Source: Spirochaetales bacterium
GTDB lineage: Bacteria > Spirochaetota > Spirochaetia > Sphaerochaetales > Sphaerochaetaceae
Direction: 5' to 3'
DNA length: 36,896 nt
Assembly (NCBI GenBank): GCA_022784805.1
Contig: JALFYG010000131.1
Location: forward strand, 1-36,896
Within the stretch, counting starts at the first letter, position 1, and the number at the start of each line of letters is the position of its first letter. This document shows positions 1 through 36,896 of this stretch, piece by piece. The translations under genes and the position numbers were made by a program. The notes under the pieces are model-generated. The model was not told where the DNA came from and ran no database searches. It saw only the letters and a list, made by a program, of their open reading frames with translations.

Positions 1-62
1 GCCGCGAGACCCCCGAATTCTCTTGACTTTCCGATTTTCAAAATGGGTTTACGGAAGAAAAA

Positions 63-86
63 GGGGAGGGTATTATACCCCTCCCC
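63..86 (-). terminator. Rho-independent terminator ending the leftmost minus-strand operon
   Basis: Perfect inverted repeat GGGGAGGG (63-70) / CCCTCCCC (79-86). Read on the minus strand it is followed by a T-rich run (complement of gaagaaaaa 54-62), just downstream of the ORF ending at 141. Confidence 0.8.
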
Positions 87-140
87 CGTATTATACTATG
101 TATAATACGAATTTTGTACATTTGTTTATTAGTTTACAAA

Positions 141-956
141 CTAATTTGAAGGTTTACAAACTTTCCTTTCTATATATGGAATGTCTTCCTCGTACCATTT
201 GTAAATATACACCCTGCCTTTTCCATCGGGTTTATTTTCCTCTATGGATTTTCTTATGGTAGCTTCGGATGTATGTTCTCCTTTAGCTGCATTATCCATA
301 CTCTTGTATAAGAGACAGTTTCCATTTTGATCTATACAGACTACACCTCTCTTCAACAATTTATTTACAAAAGTTATCCCTTTATAGTCTCCGCCATACT
401 TAGCCAATTCCAAAACCTGAGTCTTGGTAAGCCCCCAAAAATTCTTAGGCATATCGAATCCATCAATCTTTATTAGCTTACCTGCTTTGGTCTTTGCATA
501 TAATATAGTCCTTTTTGTTATATCTATGCCTTTGTTGAGTTTATTCTTCAATTTAAGGATATCTTCTTCAGATAAGACTATAGGTTTTTGGGTTTCTGTA
601 CTCTTCTGGGCCTCTTCAGTATCCATAGAGTTGACAGTCTGTTCACTTGATATAGGTTCTTTATAGAAGATTACTCTTATTGTTTTTCCTTCAATTACTT
701 TTTTGATTCCAAAATCGTTGATTGCAGGCTTAAGTTTTCTTTCTCCTCCAAGTCTCCTATATTTCGGACAATGACAGAAACCTTCACATGGCATATCCCT
801 TAATGTGCAGACTCCATCTTTTCCATATCCAAGATAATTGTACATAACACAGGTGGAACATGAAGGAATATTGGAAGAATTTTTGATGTTTGCAGCAGGA
901 TGCCTATTAAACCTTAATGGACTGTATTCTACTCTCGCAATGGATTTGAAACTCAT
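141..956 (-). CDS. Hypothetical protein with N-terminal Cys-rich (putative Zn) segment and C-terminal NUMOD1-like DNA-binding segment
   Basis: Long ORF; likely start MSFKSIARV. CSTC...C...C..FCHC cluster; C-terminal YKSMDNAAKGEHTSEATIRKSIEENKPDGKGRVYIYKW resembles the NUMOD1 pattern. Confidence 0.6.
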   Translation of the reverse strand: MSFKSIARVEYSPLRFNRHPAANIKNSSNIPSCSTCVMYNYLGYGKDGVCTLRDMPCEGFCHCPKYRRLGGERKLKPAINDFGIKKVIEGKTIRVIFYKEPISSEQTVNSMDTEEAQKSTETQKPIVLSEEDILKLKNKLNKGIDITKRTILYAKTKAGKLIKIDGFDMPKNFWGLTKTQVLELAKYGGDYKGITFVNKLLKRGVVCIDQNGNCLLYKSMDNAAKGEHTSEATIRKSIEENKPDGKGRVYIYKWYEEDIPYIERKVCKPSN

Positions 957-1147
957 GCTACGACTCCTTTTCCTTTTGTCTCTACAAAACTGGAGAGGCT
1001 CATGATACATGGAGTAGTGGAAAATACTCTGACCTCATCCTGGGAGAGACAGACACGCCTCTCCCCGTTAGTCCAATATTCACCTGAGAAATGACCTACC
1101 ATAACCCATCCTGCCTTAAGAAGAATCTCCCTGGCTTTACTGATCAT
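953..1147 (-). CDS. Small hypothetical protein
   Basis: ORF with overlapping stop/start to both neighbours; start MISKAREIL. Confidence 0.5.
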   Translation of the reverse strand: MISKAREILLKAGWVMVGHFSGEYWTNGERRVCLSQDEVRVFSTTPCIMSLSSFVETKGKGVVA

Positions 1148-1457
1148 TGGAATCCTCCTCAGAGAATGGATTGGGTTCACCTACAGAATCTATTCCAAGA
1201 TAAGCCATAACGACCATTGGAACTGCAAAAGACTTTGAATTACCTAATGTAAAGATATAAATAAGACCTAAAAGGAATTTTGCAAGATTCTTATCTTTTT
1301 TCTTAGCTTTCTCATACATAGGTTTGATGTTTGAAGAAGCTATATCTTCAAACTCCTTTGGTAAATTTTCTATCTCCATTATAACCCTTAAAGCCATATC
1401 ATACGTTTCTGACATCAATTTATTTGAAAGTACATCGCGATATTCATCTAGATTCAT
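1137..1457 (-). CDS. Small hypothetical protein with a hydrophobic segment
   Basis: ORF starting MNLDEYRD, RBS-like GGAG upstream. Confidence 0.5.
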   Translation of the reverse strand: MNLDEYRDVLSNKLMSETYDMALRVIMEIENLPKEFEDIASSNIKPMYEKAKKKDKNLAKFLLGLIYIFTLGNSKSFAVPMVVMAYLGIDSVGEPNPFSEEDSNDQ

Positions 1458-1650
1458 TATTATTCTCCTTTGGATTGTATGGCTCTGGTTTTTCAGCCCA
1501 AGCAATCAAGTTGTCCGAGTTGAAGTCTTTTGTGACATAACCCATAGAAACTCCTATTTTGTTTCCAAATCTGTGTGTGATTAGGTATATCCCATCCTTT
1601 TTTGGCTTCTCCTGTGGGTACGGATGCCATTTGACTCTATTCTTACTCAT
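1444..1650 (-). CDS. DUF551-like small protein (paralogue of 2657-2866)
   Basis: VKWHPYPQEKPKKDGIYLIT...AWAEKPEPY matches VKWHPYPKEKPPKEGDYLVT...AWMDNPEPY in the ORF at 2657-2866. Confidence 0.6.
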   Translation of the reverse strand: MSKNRVKWHPYPQEKPKKDGIYLITHRFGNKIGVSMGYVTKDFNSDNLIAWAEKPEPYNPKENNNESR

Positions 1651-2170
1651 CCTCAACCTCCTTTCCACAGGGGGAACCATCAAGGAATATAAAGTCTTCC
1701 AGGAGATCGTCCCAATGGGTAGTTGTCTGATTACTTCCCAAGACAACTCCATCGCCCCATATTTCAGTCACCAAGAAATAATAGCCATTTTCGCAATCCA
1801 TCAGCCAGATTCCATGATTAGACAGGAAGTAATCTTCTTTTTCTAGCCGACTTTCAACACTTAGGTATGAGTTAAAAAACTCCCGTCCATCTTGAAACTG
1901 AACATACTTCGGTTTAGGCTCTTTCTTCTTGACGATGATGCAAGTCCAACTAGAAGGAGCAGAAACAACAAATTCATTTACATAAAACGGTTGTTCTTCA
2001 TCTCCTAAATCCAATTTCTTTAAATAGCCTAAATATGCTTTGTTGTTATTCTTTGCTGCATTTAAACAGCTTGCTGGTGTGTCAGCAAAATATACTTCCT
2101 TACCAATCGCATTTTTCGCTTCTTCGCTTGTCGGATCTATGATTATGTCCTTATATGTATATTCAGCCAT
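1643..2170 (-). CDS. Hypothetical protein
   Basis: 175-aa ORF, overlapping start/stop with neighbours. Confidence 0.55.
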   Translation of the reverse strand: MAEYTYKDIIIDPTSEEAKNAIGKEVYFADTPASCLNAAKNNNKAYLGYLKKLDLGDEEQPFYVNEFVVSAPSSWTCIIVKKKEPKPKYVQFQDGREFFNSYLSVESRLEKEDYFLSNHGIWLMDCENGYYFLVTEIWGDGVVLGSNQTTTHWDDLLEDFIFLDGSPCGKEVEDE

Positions 2171-2660
2171 TGTTTTCCTCCTTAATCTTTTTCTTCCTTT
2201 CTTCCTTAACCTTATCTACGTAGAACAAATCCTCAATCCAGTATGGATATTTCCCTTTTTTCTTTAGAAATCTCTTGAGTTTTCCTTTGGGGTCATACTT
2301 CTTGAAAAACCTAAGCAATTCACATCGTCCATATTCCAAGTCCATCAAATAAAGTTCCTCATAGTGTTCCCATGCCATTTTTACATGTTCCTTATCCCAA
2401 TATCCTATCTCTTCGCCTTTAGCAATTTTCTCTTTGAGTTCTTCTTCAAGCTCTATGGCATGTTCGTATTCGGATATGATTCTATATGAGAAAGGTTCCG
2501 AAAGCACAAATTCCTGCCAATCATTCAGAAGAGCCAACATTTCTTGCGAATACGGACATCCGCACCCGTCTTCGCAATTAAACTCGTAGGGATCAATACC
2601 GCAATTACAGTCCTCATTGTTATAGCTTAGATAACAACAATCCTCGCACTTGTTCCTCAT
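2163..2660 (-). CDS. Hypothetical protein, Cys-rich N-terminus
   Basis: 165-aa ORF MRNKCEDCCYLSYNNEDCNCG... Confidence 0.55.
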   Translation of the reverse strand: MRNKCEDCCYLSYNNEDCNCGIDPYEFNCEDGCGCPYSQEMLALLNDWQEFVLSEPFSYRIISEYEHAIELEEELKEKIAKGEEIGYWDKEHVKMAWEHYEELYLMDLEYGRCELLRFFKKYDPKGKLKRFLKKKGKYPYWIEDLFYVDKVKEERKKKIKEENNG

Positions 2661-2866
2661 ATACTTTCCTCATCCTTGTAAGGTTCTGGGTTATCCATCC
2701 ATGCAGTGACATGAGCCCATTTACTTCCTCTTCCTAGTGTAAATGGGGCGTAGTGCAGGTAATGTGTAAATGGTTTTACACCAACAACTAAAGTTACTAA
2801 ATAATCACCTTCTTTTGGTGGCTTCTCCTTTGGATAAGGGTGCCATTTCACATTGATTTCATTCAT
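2657..2866 (-). CDS. DUF551-like small protein
   Basis: VKWHPYPKEKPPKEGDYLVT...AWMDNPEPY. Confidence 0.6.
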   Translation of the reverse strand: MNEINVKWHPYPKEKPPKEGDYLVTLVVGVKPFTHYLHYAPFTLGRGSKWAHVTAWMDNPEPYKDEESI

Positions 2867-3290
2867 CGCAATTCTCCTTTTCTTTTTCTGCTGTACCGCC
2901 CCAAATATTCAAAAGTTCCAATAAAAAAATGTTTGCATTGCGGAATATATCCTTACAATAAGTGTTGATATTCTTGGTTTCAGTAACCAACATTCCGTAG
3001 GAGTCAAGTTCTTCCACTATATCCTTTATTTCGCCCAATTCTTGAAGCAACCTGGACATTGCAGAAAGGACGTTCGACATGTAAGAATATTTGTTGTCTT
3101 CAAAATCGACGGTTATCGCTGTCTGTATTCCTTCCCTTATATATTTCTTGTTCTTCTTTTCAGTTAAATCTATATACAAGTGAAGATTTTTACATAAATC
3201 GCAATCTTTCACCGGTCCTTCTATATCTACCAGCTGATGTTCATCGCACTTGCCAAAAGGACATTTGTCCGGTTCGTATCTAAAATTCAT
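2859..3290 (-). CDS. Hypothetical protein with CxxC motifs
   Basis: 143-aa ORF; overlaps neighbour start. Confidence 0.5.
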   Translation of the reverse strand: MNFRYEPDKCPFGKCDEHQLVDIEGPVKDCDLCKNLHLYIDLTEKKNKKYIREGIQTAITVDFEDNKYSYMSNVLSAMSRLLQELGEIKDIVEELDSYGMLVTETKNINTYCKDIFRNANIFLLELLNIWGGTAEKEKENCDE

Positions 3291-3302
3291 ACTTCCTCCT
3301 TC

Positions 3303-3533
3303 CTATTCCCGTTCGTATCCCAGGAACTCGACCATATCCACGATGTTGTAGCTCTGGTGAGTCCTGCTGCACCATTGGATATCTACCTTCGGATGGTCGT
3401 CTATGACCTCTTCCCTGAACTTGCACGAGATACAGCTGTTGCACCTGAACCATGCTATGAGGGCCGGCTTGCTTATGGTATCCAACAGCGGTTTGTCTAC
3501 TATCGGCTTTGAAATGTACGTCTTTTCCTTCAT
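3303..3533 (-). CDS. Small Cys-containing hypothetical protein
   Basis: ORF starting MKEKTYISK; FRCNSCISCKF motif. The alternative overlapping ORF 3280-3648 is less plausible. Confidence 0.45.
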   Translation of the reverse strand: MKEKTYISKPIVDKPLLDTISKPALIAWFRCNSCISCKFREEVIDDHPKVDIQWCSRTHQSYNIVDMVEFLGYERE

Positions 3534-3550
3534 TCTTGTTCTTCCTCCTT

Positions 3551-3733
3551 TCAATCAAATAGATCACCCTGCTTCGCCCGGTTATCCAGATGCAAATAAT
3601 CTTCAAGTTCGATATCCAGCATCTTCTCCAACTTCTTCGATTCAGCAAGAACGCTTCTATCGTATCTCTTGAAGTATTCCTTCTGTTTCTGTCTTACGTT
3701 GTATGCAAGTTCGATTATTTCTCTCTCAGTCAT
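3551..3733 (-). CDS. Small hypothetical protein
   Basis: 60-aa ORF MTEREIIELAYNVRQ..., overlaps stop of upstream small ORF. Confidence 0.45.
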   Translation of the reverse strand: MTEREIIELAYNVRQKQKEYFKRYDRSVLAESKKLEKMLDIELEDYLHLDNRAKQGDLFD

Positions 3734-3893
3734 GGTTTTCCTCCTGGTCTCTTCTTCTTTCGGCTTCGTATTCTTCTTTCATCAGCTTCACCTTGGCTCT
3801 TTCAAGAGCCTTGAGAAAACGTTCTGTCTTATCTTCGATAGATTCATACGCATTTCTGTCGTATGCGTTCTTCTGTCTTTCGTAATACGTCAT
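3726..3893 (-). CDS. 55-aa highly charged hypothetical protein (not in supplied track)
   Basis: Hand translation MTYYERQKNAYDRNAYESIEDKTERFLKALERAKVKLMKEEYEAERRRDQEENHD*; overlapping starts/stops with both neighbours. Confidence 0.45.
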   Translation of the reverse strand: MTYYERQKNAYDRNAYESIEDKTERFLKALERAKVKLMKEEYEAERRRDQEENHD

Positions 3894-4159
3894 TCCTCCG
3901 CCTCTATCCTCTTCATCTGCCTATCCAACTTGTAGTTGATACAGTCTTCGATGTCGCATCTGTCTATCTTGGCTAGATAGATAATCTGCTCTATCATGAT
4001 CTCCACATCTGCTATCTCTTCGATGATCCCGACTGTTGTTCCCTTCCTTGCTGAGTGACTTGCTTCCACCGCTAACTCGGAACATTCCTCTGCTAACTGT
4101 CTCAACTGTTTCTTGATTCCGTAGTGGTCTGCTATCATTTGTAGTTTATCTTTTTCCAT
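3890..4159 (-). CDS. MazG-like nucleotide pyrophosphohydrolase family protein
   Basis: QLAEECSELAVEASH...IIEEIADVEIMIEQIIYLAKI pattern (EExxE...EExxD). RBS GGAGAAT directly after the end of the repeat array. Confidence 0.75.
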   Translation of the reverse strand: MEKDKLQMIADHYGIKKQLRQLAEECSELAVEASHSARKGTTVGIIEEIADVEIMIEQIIYLAKIDRCDIEDCINYKLDRQMKRIEAEE

Positions 4160-4177
4160 TATTATTCTCCTTAAAAT

Positions 4178-6247
4178 TTCACTCTACAATGTAGGGCTTC
4201 TTATTTGTTCAGATTCAATAGCTTAGGATAAGACGGTGGTGTGGTTCACTTTCCTCTGATGGGTTTCTTACCTTAAATAATTCACTTGACTACTTCGGGT
4301 TTTTTGTTGATCTTGATTCACTTACAAAACTTAGGTTTCTTATGAACTGTGGTTCACTTTTCCATGATAGATTTCTTTACTTTGAGTGGTTCACTTATTC
4401 TGGCATGAATTTTTATCCTTCTTTGATTCACTTTAGGGCTGTGGAATCATTTAAGACGAGTGACTCACTTTTATAATATGGATTTATTCACATCTTAAAT
4501 TACTTTCATCCTATAAGTTTAATAAACTAAGATGGTTCACTATGGTTTGTTTGGCTGCTTACACTTCCTGCTTCATTTTTAATTGCTGGTTTTCTTTCAA
4601 TATTTGATTCACTTTTGTAAACTGGGTTTCTCTTTTTTAATGGTTCACTATGATTTATTGGATTTCTTAACCTTCTTGATTCACTTTTACTTTTAATTTT
4701 TTATGATTGGCTCATTCCTGCAATTTATAAAACAATTCGATACGCTGATTTTCACTGTGTTTATTTTAACAACGGCACGCTTCGCTCCAATATCATACAT
4801 CTTGTTTTTGACTCACTTTTTATTTAGGGTTTCTCCAAGAATTAGATTCACTTCAATCTTAATGTTTTCTATAGTCACGATTCACTTTAACAACACGTTT
4901 TTATTCATGATATGATTCACAGTTTCAATGTGTATTCATCAATCAGCTTGGTTCACTTTACAAACTTTGGGTTTATTAATCTTTATGGTTCACTTGGAGG
5001 AAATGTTTTTATTTGTGATTGCGGTTCACTTCTTTGTCTTAAACTTCTTGATATTTTTGCTTCACTTGGCATCATTGGATTTATTCATATTTCTGGTTCA
5101 CTTCTTGAGGTTGGCTTTCTTTGCTTTTCCTAGGTTCACTTTTTTTAAATAGGTTTCTCGAACCATTTGATTCACTTGCGAGTCCGTATTAATTTACCTA
5201 GACAATTCATTTTATTTATTTGGATTACTTTTGCAGACGATCCATTTGTTATCTCTATTTTTGTAATTCTTTATGATTCACTGATAAATTGAGTATCCAT
5301 TAATACCTATGATCCACTAATGTCTGCGATTTTATTTGAACTTCTGATTCACTTGTTTTTACAGGATTTTTTCAAAACACTGATTCACTTGGCTATCTAA
5401 GTTTATTACGCTGATGATTCACTTTAAAATCTTGTATTCTTTGCTATTTGTGGTTCACTTTGCATAATTAGATTCCTTATTTTCTATAGTTCACTTTACT
5501 TTCCTAAGTCTATTTATAAAATGTAGTTCACTTCTTCATGACAGTTTTATTTTTAATCATGATTCACTCTTTAAACCCAGGTTTATGACTCGTTTTGATT
5601 CACTTCCACTATTTAAGTTTTTTAAACAGTGTAATTCACTTCTTCCTCCCTGAGTTTATATAAGAAATGGTTCACTTTGTTAATTTGGTTTTCTTAGATA
5701 TCTAGGTTCACTTTCGATAACTGTGTTTATTAGCCTGAATGATTCATTTCCTCCTTGTAGATTTATTAAACGATGTGATTCACTGTTTTTCTTTAGGTTT
5801 CTTGATGAACTTTGATTCACTTTTACCAAGTAGATTTTTTTATGTCTATAGTTCACTTCTATTTGGAGGTTTTTTCGTTTTCATGATTCACTAGGTGGGG
5901 ATGGATTTATCCAAATGGCTGATTCAATTATTTGATTTGATTTCATTTTGTATTTTGGTTCACTTCTTCTTAATAAGTTTCTAGATATGAATGATTCACT
6001 TATTTTACCAGGGTTAATTTGGGATACTGAATTCACTTGGTAGAGTTGGTTTTCTTCATGACTCAAATCCGCTTAAACATTATAAGTTTCTTTAGTGCTT
6101 TGATTCACTTGTTTTATCTGTTTTTATTTAAATCATCAATTCATTCTTATTACTTGGGTTTATTGGCATCAGCGATTCACTTTTAAACTCTAAAGTTATC
6201 ACCCACTGTAATTCACTTTGCATAATTGGTTTTATTATTTTCTATAA
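4178..6247. repeat. Dual-repeat/dual-spacer direct repeat array, interpreted as a TIGR (tandem interspaced guide RNA) array
   Basis: About 58 units by hand parsing; roughly two thirds of start-to-start intervals are exactly 36 bp and most others 34-38. Unit (+ strand): TGRTTCACTT, ~9 nt variable, RGTTTMTT, ~9 nt variable. Variable halves differ between units. No coding frame survives. Confidence 0.85.
4215..4239 (+). repeat. Left arm of inverted repeat bounding the array
   Basis: GGATAAGACGGTGG (4226-4239) is the exact reverse complement of CCACCGTCTTATCC at 6252-6265. Weaker similarity extends outward (TCAAT.AGC). Confidence 0.9.
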
Positions 6248-6251
6248 TTTT

Positions 6252-6279
6252 CCACCGTCTTATCCTTCGCTGAATTGAT
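6252..6279 (-). repeat. Right arm of inverted repeat bounding the array
   Basis: CCACCGTCTTATCC (6252-6265) then ttcGCTgaATTGAT; see left arm. Confidence 0.9.
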
Positions 6280-6305
6280 AAAAATCTTAATCAAACAATG
6301 TCTGA

Positions 6306-6746
6306 TTATCCTTGGAAATCCTTCATGTAGAGAGCCAATACGCTTGGGAATGGCGCCCCTACATTATGATCTCCAAACTTCACTCTTCCTTTGATGAAGA
6401 AGAGCGTCGCCTTGCCCTGCACCCAATCCCACCACCATTTCGTATCTGTACGAGCTGGCAGGAGCATGAGTACAAAACTGTTGTATTCCTTCTGCGACTC
6501 CTCATAAGCTTTCTTGACCCATGACGAGATTTCTCTTCCATAGGGAGGGTTGCACCACACCCCCCCCCTCCAAGGTTTTGAGAGTCCGTCATCCTTTGGC
6601 GTATAGTAGCTTTCACACTTCGTGTTCTCTGGCAATGCACATGCATCAAGAGAGAAGTTGAATATCGAAGAGATTCTGTCGAAAAGATATTTCGGTGTCT
6701 CTGCCACTATGTTTCCAGTAGATGTAAGACCTTTGGTCATATTCAT
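6306..6746 (-). CDS. dam: Phage DNA N-6-adenine methyltransferase (Dam-like family)
   Basis: FNFSLDACALPENTKCESYYTPKDDGLSKPW...VWCNPPYGREISSWVKKAYEE...LLPARTDTKWW: NPPY and family signature. Confidence 0.9.
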   Translation of the reverse strand: MNMTKGLTSTGNIVAETPKYLFDRISSIFNFSLDACALPENTKCESYYTPKDDGLSKPWRGGVWCNPPYGREISSWVKKAYEESQKEYNSFVLMLLPARTDTKWWWDWVQGKATLFFIKGRVKFGDHNVGAPFPSVLALYMKDFQG

Positions 6747-6755
6747 AAATACCTC

Positions 6756-7035
6756 TTAAAACAACTCAGGCTGCCACGGTATCTTGTCTGACTTGTCTTC
6801 AGTAATAGGGTGGGAGAGTGCATACTCTATACTTTCTCCTATCCATCGAACTACAGGAACGCAGAAGCTATTTCCTAAAGCCTTATACCTATGACTGTCG
6901 GGAGCATGCTCTGCATTAGACCATGGTATATCCGTATAGTCATCAGGAAACCCCTGCAGCCTCCCATCCCAAAGTTTTCCATGCCACTGTCGCAGCCTCT
7001 ATTCCGGAGAAGAGGGAAAGGTATCTCAGATTCAC
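6756..7035 (-). pseudogene. dcm: C5-cytosine DNA methyltransferase remnant, internally deleted and frame-shifted
   Basis: From GTG at 7035: (M)NLRYLSLFSGIEAATVAWKTLGWEAA (motif I) then, in another frame, LQGFPDDYTDIPWSNAEHAPDSHRYKALGNSFCVPVVRWIGESIEYA...* (motifs IX-X). The entire middle is missing. Confidence 0.88.
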
Positions 7036-8240
7036 ATCTCACCTCTCATGATTGCATCGGAGATTCTAGGCATTGAAGTCTTGTGCCCGAGATACTCCTC
7101 CTGATAAGGCACTCTTACTGAAAGCCCTTCCAGTTTTCTCCAAACGTCATATAGATCCTGAAGGAATATCTTTATCATGTATCTGCATGCAGCCATGTTT
7201 ATATGAGCCTTTCCTTCATCCTTCCACTTTTTTGACTCGTCTCCATTAACGGGCTTCTCAGAGTTCATCAACCTATTCTTGTAGGAATCATAGTAAATTC
7301 TATATTGACTATTGGCCTTAAGCATACATGATGCCAATACACCCATAAGCTTTGACTTTAAGTTTGCATTGTATGGAATAAGATAACCCTTGGTTCTTTT
7401 GTCTCCTCTGACCATCTCATCACTAAGAATGATATTACCGTCCTTATCTTTCTTCTTTCCCGGTCTTAGTCCAGGGTTGAGTCCTGCATACTGGATAATC
7501 TTAGAGGGGGTGTCAGCCTTGTAAATGTCTATGGTAGAGATGATGATTGCTGAAAGGGCGGGGCCACAACCCTTTACCTTGGAGAGAAACTCGGTATAGA
7601 TAGGGAACTTCTCGACCTCAGTCTTGATTGTAGCGAAGATTTCATCCTCCATCTCCTTTGCAGTATCAAGAACGTTTCTTATCTGTGGAATCTCTTCTTC
7701 GGGAAGAATTGCATCATCTTTGTTCTGATCTGTTCCATCTGCTTTTTTGGAAAGTCTGTTGGACGTTCTTATTCTCAAATCCTGATAATCATATACCACC
7801 TGGACAAGCTTTCTAAGCTTCTCCCTGGATACTTCCATATCCTTGTTTTTTTTGTTCTCAATAGTCTTGTTCTTTCTTTTTGCTACAGTAAGGAGAGCTT
7901 TTGCAAGAGCCTCTTCATAAGATAGTGTTTCATCCAGCTTCATACTATCCTGTGCAATTTTAAAAACTGATTTCATACTGTCATCACCAAGCTTTTTAAG
8001 CTTTGGGTCAATGACAATCTCTTCTTTCTTTTCAGATTCAACACTCTTATTTGAGGACTTTTTCTTATTGGAAGCTTTTTCATTAGAAACAGATTTTGAA
8101 TTTCTATTTTTTTCAATAGGTTTAATTTCTGTTTCCTCTTCCAAGAAATTCTCCGCTTCTCTGATTTCCTCAAATTCCTTTCTGATGTCCAAAATCTCTT
8201 TCTGCATTTCCTGTGCATCGGTGTTTTTTTGTCTTTCCAT
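7032..8240 (-). CDS. IS110 Transposase_20/Nop-like domain protein without recognisable nuclease domain; candidate TIGR-associated protein (TasA-like)
   Basis: AGGAG RBS before MERQKNTDAQ. Lys-rich N-terminus, helical segment, then FLSKVKGCGPALSAIIISTIDIYKADTPSKIIQYAGLNPGLRPGKKK...KGYLIPYNANLKSKLMGVLASCMLKANSQYRIYYDSYKNRL. No DEDD/RuvC or HNH motif seen. Confidence 0.8.
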   Translation of the reverse strand: MERQKNTDAQEMQKEILDIRKEFEEIREAENFLEEETEIKPIEKNRNSKSVSNEKASNKKKSSNKSVESEKKEEIVIDPKLKKLGDDSMKSVFKIAQDSMKLDETLSYEEALAKALLTVAKRKNKTIENKKNKDMEVSREKLRKLVQVVYDYQDLRIRTSNRLSKKADGTDQNKDDAILPEEEIPQIRNVLDTAKEMEDEIFATIKTEVEKFPIYTEFLSKVKGCGPALSAIIISTIDIYKADTPSKIIQYAGLNPGLRPGKKKDKDGNIILSDEMVRGDKRTKGYLIPYNANLKSKLMGVLASCMLKANSQYRIYYDSYKNRLMNSEKPVNGDESKKWKDEGKAHINMAACRYMIKIFLQDLYDVWRKLEGLSVRVPYQEEYLGHKTSMPRISDAIMRGEM

Positions 8241-8265
8241 ATTTTCTCCTTTAAAATTGTTTTGT

Positions 8266-8433
8266 TCAGTTGTTTGCAATAGATACGATTACTAATGCGA
8301 GTGCCATTACATCTATAAAGAGCAGTACATAGAACATTTTCTTTTCCCCCTTCACGCTCGCTCTTGCTGCAAGATACATAAGGCATGCCAACATTATGAA
8401 ATAGATGATCACCATGAATTCATATAAGGTCAT
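8266..8433 (-). CDS. 55-aa small membrane protein (not in supplied track)
   Basis: Hand translation MTLYEFMVIIYFIMLACLMYLAARASVKGEKKMFYVLLFIDVMALALVIVSIANN*; two hydrophobic segments. Confidence 0.5.
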   Translation of the reverse strand: MTLYEFMVIIYFIMLACLMYLAARASVKGEKKMFYVLLFIDVMALALVIVSIANN

Positions 8434-8732
8434 AGCTTGATTTCCTTGTCTGCTATTATGTTCATAGGCTCTGAAATTACGGTCTTTTTCGTTTCGGATA
8501 TGGGAGACTTATATTCCTTCTCCATTCTATCCAACTTGACACCGGTCTTATTCATCTCTTCAACCTTGTCTTCGAGTATCCTGAGCCTTTCCTTGATGCT
8601 CTCCATCATATCCCTAAGCCCGGTATACATATCCGATACGTGTCTATCCGACATATAGTCTATGTATCCGTAGATGCCGATGAGTACGACTGCAGCCGAA
8701 AGCCCTATCAATATTACAATGTATGCACTCAT
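8430..8732 (-). CDS. Single-TM, coiled-coil small protein
   Basis: MSAYIVILIGLSAAVVLIGIYGYIDYM then charged heptad-like region; AGGAGA RBS. Confidence 0.6.
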   Translation of the reverse strand: MSAYIVILIGLSAAVVLIGIYGYIDYMSDRHVSDMYTGLRDMMESIKERLRILEDKVEEMNKTGVKLDRMEKEYKSPISETKKTVISEPMNIIADKEIKL

Positions 8733-8787
8733 TTATTTTCTCCTTTAAATTCTTGTTTTTATTTGGTTACATGATGATATTAAAGGG

Positions 8788-8832
8788 AAAAATATCTGAT
8801 GTCAATATAAAAATATCAGAAACAGATAAAAT
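8788..8832. promoter_or_regulatory. Putative repressor operator/promoter region of the 8732-to-left operon
   Basis: aaatATCTGATgtcaatataaaaATATCAGaaaCAGATaaaat. The string AAATATCAGAAA also occurs in the immunity region at about 18873. Confidence 0.55.
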
Positions 8833-8855
8833 TTATTAAAAAAGAGAAAATAAAT

Positions 8856-8876
8856 AGCCGTAAAATTTTTACGGCT
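8856..8876 (-). terminator. Terminator downstream of minus-strand ORF 8892-9119
   Basis: Perfect inverted repeat AGCCGTAAAA / TTTTACGGCT with 1-nt centre; minus-strand T-rich tract follows (complement of aaaaaagagaaaata). Confidence 0.65.
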
Positions 8877-8891
8877 TGAATTTTGAGATTG

Positions 8892-9119
8892 TCATTTCTG
8901 ATGGACTTCTATCCTTACCTTGTTTCTGTTGTTCGGAGGATATATATCCAATCCTATTGTCGAAAGGAACCATTTGACTTCAATTATCTTGTCGAATATC
9001 CTCTCCGACTCGACAGGAGAAGAACAGTTCCTCGCTTTGAAATATCTCTCTGACAATCTGTCCTCCATCCTTCTGATGTCATCTTCTGAAATTGTTATGG
9101 TATGTTTGCTGCTTTCCAT
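8892..9119 (-). CDS. Small hypothetical protein
   Basis: MESSKHTITISEDDIRRMEDRLSERYFKARN...; GGAGG RBS. Confidence 0.5.
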   Translation of the reverse strand: MESSKHTITISEDDIRRMEDRLSERYFKARNCSSPVESERIFDKIIEVKWFLSTIGLDIYPPNNRNKVRIEVHQK

Positions 9120-9246
9120 ATGTTTTCCTCCAGGTTCAAAATATAATGACGTTCATGTGGTTTACAAACTTTTCGTTTGGTTTACAAATAAAATCCTATT
9201 GAATTAAAAAATCTTTGAATCTATACCATTCTTTTGGTTCTTGGAT

Positions 9247-9612
9247 TTACAGATGCATATCTACAAGTTCCTTCATATCCTCCAAGGATCTGATTACTGC
9301 ATATTCTATACCGCTTTGTATGCACATCTTTTGGAAAGTCTTCTGATGTTGTGTTTGTTTTCCTATCTCGGTCTTGCACTCTACATAACCAAGATAGGCA
9401 GGGTAAAATCTTTCCAAAGGAAAAGAGAAGGGCTTTAGAGGCCACCATACAACCAAGTCCGCTACACCAGATACAAGTCCTGCTGAAACAAGTTGAGCCT
9501 GCATCACTTTAGATCTTCCTCCGGCCTCATTAGGCACTGAGTGGCAGAAGATACCAAGGTGACGTAGATATTCTACACATTTATGTTGGATAACCAATTC
9601 TTCATTGTTCAT
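9247..9612 (-). CDS. VRR-NUC domain nuclease
   Basis: E..IQ....YLR..GIFCHSVPNEAGGRSK...GLVSGVADLVVW...YVECKTEIGKQTQHQKTFQKMC. Confidence 0.88.
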   Translation of the reverse strand: MNNEELVIQHKCVEYLRHLGIFCHSVPNEAGGRSKVMQAQLVSAGLVSGVADLVVWWPLKPFSFPLERFYPAYLGYVECKTEIGKQTQHQKTFQKMCIQSGIEYAVIRSLEDMKELVDMHL

Positions 9613-9626
9613 AATTCACCTTGTTT

Positions 9627-9977
9627 TTAGGAATTTCCCGTTGGAACATCAAGCGTACATTCCGCAATCCATTTCACAAAGTCTGGGTAATCTCTCTCTA
9701 TTTTATTCATTGAATCAAGCTCCTTATGGAACAGTCTCCATGTAATCAATGTATAAAAGGCCTCTCTATATTCCGAATCATATTTTTTGTGTGGCGGTAG
9801 GCTGTTTATTGCAAAACTTATTTTCTTGAACCTTTTCCTATATGAAGATACATATTTTTTATATTTCTTGTATCCTCTCATAGTTCTTTTGTAGTCATTG
9901 CATGATATTTCGGGAAAATGTAAAAATTTCAATGCATCGTATGTAGTATCCTTCCATTTCCTAAAAGCTTTGCTCAT
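9627..9977 (-). CDS. Hypothetical protein
   Basis: 116-aa ORF overlapping upstream ORF. Confidence 0.5.
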   Translation of the reverse strand: MSKAFRKWKDTTYDALKFLHFPEISCNDYKRTMRGYKKYKKYVSSYRKRFKKISFAINSLPPHKKYDSEYREAFYTLITWRLFHKELDSMNKIERDYPDFVKWIAECTLDVPTGNS

Positions 9978-10393
9978 TCTTCCTCCTTCTTTTTAAACTC
10001 CTCCAACGAATCCTTTATAAGGTTATGGATCAAATTCGATAAATTCAAATACGCTTCATCTCCACCAATGCCCTTCATGGCGTTTTCAAACATATTGTCA
10101 TAGATATATTTTATATCCATACAAACACTTGTTCCACATTCCGAACACGTGATGTTCAGGCATATTCCGTCATAATCTATATCACTGACAAAACAAACAA
10201 GCTTTCCACCACAATTAGGACATTCGCCTGAAGTCTCATTATAAAATTCATCAGCAATGTCACGCTTGATTATACAATCAATCTTTATTAAAGGATTTAC
10301 AAACATGTTGATGAAATCGACTACATCTTTATTGTAGTTTTCACCTGAATATAAATCCATTATCCTGCCAAACAAATACAAAAGCGAATTCAT
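9974..10393 (-). CDS. Hypothetical protein with putative zinc ribbon
   Basis: ECPNCGGKLVCF...CLNITCSECGTSVCMD; start MNSLLYLFG after GGAAG. Confidence 0.55.
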   Translation of the reverse strand: MNSLLYLFGRIMDLYSGENYNKDVVDFINMFVNPLIKIDCIIKRDIADEFYNETSGECPNCGGKLVCFVSDIDYDGICLNITCSECGTSVCMDIKYIYDNMFENAMKGIGGDEAYLNLSNLIHNLIKDSLEEFKKKEEE

Positions 10394-10557
10394 ACTTCTT
10401 CCTCCCATTTCTCCTTCTTGCCCAGTTCATGCAGAAGCCAAAGTCTACAATCCTTACATAAGTCGAAGTATTCGTACTGACAGAATCCTACTCTTATTTG
10501 TGTAGAATCTTTTTCCTCACAAAACTTTCCGCACCTATCACAAATCTTTGCGTCCAT
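10390..10557 (-). CDS. 55-aa small Cys-rich (putative zinc-binding) protein (not in supplied track)
   Basis: Hand translation MDAKICDRCGKFCEEKDSTQIRVGFCQYEYFDLCKDCRLWLLHELGKKEKWEEEV*. Confidence 0.5.
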   Translation of the reverse strand: MDAKICDRCGKFCEEKDSTQIRVGFCQYEYFDLCKDCRLWLLHELGKKEKWEEEV

Positions 10558-10598
10558 GTTTTTTCTCCTTTTACCTCCAAATCCGCTTGAAGGGTTTT

Positions 10599-11477
10599 TT
10601 ATATTTCAAGCCACCACTTCATGACCTCTTCCGGAGTTCTCCATGTAGTTTTAAGTCCTTTTCTTTTCCTCTCCTCCAACATCCTTCCGAAAGCCCTCAA
10701 ATAAGCCTCTTTGTATTTCGGATAAGAGGAAAGAACCTTCTCCCTCTTGGTATCCATTGGACACCCTATACATCCTAATCTGTCATAGCCTTGGTCATAG
10801 AGAGAACAGTAGGGGAGGTTCTCTTCTGATATAAACCTCCATACAGTCTCCTCAGACCAATCTACAATCGGATTGCAGATGTGCTTTCGTTTTGGTATGC
10901 AATGTTCCAGGAGCCTCCTATCTTCAGAATTGTCCACGTTGAGAAGAACTCCGTCGGATTCGAATTCTCCTCTGTTGTTTCTTCTTTTTATGGACTCTGC
11001 CCATCTTACACCGGTAAGACAAAATCTTCCTTCTCCACCTTTTTCTTTCAGTTCCTTGCAACAATACCTCGTAAGCCTTGTAGGAGGCATACCGTTCTCT
11101 ACAATCAACTCCCACATTGTTTTTTTTGAAAGGTGTCTTTCAACGAAAGGGAATTCTTTTCTTATGAATCTGACCAATTCAGGATGATCCAGCCCTGTAT
11201 GTTGGTAGTGGAACTCGCAGAAGTCCAAGAATAAATCACCGAAGGCGAGGTTGCATAAACCATACACTGCAACACTGTCCTTGCCACCGGAGAAGCATAC
11301 ATAGAGTTTCCCTAGTCCCAAACGTTGCGAAAAGTTATATGCGGTCTTTATGCGCTCCACAGCTTTATTTTTTTCCTCTTCTATATCTAAAAAATAGTTA
11401 TTTGGAGCATAGATTTGTTTTTTTGTTATTTTTTCTGACAACTGTTTACTTCCTTCTATATTTGAAATTATTTTCAC
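10599..11477 (-). CDS. Phosphoadenosine phosphosulfate reductase family protein (CysH-like)
   Basis: LYVCFSGGKDSVAVYGL (SGGKDS PP-loop); YDRLGCIGCPMDTKRE C-terminal Cys motif. Confidence 0.9.
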   Translation of the reverse strand: MKIISNIEGSKQLSEKITKKQIYAPNNYFLDIEEEKNKAVERIKTAYNFSQRLGLGKLYVCFSGGKDSVAVYGLCNLAFGDLFLDFCEFHYQHTGLDHPELVRFIRKEFPFVERHLSKKTMWELIVENGMPPTRLTRYCCKELKEKGGEGRFCLTGVRWAESIKRRNNRGEFESDGVLLNVDNSEDRRLLEHCIPKRKHICNPIVDWSEETVWRFISEENLPYCSLYDQGYDRLGCIGCPMDTKREKVLSSYPKYKEAYLRAFGRMLEERKRKGLKTTWRTPEEVMKWWLEI

Positions 11478-11518
11478 AAAAACCTACATTTATTTATTTT
11501 TTTTATTTTTCAACCCCC

Positions 11519-11660
11519 GTCAATCTTCGGCAATAGGGTGGTATATATTTATATATATATACCAACCCACACCCTTGCCGAAAAAGGGATTGACTCGCTT
11601 GGACTTCGGCACATATATGCCGAAAATCTGCCGATTTGCCGAAGGCGATTTTCAACCCCT
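11519..11660. other. Origin-like or structured noncoding element: cruciform plus clustered TTGCCGAA motifs
   Basis: GTCAATC-TTCGGCAA...TTGCCGAA-aaagg-GATTGAC plus further TTCGGCA/TGCCGAA/TTGCCGAA copies at 11605, 11618, 11629 (TGCCGAT) and 11636; adjacent to the primase/helicase gene. Confidence 0.6.
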
Positions 11661-11724
11661 CTTAAATTAATATATGAAAATATTTTCATAATCTTTCACT
11701 CCTTATTATCCTATAGTTTTGGTT

Positions 11725-13701
11725 TTACAAAACCTTCCACCAACCGGGTGTATATTGTTCGACTCTTCCTTCCAGATACATGGAAATAAAGCTTTGTTTT
11801 CTGTCCTGCTTGATGAGGTCATAGTCTCCTTTGTATGGTGGTTCCATGCCTCTGTTGTGATAGAATGTCTTGGCTACAGATATAAGGAAGTTGCTTCTTA
11901 CTATAGTTCCTCCGTCATTCGTATCTATGTCTATGTCTTCGGATTTTTCCTCATATGCAGTCTTGATCATCTTATGCAGCAAAAGGTTCGCTCCGATAGA
12001 TTGGTAGTCAACAGGTTTCCTTTCCTCTTCGTCACAGAAAGGAACAACGCTCGAACAAGGTTTTCCATCTTCATCAACCATTGGCAAATCAACCTTCTTC
12101 AATGTAAAGAACATGTCAGGCATTGGTTCCAAGTCTTTCTGTTTGGTCTGCTTCAACATCACCTGCCCTGTATCTGGATTCCTGAGAACCATCATCTCAA
12201 CCTGCATGGCTCCTTTGAGTGCAGGGTTCCCTCTGGCTCTGTTTTCCTTTTCGGAGGCTATTCCGGTATGATGGACTATCATTATATGGACTCCATCCAT
12301 TACGGATTCTATTTTGCTGCACTCAGAAAGAAAAGCATGTATATCATCGGCTTTGTTTTCATCCCCTGAGAAATATCTGTTCAAGGTATCAATGAAAATA
12401 AGGTCGAATTTCTTGCCTGCTGATTTAAGCTCTTCGAGTTCGTCATGGAGTTCCCTTGTATCCAAAGGGTCGTTCAAATCCTTAGATCCATCTGATATAT
12501 AGAAATCCTTCAGTAGTTCATCCTGCTCTTCTAACGAGTATCCATGTGCCAACAACCACGAATCGACTCTGTTCGGAATTCCACTTTCTCCTTCTCCGCA
12601 AAAATAAGCTACGGAAGATTTCTTAGTCTTCATTCCGTGCCACGGTGTCCCGGTCACTATGCAAAGCATCATATCCAACGATATGAATGTCTTTCCACAA
12701 CCGGATGGGCCGAATATCATACTTGTGCCTTTTCCTTCAGGTACATACCCTTTGATAAGCCATCTTGAAGGTTTTTGTTTCTTTCTCCATTCGGAGAATG
12801 AAAGAAGGAAAGGTTCTTTTTTTCTGCAATTAAGTATATTTGCCAAATTATCCAAACCATGCTCTCTTGCATAGTCGTTGGCATCCATCCCTTCCTCTGG
12901 TATCAGTATGTAGTCAAGCCCCGCTTTTTCCGCCTCCTTTTCTCCCGTCTGAGACTTGTCGTTGTCTGCTACGATTATTGCTTTGGGATAATCTTTGGCT
13001 ACGTTCTTTAGGTTGTTTGCAGAGAAGCATATGACCACTGTTGCACCGGTTGCTTCATGTATACTTGCACCAGTAGCATATCCTTCACAGAGAAAAACCT
13101 TTTCACTTCCATCGATTACATATCTTGCACCTGAAGTCTCCAGGAAAGCACCGAAACGCTTTTTGCCGTCTTTGGCTATGGTTTGTCTGTTTATAAGATT
13201 CCCGTCTGAATCATACATAGGTATAACCATGTATTTGTCGGTCATCCTTATGTCACCGTGTACAGATACTCCTTTATTCTCCAAATATGGATGAGAAATA
13301 CATGAAGGAAGTATAGCCCATTCATTCTGAAGCCTGGAAAGGGCTGATTTGTTCTGAAGTATACGCTCCTTTTCCATCTCCTCGTATTTTTCAGACATCT
13401 TTTTCAATGACTCTTCGGAGATTTTCCCTTCAGGAGAGTATCTTACATCGTGGTCTTTTCCCAACCTCCAGTCTCCTGCTTTTCCGAATATCAGTCCATC
13501 GACTTCAGAGAATACGTACCATCCGTCTTTTTCTTTTGATCCACCTGGTACGAATCTATGGATTCTACCATCTATCGACACCGGGTTGTTGAGTACTGCA
13601 CCGAATTTGTTTGTCAGGAATTCATCCGGAGTTATAGGATTGAAGTTTGTATATTCAGTTTTGCCTAAATCTTTTCTATATATAGGGTTTTCCAATTTCA
13701 T
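11725..13701 (-). CDS. Toprim primase / RepA-like AAA helicase fusion
   Basis: VFLCEGYATGASIHEATGATVVICFSANNL...AIIVADNDKSQTGEKEA (Toprim); GTSMIFGPSGCGKTFISLDM (Walker A); FDLIFIDTLNRYFSGDEN (Walker B). Confidence 0.88.
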   Translation of the reverse strand: MKLENPIYRKDLGKTEYTNFNPITPDEFLTNKFGAVLNNPVSIDGRIHRFVPGGSKEKDGWYVFSEVDGLIFGKAGDWRLGKDHDVRYSPEGKISEESLKKMSEKYEEMEKERILQNKSALSRLQNEWAILPSCISHPYLENKGVSVHGDIRMTDKYMVIPMYDSDGNLINRQTIAKDGKKRFGAFLETSGARYVIDGSEKVFLCEGYATGASIHEATGATVVICFSANNLKNVAKDYPKAIIVADNDKSQTGEKEAEKAGLDYILIPEEGMDANDYAREHGLDNLANILNCRKKEPFLLSFSEWRKKQKPSRWLIKGYVPEGKGTSMIFGPSGCGKTFISLDMMLCIVTGTPWHGMKTKKSSVAYFCGEGESGIPNRVDSWLLAHGYSLEEQDELLKDFYISDGSKDLNDPLDTRELHDELEELKSAGKKFDLIFIDTLNRYFSGDENKADDIHAFLSECSKIESVMDGVHIMIVHHTGIASEKENRARGNPALKGAMQVEMMVLRNPDTGQVMLKQTKQKDLEPMPDMFFTLKKVDLPMVDEDGKPCSSVVPFCDEEERKPVDYQSIGANLLLHKMIKTAYEEKSEDIDIDTNDGGTIVRSNFLISVAKTFYHNRGMEPPYKGDYDLIKQDRKQSFISMYLEGRVEQYTPGWWKVL

Positions 13702-15398
13702 GCCAATTCTCCGGTCATCTTTTTCATTGTGTCTTCTAACAACATGTTTTCTTCGGCTACGAGCTTCATTTCTCTTTCAATCTCTTCATTTGAAAATGTC
13801 GAAACGATACGTGTGAAGTCTCCATCCTTTACAGTCACTATCGCTGCAGGTTTGCCTTGTATAGCTATACGCTTTCCCCATTCTATGAAGTCTATGGTTT
13901 TGTCTTCCCTTGTAAAATCCGAAGGATTCAAATCAAGGATAGAGGATAATTCCCTCATCCTCATGTAGGCCTTGTTCCTTGCGAAAAGAGAAGCATTTTC
14001 ATCTATTACAAGATATTCTTTGACAAGTGACTCCCCATCATCGCTCGATATGATTTGGGTACTGTATGTGACAACCCACATCAACTGTCCTTTCTTGGAT
14101 AGCTTCTGTATCCAAGTCCATGCCGTGACGATATGGGCCGTCTCCTCATCTCCGTTTACATCACCCAAGAACAATCTGAATTCCTTGCTGTGAACTGGGA
14201 ATTCATGACCACATGTAGGACATACCCTTGTCGAGGCAAGCAGCAATTCAAGACACTCCGGACAAGTCTTCATCGGAGGAATTCCAGTACCTTCACCCTT
14301 TGTCTTATCCTTTGGAATGGATGACAACATGCCTATAGGCCCATGTCTCCTTACATTTCCTGCAAAATCCAATAAAAGGCATCTGTCTTTATTGGGGGCT
14401 ATCCTCAATCCTCTTCCTGTCTGTTGGACGTATAAAGCCGTTGAGAGGGTAGGACGAAGCATGACTACACAATCTATATCTGGATAGTCAAACCCTATTG
14501 AGAGGACGTTGACGTTTGTTGCACACAAAGCCTTTCCGGAAGTGAATTCCTCTATGGCCTTTTCCCTTGTAGCCTTATCCATTGCACCCTCTACACACAC
14601 TGTAGGTATTTCCTTTTGGTTCATGAGGCTTTTGATTGAATAGGCGTGTTCTACGGAAGTGCAGAATACGATCATGTGCTTTACACCTTGCATGGTTATA
14701 TAGTTTGCAAGTTCATTGACTATGGCTTCATTGTTGTCGAGTGTATTTACTTTTTTATCAAGTTCGCCTTGCTTGAACTCTCCATTCAGTTTGCTTACTC
14801 CTGCAACATCAAGGGTTATAGATGTAGTCTTTGAAGACAGCCTTGAAAGGTATCCTTTTTTCTGCATTTCAAGTATGCTGATCGTCTCTATGTAATGGTC
14901 GAAGATTGTATCTTCTCCGACAATCATTCCTTGCCCCAATCTGTATGGTGTAGCCGTAAAACCAATTACTCTACAATTTAACATTCCGAGATAGGAACGA
15001 TAATTTCCACTTTCATTGTTGTTTATAAGATGACATTCATCTACAAGCACGACATTAAATCTGTCTTCTTTGTTTTTGCAGATGGATTGTATAGAGGCGA
15101 ATGTCACATCATGTGAGGCGTCTTTGGATTTCAGCGAAGCCGAGTATATACCCATATCCAATTCGGGTGCTATATTCTTAAGCTTATCCATATCCTGCTC
15201 TATCAGTTCTTTTTGATGTGTCAACATCAGTATTCTTGTGCCTGGCCACCATTTGAGCGATTTGCGGATAATTTCGGCAATAAGAATACTTTTTCCACTT
15301 CCAGTAGGAGCTATGACTACAGGATTTCCCTTATTGTTGCATATATAATTGAAAACCTCGTCTACGGCTTTCTTTTGGTAGTCTCTTAAGGTAATCAT
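13698..15398 (-). CDS. DEAD/DEAH-box superfamily 2 helicase
   Basis: RDYQKKAV...VIAPTGSGKSILIAEI...VVLVDECHLI...GFTATPYR...QQTGRGLRIAPNK. Likely start MITLRDYQ at 15398; ORF extends to 15437. Confidence 0.92.
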   Translation of the reverse strand: MITLRDYQKKAVDEVFNYICNNKGNPVVIAPTGSGKSILIAEIIRKSLKWWPGTRILMLTHQKELIEQDMDKLKNIAPELDMGIYSASLKSKDASHDVTFASIQSICKNKEDRFNVVLVDECHLINNNESGNYRSYLGMLNCRVIGFTATPYRLGQGMIVGEDTIFDHYIETISILEMQKKGYLSRLSSKTTSITLDVAGVSKLNGEFKQGELDKKVNTLDNNEAIVNELANYITMQGVKHMIVFCTSVEHAYSIKSLMNQKEIPTVCVEGAMDKATREKAIEEFTSGKALCATNVNVLSIGFDYPDIDCVVMLRPTLSTALYVQQTGRGLRIAPNKDRCLLLDFAGNVRRHGPIGMLSSIPKDKTKGEGTGIPPMKTCPECLELLLASTRVCPTCGHEFPVHSKEFRLFLGDVNGDEETAHIVTAWTWIQKLSKKGQLMWVVTYSTQIISSDDGESLVKEYLVIDENASLFARNKAYMRMRELSSILDLNPSDFTREDKTIDFIEWGKRIAIQGKPAAIVTVKDGDFTRIVSTFSNEEIEREMKLVAEENMLLEDTMKKMTGELA

Positions 15399-15434
15399 TG
15401 GTGTTTTTCCTTTTTTGTTTTGTCTGACCTCTGT

Positions 15435-15561
15435 CATGCGTACCCCGAAATGAGATTAATAATGTAAAGAAACCAAACTCTAATTATTAATACAGAAAGG
15501 GAAGATGTACGGAATGTAACATGAAAATTGAAATTACATGCAACATCTCAGAGTACGCATG
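15435..15561 (-). promoter_or_regulatory. Structured leader/intergenic element upstream of helicase
   Basis: Long-range inverted repeats CATGCGTAC/GTACGCATG (9 bp), TGAGAT/ATCTCA (6 bp), ATGTAA/TTACAT (6 bp) in consistent nested order. Confidence 0.5.
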
Positions 15562-15582
15562 CCGGAGGCCAAAGCCCCGACA

Positions 15583-16617
15583 TCAATCGAAAGTAATATC
15601 CAAAGGATTGGCATTGTCATCAACCTTCTCTTCAATCATCGATTCTTTGAGAAGCTTTGATGGCACTCCTTTGTACCCGTTATATACGATTGTTCCATCA
15701 CTCTTTTCGTATGCTATATGCCACTTTTTTGGCTTGTCATTATTGACTTTATAAGGAACAAGAAGAGGGTTGAAGGAATGGCACGGACAACCTTTCTTTT
15801 GGGCGTCATACGGAATTGGTGAACCTGGATATACTCTGCAAGTCCAAGTACTGTTCTCCTCCGGTTTAGACCACGCACAAGTCCTACAGTTGATTTCAGT
15901 GGTTTCGTGTGTGACATGGCAAAATACGGAGTTGCTGCAATATTTGCATACGGAGAATTCAGGATCTATGGAATATTCCTCTGGCAAGGAATTTCCGAAG
16001 ACTATATTCCTAGCTCTTTTCAGAATCAACTCCATGTAATCTGGATTTGCATCGATTATCTCTGCATATATCCTGGAGTCATCCTTACATAAAGCTACGA
16101 ACAACGTACATTTGACTTCTGTCTCCAGTTCTGTATTTTCTCCATACATTTCGCATTGAGCCTGGTCGTAATATTCAGGTTTGGAATTTCTTAGACCTTG
16201 TTTCTCCAACTTTTCGAAATTGGATCGGTTCATGGTCTTCATTTCGAAATTGACTGGATACTCGTCAATATCTGGAATACCATTAAATATCACTCCATCC
16301 GGTCTACAGATTACATGAGGTGCTATCTGCATCTTCAACTGATCCTTTCCAGTATAGCGGATATCGAAGCCTATATTCTTCAGATTATCCACCATTATGT
16401 CTTCTTCCCTTGTGCCTACATCGAAGAGACGAAGCATCTGTCCTTTGAAGTTTTCAATAGGAGAAGCCCAACGGAAAGAAAGGAATGTAGATCTTTGGCA
16501 TGGGCAACCTATCGATGAAGCCCCTATATTGGATGAGAGATACGGCTTTGCATCGCTCTCCCATTTTTCATCTATCAATGATTGTATATCGTATTTTTTT
16601 ATGGGTGTTTTTGCCAT
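15583..16617 (-). CDS. PD-(D/E)XK exonuclease, Cas4/lambda-exonuclease-like
   Basis: GASSIGCPCQR...GTREEDIMVDNL...CRPDGVIF...VNFEMKTMNRSNFEKL...EYYDQAQCEMY...CKYCSNSVFCH. Confidence 0.75.
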   Translation of the reverse strand: MAKTPIKKYDIQSLIDEKWESDAKPYLSSNIGASSIGCPCQRSTFLSFRWASPIENFKGQMLRLFDVGTREEDIMVDNLKNIGFDIRYTGKDQLKMQIAPHVICRPDGVIFNGIPDIDEYPVNFEMKTMNRSNFEKLEKQGLRNSKPEYYDQAQCEMYGENTELETEVKCTLFVALCKDDSRIYAEIIDANPDYMELILKRARNIVFGNSLPEEYSIDPEFSVCKYCSNSVFCHVTHETTEINCRTCAWSKPEENSTWTCRVYPGSPIPYDAQKKGCPCHSFNPLLVPYKVNNDKPKKWHIAYEKSDGTIVYNGYKGVPSKLLKESMIEEKVDDNANPLDITFD

Positions 16618-16626
16618 GTGGATTCC

Positions 16627-17226
16627 TTACCAAGGTCTTGAACCTGGAGCAGATTCTTCATCGTCATCTACATCGACTTCTTCCTCTACTACGGTTTCTT
16701 TTGGTTTCTGTTTAGGAACATTGGCCCACGCATTTTTTTGTGTCCTTACGGCTGTTTTATTCTGTTTTGTAGGAAGCGGAAGCGTGTCTCCTTTGTATTC
16801 TTCAAATCCTGTAATGTCATTTTTTGCTGGATAACCGTTTGTCTCAGGTGTTATCTTTACACTGACAACAACCTGCTTGTTTAAAAAGTCATCCGTATCG
16901 TTTAGGATTGGAAGATTGACCGCAGTCATCAACGAGTTAAGATTTTTTTGTCCGATATTTACGGCTTTGTCACTTTTCTCTTTGGCTTCGTTGACTGGAA
17001 TGTTTGGATTTAACGGCTGTACCATAGTGAATGAGCCGAAAATCTTTCTGTTTGCATATTCACCGTCTGTTACATCGAATGTGAGTTCAATGCTTTCTCT
17101 TCCATTGTTTGCAATCTTGTAGTCTGTATTTGTGACTCTTGTATTGTACTTTCCTTTTGGAAGTGGTGTAAATTCATCTGCTTTTGGTAAATTGTCTCTG
17201 TTGATTGGTGCATTAAGTCTTGCCAT
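16627..17226 (-). CDS. DUF669-like phage ssDNA-binding protein
   Basis: MARLNAPINRDNLPKADEFTPLPKGKYNTRVTNTDYK...GRESIELTFDVTDGEYANRKIFGSF; acidic C-terminus. Confidence 0.7.
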   Translation of the reverse strand: MARLNAPINRDNLPKADEFTPLPKGKYNTRVTNTDYKIANNGRESIELTFDVTDGEYANRKIFGSFTMVQPLNPNIPVNEAKEKSDKAVNIGQKNLNSLMTAVNLPILNDTDDFLNKQVVVSVKITPETNGYPAKNDITGFEEYKGDTLPLPTKQNKTAVRTQKNAWANVPKQKPKETVVEEEVDVDDDEESAPGSRPW

Positions 17227-17237
17227 TTTTTTTCTCC

Positions 17238-17648
17238 TTATTTGATATCGATGCTTACGCTTGTTTTTCCTCTTTTTGTAGTGATGCACGAATTGATGTC
17301 GTCTATCATTTTCGTATCCATATCCTTAAGCATTGTCTTTGTCGGATATTCAAACTTTACGTTTGCATAGGTCTGTGCGGGTTTTCCTGTACGTTTGCAG
17401 AGTTCCATCAACTTCTTTTTGTCGAAGCTTCTGTTGAATTTGAATTCAAGTTCAACCTTCGTTTTTCCACTTATAAGATTGACTTTCCCTTCAAAGTCTG
17501 ATTTCAAATCAACTCCAGCATAGCTTTGAAACTCTTCGAGACACTTGTCTAACTCTTCATCTATAGAATTCTTTGCAGACTTTAGATCCAAATATCTTTC
17601 AACTGTTTCTTTAAAGATTTCGTCTTCTTCGACTATTCTTATATCCAT
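17238..17648 (-). CDS. Hypothetical protein of recombination/replication module
   Basis: 136-aa ORF between DUF669-like and AAA ATPase genes. Confidence 0.55.
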   Translation of the reverse strand: MDIRIVEEDEIFKETVERYLDLKSAKNSIDEELDKCLEEFQSYAGVDLKSDFEGKVNLISGKTKVELEFKFNRSFDKKKLMELCKRTGKPAQTYANVKFEYPTKTMLKDMDTKMIDDINSCITTKRGKTSVSIDIK

Positions 17649-17658
17649 AAATTCCTCC

Positions 17659-18333
17659 TTAGATTTTGCTGATTATTTTTGTAATATCCGGTTCTTCAAA
17701 CATATTCAGATTTCCCGACCTATCTTTCGCATCGTATTTTTCATCGGGATATGTCTGAAGCATCCTCTTCATTTCTCCAGTCTCAGGATCCTTAAGCCAC
17801 CTGAAAGCAAACACTTCATCGAAGTAATATGGAATCTTTTGTGCAAAAGTGTTTCCTGGTACATCGGGCGAGAATAGGATTTTTCCGTCATCGTCCTGCA
17901 TCTTCTTTTGTTTGCATATGCAATAAAGGTTCTTGCCCGGAATCGATATGAGGTTTCTGATTCTTTCAAGCATTTCATCCGCCATCTGGCTGTATGCTTT
18001 TCTTCCATCCTTGAATTTTTCTTTTTGTTCCAAAAGACAGACTTCGGCCACTTCTGACAAACTGTCTATGCAAAGAGTGTCGAATTTGTTCCAATTGTCT
18101 TCTGCCTGAAGGAAAGCCATAACATCTTCAAGCTCATTGATACTGCTTATGGTTATATATGGAATCTTCTTCTCTCTAAGAGACAATAGTCCATTTTCTG
18201 TAGCTACGTTGATTACCAATGGTTTTGGGCACGTAGATATGGTATAGGTTTTTCCAATACCGGATTGACCATGAACAAGTATTTTTATTCCGTTTGAAGT
18301 CCAATAGTCAGTCCATTCTATTGATATACTCAT
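17659..18333 (-). CDS. AAA_24-like RecA-fold phage nucleotide-binding protein
   Basis: IKILVHGQSGIGKTYTISTCPKPLVIN...FDTLCIDSLSEV. Confidence 0.85.
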   Translation of the reverse strand: MSISIEWTDYWTSNGIKILVHGQSGIGKTYTISTCPKPLVINVATENGLLSLREKKIPYITISSINELEDVMAFLQAEDNWNKFDTLCIDSLSEVAEVCLLEQKEKFKDGRKAYSQMADEMLERIRNLISIPGKNLYCICKQKKMQDDDGKILFSPDVPGNTFAQKIPYYFDEVFAFRWLKDPETGEMKRMLQTYPDEKYDAKDRSGNLNMFEEPDITKIISKI

Positions 18334-18413
18334 GTTTTTTCATCCTTTTTCTAGTTTTTAATAGGGATGCATATAAACATCCCTTACGAAAAAATTCTTA
18401 CAGTCGCAACAAC

Positions 18414-18680
18414 TTATTTTCCCGCTAGTGCCTCCTTTATCGAATCGATGTCAATCATGTAGGAGCATCCGACACGACGACCCCTTAATTTACCCGATCT
18501 AAGCCATAACCTTATGGATTGTTCGGATATCCCCAACATTCGGGACGCCTCCCTTACTGTTGTAGTTTTATTACTAATGGATATTTGGCTCTTCATCATG
18601 TTGAGAGTCTCAAGACGCTTTTGAGCCTTTTTGATATCCTCTTTAGTCTGTGTAATCAGATCGTCTATATACTCTTCCAT
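18414..18680 (-). CDS. Excisionase/MerR-type helix-turn-helix protein
   Basis: TTVREASRMLGISEQSIRLWLRSGKLRGRRVGCSYMIDIDSIKEAL. Confidence 0.8.
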   Translation of the reverse strand: MEEYIDDLITQTKEDIKKAQKRLETLNMMKSQISISNKTTTVREASRMLGISEQSIRLWLRSGKLRGRRVGCSYMIDIDSIKEALAGK

Positions 18681-18689
18681 AGGAAAACC

Positions 18690-18854
18690 TCACGCATTTT
18701 CCTTTGGATTCACATCACAAATCTTTTTTGTGTTTTCTTGTGAAATAAGCATGCCCTTCAATACCATGAAAACAGTGTTTTGGTTTTCGAAGTTCAACTT
18801 GTCGTACATATTCATTGCTTCTATTTTTTTATCAGTTGCTTCTTTTTTGTCCAT
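18690..18854 (-). CDS. 54-aa protein sharing the repressor C-terminal motif; candidate antirepressor (not in supplied track)
   Basis: Hand translation MDKKEATDKKIEAMNMYDKLNFENQNTVFMVLKGMLISQENTKKICDVNPKENA*; compare repressor YDRLNPENQNYAYELIKRLFVAQ. Confidence 0.55.
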   Translation of the reverse strand: MDKKEATDKKIEAMNMYDKLNFENQNTVFMVLKGMLISQENTKKICDVNPKENA

Positions 18855-18869
18855 ACCTAGACGATAATT

Positions 18870-19035
18870 GATAAATATCAGAAAGTCAACAGAAAAATAT
18901 AAGCAACTGATAAAAATATTAAAATATTTGTCAGATAATATCAGTGTTATTGGAATGTTTGATAAAATAACAGTAAATTATCAGTTTTGCTAATATTTTT
19001 TATTGATAATATCAGTTATATATGGTAAATTATAG
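18870..19035. promoter_or_regulatory. Immunity/operator region between divergent genes
   Basis: TATCAG/CTGATA boxes at 18876, 18907 (reverse), 18939, 18979, 19010; putative -35 TTGATA (19003) overlapping the last box. Confidence 0.65.
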
Positions 19036-19050
19036 TCAAGGAGGCCCTAT

Positions 19051-19440
19051 ATGGCAGAGGAAACTCAAAAAAAAGAGATTCCCCTAAAATCGGATATAGA
19101 AAAAGGCTTAAGGTTGAAGGAGTTCAGAAAGAATTTCCCCGGCAAGATGACTCAAAAGGATTTTGGTGATTCTCTAGGAATATCTCAAAGTATGCTTTCT
19201 TCATATGAGTCCGGTATCTATCCTATACCTAAGTTCATAAAGAACTTGTTGCAAGAAAAGTTCAGAATGAATGTTGTGTGGTTAGACACAGGGGAGGGGG
19301 GTAAGTATCTTGATGATGTCAAATCTGACTTAGAATCGATTTATGACAGATTGAATCCTGAGAATCAGAATTACGCCTACGAATTGATTAAGCGTCTATT
19401 TGTAGCACAGTGTCACCAAGAAGAACTCGACTCCTTGTAA
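19051..19440 (+). CDS. XRE/CI-type HTH repressor
   Basis: LRLKEFRKNFPGKMTQKDFGDSLGISQSMLSSYESGIYPIPKFIKNLL; AAGGAGG RBS. Confidence 0.85.
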   Translation: MAEETQKKEIPLKSDIEKGLRLKEFRKNFPGKMTQKDFGDSLGISQSMLSSYESGIYPIPKFIKNLLQEKFRMNVVWLDTGEGGKYLDDVKSDLESIYDRLNPENQNYAYELIKRLFVAQCHQEELDSL

Positions 19441-19456
19441 TAGGGGAACTCCTTAG

Positions 19457-19482
19457 AGAGAGGCGAAAGCCCCTCTCTTTTT
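19457..19482 (+). terminator. Rho-independent terminator after repressor
   Basis: AGAGAGG (19457-19463) / CCTCTCT (19472-19478) followed by T-run. Confidence 0.75.
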
Positions 19483-19762
19483 TCTCGCCACGACCTCGCC
19501 ATATTTTGCAATAATAAAATCGGTATCCAGCATTATTTGAGTCAAAAGAATCTTTTTTTATTTTGCATTTTCTGTATATTTTTCAATTAAAATAAATACC
19601 CTAAAATATAGGGTATAAAAATAAAACGACTTCGCCACATTTTCGCCACATTTAAATTTTATTGACAATTTTCGCCATTTTTATTGACAAGATTATATAA
19701 GTTTATATAAGATTATACACGCTAACATATATAAAGATATATAGTTATGTATAAACGTGATT

Positions 19763-19818
19763 AGTGGTGGTCATCTTTGCCAAGGTGGGTCACGCGGGTC
19801 CGATTCCCGTCCGCCGCT
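19763..19818 (+). other. attP: Putative attP containing a tRNA-Gly(GCC) 3'-part mimic
   Basis: TTTGCCAAGGTGGGTCACGCGGGTCCGATTCCCGTCCGCCGCT: GCC anticodon loop context, T-arm GCGGG-TCCGATT-CCCGT and acceptor 3' strand, directly upstream of the integrase. Confidence 0.75.
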
Positions 19819-19913
19819 AGTGAAACAATTCGTTACATTGTAACGACTTATACATACTGTAAGTACCTCCTGTACCTTTGTATATATTGGCAAAGGTTAC
19901 GGAGGGTTTCGCT

Positions 19914-21158
19914 ATGTATCAGCAGAATGATGGACTGTGGTACTTCCGTTACAAGGATGAAAACGGAAAGTGGAGGACTTACTCGACACATACCAGGGAT
20001 GAGTCGGTTGCAATGGAATTGGAGAATCACTTCAAGCTGACTAAAGACTTGTTAAGGAATCCCAAGACAATAGAAGATCTTATTTCGATATTCTCTGACT
20101 CGAAGAGGAATCCCGAAAGGTTGGACTCCAAGATTACAGGCAAATCATACGGGGAGAGACACTCTGAAGAAGTTGCAAGAAACATGAGGGATTTGCTTTC
20201 TATGCTTAAGGCAAAGAGTATGGTATGGAGCATAAAGCTGAATAAACTCACAAGATTGGACTGCAAGCTGATAATGACCATGATACACAAGGAGTGGGGG
20301 AATACGTCAAAGGCCAACAAGATGTTTTCTCAGTTCAAGAGGTGTCTTACCTATGCTTCGGAACAAGGATGGCTTGACGCCTCTCCTGCAATCGGTATGA
20401 GTGATATCAAAGTGGAGCAGGAGAAAGAAGTAATACCAATGACTCCAAATGATATCGCAGAGATAATTTCAAGACCGAACCTCTTCAGATATTCGTACCC
20501 TGCATGCAATGGGAAGACGGAATCATTAAGAGAGGGAAGGATGGAAGAGGATTATACAATGTTCTGCCTTTTGGCTTATACCGGGATGAGAAGGGCAGAA
20601 GCGGCCGCATTGACATCAGGGCAGATTTGCAATGGCATATATAGAGGTAGGACTTTCCACTATATAGAGGTGAATAGGGCTTTTAAAGATGAATCATGGA
20701 ATGAAATTGGAAAACCGAAATGGAATCTTTGCCGTTCAATCCCAATCTGCGAGGAATTGTATTCGATATTGAAGCCTTATATAAAGAAGGATCCCGAAGC
20801 TCCGCTTTTCCCCGGTTATAAAAAGACGAGATTCGTACAGTTCTTTGAAAGACTAAAGGACAATGCGAAGATTGATGGAGTCATCTTTGAGGACGAAGAG
20901 GCGTTCGCCATGCTCTCGCCACATAAGCTTAGACATGCACTAAATACAAATCTTCTTGCAGAGCAAGGTGTAGAGGAAGGGAAGGTTTCAGAAAACATGG
21001 TTGCAGAGTATCTTTCATGGGAGCATCAAGACCAAAGTAAGATGCAAAGAAGATATACGCACATGGTCGCTTCGAGACTTCTTCCTGTCACAGATCTTAT
21101 ATCGAAGATATATTCGAGAAAAATCGAGTCTTCCATATTGACTGTATCGGCATTATAG
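19914..21158 (+). CDS. int: Tyrosine recombinase / phage integrase
   Basis: LLAYTGMRRAEAAAL; LSPHKLRHALNTNLL; RRYTHM catalytic boxes. Start MYQQNDGLWYF likely; the ORF as listed opens at 19878. Confidence 0.92.
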   Translation: MYQQNDGLWYFRYKDENGKWRTYSTHTRDESVAMELENHFKLTKDLLRNPKTIEDLISIFSDSKRNPERLDSKITGKSYGERHSEEVARNMRDLLSMLKAKSMVWSIKLNKLTRLDCKLIMTMIHKEWGNTSKANKMFSQFKRCLTYASEQGWLDASPAIGMSDIKVEQEKEVIPMTPNDIAEIISRPNLFRYSYPACNGKTESLREGRMEEDYTMFCLLAYTGMRRAEAAALTSGQICNGIYRGRTFHYIEVNRAFKDESWNEIGKPKWNLCRSIPICEELYSILKPYIKKDPEAPLFPGYKKTRFVQFFERLKDNAKIDGVIFEDEEAFAMLSPHKLRHALNTNLLAEQGVEEGKVSENMVAEYLSWEHQDQSKMQRRYTHMVASRLLPVTDLISKIYSRKIESSILTVSAL

Positions 21159-21196
21159 ATAAAATATAATTACTTCTTTAAAATTTTTGTTTTGGT

Positions 21197-21227
21197 GGAG
21201 GATGGTTTTTACTTTCCTCCTTTTTTT
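21197..21227 (+). terminator. Rho-independent terminator after integrase
   Basis: GGAGGA (21197-21202) / TCCTCC (21215-21220) followed by TTTTTTT. Confidence 0.75.
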
Positions 21228-21274
21228 ATTTTTGAATCTTATGTAAATCGGTTTACAATCAATGAAGTATGGAA

Positions 21275-23188
21275 TCAGATTTTTATTCCTTGGTTCAATA
21301 TTCTTCTTCCTCTCTTCTTTTGGTTTGACAGTGACATCTTCGCCATATCCAGGACACTCAATTTCTGTTGTTTGTCGAACATATCCCATTGCTCAACAGT
21401 CCATCTGCCGAAACCCATCAGATAGAACATGGAGAGGTTATATACGGTACAGTCTAATATTTCGTTCCTTTCTCTTATCTTGACCCACTCCCATTTCTTC
21501 TTTCCCTTATTCTTCACATATTGCTCAGAGTAAAGCTGCTGGTAGTAATCTACATTATAGTCGTTCGGGTACTCCATTCTATAGGAGATATCCCTCTTGT
21601 CATCAATAGAAGCTTTGAGATGGTCAAAAACATTATGCTTCAAGTTGGATACAGGAACAGCCCAAAAGAACATATCTCCTCCGTTCTTCCTCTTCAGGTC
21701 TTTTCTTATCGGCATAAGCCCGTCAAGATTGTCTCTTCCTCTTACTATATACATTCTATCCTTAAGGCTGTCGGGAAGACTGAGAAACCAATCGTTTACG
21801 TTTTCAGTCTTGTAAGAGGAGTCCAAAGCGTTGGCAATTGTCTGCATATGTATTCCATCATCCCTTGTGAAGTCGGATTTCAATACAGTCTCTTCGAATG
21901 TATACCAAGCGTTCGAATTGGGGTCGTCTATCTCATTTTCTCCTATTGGAACAATCCAATGGTCTATTGCGATTGAACGACCCATCTTCCCCCATCCATA
22001 TAGTGATATCTCGAATCTGTTCTTCTGTACATCGGAACCGGTGGTGAGGAAGTTGACCCAACTAGGTATTTTTCCTCTTGTGTATTTCGAGGTCTTGGCT
22101 TTTTCATATAAAGCCCTCCATTCCTGTTCATCAACTCCACCTTTTATATATGGCATAGCTTCGAGTGTATTTGTGTAAGTTGATAGTCTGTCATCCCTTT
22201 GGTCTTCCGATGAATTCTGAGCTTCTACAAGCTCCTTGGCACAGTCTTTCCAACTGAGCCAACCTACGGGAGTGTAGTAGGAAGGAAGATAGTAACCCTG
22301 CACAGAAGGGTCTGCTTTTGCGTTAGTGGCTCTCCATTCACCTTTCGGCAACATGGACACCTTATCCTCATTTCTTATCGTACCTTTGCACTCAGGGCAC
22401 TCCATCCAAGCGTCTATGACAGTATTTGATTCATCTTCCATCTTCCATCTAAGGGTATCCCTTGAAAGCGTTATCATCTTTCCGCAGTTAGGACATGGAA
22501 CATAGAATTTGTTATACGTGGATTCATGTAGATAATTGTAGATTATTCCATCATTAAGAGGAGTCGAACTCATGCATATCTTGGAGCGTTCCTTGAACGT
22601 GTTCGTCCTCTTTCTAAGAAGCCCTCTTACGTCTCCACCTTTCGTCTGCCCCATTCCATCAACCTCATCAGCCATAATTACTCTTACGGAGTCGGAACGC
22701 ATGGACGATTCAGATTTTCCTGAAAGAAACTTGATGAAGCCCCCAGGGAATATCTTTGACTTCATGGAATCGGCACTACCACTTCCTTCTGACCTTAGAA
22801 GCGACTTTATTCTAGGGTTAGCCGCTAACAATGGGTCAAACTTGTTCTTTATGTATCCACCTAAGTTTCCGTCATCGGAGAAAGCAAACGCCATCGGAGA
22901 AGGATCTTCCTCCATGTAGTAACACATGATTGCATTTTCAATTGTAGTCTTACCCATTTGAGAACCGAACACTAATATAACTTCCTTTGTAGGATTCTCA
23001 GGTGACATTTTATCGAGTATGTCAAACATATATGGCGTTCTTGCTATATTGATTTTTCCAGGTTCGGCGGTATTGTTAGGCAATATCAATCCTGGAGACT
23101 CCAGCCACTCAGTTATGGTCTTTTTCTTTTTTGGAGTAAAAGCATCTATAAGTATATTCTTCAACCAAAGGCTACTGTCCGTCATCAA
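21275..23188 (-). CDS. terL: Terminase large subunit, lambda GpA family
   Basis: VILVFGSQMGKTTIENAI; VIMADEVDGM; CMSSTPLNDGIIYNYL; CPNCGKMI..CPECKGTI zinc motif; TTGSDVQKNRFEISLYGWG nuclease domain. Confidence 0.93.
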   Translation of the reverse strand: MMTDSSLWLKNILIDAFTPKKKKTITEWLESPGLILPNNTAEPGKINIARTPYMFDILDKMSPENPTKEVILVFGSQMGKTTIENAIMCYYMEEDPSPMAFAFSDDGNLGGYIKNKFDPLLAANPRIKSLLRSEGSGSADSMKSKIFPGGFIKFLSGKSESSMRSDSVRVIMADEVDGMGQTKGGDVRGLLRKRTNTFKERSKICMSSTPLNDGIIYNYLHESTYNKFYVPCPNCGKMITLSRDTLRWKMEDESNTVIDAWMECPECKGTIRNEDKVSMLPKGEWRATNAKADPSVQGYYLPSYYTPVGWLSWKDCAKELVEAQNSSEDQRDDRLSTYTNTLEAMPYIKGGVDEQEWRALYEKAKTSKYTRGKIPSWVNFLTTGSDVQKNRFEISLYGWGKMGRSIAIDHWIVPIGENEIDDPNSNAWYTFEETVLKSDFTRDDGIHMQTIANALDSSYKTENVNDWFLSLPDSLKDRMYIVRGRDNLDGLMPIRKDLKRKNGGDMFFWAVPVSNLKHNVFDHLKASIDDKRDISYRMEYPNDYNVDYYQQLYSEQYVKNKGKKKWEWVKIRERNEILDCTVYNLSMFYLMGFGRWTVEQWDMFDKQQKLSVLDMAKMSLSNQKKRGRRILNQGIKI

Positions 23189-23912
23189 ACTCCTCCAGAC
23201 TCTTTTGTATTGACTTAAATATTTCGGGTGCTACATTATCCATGCTCTCCCTTATCCTGCTTTTGTCTTCATCTGGCACTTCAACTATTTTTCCTGTAAG
23301 CTTTCTGACTATCGAGACGACTTCGGCCTCCAAAATGGATGCATATCTGTTTGGTATGGAAGATAGATTCGACTCTATTATCTTGGAAAGGCTTATAGCC
23401 CACATCTGTACCGCAGCCTTTTCTACGTATTTTCCTTTCTTTACATCCAAGTCATAGGCGTATGTCATTGCAGTTATTTTCTTCTTCGCAAGATCCCAAT
23501 CGACCACACCATTAGACATACAGTCCTTCAGGAGTTTCGGATCTATCTCTGAGAGGTCTATCAACTTCTCTTTTTTTTCATCTTCGGCACTGACTTCAGA
23601 AAGCTTAGGAGATGATATCTTTGCTTTTCCTGCATTTCCTTCTGGATTCATGTAGGCATCTTTTTTTGTTGATTTCTTGGCTTTTCTTTGAGAATCTACA
23701 ATCTTCCTATTAGGAGGGTTCATGTTCCATGCCTTGCTGCCCAATTCCCAATCTATATAGCGGAATCTCTTTCCATCGGGATGTATAATAGGAATTATTC
23801 CAAGCCTTATCTTCTTTTCCAAAGTCTGACGAGAGGTATCTACACGTCTTATAAACTCCTCTATGGATACACACTCTCTTCCATCAATTCTTATGACATC
23901 ATTCCTTTCCAT
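23172..23912 (-). CDS. HTH-containing protein adjacent to terL; possible terminase small subunit (Nu1-like)
   Basis: N-terminal CVSIEEFIRRVDTSRQTLEKKIRLGIIPIIHPDGKRFRYIDW winged-helix pattern; overlaps terL start. Confidence 0.55.
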   Translation of the reverse strand: MERNDVIRIDGRECVSIEEFIRRVDTSRQTLEKKIRLGIIPIIHPDGKRFRYIDWELGSKAWNMNPPNRKIVDSQRKAKKSTKKDAYMNPEGNAGKAKISSPKLSEVSAEDEKKEKLIDLSEIDPKLLKDCMSNGVVDWDLAKKKITAMTYAYDLDVKKGKYVEKAAVQMWAISLSKIIESNLSSIPNRYASILEAEVVSIVRKLTGKIVEVPDEDKSRIRESMDNVAPEIFKSIQKSLEEFDDGQ

Positions 23913-24474
23913 AGTTCACCCTCTCATCGACATAAATCTTTCTAAGTTTGTTTCTAGGTATTTCAATGTGTTTCAACAAATCCTTTCTACATAAGTAATG
24001 GGCTTTGTTGTAATCGACTCCATTCCTTTCAGCCCATAACGACAATGGGATATAGCTTACTCCATCGACATTTATCGCCCTATCTTTATATGGAAGATTT
24101 ATAGGACTCTCCTCTACGAATATCCTTCCTTTTCTTCCTATCTTCACAGTATTTATTTTCTTCGATGCGGATAAAGATATACCTGTCTTGTAATCTATTC
24201 CGTTCTTAAGACACCATGAGGACAAAGGAATGTAAACCTTACCGAAGAATTCAAATTTCTCTTCATCCTCAAAAGCCTCTTCTATTTCTATCAACTTGTC
24301 ATCATTGACTATTGTTCCGAAATCTTGAGTATAAAAAGCGTATTCGTCCTTGAATTTCGTTCCATTGGCTCTAAGGTATCTCTTTGCATCGGCAATGGAA
24401 AGGAACTCTCTTGTAGTCCATTCGTCACCCTGTTTGGTATGGATAAGCATCCTTTTTGCTTTACCTGCCGACAC
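23899..24474 (-). CDS. Hypothetical protein with duplicated HTH-like repeats
   Basis: Internal repeats GKVYIPLSSWCLKNGIDYKTGISLS... and GVSYIPLSLWAERNGVDYNKAHYLC... Confidence 0.55.
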   Translation of the reverse strand: MSAGKAKRMLIHTKQGDEWTTREFLSIADAKRYLRANGTKFKDEYAFYTQDFGTIVNDDKLIEIEEAFEDEEKFEFFGKVYIPLSSWCLKNGIDYKTGISLSASKKINTVKIGRKGRIFVEESPINLPYKDRAINVDGVSYIPLSLWAERNGVDYNKAHYLCRKDLLKHIEIPRNKLRKIYVDERVNYGKE

Positions 24475-24559
24475 TTGTATCTCCTTTTGTAATGTTTTTC
24501 AAACTTTATATCTAACCTATTCCTAATAATCCTAAGTCGGAATGATAATTTTATCAAGT

Positions 24560-24829
24560 ATGTACGATAAAAATGTAATTACGGCAAAAAAAGAGAAGAA
24601 GCTTGCAGAGTTGAAGGAACAGTTGGCAAAGGTCGATGAGTCCTACGCCAGGGCTTTGCAGGCTCAATCCTGGAGATCTTCGGACGGTATGTCTGAAAGG
24701 TCTTTGACTAATGCAAACGTTGCCGAAATATACAAGGAGAAGTGCGATTTGGAGAAGCGTATCGAGAAGCTTGAATCAGAATTGGACGGCACTTCATGTC
24801 ATATCGTAAGAATCGGGGTGATGAGATGA
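24560..24829 (+). CDS. gpW/DUF6148-like head-tail connector protein
   Basis: Small coiled-coil ORF with ATGA overlap into the portal gene. Confidence 0.6.
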   Translation: MYDKNVITAKKEKKLAELKEQLAKVDESYARALQAQSWRSSDGMSERSLTNANVAEIYKEKCDLEKRIEKLESELDGTSCHIVRIGVMR

Positions 24830-26298
24830 GTTCAGTATACGTCCCCGAAAACAATATTCCAAAAAGCGTGCAGGTATATTTTCCTTTGGATCCTAACCAG
24901 GGTTATTCATGGACTCAGGGAAAGATGAATTCCGAATCTGAAATGCTCTACTCATACAATGCCATCGGAAAGACTATGGTCGATATGATGGTGCGAAGGG
25001 TAATCGGAGAAGGGCTTACTCCTATGTGTTCCCCTGAGAGCGATATACTCGGATGGACTCCTGAGAGATTGGATGAATTCAAGAGGCAAGCTGAAGCTTT
25101 TTGGAGAATTACAACCGGTTCTGCCGACTACGACTATTACGGCAAGGACAACTACAGAGACTTGGAGAAGATAGCCTGCAAAATGGCTCTAAAGGATGGA
25201 GATTTTCTAGCCCATTGGGGATATAGAAAACTAAAGAACGGCCTTGTAGTTCCATATATGCAGTTGATATCCGGTAAAGCCGTAAGAAGCCCCAACAACA
25301 TAGATACACAGAAAATTATCGGTGGTGTAGAGATAGACCAGACTACAGGAAGAGAGGTCGCCTACCATCTTGTAGTAACCGATGAATACCTCAATGAAAC
25401 TTCAAACAAGAAGAGGGTGTCGAGAAGAACGTCAAAAGGTCGTCTCGAATATGATTTGATTCAGCTTCAGAAGACAGATGCATCTATGGTCAGGGGTATT
25501 CCTATTCTGATGTGTGTAAGAGATGTCATCTTGGATGTCTATTCATACATGAAGAACCACGTAGTGCAGTCTGCAACACAGTCAATCTTCACCCTCTTTA
25601 TTGAAAAGGCGAACGATTCGCCTGATGTCACTTCATCTTTTGCAGAAAGGTTGGCTCAAAGCGGGGCGAATACACAAGAAGATGAAACCGGAGTTCCAGT
25701 AGTGGATTTGGCTGCAGGAAACGTAGTCTCCCTCGAAGAAGGGGAGCATGCAAATCCAGTGCAGAGGCAAGCTCTCGGAGATGATTTCAACGCCTATATG
25801 AAGTCTGTAATAGGTCTTGTAGCATCTTCATTGGGCATGTCCTACGAAGTGGCTATGAGTACCTACGATGCGTCATTTTCTGCATCAAGAGCTTCCATCA
25901 ATGCCACGGATATAAATTTCTCAATCATCAGAAGGGAGTTCTCGGAGAAGTTCTGTACTCCTACATGGAATCAAATAATCGAATATGGAATTTTGACCGG
26001 AAACATAGATTGCCCTGAATGGGAGTCTCTCACGGCAATGCAGAGAAAAGCTTTGATGGGTGTCACTTGGACTGGTGTAAAGTCTCCGCAGGTAGATCCG
26101 ACTAAGGAAGTATCGGCTTATGAGACGGCTATAAACATGGGTATCTGCTCCAAGGAATATGCGACAAGACAATTATTTGGACTCGATTACGAAGAAGTCC
26201 AGGAACGCATAAAAGCGGAAATGGAAAACGCTCCTGATACAAACATTCAAAGCAATTCAAATCAATTAAAAGAAGAGGGAGAGGAAGATGAACAGTAA
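24826..26298 (+). CDS. Portal protein, lambda family
   Basis: VDMMVRRVIGEGLTPMCSPE...; ESLTAMQRKALMGVTWTGVKSPQVDPTKEVSAYETAINMGICSKEYATRQLFGLDYEEVQERIKAE. Confidence 0.92.
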   Translation: MSSVYVPENNIPKSVQVYFPLDPNQGYSWTQGKMNSESEMLYSYNAIGKTMVDMMVRRVIGEGLTPMCSPESDILGWTPERLDEFKRQAEAFWRITTGSADYDYYGKDNYRDLEKIACKMALKDGDFLAHWGYRKLKNGLVVPYMQLISGKAVRSPNNIDTQKIIGGVEIDQTTGREVAYHLVVTDEYLNETSNKKRVSRRTSKGRLEYDLIQLQKTDASMVRGIPILMCVRDVILDVYSYMKNHVVQSATQSIFTLFIEKANDSPDVTSSFAERLAQSGANTQEDETGVPVVDLAAGNVVSLEEGEHANPVQRQALGDDFNAYMKSVIGLVASSLGMSYEVAMSTYDASFSASRASINATDINFSIIRREFSEKFCTPTWNQIIEYGILTGNIDCPEWESLTAMQRKALMGVTWTGVKSPQVDPTKEVSAYETAINMGICSKEYATRQLFGLDYEEVQERIKAEMENAPDTNIQSNSNQLKEEGEEDEQ

Positions 26299-27526
26299 TC
26301 TACGTGGAACATACAGGAAGATGTTTTTGAGGGAAGAGGGCTTCAGTATGGAAAGTCCTAGAAGCAATCAAATTTACACAGATTTCGGTTGGTCTGTCAT
26401 GGATAATGGAACCGCCGTGATTCCAGTAGTAGGTACTCTCGGCGATTGGAATCCTTATTCATATATAACAGGAATGATTGAAGACGCTTTGTCTATGGAA
26501 AAAGTAGACAGCATAGTCCTTATGATAAATTCTCCGGGTGGTGCAGTTGCAGGGCTTTTCGATACTTGCAGATATATAGAAAAGGCATCCAAGAAAAAGA
26601 AATGTACTGCATATGTCACAGGCATGGCTTGTTCCGCTGCATACGCCATAGCAACTGCATGTGATGAAATCTATATGATGGAGGATGCCGAAGTAGGCTC
26701 TTGTGGTTGTTATGCACACGCTGTCGATTATGGAGAGGACTATTACAAGCAGAACGGATTCATTCATCGTATATTCCGCTCAAAGTGCAGTCCTAAAAAG
26801 AATTGTTCGGTAATCACCGATGAAGCTGAAGCTGAGGCTTTTCAGGCTGAAGTGGATGCTCTAGGAGAAAAATACCTTAAGTATGTAGCAAAAAGAAGAA
26901 AGTGTTCATACGACGATGCCCTTAAGAATTTCGGGCAAGGTGGCACTTTCATGGGAAATGATGCCGTATCTGCTGGGATGGTAGATGGCATCAAGACTTT
27001 GGAGGAACTAGGTATAGAAGATGCCGAAGTCGAAGCTTCAGGTAAGAAGAAAAAATGTGCCTCCTCCACCAATGAATCAATCAAATCCGAAAGTGGAAAT
27101 ACAACAAGCCCTCTATGTGACGGGGGCGAAGGAGATGACATGGATGTAAACGCTATGTCTGAAGAGCAGAGAAGGGAAACCTTCAACGCTATTTGCTCCC
27201 TTCAGCCTGATTTGATGGCAGAAGCCGTCAAGACAGCAAAAGACGAGGAGAGGAAAAGAATCCTTGCTCTAGGGGAGTTGAGGAACGGATCTGAAGCGGT
27301 GGACTCAATCGTCAACGCTGCAGTCGAAGATGGGCGTAGTGCCGAAGCCGTAGCTCTTGATGTCGTAAAGGCTATGAAGAGTTCAAAGGAAGAGATTCAG
27401 GCAGGAAGAAAAGCTGAGTTGGAATCCTTGGCTGAAGACACAGACGAAGCCGCAGTAAAGAGAAGTTCGATTGAGGAAAATCCTTATCTTACAGCGGCAA
27501 AGGAAATGGATAAGGAGAACAAATAA
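26288..27526 (+). CDS. S49/SppA-type prohead protease (capsid assembly protease)
   Basis: IVLMINSPGGAVAGLFDTCRYI...CTAYVTGMACSAAYAIATACDEIYMMEDAEVGSCG. Confidence 0.9.
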   Translation: MNSNLRGTYRKMFLREEGFSMESPRSNQIYTDFGWSVMDNGTAVIPVVGTLGDWNPYSYITGMIEDALSMEKVDSIVLMINSPGGAVAGLFDTCRYIEKASKKKKCTAYVTGMACSAAYAIATACDEIYMMEDAEVGSCGCYAHAVDYGEDYYKQNGFIHRIFRSKCSPKKNCSVITDEAEAEAFQAEVDALGEKYLKYVAKRRKCSYDDALKNFGQGGTFMGNDAVSAGMVDGIKTLEELGIEDAEVEASGKKKKCASSTNESIKSESGNTTSPLCDGGEGDDMDVNAMSEEQRRETFNAICSLQPDLMAEAVKTAKDEERKRILALGELRNGSEAVDSIVNAAVEDGRSAEAVALDVVKAMKSSKEEIQAGRKAELESLAEDTDEAAVKRSSIEENPYLTAAKEMDKENK

Positions 27527-27933
27527 TGGCAGACGTAACTACCATCAGCATGACCCGCCCGAAATGGGTCGCTGAAACATTGAGAAGCAGGGATGTCACA
27601 GTCAAGGCTTCGGCAGGCACAATCGCGGCAAAGCCCGGGCATCTTGTATTCAAACAGGAAGACGGAAGCTACAAGGCTTATCCGGTCGCAACAGCAGCTT
27701 CAGGAATCACAGAGTCAGGATATGTAGGTATCCTCGGTGAAGAGGCTTCACTCAAGACCACAGGCTCAACCGCAAGGGTAATCGAGGGCGGTATCGTCTT
27801 CATCCAGGCCGTGAGGGATGCCGGAATCGGAGCCGACAAAATCGGTGATGATGTCATCCGCATGTATAGTGCAAACAGAAGCGCAATCGTGTTTGACGAC
27901 TACAAGAAGGAGGTTGTGAAGTATGGCAATTAA
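27526..27933 (+). CDS. Head decoration protein (gpD-like)
   Basis: Size, position and Ala/Gly-rich sequence between protease and major capsid protein. Confidence 0.7.
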   Translation: MADVTTISMTRPKWVAETLRSRDVTVKASAGTIAAKPGHLVFKQEDGSYKAYPVATAASGITESGYVGILGEEASLKTTGSTARVIEGGIVFIQAVRDAGIGADKIGDDVIRMYSANRSAIVFDDYKKEVVKYGN

Positions 27934-28981
27934 TTATGATCAGTTGACCCAGGGCCTTATTCAGACACAGGTAAAGGTGTCAAAACCTCTAGAAGACTAC
28001 ACATTTGGACAGGACGTACTTTTTGGAAATCCTTCAATCGGAACAGCACAGGATTACATCGATTATTCAACTCAGCTTTCAAGCGTGGCCCTTCCTGATG
28101 AAGCCGTCAAGGGACTCGACCCAAGAAGAGTAAACTACGGAGTCGAATTCAACTCCAAGTTGATTGGTTCTGCTTATTACTTCGACGAAGACGTAATCGA
28201 CCTTGCCGCCGCTGAAAAGAGACTTTTCAACGAACCTCTCAATAATCCTTGGACAGTCGAGAGAAGACAACTTGAATTGGCATCCGTCAAGAGAGATGCC
28301 ATTGCACAGGGATTCAGAGTAGCCAAGGAGAAGTTGGTATGGGACTGTGCCATAAACGGCAAATTCACTACAAGAAGCGGTGGAGAACAGTCATTCCCAA
28401 TGTCTTCAAGTATGCTTTCAATCGCAGGTGCAAATCTCATAGCAAAGCCTTTCGAGACAATCAATGCAGCTGCAAAGACCCTTTTCCAGAAGGGTGTAAC
28501 ACTCAAGAGAATTATCCTCAATCCTTCTGATGGCGCTGCTCTCGCAGCATCTTCTGCATGGCAGACCATGCTCGATAAGAAGAGGGTCGAGGTCGGTTCC
28601 GTAATGCCTGAGACAGTCATGCCGAACGGCGTTGCCAAGGTCGGAACAATCATCGGTCTCATCTGTGGCCCTGTAGACGTATATATCTATGCAGGCTTCT
28701 ATACCACAAGAAGCTCAGAAGGTGTCGTGACCCATACGGAGTATCTGCCACAGGGCAAGGCTATCCTCCTCCCTGCAACAGCAATCGGAAGAATGGGATA
28801 CACAGGTGTCCTCGTCAACAAGAACGGAGTACAGGGCAAGGAAGCCGTAGCGGAGACATATCTCACATACGCAAAGGAAAGAGGCGCACTCGTCACTTCC
28901 TACGTGCAGGGGCAGACCGCACCGGCAGCACTCCTTGACGGCATCGACCACTATGGCGTCATGACAGGAATCACTGCATAA
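27923..28981 (+). CDS. Major capsid protein (Phage_cap_E-like)
   Basis: 352-aa ORF in the capsid position; RRQLELASVKRDAIAQGFRVAKEKLVWDCAINGKF. Confidence 0.8.
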   Translation: MAINYDQLTQGLIQTQVKVSKPLEDYTFGQDVLFGNPSIGTAQDYIDYSTQLSSVALPDEAVKGLDPRRVNYGVEFNSKLIGSAYYFDEDVIDLAAAEKRLFNEPLNNPWTVERRQLELASVKRDAIAQGFRVAKEKLVWDCAINGKFTTRSGGEQSFPMSSSMLSIAGANLIAKPFETINAAAKTLFQKGVTLKRIILNPSDGAALAASSAWQTMLDKKRVEVGSVMPETVMPNGVAKVGTIIGLICGPVDVYIYAGFYTTRSSEGVVTHTEYLPQGKAILLPATAIGRMGYTGVLVNKNGVQGKEAVAETYLTYAKERGALVTSYVQGQTAPAALLDGIDHYGVMTGITA

Positions 28982-28995
28982 GGAGTTGGTGTCAT

Positions 28996-29364
28996 ATGGC
29001 GTTTCCTTTTGATGACCAATGGAATCTTCTAATGTCCTCTTCAATATTCGCAGAAGACGCCGTATTGAGCGTAGAGGGGGTGGATATATCTCTTAGAGGT
29101 ATATTCATCTCCGGTACTTTCAGTGAAGATTCTCCTGCAGCATACGCCCCTAAGATGTATGTAGATAGGGAATTCTTCAGATTCCCATTGGTTCAGCTTG
29201 ATGGAAAGTTGGAGAAACCAGTCAAGGAGAAACTTATCGGATCTTCACTTCATCTTCCTGAAAGGAACAGAAGGTTCCGTATCTACACAGTAATCGGAAA
29301 AGAGAACGGAGATATGGAATTTGAGCTGCAGGAGGTTGAAGACCAGGAGGCGGTGGATGGCTGA
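28996..29364 (+). CDS. Head-tail joining protein candidate
   Basis: 122-aa ORF in head-tail position. Confidence 0.5.
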   Translation: MAFPFDDQWNLLMSSSIFAEDAVLSVEGVDISLRGIFISGTFSEDSPAAYAPKMYVDREFFRFPLVQLDGKLEKPVKEKLIGSSLHLPERNRRFRIYTVIGKENGDMEFELQEVEDQEAVDG

Positions 29365-29974
29365 GCATTTCGGTATCAATATAAAGGTTGAAAACAAAGA
29401 GATTGCCGATTATTTGAGAAATGCCAAAACAGTCACTTTCGGGCTAGTCGAAAACTTAGTCGGCAAGGTTTCAAAAAATTCCAGAGGTGCCGCATACGAA
29501 ATCGAAAAGATGGGTGCCGGATTGGATCTTGGAGAAGGTAGCAAATACTACTGGAGAAACTGGAAGACTAAGAACCCCGGTTATCATACGACGGATTCCT
29601 ATTGGGATAGTACCACCAAATCCTTCAAGACTCATGGTAGAAAAGCTAAAGGTGGTGTTGCCGATTATGGCTTGGAGAACTTCAAATTTTTTGAAAGGCC
29701 AGATTCAAACAATCCACATAAGACGAGAGCCGCAGCAAGGCTTACTTCTAATATAGCAAATCTTTTTGACAAGGACGTCAATTTTCCTAAAGGCTCTCTT
29801 CCCTTCTCTTATGACGGAGGAGGTTCTTGGAGTTCTTACGCAAAGGGAGACAGGAGAAAAGGAAGAAATTTCTTCTACAAGTACAAGAAGATGGCAGAAG
29901 AGACTATGGATAAATCCCAGACAGAGGCTCTTACCAAATGGCAAGAAGCCATATCAAAAGGAATCAGCAGATGA
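29357..29974 (+). CDS. Minor tail / tail completion protein candidate
   Basis: In-frame start MAEHFGINIKVENKEIADYL at 29357, overlapping the previous stop. Confidence 0.5.
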   Translation: MAEHFGINIKVENKEIADYLRNAKTVTFGLVENLVGKVSKNSRGAAYEIEKMGAGLDLGEGSKYYWRNWKTKNPGYHTTDSYWDSTTKSFKTHGRKAKGGVADYGLENFKFFERPDSNNPHKTRAAARLTSNIANLFDKDVNFPKGSLPFSYDGGGSWSSYAKGDRRKGRNFFYKYKKMAEETMDKSQTEALTKWQEAISKGISR

Positions 29975-30399
29975 CACCTAAAGAATTTTACACGGATATG
30001 TGGGAGGAGATGAAAGGGTTCAACTCTTATCTCGAAGAGAAGGGGATGAAGAAGGTAAATATTGCAAAATCCTTGTTCTCCATAGAGAAAAAGCCTCTCA
30101 CATTGGCGATATATCCTACGGCTTCATCAGGGTCTACATATTCAGAATCAAATGAAGCTTCGGAGATAATGACTACCTTTCAGATGTACTGCAATCGCAA
30201 TGCAACTGAAGAGGGTGCAATGGAGGCGTTGGACTATTATTCAACGCTTATCGAATGGCTTCATGAGACGACGTTCGGCAAGTATTCGGAGATATCCAAT
30301 TCAGTGCTTTGCAGAATGGACGAGGGGGAACCGGTGAATGGGTTCGTCCTCTTGGTCACATCGAAGCTCGAAGATGAAACCGATGCAGGTTGGTTCTAA
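29971..30399 (+). CDS. Tail terminator-like protein candidate
   Basis: Positional; in-frame start MTPKEFYTDMWEEM. Confidence 0.5.
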   Translation: MTPKEFYTDMWEEMKGFNSYLEEKGMKKVNIAKSLFSIEKKPLTLAIYPTASSGSTYSESNEASEIMTTFQMYCNRNATEEGAMEALDYYSTLIEWLHETTFGKYSEISNSVLCRMDEGEPVNGFVLLVTSKLEDETDAGWF

Positions 30400-30418
30400 G
30401 CATCGGAAGGAGTGAAAT

Positions 30419-31174
30419 ATGAAATCACAGGCAATGGATGGGAGAAATAGCTTTGCATGGATTCTTGATGTAGCTGCAGAAGACACTACAGTATCCGGTG
30501 CTTCAACATCCCTTAAGGCAGGAAATGTAGTAGTTGTCACAGGAATGGCAACATCTGGATCTGGTTTTGGCGAAGATAAAGAGATGATTAACAAGCCTTT
30601 GCTGGTATCAAAGGATTTGACTCTTAAGGAGGGAGATAAATACAGACTTTGCAAGACCATCTTTATTGGTATGGCAAAAGATAAGTCTCTCAATAAGAGT
30701 AAGAATACTCAGGATGTAACTGTAGATGCAGACGCCGCTACTAATAACGTTTGTGACGGTCTTGTATCAATCTCCGGTTCGATTTCCTGTTCTTTCTCTG
30801 TTGACGGCGAGGGTTATGCATCCAACTATATCAAGAAGAGATTTGGAAACATCATTAAGATTGATGCAGAGGGAAAACCTACAATCATCAAAGGTTCTAC
30901 TACAGAGAAGGATTTAGTTCTCTTTGCATGGAACGCAAGAAATGCTGTAGCTGACGATACAATCGAATTCGATGTTGTACCTTGTTTGTTTACTTCCAAC
31001 AATCACAGTTCCTCTTACGGCTCTTCACAGTCCTTCGATATTGACTTTACAGGAAATGCTACAGATGAGAACGGATATGAGGCGGCTACTGTACAGATGG
31101 AGAAAGGACTTTCATTCGTCAAGCTCCTTTCTACAAACAGAGCAGGAATGGATAAAGACGCAAATATTGCATAA
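30419..31174 (+). CDS. Major tail tube protein candidate
   Basis: Position immediately before the frameshifting chaperone pair; ~250 aa. Confidence 0.7.
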   Translation: MKSQAMDGRNSFAWILDVAAEDTTVSGASTSLKAGNVVVVTGMATSGSGFGEDKEMINKPLLVSKDLTLKEGDKYRLCKTIFIGMAKDKSLNKSKNTQDVTVDADAATNNVCDGLVSISGSISCSFSVDGEGYASNYIKKRFGNIIKIDAEGKPTIIKGSTTEKDLVLFAWNARNAVADDTIEFDVVPCLFTSNNHSSSYGSSQSFDIDFTGNATDENGYEAATVQMEKGLSFVKLLSTNRAGMDKDANIA

Positions 31175-31197
31175 ATAATTTTTGGAGGGGATAAAAC

Positions 31198-31563
31198 ATG
31201 AAAATCAAGACAAAGAATTTCAAGGTAAACGATGCAGGCAAGTTGGATGTGGAGTTGATCCACGACTTCTACCCTTTGGAAGAATATCCGGATGTGAAGC
31301 TTGTCTGTGAGCATATTAGAAATGCAGAGATGTCAAAGTATATTTCAGCAGATGATAAGTCTTTTGATATGGAAAAGATGTTTCGACAGAAGGTCAAGTC
31401 TGTAGAGGGTATAACTATTGAGGATGAAGAAGGACGTGAAATTGTCTGCAATGTAGATACATTGATAAAACTTCCAAATCCTACGTTCTCTGAAATCATT
31501 TCATCCACTTGTGCCCACTTGATTCAAAGCTACACTTTGACTGAGGCAGAAAGAAAAAACTGA
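31198..31563 (+). CDS. Tail assembly chaperone, zero-frame product (lambda G-like)
   Basis: Ends GAA AGA AAA AAC TGA with in-frame slippery heptamer. Confidence 0.8.
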   Translation: MKIKTKNFKVNDAGKLDVELIHDFYPLEEYPDVKLVCEHIRNAEMSKYISADDKSFDMEKMFRQKVKSVEGITIEDEEGREIVCNVDTLIKLPNPTFSEIISSTCAHLIQSYTLTEAERKN

Positions 31564-31601
31564 TATGTGGATGGCAGGCTATGAAAGCGGGCTTGCTATC
31601 C
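31554..31601 (+). promoter_or_regulatory. Programmed -1 ribosomal frameshift signal
   Basis: A AAA AAC heptamer 31554-31560, 8-nt spacer, 12-bp stem GGATGGCAGGCT/GGCTTGCTATCC (31569-31580 / 31590-31601). Confidence 0.93.
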
Positions 31602-31916
31602 ATGAATGATCAGCCTGAAGCTGACAAAATATTGGGTATTACCTATGAAGGTGACTTAAGGGGAATTGAGGACGAGAAAGGCGTTATCGTTCCCCTTGAA
31701 CTTTCCTGGGAGGATATAACTAATTGTCGCACTGATTTTCTGTCTATCGCTTTCTCGTTATATTCCGATTGGGTTGTATTTAAGGTCTTGCCCAATGGAA
31801 AAGGAACTAGAGATGAAAGACCTACTGTCCTAGAAGCATTAAAGATTCTTACTTCAGAAGATAACCAATGGCAATGTTGGGAGATGGAGAAGCAACATGG
31901 CAAAGAACGAACTTAG
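31581..31916 (+). CDS. Tail assembly chaperone, -1 frame extension (lambda T-like)
   Basis: Open in the -1 frame from the slippery site (KKLICGWQAMKAGLLSMNDQ...); no strong independent RBS expected. Confidence 0.8.
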   Translation: MKAGLLSMNDQPEADKILGITYEGDLRGIEDEKGVIVPLELSWEDITNCRTDFLSIAFSLYSDWVVFKVLPNGKGTRDERPTVLEALKILTSEDNQWQCWEMEKQHGKERT

Positions 31917-34900
31917 ATTGATTATAACGGCTGATGGAAAAAGAGCGTTGGATACAATCGATGCTACAGAGAGAAATATTAAATCCCTGGGTTCTCAAAC
32001 TCTTAAGCTTGAACAGGATTTGAAATCCGGAATTGAAAGAACTGCTGGAATGGCTGATGCGTTCAGACAAATGAACGATGTAGTTAATAGATACGCCATC
32101 TCTATGAATGAACTCAATCCTGCAATAAGTCAAAATGAAGCTGCATTAAAAGCATGGAAAGCCATGATGGAGTCCGTCATAACGAAAGGCGGGGCTTTTG
32201 GAAGTGAGACTCTTGAATACATCAAGATGCAGTATGCATCGGTGGCTGAACAGATACAGAAAGCTACAGAGCAGATTACTAACGAATCCAAATCCATAGA
32301 AAATACAACCAAGAGTGTAGAGAAAGTATCAAAAGCTGCAACCAATTTGGCCGTAAATACAAAAAAAGCATCGAGTTATTGGTCGAAGCTGTTTGATACT
32401 ACAAAAAACGTCCTTCAGTTCCGTGTGATTATGAACGTAATCAATTCCATCGCCGGATTGAAGAACCTTTTGAAGGAGGCCTCTCAAGCCGCTGCAGAAG
32501 CAGAACAAAAATTTTCAAAACTTAATACTGTCTTTGGAAAAACAAGCAACGCAATGAGTAAGGCTATAAGCTTGGCTTCGAAACTTGGTGTTGCTACATC
32601 TACAGCAGCTTCTTCGCTTTCTACAGTTGGAGATTTATTGCAGGCGCAAGGGATGTACACAACAGAATCTCTTGAAACTGCTTATGAATGGATTTCTCAA
32701 TTTCAAGATATTATAGCTTTTAAAGATATCAATATGTCCCTTGAGGAGTTCGCTCAGAACTTCATGAGCGGTGCGGCAGGAAACCTTAGAAACTTTCGTA
32801 CATTCGGCTCCATTGTAAGGGAGAGCGCCGTTAATGCAGAACTTGCAAAGAAGGGCTTGGACAACCTTACAGGGTCGGAACTTGAACTAGCGAAGATGAC
32901 CACAAGGGCTGAGATGGCTCTTGAGCAACAAAAGAACGCTATCGGTGCTACTCAGAGAGAGTGGGATACCATGCTTTCCGTACAGAGGAGATACGAGGAA
33001 GCCATGATAAAATTCCAAGAGAATTTAGGGAACAGCCTCAACCCTGTTATAAAGATGTGGATGCAACTGAAGACTGTAATGTTGGAGGTGTTCACGGCAC
33101 AGCAGACATGGAACGAAAAGCAAAAGATGGTGGAGGAGAAGAAGGCTCTTGATACCAAATATGCAACGTTCGGTAAAGACGGAGAGATAGTCAACCAAAG
33201 CAATTATCTTGGATTCCGAAGCTATATTGATGCTGCCAATACGGCATACGTAAATGCATCTTCAGAAAAAAAGCAATTAAAAGTATTGAATGACCTCATG
33301 ATTTCAATACAGGAATATGGGGCGACCGTACCTGATTTAACAAGAACGTTTGCTGATATTGTAAAAAGCGGAGGTGCTATAGATTCGGACTTCTGGATAC
33401 AAGCCGTCGATTATGCCTCAGACTATCTATTAAAACTTCAAGAAATAAAAAAAGAAGAGGAGGACATAAACAATCTTCTTTCTAAAGCCAACCAAGCGGA
33501 TTCATTTTTTGAACAGATACAGGCCATAAAAGGTGTCGACCTTACAAATGTTTCTTATTATAATACCTTCATAAAAGCGCTTGATGAAGCAAATGCAAAC
33601 GGAATAACCGACAAAGAGGCATTTAAAAAAACAATAGAAGATGCATTATTCTTTGGACTTGGTGAAGCAAAGATAGATATAGATAGTTTGGGATTGTCAT
33701 TAATAGAGAAGACTTTTTCCTCAGACCCTTTCTTGGAGACATTGGAAAAGAGAAGGGATACATATAAGGAATTGTATGAGATATCCGTAAACTCCGGCAA
33801 ATACCAAGAAGAAGATGTGCAATTTATAGCAGAGGAATGGAAGAACGCAAACAAACAGATTGACGACTACATAAAGAAAAAAGACCTGCTTTCAAGCCTA
33901 TCTTCGGGTACTGCCGACTACACAAAGCAATTGGAACAAATGGGCATGTCTGAGTTCGAGAAGACTATTGACGATTTGAACAGAATGTTGGAGGGGGTTA
34001 CAGACAAAGATATCATTTCTGCAATAAATGCACAGATAGAAGCGTTTACTAAACTTACAGAAGCCACCAACGAATACAATGCAGAGCAGGAAATGAAGAA
34101 GAAGTGGGAGGATTTGGGTACTCAGGCTTCAGATTCTTTAGGTGAGTTCGGCACTTTGATTTCTTCTTTTGGTTCTGAAGGGATGCCTGATTTGTTGTCA
34201 ACTTTAGTTCAAATTGTGTCTCAAACAGAAGCGTTTACAAGATTATCTTCAATATTGACCGATTCAATTCTCCCTGTATTGAACGCTTTCTTGGAGCCTA
34301 TTATTCCTCTTATTGACCAGTTGTCTAGCATAATATCTAATCTAGCACAGTCGGTGCTGATCCCATTCTTTCCTATATTGCAAGGCATTTCTGCTGCTAT
34401 TGCAGGTCTGTTTGGTATTGTTGATGCTACGTTCTCAGCTATAGCTTCTTCAATAAAGTGGACGATGGGCTGGGCTTTAGGATGGATTGAAGATGCAGTA
34501 AATACTGTAGTGGGTTGGTTTGGAGGAGGTAAAGCAGATTGGGGATTTATTGATTGGAGAAACGAAAACCCAGGGCAAGTATTCAAGGATAAAATTAATA
34601 AAACGAACGATACTATAGAAAAGATTCTCGGCTATAGTATGGAAATCGCCGACAACACCTCCGACAATGACTTCGACACCTACAAGAAACTCTTGTTGGC
34701 AAAGGAGATTAACCAGGAGACTTACAATAAATGGACTGGCATGGATAGATACACTACACAGAGCCTTGCGAATGGTGTATCATATACTACAGGAAACAGA
34801 TCTTACGTAAACGTCAACAACTTGACCGTGCAGGTTCCTGAAGGAATGACATTGGTGGAATTCCTGAAGGGCATTGATGACTATAACAATGGCCATGGCC

Positions 34901-34929
34901 TTTATAGTGTAAATACATTGGTGAGTTGA
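31897..34929 (+). CDS. Tail tape measure protein
   Basis: 1010-aa helical protein with C-terminal hydrophobic stretch, directly after chaperone genes. Confidence 0.92.
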   Translation: MAKNELRLIITADGKRALDTIDATERNIKSLGSQTLKLEQDLKSGIERTAGMADAFRQMNDVVNRYAISMNELNPAISQNEAALKAWKAMMESVITKGGAFGSETLEYIKMQYASVAEQIQKATEQITNESKSIENTTKSVEKVSKAATNLAVNTKKASSYWSKLFDTTKNVLQFRVIMNVINSIAGLKNLLKEASQAAAEAEQKFSKLNTVFGKTSNAMSKAISLASKLGVATSTAASSLSTVGDLLQAQGMYTTESLETAYEWISQFQDIIAFKDINMSLEEFAQNFMSGAAGNLRNFRTFGSIVRESAVNAELAKKGLDNLTGSELELAKMTTRAEMALEQQKNAIGATQREWDTMLSVQRRYEEAMIKFQENLGNSLNPVIKMWMQLKTVMLEVFTAQQTWNEKQKMVEEKKALDTKYATFGKDGEIVNQSNYLGFRSYIDAANTAYVNASSEKKQLKVLNDLMISIQEYGATVPDLTRTFADIVKSGGAIDSDFWIQAVDYASDYLLKLQEIKKEEEDINNLLSKANQADSFFEQIQAIKGVDLTNVSYYNTFIKALDEANANGITDKEAFKKTIEDALFFGLGEAKIDIDSLGLSLIEKTFSSDPFLETLEKRRDTYKELYEISVNSGKYQEEDVQFIAEEWKNANKQIDDYIKKKDLLSSLSSGTADYTKQLEQMGMSEFEKTIDDLNRMLEGVTDKDIISAINAQIEAFTKLTEATNEYNAEQEMKKKWEDLGTQASDSLGEFGTLISSFGSEGMPDLLSTLVQIVSQTEAFTRLSSILTDSILPVLNAFLEPIIPLIDQLSSIISNLAQSVLIPFFPILQGISAAIAGLFGIVDATFSAIASSIKWTMGWALGWIEDAVNTVVGWFGGGKADWGFIDWRNENPGQVFKDKINKTNDTIEKILGYSMEIADNTSDNDFDTYKKLLLAKEINQETYNKWTGMDRYTTQSLANGVSYTTGNRSYVNVNNLTVQVPEGMTLVEFLKGIDDYNNGHGLYSVNTLVS

Positions 34930-34932
34930 CGG

Positions 34933-36896
34933 ATGAAAGCATATTACAACATCTACCTTACTATAGATGACGTCAGGGTGTGGATGAACAAGTACACATC
35001 CAAGATGTCATTTACATTCGCTGAAAATTTATGTTCGACTGCATGGAAGAGTGCAGTCGATACCGCATCATGCAAGCTCATATTCAACGACAGGAATGTT
35101 GTAGAGCTTTCCGACATCGTATCCAAGATTGTAGAGGCGCAGCAGTCTTTTCCACAAAAGGAAATTCAGTTTGAGGCTCTCAATGCAGACGAGTCCAAGA
35201 CTATATTCAGAGGCTCCCTCGACTTAGGTAAGCTTTCCATCGAGTCGTCAAAGATTCCTGGTTCTATCTCAATTACGGCAAAGTCTCCGATAGACAAGTT
35301 AGGCAAAAAGCCGAAGGCCAATTTTGTACTCTATCCTGCAACAGTAAAGGACGTTGTAGAGAGATGTGTAGCTGAAGCAGGTTTAGGCTTGATTGTCGAA
35401 TGGAAAGCTTCAATAAGCGGAAAACAGCTGGAAGTGCCTTTTGTAGTCACAGACGAAGATTCTGATACATGGAGAGACAAGATAGACACCCTTCTGATGG
35501 AGATGGGAGGGTGTACGCTGTCGTTTGACCACAACGGCAACAAAATCTACATCTCCAAGGTAAACGATGAATCCAAGGCTTTTTCCGACATCCCAGTCAA
35601 CTACCACGTCCAAAGCAAACTGAAGTCAACCACAACAAAGTTTGCAAAGGATGGAGTAGTCGTATCATACGGCAACTTGAAGATATCTAAGGATCAGACT
35701 GTATATTATCATGATATAAATCTGGAAAAAAAAGATTTATTCTTAAAAGGCGATGAAATCGCCCCCGGCGTCTACTATCCGTTCGATTCGGATATAACAA
35801 AAGCGTTTGAGGAATATCAGGCAAGCAACCTTGATTACGGCACTCTTATAGGCAACACAAGGAAAGCAAACAACCATATCAACCTCTTCTATGTAGACCC
35901 TGCATCGACAAAGGTCACCATCATAGCTTCTGATATGAATGGCAAAGGTGTCAGTGATTGGTATTCTAATGAAACATTCATATCCAAAGAAGGTGGATTT
36001 ACTTACCCTGGTGGTGGTGCTTTCTATCCAAGAAAGGCATGGCTTTGTTTTAAGAACAATACTGAAAAATCAGTAAACATCACGCAGTTCTCTATAAGTG
36101 GCGACACCTATTACTCCGATGCAGAGTATCGTATAGTCATGCCATTGGATTGTGAGGATCCCGAAGAGTACAGTGCCAAATATATTGCAGACACGGAGAC
36201 TGCAAAGACTCTAGCATCTTTTCTGATGAACCAAAAGCGCTTTGGCTCCGATACCTCTACATGGACTGAGAGATGGGAGAACCACTCTCTAGGAGACAAG
36301 GTAAAAATTCAGCATAAGAGCGGAAACATCATCAACGCCGTTATAGTAAAGAAAGAGTCTATTATTTATGGCGATGAGCTTTGGGCGAAGATTACCGCAG
36401 TAAGTCTTGATGGTTGGAGCTATGAGCAACCTGCATTGGTACAGAACAATGTGCAGAGTCCTAGTATTTTAGACCCATACGAAAACGCAAAGAGGAACGG
36501 ATATACAGGCTCCAGGGAACAGTGGGAGAGCAGAAACGATATATTCTACCTATGGTCTTCTTCCGAAACCGAATTGAAGCCGAAGAAGAGGGCTTTTTGG
36601 AAACTAGGTGGAAAGTGGATGCTGTTCAAGAATCTTCCCGTGGGTGACTTCGGTATGCAGGACTGGATGAAGTCTTGGGCTGAAGTCATGGCCGATAGGA
36701 CTGAGGAATACAATTATCTTTGGGCTAAGGTCGGACTTGATGGGGAGCCGTTCTTGTTGCAGGGTGTCAGCCCTATGGACTTCTCCTTCGTAGTATCCCC
36801 TTCCAACTATGTGGTGAACCCACGCAACCTTTCTGCCATCACTCTTACTATAACCCTATCCAGGCAGAATGGAATCAAGGGTGTTTCCTCTTTGGA
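34933..36896 (+). CDS. Large tail-tip/distal tail protein, truncated by window end
   Basis: ORF from ATG 34933 (MKAYYNIYLTIDDVRVWMNKYTSK...) open to the last base; absent from the track because no stop is in the window. Confidence 0.8.
   Translation, partial: MKAYYNIYLTIDDVRVWMNKYTSKMSFTFAENLCSTAWKSAVDTASCKLIFNDRNVVELSDIVSKIVEAQQSFPQKEIQFEALNADESKTIFRGSLDLGKLSIESSKIPGSISITAKSPIDKLGKKPKANFVLYPATVKDVVERCVAEAGLGLIVEWKASISGKQLEVPFVVTDEDSDTWRDKIDTLLMEMGGCTLSFDHNGNKIYISKVNDESKAFSDIPVNYHVQSKLKSTTTKFAKDGVVVSYGNLKISKDQTVYYHDINLEKKDLFLKGDEIAPGVYYPFDSDITKAFEEYQASNLDYGTLIGNTRKANNHINLFYVDPASTKVTIIASDMNGKGVSDWYSNETFISKEGGFTYPGGGAFYPRKAWLCFKNNTEKSVNITQFSISGDTYYSDAEYRIVMPLDCEDPEEYSAKYIADTETAKTLASFLMNQKRFGSDTSTWTERWENHSLGDKVKIQHKSGNIINAVIVKKESIIYGDELWAKITAVSLDGWSYEQPALVQNNVQSPSILDPYENAKRNGYTGSREQWESRNDIFYLWSSSETELKPKKRAFWKLGGKWMLFKNLPVGDFGMQDWMKSWAEVMADRTEEYNYLWAKVGLDGEPFLLQGVSPMDFSFVVSPSNYVVNPRNLSAITLTITLSRQNGIKGVSSL

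What the first reader, a model, noticed from the sequence alone, without database searches (positions are those of the whole stretch)
4178..6247. Probable phage-borne TIGR array: ~58 units of dual repeat / dual spacer with a 36-bp period
Seen: a bipartite unit repeats for 2.07 kb. Block 1 is TGRTTCACTT, block 2 is RGTTTMTT, and each is followed by ~9 nt that differs from unit to unit. Most intervals are exactly 36 bp. Example: TTCACTT ggctatct.. / TTCACTT tcgataactg TGTTTATT agcctgaatga / TTCACTT ctatttggag GTTTTTTC. Established: TIGR-Tas systems, as I recall them, use arrays processed into ~36-nt tigRNAs with two short (~9-nt) spacers separated by alternating repeats, and occur in phages. Inference: this is such an array. 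Standard CRISPR finders would miss it because conserved and variable segments are both under about 10 nt.
Basis: partly seen in the sequence, partly recalled or inferred. Interest (0 to 1): 0.97.

Follow-up and report, generated by a model that had tools for sequence, protein, structure and literature searches.

The report
Long TIGR guide-RNA array in prophage
A virus integrated in, or carried by, a spirochaete bacterium has a 57-unit bank of tiny paired RNA guides next to the gene for their DNA-binding partner protein, a member of the TIGR-Tas family described in 2025, and what these guides aim at in nature is still unknown.

Summary
Window 4214-6254 is a dual-repeat, dual-spacer array with a 36-nt period. 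It is read on the minus strand: edge AAGUGAAYCA, 9-nt spacer A, loop A(U/G)AAAYCYA, 9-nt spacer B. There are 57 units (56 clean). ORF 7032-8279(-), upstream in the same direction, is a Tas protein (sequence match to solved TasR, E 1e-13; TasA-family profile, E 1e-34; its predicted fold best matches TasH/TasR). It has no RuvC or HNH domain, so this is TIGR-TasA. Of 55 non-redundant loci encoding relatives, 52 carry a same-strand array with closely similar repeats. The window array is the longest of the 71 arrays tabulated here. It is a new member of a known kind.

Target searches were null: own phage, 1.5 Mb of mostly viral DNA, host genome and 48 congeners gave no hits beyond matched controls. 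One possibly new point comes from relatives: arrays beside nearly identical tas genes differ greatly, and units shared out of context are almost always complete A-loop-B modules (19 versus 1), so whole tigRNA units seem to be what arrays copy and exchange. Mechanism (RNA-guided DNA binding without cutting) is inferred from homologues; no RNA data were available.

The parts
4214..6254 (-). TIGR array, 57 units (0-56) of edge / spacer A / loop / spacer B; unit 0 at 6254-6219 lacks a canonical edge, unit 56 at 4251-4215 is degenerate
7032..8279 (-). tasA: 415-aa Tas protein (Nop/IS110-type RNA-binding fold, no RuvC or HNH domain); N-terminal helix and disordered linker 53-87, Tas core about 120-400
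   Evidence: PDB sequence search: TasR 9mty E 1.1e-13, TasH 21kl E 9e-9; profile 1.3e-34 and 3.1e-29; model pLDDT 86.9, Foldseek TasH E 1.3e-10, TasR 9e-9, IS621 4.5e-4; phrog_4285 E 3e-35
6251..6265 (.). 15-bp arm AGGATAAGACGGTGG (minus strand) at the 5' edge of the array
   Evidence: perfect inverted repeat with 4225-4239; not seen at other arrays
4225..4239 (.). 15-bp arm CCACCGTCTTATCCT (minus strand) at the 3' edge of the array, inside unit 56
6306..6746 (-). phage Dam-type DNA adenine methyltransferase between tasA and the array
   Evidence: Pfam PF05869 E 3e-28; a Dam-type gene also follows tasA in L009
6754..7031 (-). leftover of a DNA methyltransferase C-terminus (RYKALGNSFCVPVVRWIGESI...), interrupted by stops near tasA; identification by eye
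   Evidence: translation
8430..8732 (-). 100-aa ORF of unknown function upstream of tasA; best promoter-like site on this strand at 8805-8777 suggests a shared operon

Best explanation
This is a TIGR-TasA locus of a temperate tailed phage in a Spirochaetales genome. Shown here: array anatomy, co-directional Tas gene, Tas fold without a nuclease domain, and the same arrangement in most relatives. Inferred from characterised homologues: the minus-strand transcript is cut in the edge repeats into 36-nt tigRNAs; a TasA dimer binds each tigRNA, edge and loop repeat each contacting one protomer; spacers A and B pair with opposite strands of an 18-bp site (A followed by the reverse complement of B). 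With no nuclease domain it should bind and bend DNA rather than cut it, most plausibly silencing or destabilising competing mobile elements (this last step is a guess, about 50%). The array looks like a library of many individual guides rather than a set of sites for one protein. The confidence given is for the identification as TIGR-TasA and guide array.
For: Autocorrelation and parser scores. TasR/TasH homology and fold. 52 of 55 non-redundant tas loci have an array on the tas sense strand; in the 40 loci tested the antisense strand scores at most 16.4 against a cut-off of 45. Repeat consensus AGYGARYCA / AGNMAACCA across most loci, with edge and loop positions 1, 8 and 9 changing together, as the founding paper describes (PMC12045711). 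Shared units elsewhere are whole A-loop-B modules, 19 against 1, so A and B behave as one functional pair. Duplicate units 0 and 21 keep 18 of 18 spacer bases while the loop differs at 4 of 9. No self-target excess.
Against: No transcript or small-RNA data. No target found above control in the host, 48 congeners or about 1.5 Mb of mostly viral DNA, so the competing-element role is unproven. The array repeats are more degenerate than in most relatives, so some units may be dead. No clear terminator follows the array, unlike the typical case in the paper.
Confidence: 0.93

Rival explanations
1. The repeats are DNA sites (iterons, centromere or operator array) for a DNA-binding protein, and the variable segments are unconstrained filler.
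For: The array is non-coding and regular, in a phage genome region that also holds replication genes.
Against: Two different alternating repeats with pseudo-symmetry; the neighbour is an RNA-binding Tas fold; the same arrangement stays on the tas sense strand in relatives; spacers are kept as pairs when units move and are identical in the duplicate units 0/21 while the loop differs (Fisher p 0.019, a post hoc test).
Confidence: 0.03
2. A decayed TIGR locus: once functional, now drifting, with repeats too degenerate to be processed.
For: Lower repeat information than most well-parsed relatives (17.9 against typically 20-27 bits per unit); irregular stretch at 4717-4818; neighbouring methyltransferase remnant.
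Against: tasA is an intact reading frame with conserved core residues; edge G5 is invariant in the 34 units of 36 nt; spacers of units 0/21 unchanged.
Confidence: 0.12
3. TasA-tigRNAs regulate the phage's own genes or replication rather than foreign DNA.
For: Prophage setting; no nuclease domain.
Against: Self-matches of true A-loop-B pairs are no more frequent than of control pairs (3 against 10 over 455 pairs each; at zero gap 0 against 4); the window array has no tigRNA-type self-match of 16/18 or better.
Confidence: 0.06

Closest known systems
TIGR-TasA systems (Faure et al. 2025, PMC12045711; e.g. Flavonifractor plautii locus)
   Same: solo Nop-type Tas protein without a nuclease domain, alternating edge/loop repeats, 9-nt spacers, 36-nt units, phage or prophage setting, array downstream on the same strand
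   Different: 57 units against the 5-15 most often seen; more variable repeats; a Dam-type gene and a methyltransferase remnant lie between tasA and the array; 15-bp inverted repeat at the array ends
TIGR-TasR / TIGR-TasH (PDB 9mty; 9w04, 21kl)
   Same: Tas core by sequence and fold, guide architecture
   Different: no RuvC or HNH domain at the N-terminus, so no cleavage expected
Microcystis phage Mvi-JY20 tas locus (PP438412, annotated only as hypothetical protein)
   Same: Tas homologue followed directly by a 36-nt array, edge TGCGAGCCA, loop CGAAACCCA
   Different: about 9 units; protein only 26% identical; terminator-like hairpin after the array by eye
IS110/IS621 bridge-RNA recombinases and box C/D snoRNPs
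   Same: related Nop-type RNA-binding fold (Foldseek IS621 E 4.5e-4)
   Different: no DEDD domain, no bridge RNA or transposon ends, no L7Ae/fibrillarin setting; array of many short guides

Membership tests
TIGR-Tas | array of two distinct alternating 8-12-nt repeats separated by two about 9-nt spacers | tested here: met
TIGR-Tas | 36-nt unit length | tested here: met
TIGR-Tas | adjacent gene for a Tas (Nop-type) protein | tested here: met
   7032-8279(-):
TIGR-Tas | edge and loop repeats share covarying box C / box D ends | tested here: met
   positions 1, 8 and 9 covary over 71 arrays; in the window the boxes are AG/AK and YCA/CYA, not UG/CCA
TIGR-Tas | array followed by a truncated edge repeat and a rho-independent terminator | tested here: inconclusive
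   degenerate edge at 4214; no minus-strand terminator found there; inverted repeat instead
TIGR-Tas | transcript processed to 36-nt tigRNAs, Tas-dependent | not testable with these tools
   needs RNA sequencing
TIGR-Tas | tandem-spacer DNA targeting (A on one strand, B on the other) | tested here: inconclusive
   no target above control in host, congeners or viral DNA
TasA subtype | no RuvC or HNH domain | tested here: met
   N-terminal 1-115 is helix plus disorder; no nuclease family hit
CRISPR | identical direct repeats of about 25-36 nt with one spacer per repeat | tested here: not met
   Tandem Repeats Finder finds no array here; repeats are 9-10 nt, two kinds
IS110-family transposase | N-terminal DEDD domain | tested here: not met
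   predicted N-terminus is helical or disordered; closest folds are TasH/TasR

The most novel reading that the evidence does not exclude
TIGR arrays evolve by copying and exchanging whole tigRNA modules (spacer A, loop, spacer B) at edge repeats, within arrays and between phages, with the interior turning over much faster than the tas gene and the 3' end kept; the window's 57-unit array would be a large product of this. This would begin to answer how TIGR arrays arise and grow without an adaptation machinery.
Probability: 0.6. Interest if true: 0.65.

Novelty: new member of a known kind. Interest (0 to 1): 0.5.

Why it matters
TIGR-Tas was described in 2025, and its natural targets, array growth and the job of nuclease-free TasA are open questions. 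This locus adds a spirochaete (pro)phage with the longest array in the set examined. Comparing arrays beside relatives shows fast turnover next to conserved tas genes and movement of intact A-loop-B modules, which is testable evidence on how arrays grow and that A and B act together. The null target searches argue against self-regulation and against frequent exact targets in the host genus.

Tried and rejected
Self- and cross-targets in 1.5 Mb of mostly viral DNA, 455 true against 455 control pairs, gaps 0-2: no excess. Host genome: 57 targets and 57 mispaired controls; all 6 positive controls found; one true 17/18 hit (unit 32, C241:29026-29042, upstream of an ATPase gene), about 0.1 expected by chance (rough estimate), so not claimed. 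Genus-wide (49 genomes): by my hand tally 24 units against 16 controls with a hit, not significant; recurrent hits such as unit 51 at the pnp start fall on conserved gene starts. IMG/VR scans for targets of two widely shared units and of the window's duplicate unit: 0, 3 and 7 hits, in the range I would expect by chance. First relative searches with the single protein found nothing; an alignment of two found 59. Pfam Nop profile does not hit the genome: too divergent. Rfam: no hit. Inverted repeat sought at other arrays: none of 10 bp or more.

Full report
Observation. The 36-nt periodicity at 4178-6250 is real: lag-36 identity 0.428 against 0.312 +/- 0.024, with the best lag elsewhere in the window 0.325. 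The array is ordered on the minus strand. The 34 units of exactly 36 nt give edge A A G U G A A Y C A at positions 1-10 (G5 invariant), loop A A K A A A Y C Y A at 19-28, and near-random spacers between. Edge and loop are pseudo-symmetric at 18 nt, matching the lag-18 peak. The parser finds 112 half-units on the minus strand (score 436), 12.5 on the plus strand and at most 15.5 in shuffles. With one non-canonical unit at the 5' end and a degenerate one at the 3' end there are 57 units. The stretch 4717-4818 is irregular.

Partner gene. The minus-strand ORF 7032-8279 matches the solved TasR (9mty, E 1.1e-13) and TasH (21kl, E 9e-9) by single sequence, and 1.3e-34 and 3.1e-29 with a profile of 27 relatives. 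The AlphaFold2 model (pLDDT 86.9) matches TasH and TasR first and IS621 next. Residues 1-115 are helix and disorder, with no RuvC or HNH fold, so it is TasA. A promoter-like site at 8805-8777 precedes ORF 8430-8732 and tasA; the array follows a Dam-type gene on the same strand.

Setting. The window is a whole contig of 36,896 bases with integrase, repressor, terminase, portal, head protease, major head and tape-measure genes, that is, a temperate tailed phage; no terminal repeat was found. The nearest relative of TasA in the same genus (44% identical) lies in an uncultured Spirochaetales assembly and has a methyltransferase gene before it, a Dam-type gene after it and a short array (L070).

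Relatives. Fifty-nine IMG/VR loci encode relatives. After dropping near-duplicates, 52 of 55 loci have an array on the tas sense strand, with edge mostly AGYGARYCA and loop AGNMAACCA. Among 71 tabulated arrays, edge and loop bases at positions 1, 8 and 9 tend to change together, as described for TIGR arrays (PMC12045711). The window array is the longest; the median over parsed arrays is 9 units.

Array evolution. tas genes 99% identical (L041/L043) go with arrays sharing only 13 exact spacer matches over 52 and 61 half-units; 98% (L040/L050) share rearranged interiors; 96% (L034/L052) share only the last unit within one mismatch. In five comparisons of related arrays the 3'-most spacer is shared. 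After removing near-identical arrays, spacer pairs shared without their neighbours are A-loop-B in 19 clusters and B-edge-A in 1 (binomial p 4e-5, although clusters from related phages are not fully independent). In the window, units 0 and 21 have identical spacers (18/18) while their loops differ at 4 of 9; chance identity of two units is about 1e-6.

Targets. From the paper, A and B pair with opposite strands of adjacent 9-bp sites; the reported 8-nt 3' overhangs imply A followed by rc(B) (my derivation). No excess over controls was found in viral DNA, the host or the genus, and IMG/VR scans of three units gave few hits. Targets may lie in unsampled elements.

Unexplained. A perfect 15-bp inverted repeat (4225-4239 / 6251-6265) brackets the array and is absent at the other arrays. 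It could close the transcript as a stem or mark a past rearrangement; neither was tested.

Verdict. The array is a TIGR array and the system is TIGR-TasA: a new member of a known kind, unusually long. What it does in nature is not shown.

Noticed in passing
4225-4239 and 6251-6265: Perfect 15-bp inverted repeat exactly at the two ends of the array, 2 kb apart; roughly 1e-5 by chance (own estimate) and not present at other TIGR arrays.
   Followed up: partly
G000:C241:29026-29042 (L071:9027-9043): 17 of 18 bases of the unit-32 target, about 40 bp upstream of a probable ATPase gene in the host chromosome, overlapping a possible -35 region; within chance expectation.
   Followed up: partly
6754-7031 (-): C-terminal remnant that reads like a cytosine methyltransferase, interrupted by stop codons just after tasA; L009 has an apparently intact DNA methyltransferase gene upstream of its tasA.
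   Followed up: no
L041, L043, L034, L052: The unit TTTAAGGCA / ACTTGGTCT occurs in four non-redundant arrays, also where the tas genes are only 79% identical, hinting at a common target or exchange.
   Followed up: partly
9247-9612 (-): VRR-NUC-like nuclease gene (Pfam just below cut-off) upstream of the tas operon.
   Followed up: no
10599-11477 (-): Phage PAPS-reductase-family gene.
   Followed up: no
L010 (PP438412.1, 21367-22434): Microcystis phage Mvi-JY20 carries a tas homologue and a TIGR array, annotated only as hypothetical protein.
   Followed up: yes
L022:1499-2374: tas homologue with an in-frame stop in the matched stretch; sequencing error, decay or recoding.
   Followed up: no

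Follow-up and report, generated by a model that had tools for sequence, protein, structure and literature searches.

The whole stretch of DNA analyzed here (36,896 nt, hereafter the window) forms one contig in the draft genome of a spirochaete and carries a temperate phage with a repressor and an integrase; the source genome is fragmented, its 2.37-Mb assembly being distributed over 307 contigs. An accessory block spanning approximately positions 2170-9247 comprises a tas gene, methyltransferases, an array of short repeated units and a MazG-like gene. The genes relevant to this analysis are the following:

3890-4159, minus strand: small MazG-like gene directly downstream of the array (weak Pfam match, below the cut-off)
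6306-6746, minus strand: Dam-type adenine methyltransferase gene, between tas and the array (Pfam Dam, E 3e-28)
7032-8279, minus strand: tas gene encoding a TasA-like protein of 415 aa, 0.8 kb upstream of the array
19878-21158: tyrosine integrase of the phage, 13 kb from the array

An apparent remnant of a C5-cytosine methyltransferase gene, with weak Pfam support, was also detected on the minus strand at 6756-7035; its N-terminal (MNLRYLSLFSGIEAATVAWKTLGWEAAG) and C-terminal (PDDYTDIPW...GNSF) pieces adjoin in different frames, the middle being missing. Two phages that are related to this one and share its host family (L345 and L344) have the neighbouring orthologues 0.2-1.7 kb apart, as compared with 7 kb here. 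The sequence of the closest phage relative (G031 C268, helicase 81%) stops before the tas-array locus, and comparison of the locus DNA with phages and plasmids revealed no similarity. Matching Tas proteins are present in named relatives, Sphaerochaeta and other Spirochaetales.

The assignment of the 7032-8279 gene to the Tas family relies on both sequence and predicted fold. Using phmmer, its product matched TasR (9mty) with an E value of 1.1e-13 and TasH with 9e-9, the Nop/Tas domain corresponding to the C-terminal 270 aa. An AlphaFold model of the C-terminal 269 residues (pLDDT 83) matched the TasH fold with an E value of 4.6e-10; TasH and TasR structures were the top 11 fold matches, followed by IS621. 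The N-terminal 146 residues (7842-8279) matched no known domain and no recombinase domain in Pfam, and for this reason the protein is best called TasA-like. Of note, this extension is rich in lysine and glutamate, and the spirochaete relatives are mostly of about 270 aa. By these sequence and model comparisons the tas gene and the array are a TIGR-Tas locus, since the gene next to the array encodes a Tas protein; the identity proposed for the array in an earlier note on this DNA, which had been made from the letters and open reading frames, is thus borne out by the Tas assignment and by the layout of the units.

The array is co-directional with tas, being read from 6254 to approximately 4176, and its units consist of an edge (AAGTGAAYCA), a 9-nt spacer A, a loop (approximately ATAAACC(T)) and a 9-nt spacer B. 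According to unit parsing, 38 of the 58 units are exactly 36 nt long; columns 1-10 and 19-28 are conserved, and columns 11-18 and 29-36, which correspond to spacers of 8-9 nt, are variable. The parts of the array and the two arms of the inverted pair discussed below are located as follows:

4176-6254, minus strand: TIGR array of approximately 58 units, mostly 34-38 nt long (unit parsing and column conservation)
6252-6271, minus strand: right arm, leader sequence AGCGAAGGATAAGACGGTGG (exact core 6252-6266)
6219-6254, minus strand: first unit, with a degenerate edge of the 5'-truncated type, TGGAAAATTA, at 6254-6245
4221-4251, minus strand: penultimate unit, 31 nt, with no recognisable loop repeat and the left arm between its two edges
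4220-4239, plus strand: left arm AGCTTAGGATAAGACGGTGG, with an exact core at 4225-4239 and an orientation opposite to that of the right arm
4185-4220, minus strand: last complete unit, regular and of 36 nt, outside the left arm (unit parsing)
4176-4184, minus strand: final truncated edge GAGTGAAAT, with the ribosome-binding site of the next gene following closely

The last complete unit displays all the expected elements (edge TATTGAATCT, spacer GAACAAATA, loop AGAAGCCC, spacer TACATTGTA and next edge GAGTGAAAT), and the same layout of a truncated final edge ahead of a ribosome-binding site precedes tas at two other loci (L142 and L143). The penultimate unit is the sole one of 31 nt and one of just two parsed without a loop. 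Moreover, the first unit and the unit at 5461-5496 have identical spacers A and B (TAGAAAATA and AATTATGCA; 18/18) and unlike loops. At 4722-4818 the array is irregular, the edges being poor and one unit being reduced to a remnant of 24 nt. No terminator-like site was found on the minus strand in 4000-8800, a Rho-independent terminator after the TIGR array being typical, not obligatory, according to PMC12045711. An Rfam search gave no match.

The earlier note had pointed to a 14-mer, GGATAAGACGGTGG at 4226-4239 of the plus strand, with its exact reverse complement at 6252-6265, and placed the two at the ends of the array. Both copies are exact. With up to 2 mismatches allowed, no further copy occurs in the window; in the 2.37-Mb assembly they are again the only exact ones, the sites that come closest differing at 2 positions. 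The identical stretch in fact covers 15 bp (AGGATAAGACGGTGG, 4225-4239 and 6252-6266), one base more than in the note. The arms of 20 nt (4220-4239 and 6252-6271) are 90% complementary (18/20). The outward similarity described in the same note is marginal (P = 0.039 in an anchored gapped alignment).

The placement at both ends is correct for one arm. The right arm lies at the 5' border, its 3 last bases overlapping the first, degenerate edge, while the left arm lies approximately 40-60 nt inside the array, where it fills the inter-edge (spacer and loop) stretch of the penultimate unit. Beyond it there are one complete regular 36-nt unit and the truncated edge; since a regular unit lies beyond, the left arm marks no array border.

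Could two unrelated sequences have matched over 15 bp by accident? Under an order-2 Markov model (1500 runs) an exact inverted match of at least 15 anywhere in the array and its flanks had P = 0.004, and when the leader zone was compared with the last three units a match of at least 15 appeared in 0 of 3000 simulations, the longest being 13. Also against coincidence, the left arm falls on a loop-less unit. On the other hand, the window contains seven exact inverted pairs of at least 15 bp where approximately 0.9 would be expected, so that such pairs are not rare in it and what is unusual is the position of this one; furthermore, the association with the boundaries was picked post hoc, after the pair had been noticed, it is half true, and the outward similarity is marginal as given above. 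We judge a chance origin of the pair unlikely.

A misassembly at the repetitive array was considered as well, the assembly being a draft of 307 contigs. Neither arm is a multicopy repeat able to mislead an assembler, however, and the units around both arms stay in phase, which makes an artefact very improbable.

We then compared the array with those of other Tas loci. A search with an alignment of 8 Tas proteins yielded 7 genome loci and 188 viral candidates; 80 of the latter were retained. Scans with single proteins gave no matches. Arrays were sought at these 80 viral and 7 genome loci and at nine loci from relatives of the host, some of which are among those 7. A total of 57 arrays including the one studied could be delimited, which are not 57 independent cases as some loci are near relatives; the 56 comparison arrays are related but distant, the closest having approximately 46% Tas identity. 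The studied array is the longest of the 57, the next having 39 units.

An inverted match of at least 12 nt in leader, array and trailer was displayed by the studied array and by 0 of the 56 others. Leader-trailer duplex energies were at background, with a median rank of 0.46 against mismatched pairings (56 arrays including the studied one), the studied array being the extreme. The 20-nt arm pattern (AGCNNAGGATAAGACGGTGG) had 0 matches in 2.9 million viral contigs. Because the other arrays have no such inverted match, leader and trailer pair at background level and the arm pattern found no match, the comparison of sequences does not support a general boundary repeat of TIGR arrays; absence from homologous arrays was the first of the observations named by the earlier note as speaking against its reading, and it is what was found in these related but distant arrays. 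The exact 14-mer was also searched in viral contigs and occurred in at least 120 stretches, with a single match at each listed locus; it is too short to serve as a test, and this search was uninformative.

The same comparison bears on the proposal, also made in the earlier note, that the arms are the terminal inverted repeats of a mobile or invertible guide cassette. They do enclose nearly the whole array, and phages L344 and L345 have a short gap where the studied phage has the 7-kb block with tas and the array. Nevertheless, the left arm is internal, with a regular unit and the final edge outside, so the arms are not terminal repeats; no flanking direct repeats were seen by inspection; no invertase or transposase was detected among the proteins scanned, the tyrosine integrase of the phage being the only recombinase; array and tas have the same orientation in 57 of 57 arrays; and the accessory block exceeds such a cassette in size by far. 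We consider this proposal extremely improbable.

An alternative role would be that of a closing stem, in which the leader pairs with the penultimate unit and approximately 2 kb of guides are looped out, protecting, timing or directing the processing of the pre-tigRNA. Such pairing, suggested too by the earlier note, is thermodynamically possible: folding of the minus strand predicts a long-range stem with a pair probability of approximately 1, and the isolated duplex of 18/20 pairs is predicted at -32.9 kcal/mol. Also in its favor, no nuclease that processes tigRNAs is known (PMC12045711). However, any 15-bp complement in an A-rich RNA would fold alike, and none of the 56 other arrays has a stem of this kind, even though three TIGR systems that Faure et al. 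tested are processed in E. coli. In addition, the last regular unit would be left outside and the unit carrying the arm sacrificed. A closing stem is thus rather unlikely; the paired processing sites offered in the same note face the same two objections, being in no other array and leaving the last good unit outside.

The loop-less unit could alternatively act as a self-directed or antisense guide, that is, as a 31-nt RNA whose inter-edge stretch of 20-21 nt pairs with the leader transcript and tunes its own array. In agreement with this, the arm takes up one inter-edge stretch exactly, and the RNA could pair with the leader transcript in 18/20 nt. TIGR targeting, as described in PMC12045711, employs two 9-nt spacers on opposite strands with the loop repeat between them, whereas the match found here is continuous on one strand and runs through the loop position; spacer A matches in 7/9, spacer B does not conform to the rule, and the unit has no loop-box motif, which the second Tas subunit requires. 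Dual-spacer self-targets elsewhere in the window were no better than those of shuffled spacer pairs. We give this explanation a small probability.

The reading that we prefer, and to which we assign about an even chance, is that the pair is a lineage-specific inverted copy of the leader inside one unit, a private by-product of the evolution of the array and no designed boundary element. Approximately 20 bp of the array's own leader would have been copied, inverted, into one distal unit, where the copy would have replaced the spacers and loop of the recipient, the flanking edges remaining in place. In favor of this, the left arm takes up the inter-edge stretch of the penultimate unit from end to end, the 56 other arrays have no inverted match of at least 12 nt, their leader-trailer pairing is at background, and chance hardly accounts for the match within the array. 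The penultimate unit is the one that breaks the regularity of the array, and the arm sits between its edges; for these reasons the unit is taken as the probable copy and the leader as the probable source, so that copying would have run from leader to unit with the penultimate unit as the likely recipient. On the other side, a core of 15 bp without mismatches points to a recent event or to a copy that has been maintained, and no closer relative bearing the array was found.

Patchwork is also seen elsewhere, in the first unit together with that at 5461-5496 and at loci L192 and L212. A unit of L192 (L192:1893 and 2037) carries 15 nt of the tas 3' end in direct orientation, a copy missing from the near-identical sibling L189, and the first and last units of the L212 array (L212:6643 and 7062) have 21 nt in common in direct orientation. 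The copies at L192 and L212 are direct, not inverted, which speaks against a general process of inverted copying. Over all loci, copies of neighbour sequence in units were not enriched above the between-locus null; as such copying is not shown to be commoner than chance, the mechanism is one that we infer. A literature search on inverted duplication and template switching in CRISPR arrays found nothing.

As to its consequences, the degenerate unit probably works poorly as a guide, or not at all, because it has lost the loop repeat gripped by the second Tas subunit. The two copies would be able to pair across 2 kb in the precursor RNA, most likely as an incidental effect, and we infer that the inverted leader copy is probably without function.

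A further possibility is that the loop-less unit, with its inverted leader fragment flanked by two intact edges, is a snapshot of unit gain, in which local DNA would be copied between edges and the new unit would at first be loop-less; the L192 unit with the copy of the tas 3' end would then be a second snapshot. This has a slim probability; if true, it would bear on how TIGR arrays acquire units.

The TIGR-Tas family, discovered in 2025, gains a long array (approximately 58 units) and a Tas protein from this spirochaete prophage. The inverted pair is apparently no family-wide boundary signal, which may spare others from chasing one, and the irregular units of this array, L192 and L212 offer concrete cases in which array rearrangement can be studied.

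With regard to known systems, the fold of Tas is related to that of the RNA-guided recombinases of the IS110 family (IS621); Pfam detected no recombinase domain in the N-terminus of the Tas protein studied here, and short inverted arms within an array are not accounted for by IS110-family elements. In precursor rRNA, the leader and the trailer at the two ends of a long RNA form stems that serve in its processing. The pair described here likewise consists of complementary sequences towards the two ends of a precursor RNA which are able to pair; it differs from the rRNA stems in being present in one array only, in its length of 15-20 bp and in having its 3' arm inside the penultimate unit, and the pairing is a predicted one.

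A further comparison is with TIGR-Tas systems of the TasA type (Faure et al. 2025, PMC12045711). No mention of inverted boundary repeats was found in the parts of that description considered here. There as here, units of 36 nt are composed of edge, 9-nt spacer A, loop and 9-nt spacer B, a Tas/Nop protein is encoded next door, the location is in a phage, the first edge is degenerate and 5'-truncated and the last edge is 3'-truncated. The usual array has 5-15 units, compared with approximately 58 in the present one, which is also set apart by its loop-less unit with the putative inverted leader copy and by the methyltransferase genes lying between tas and the array.
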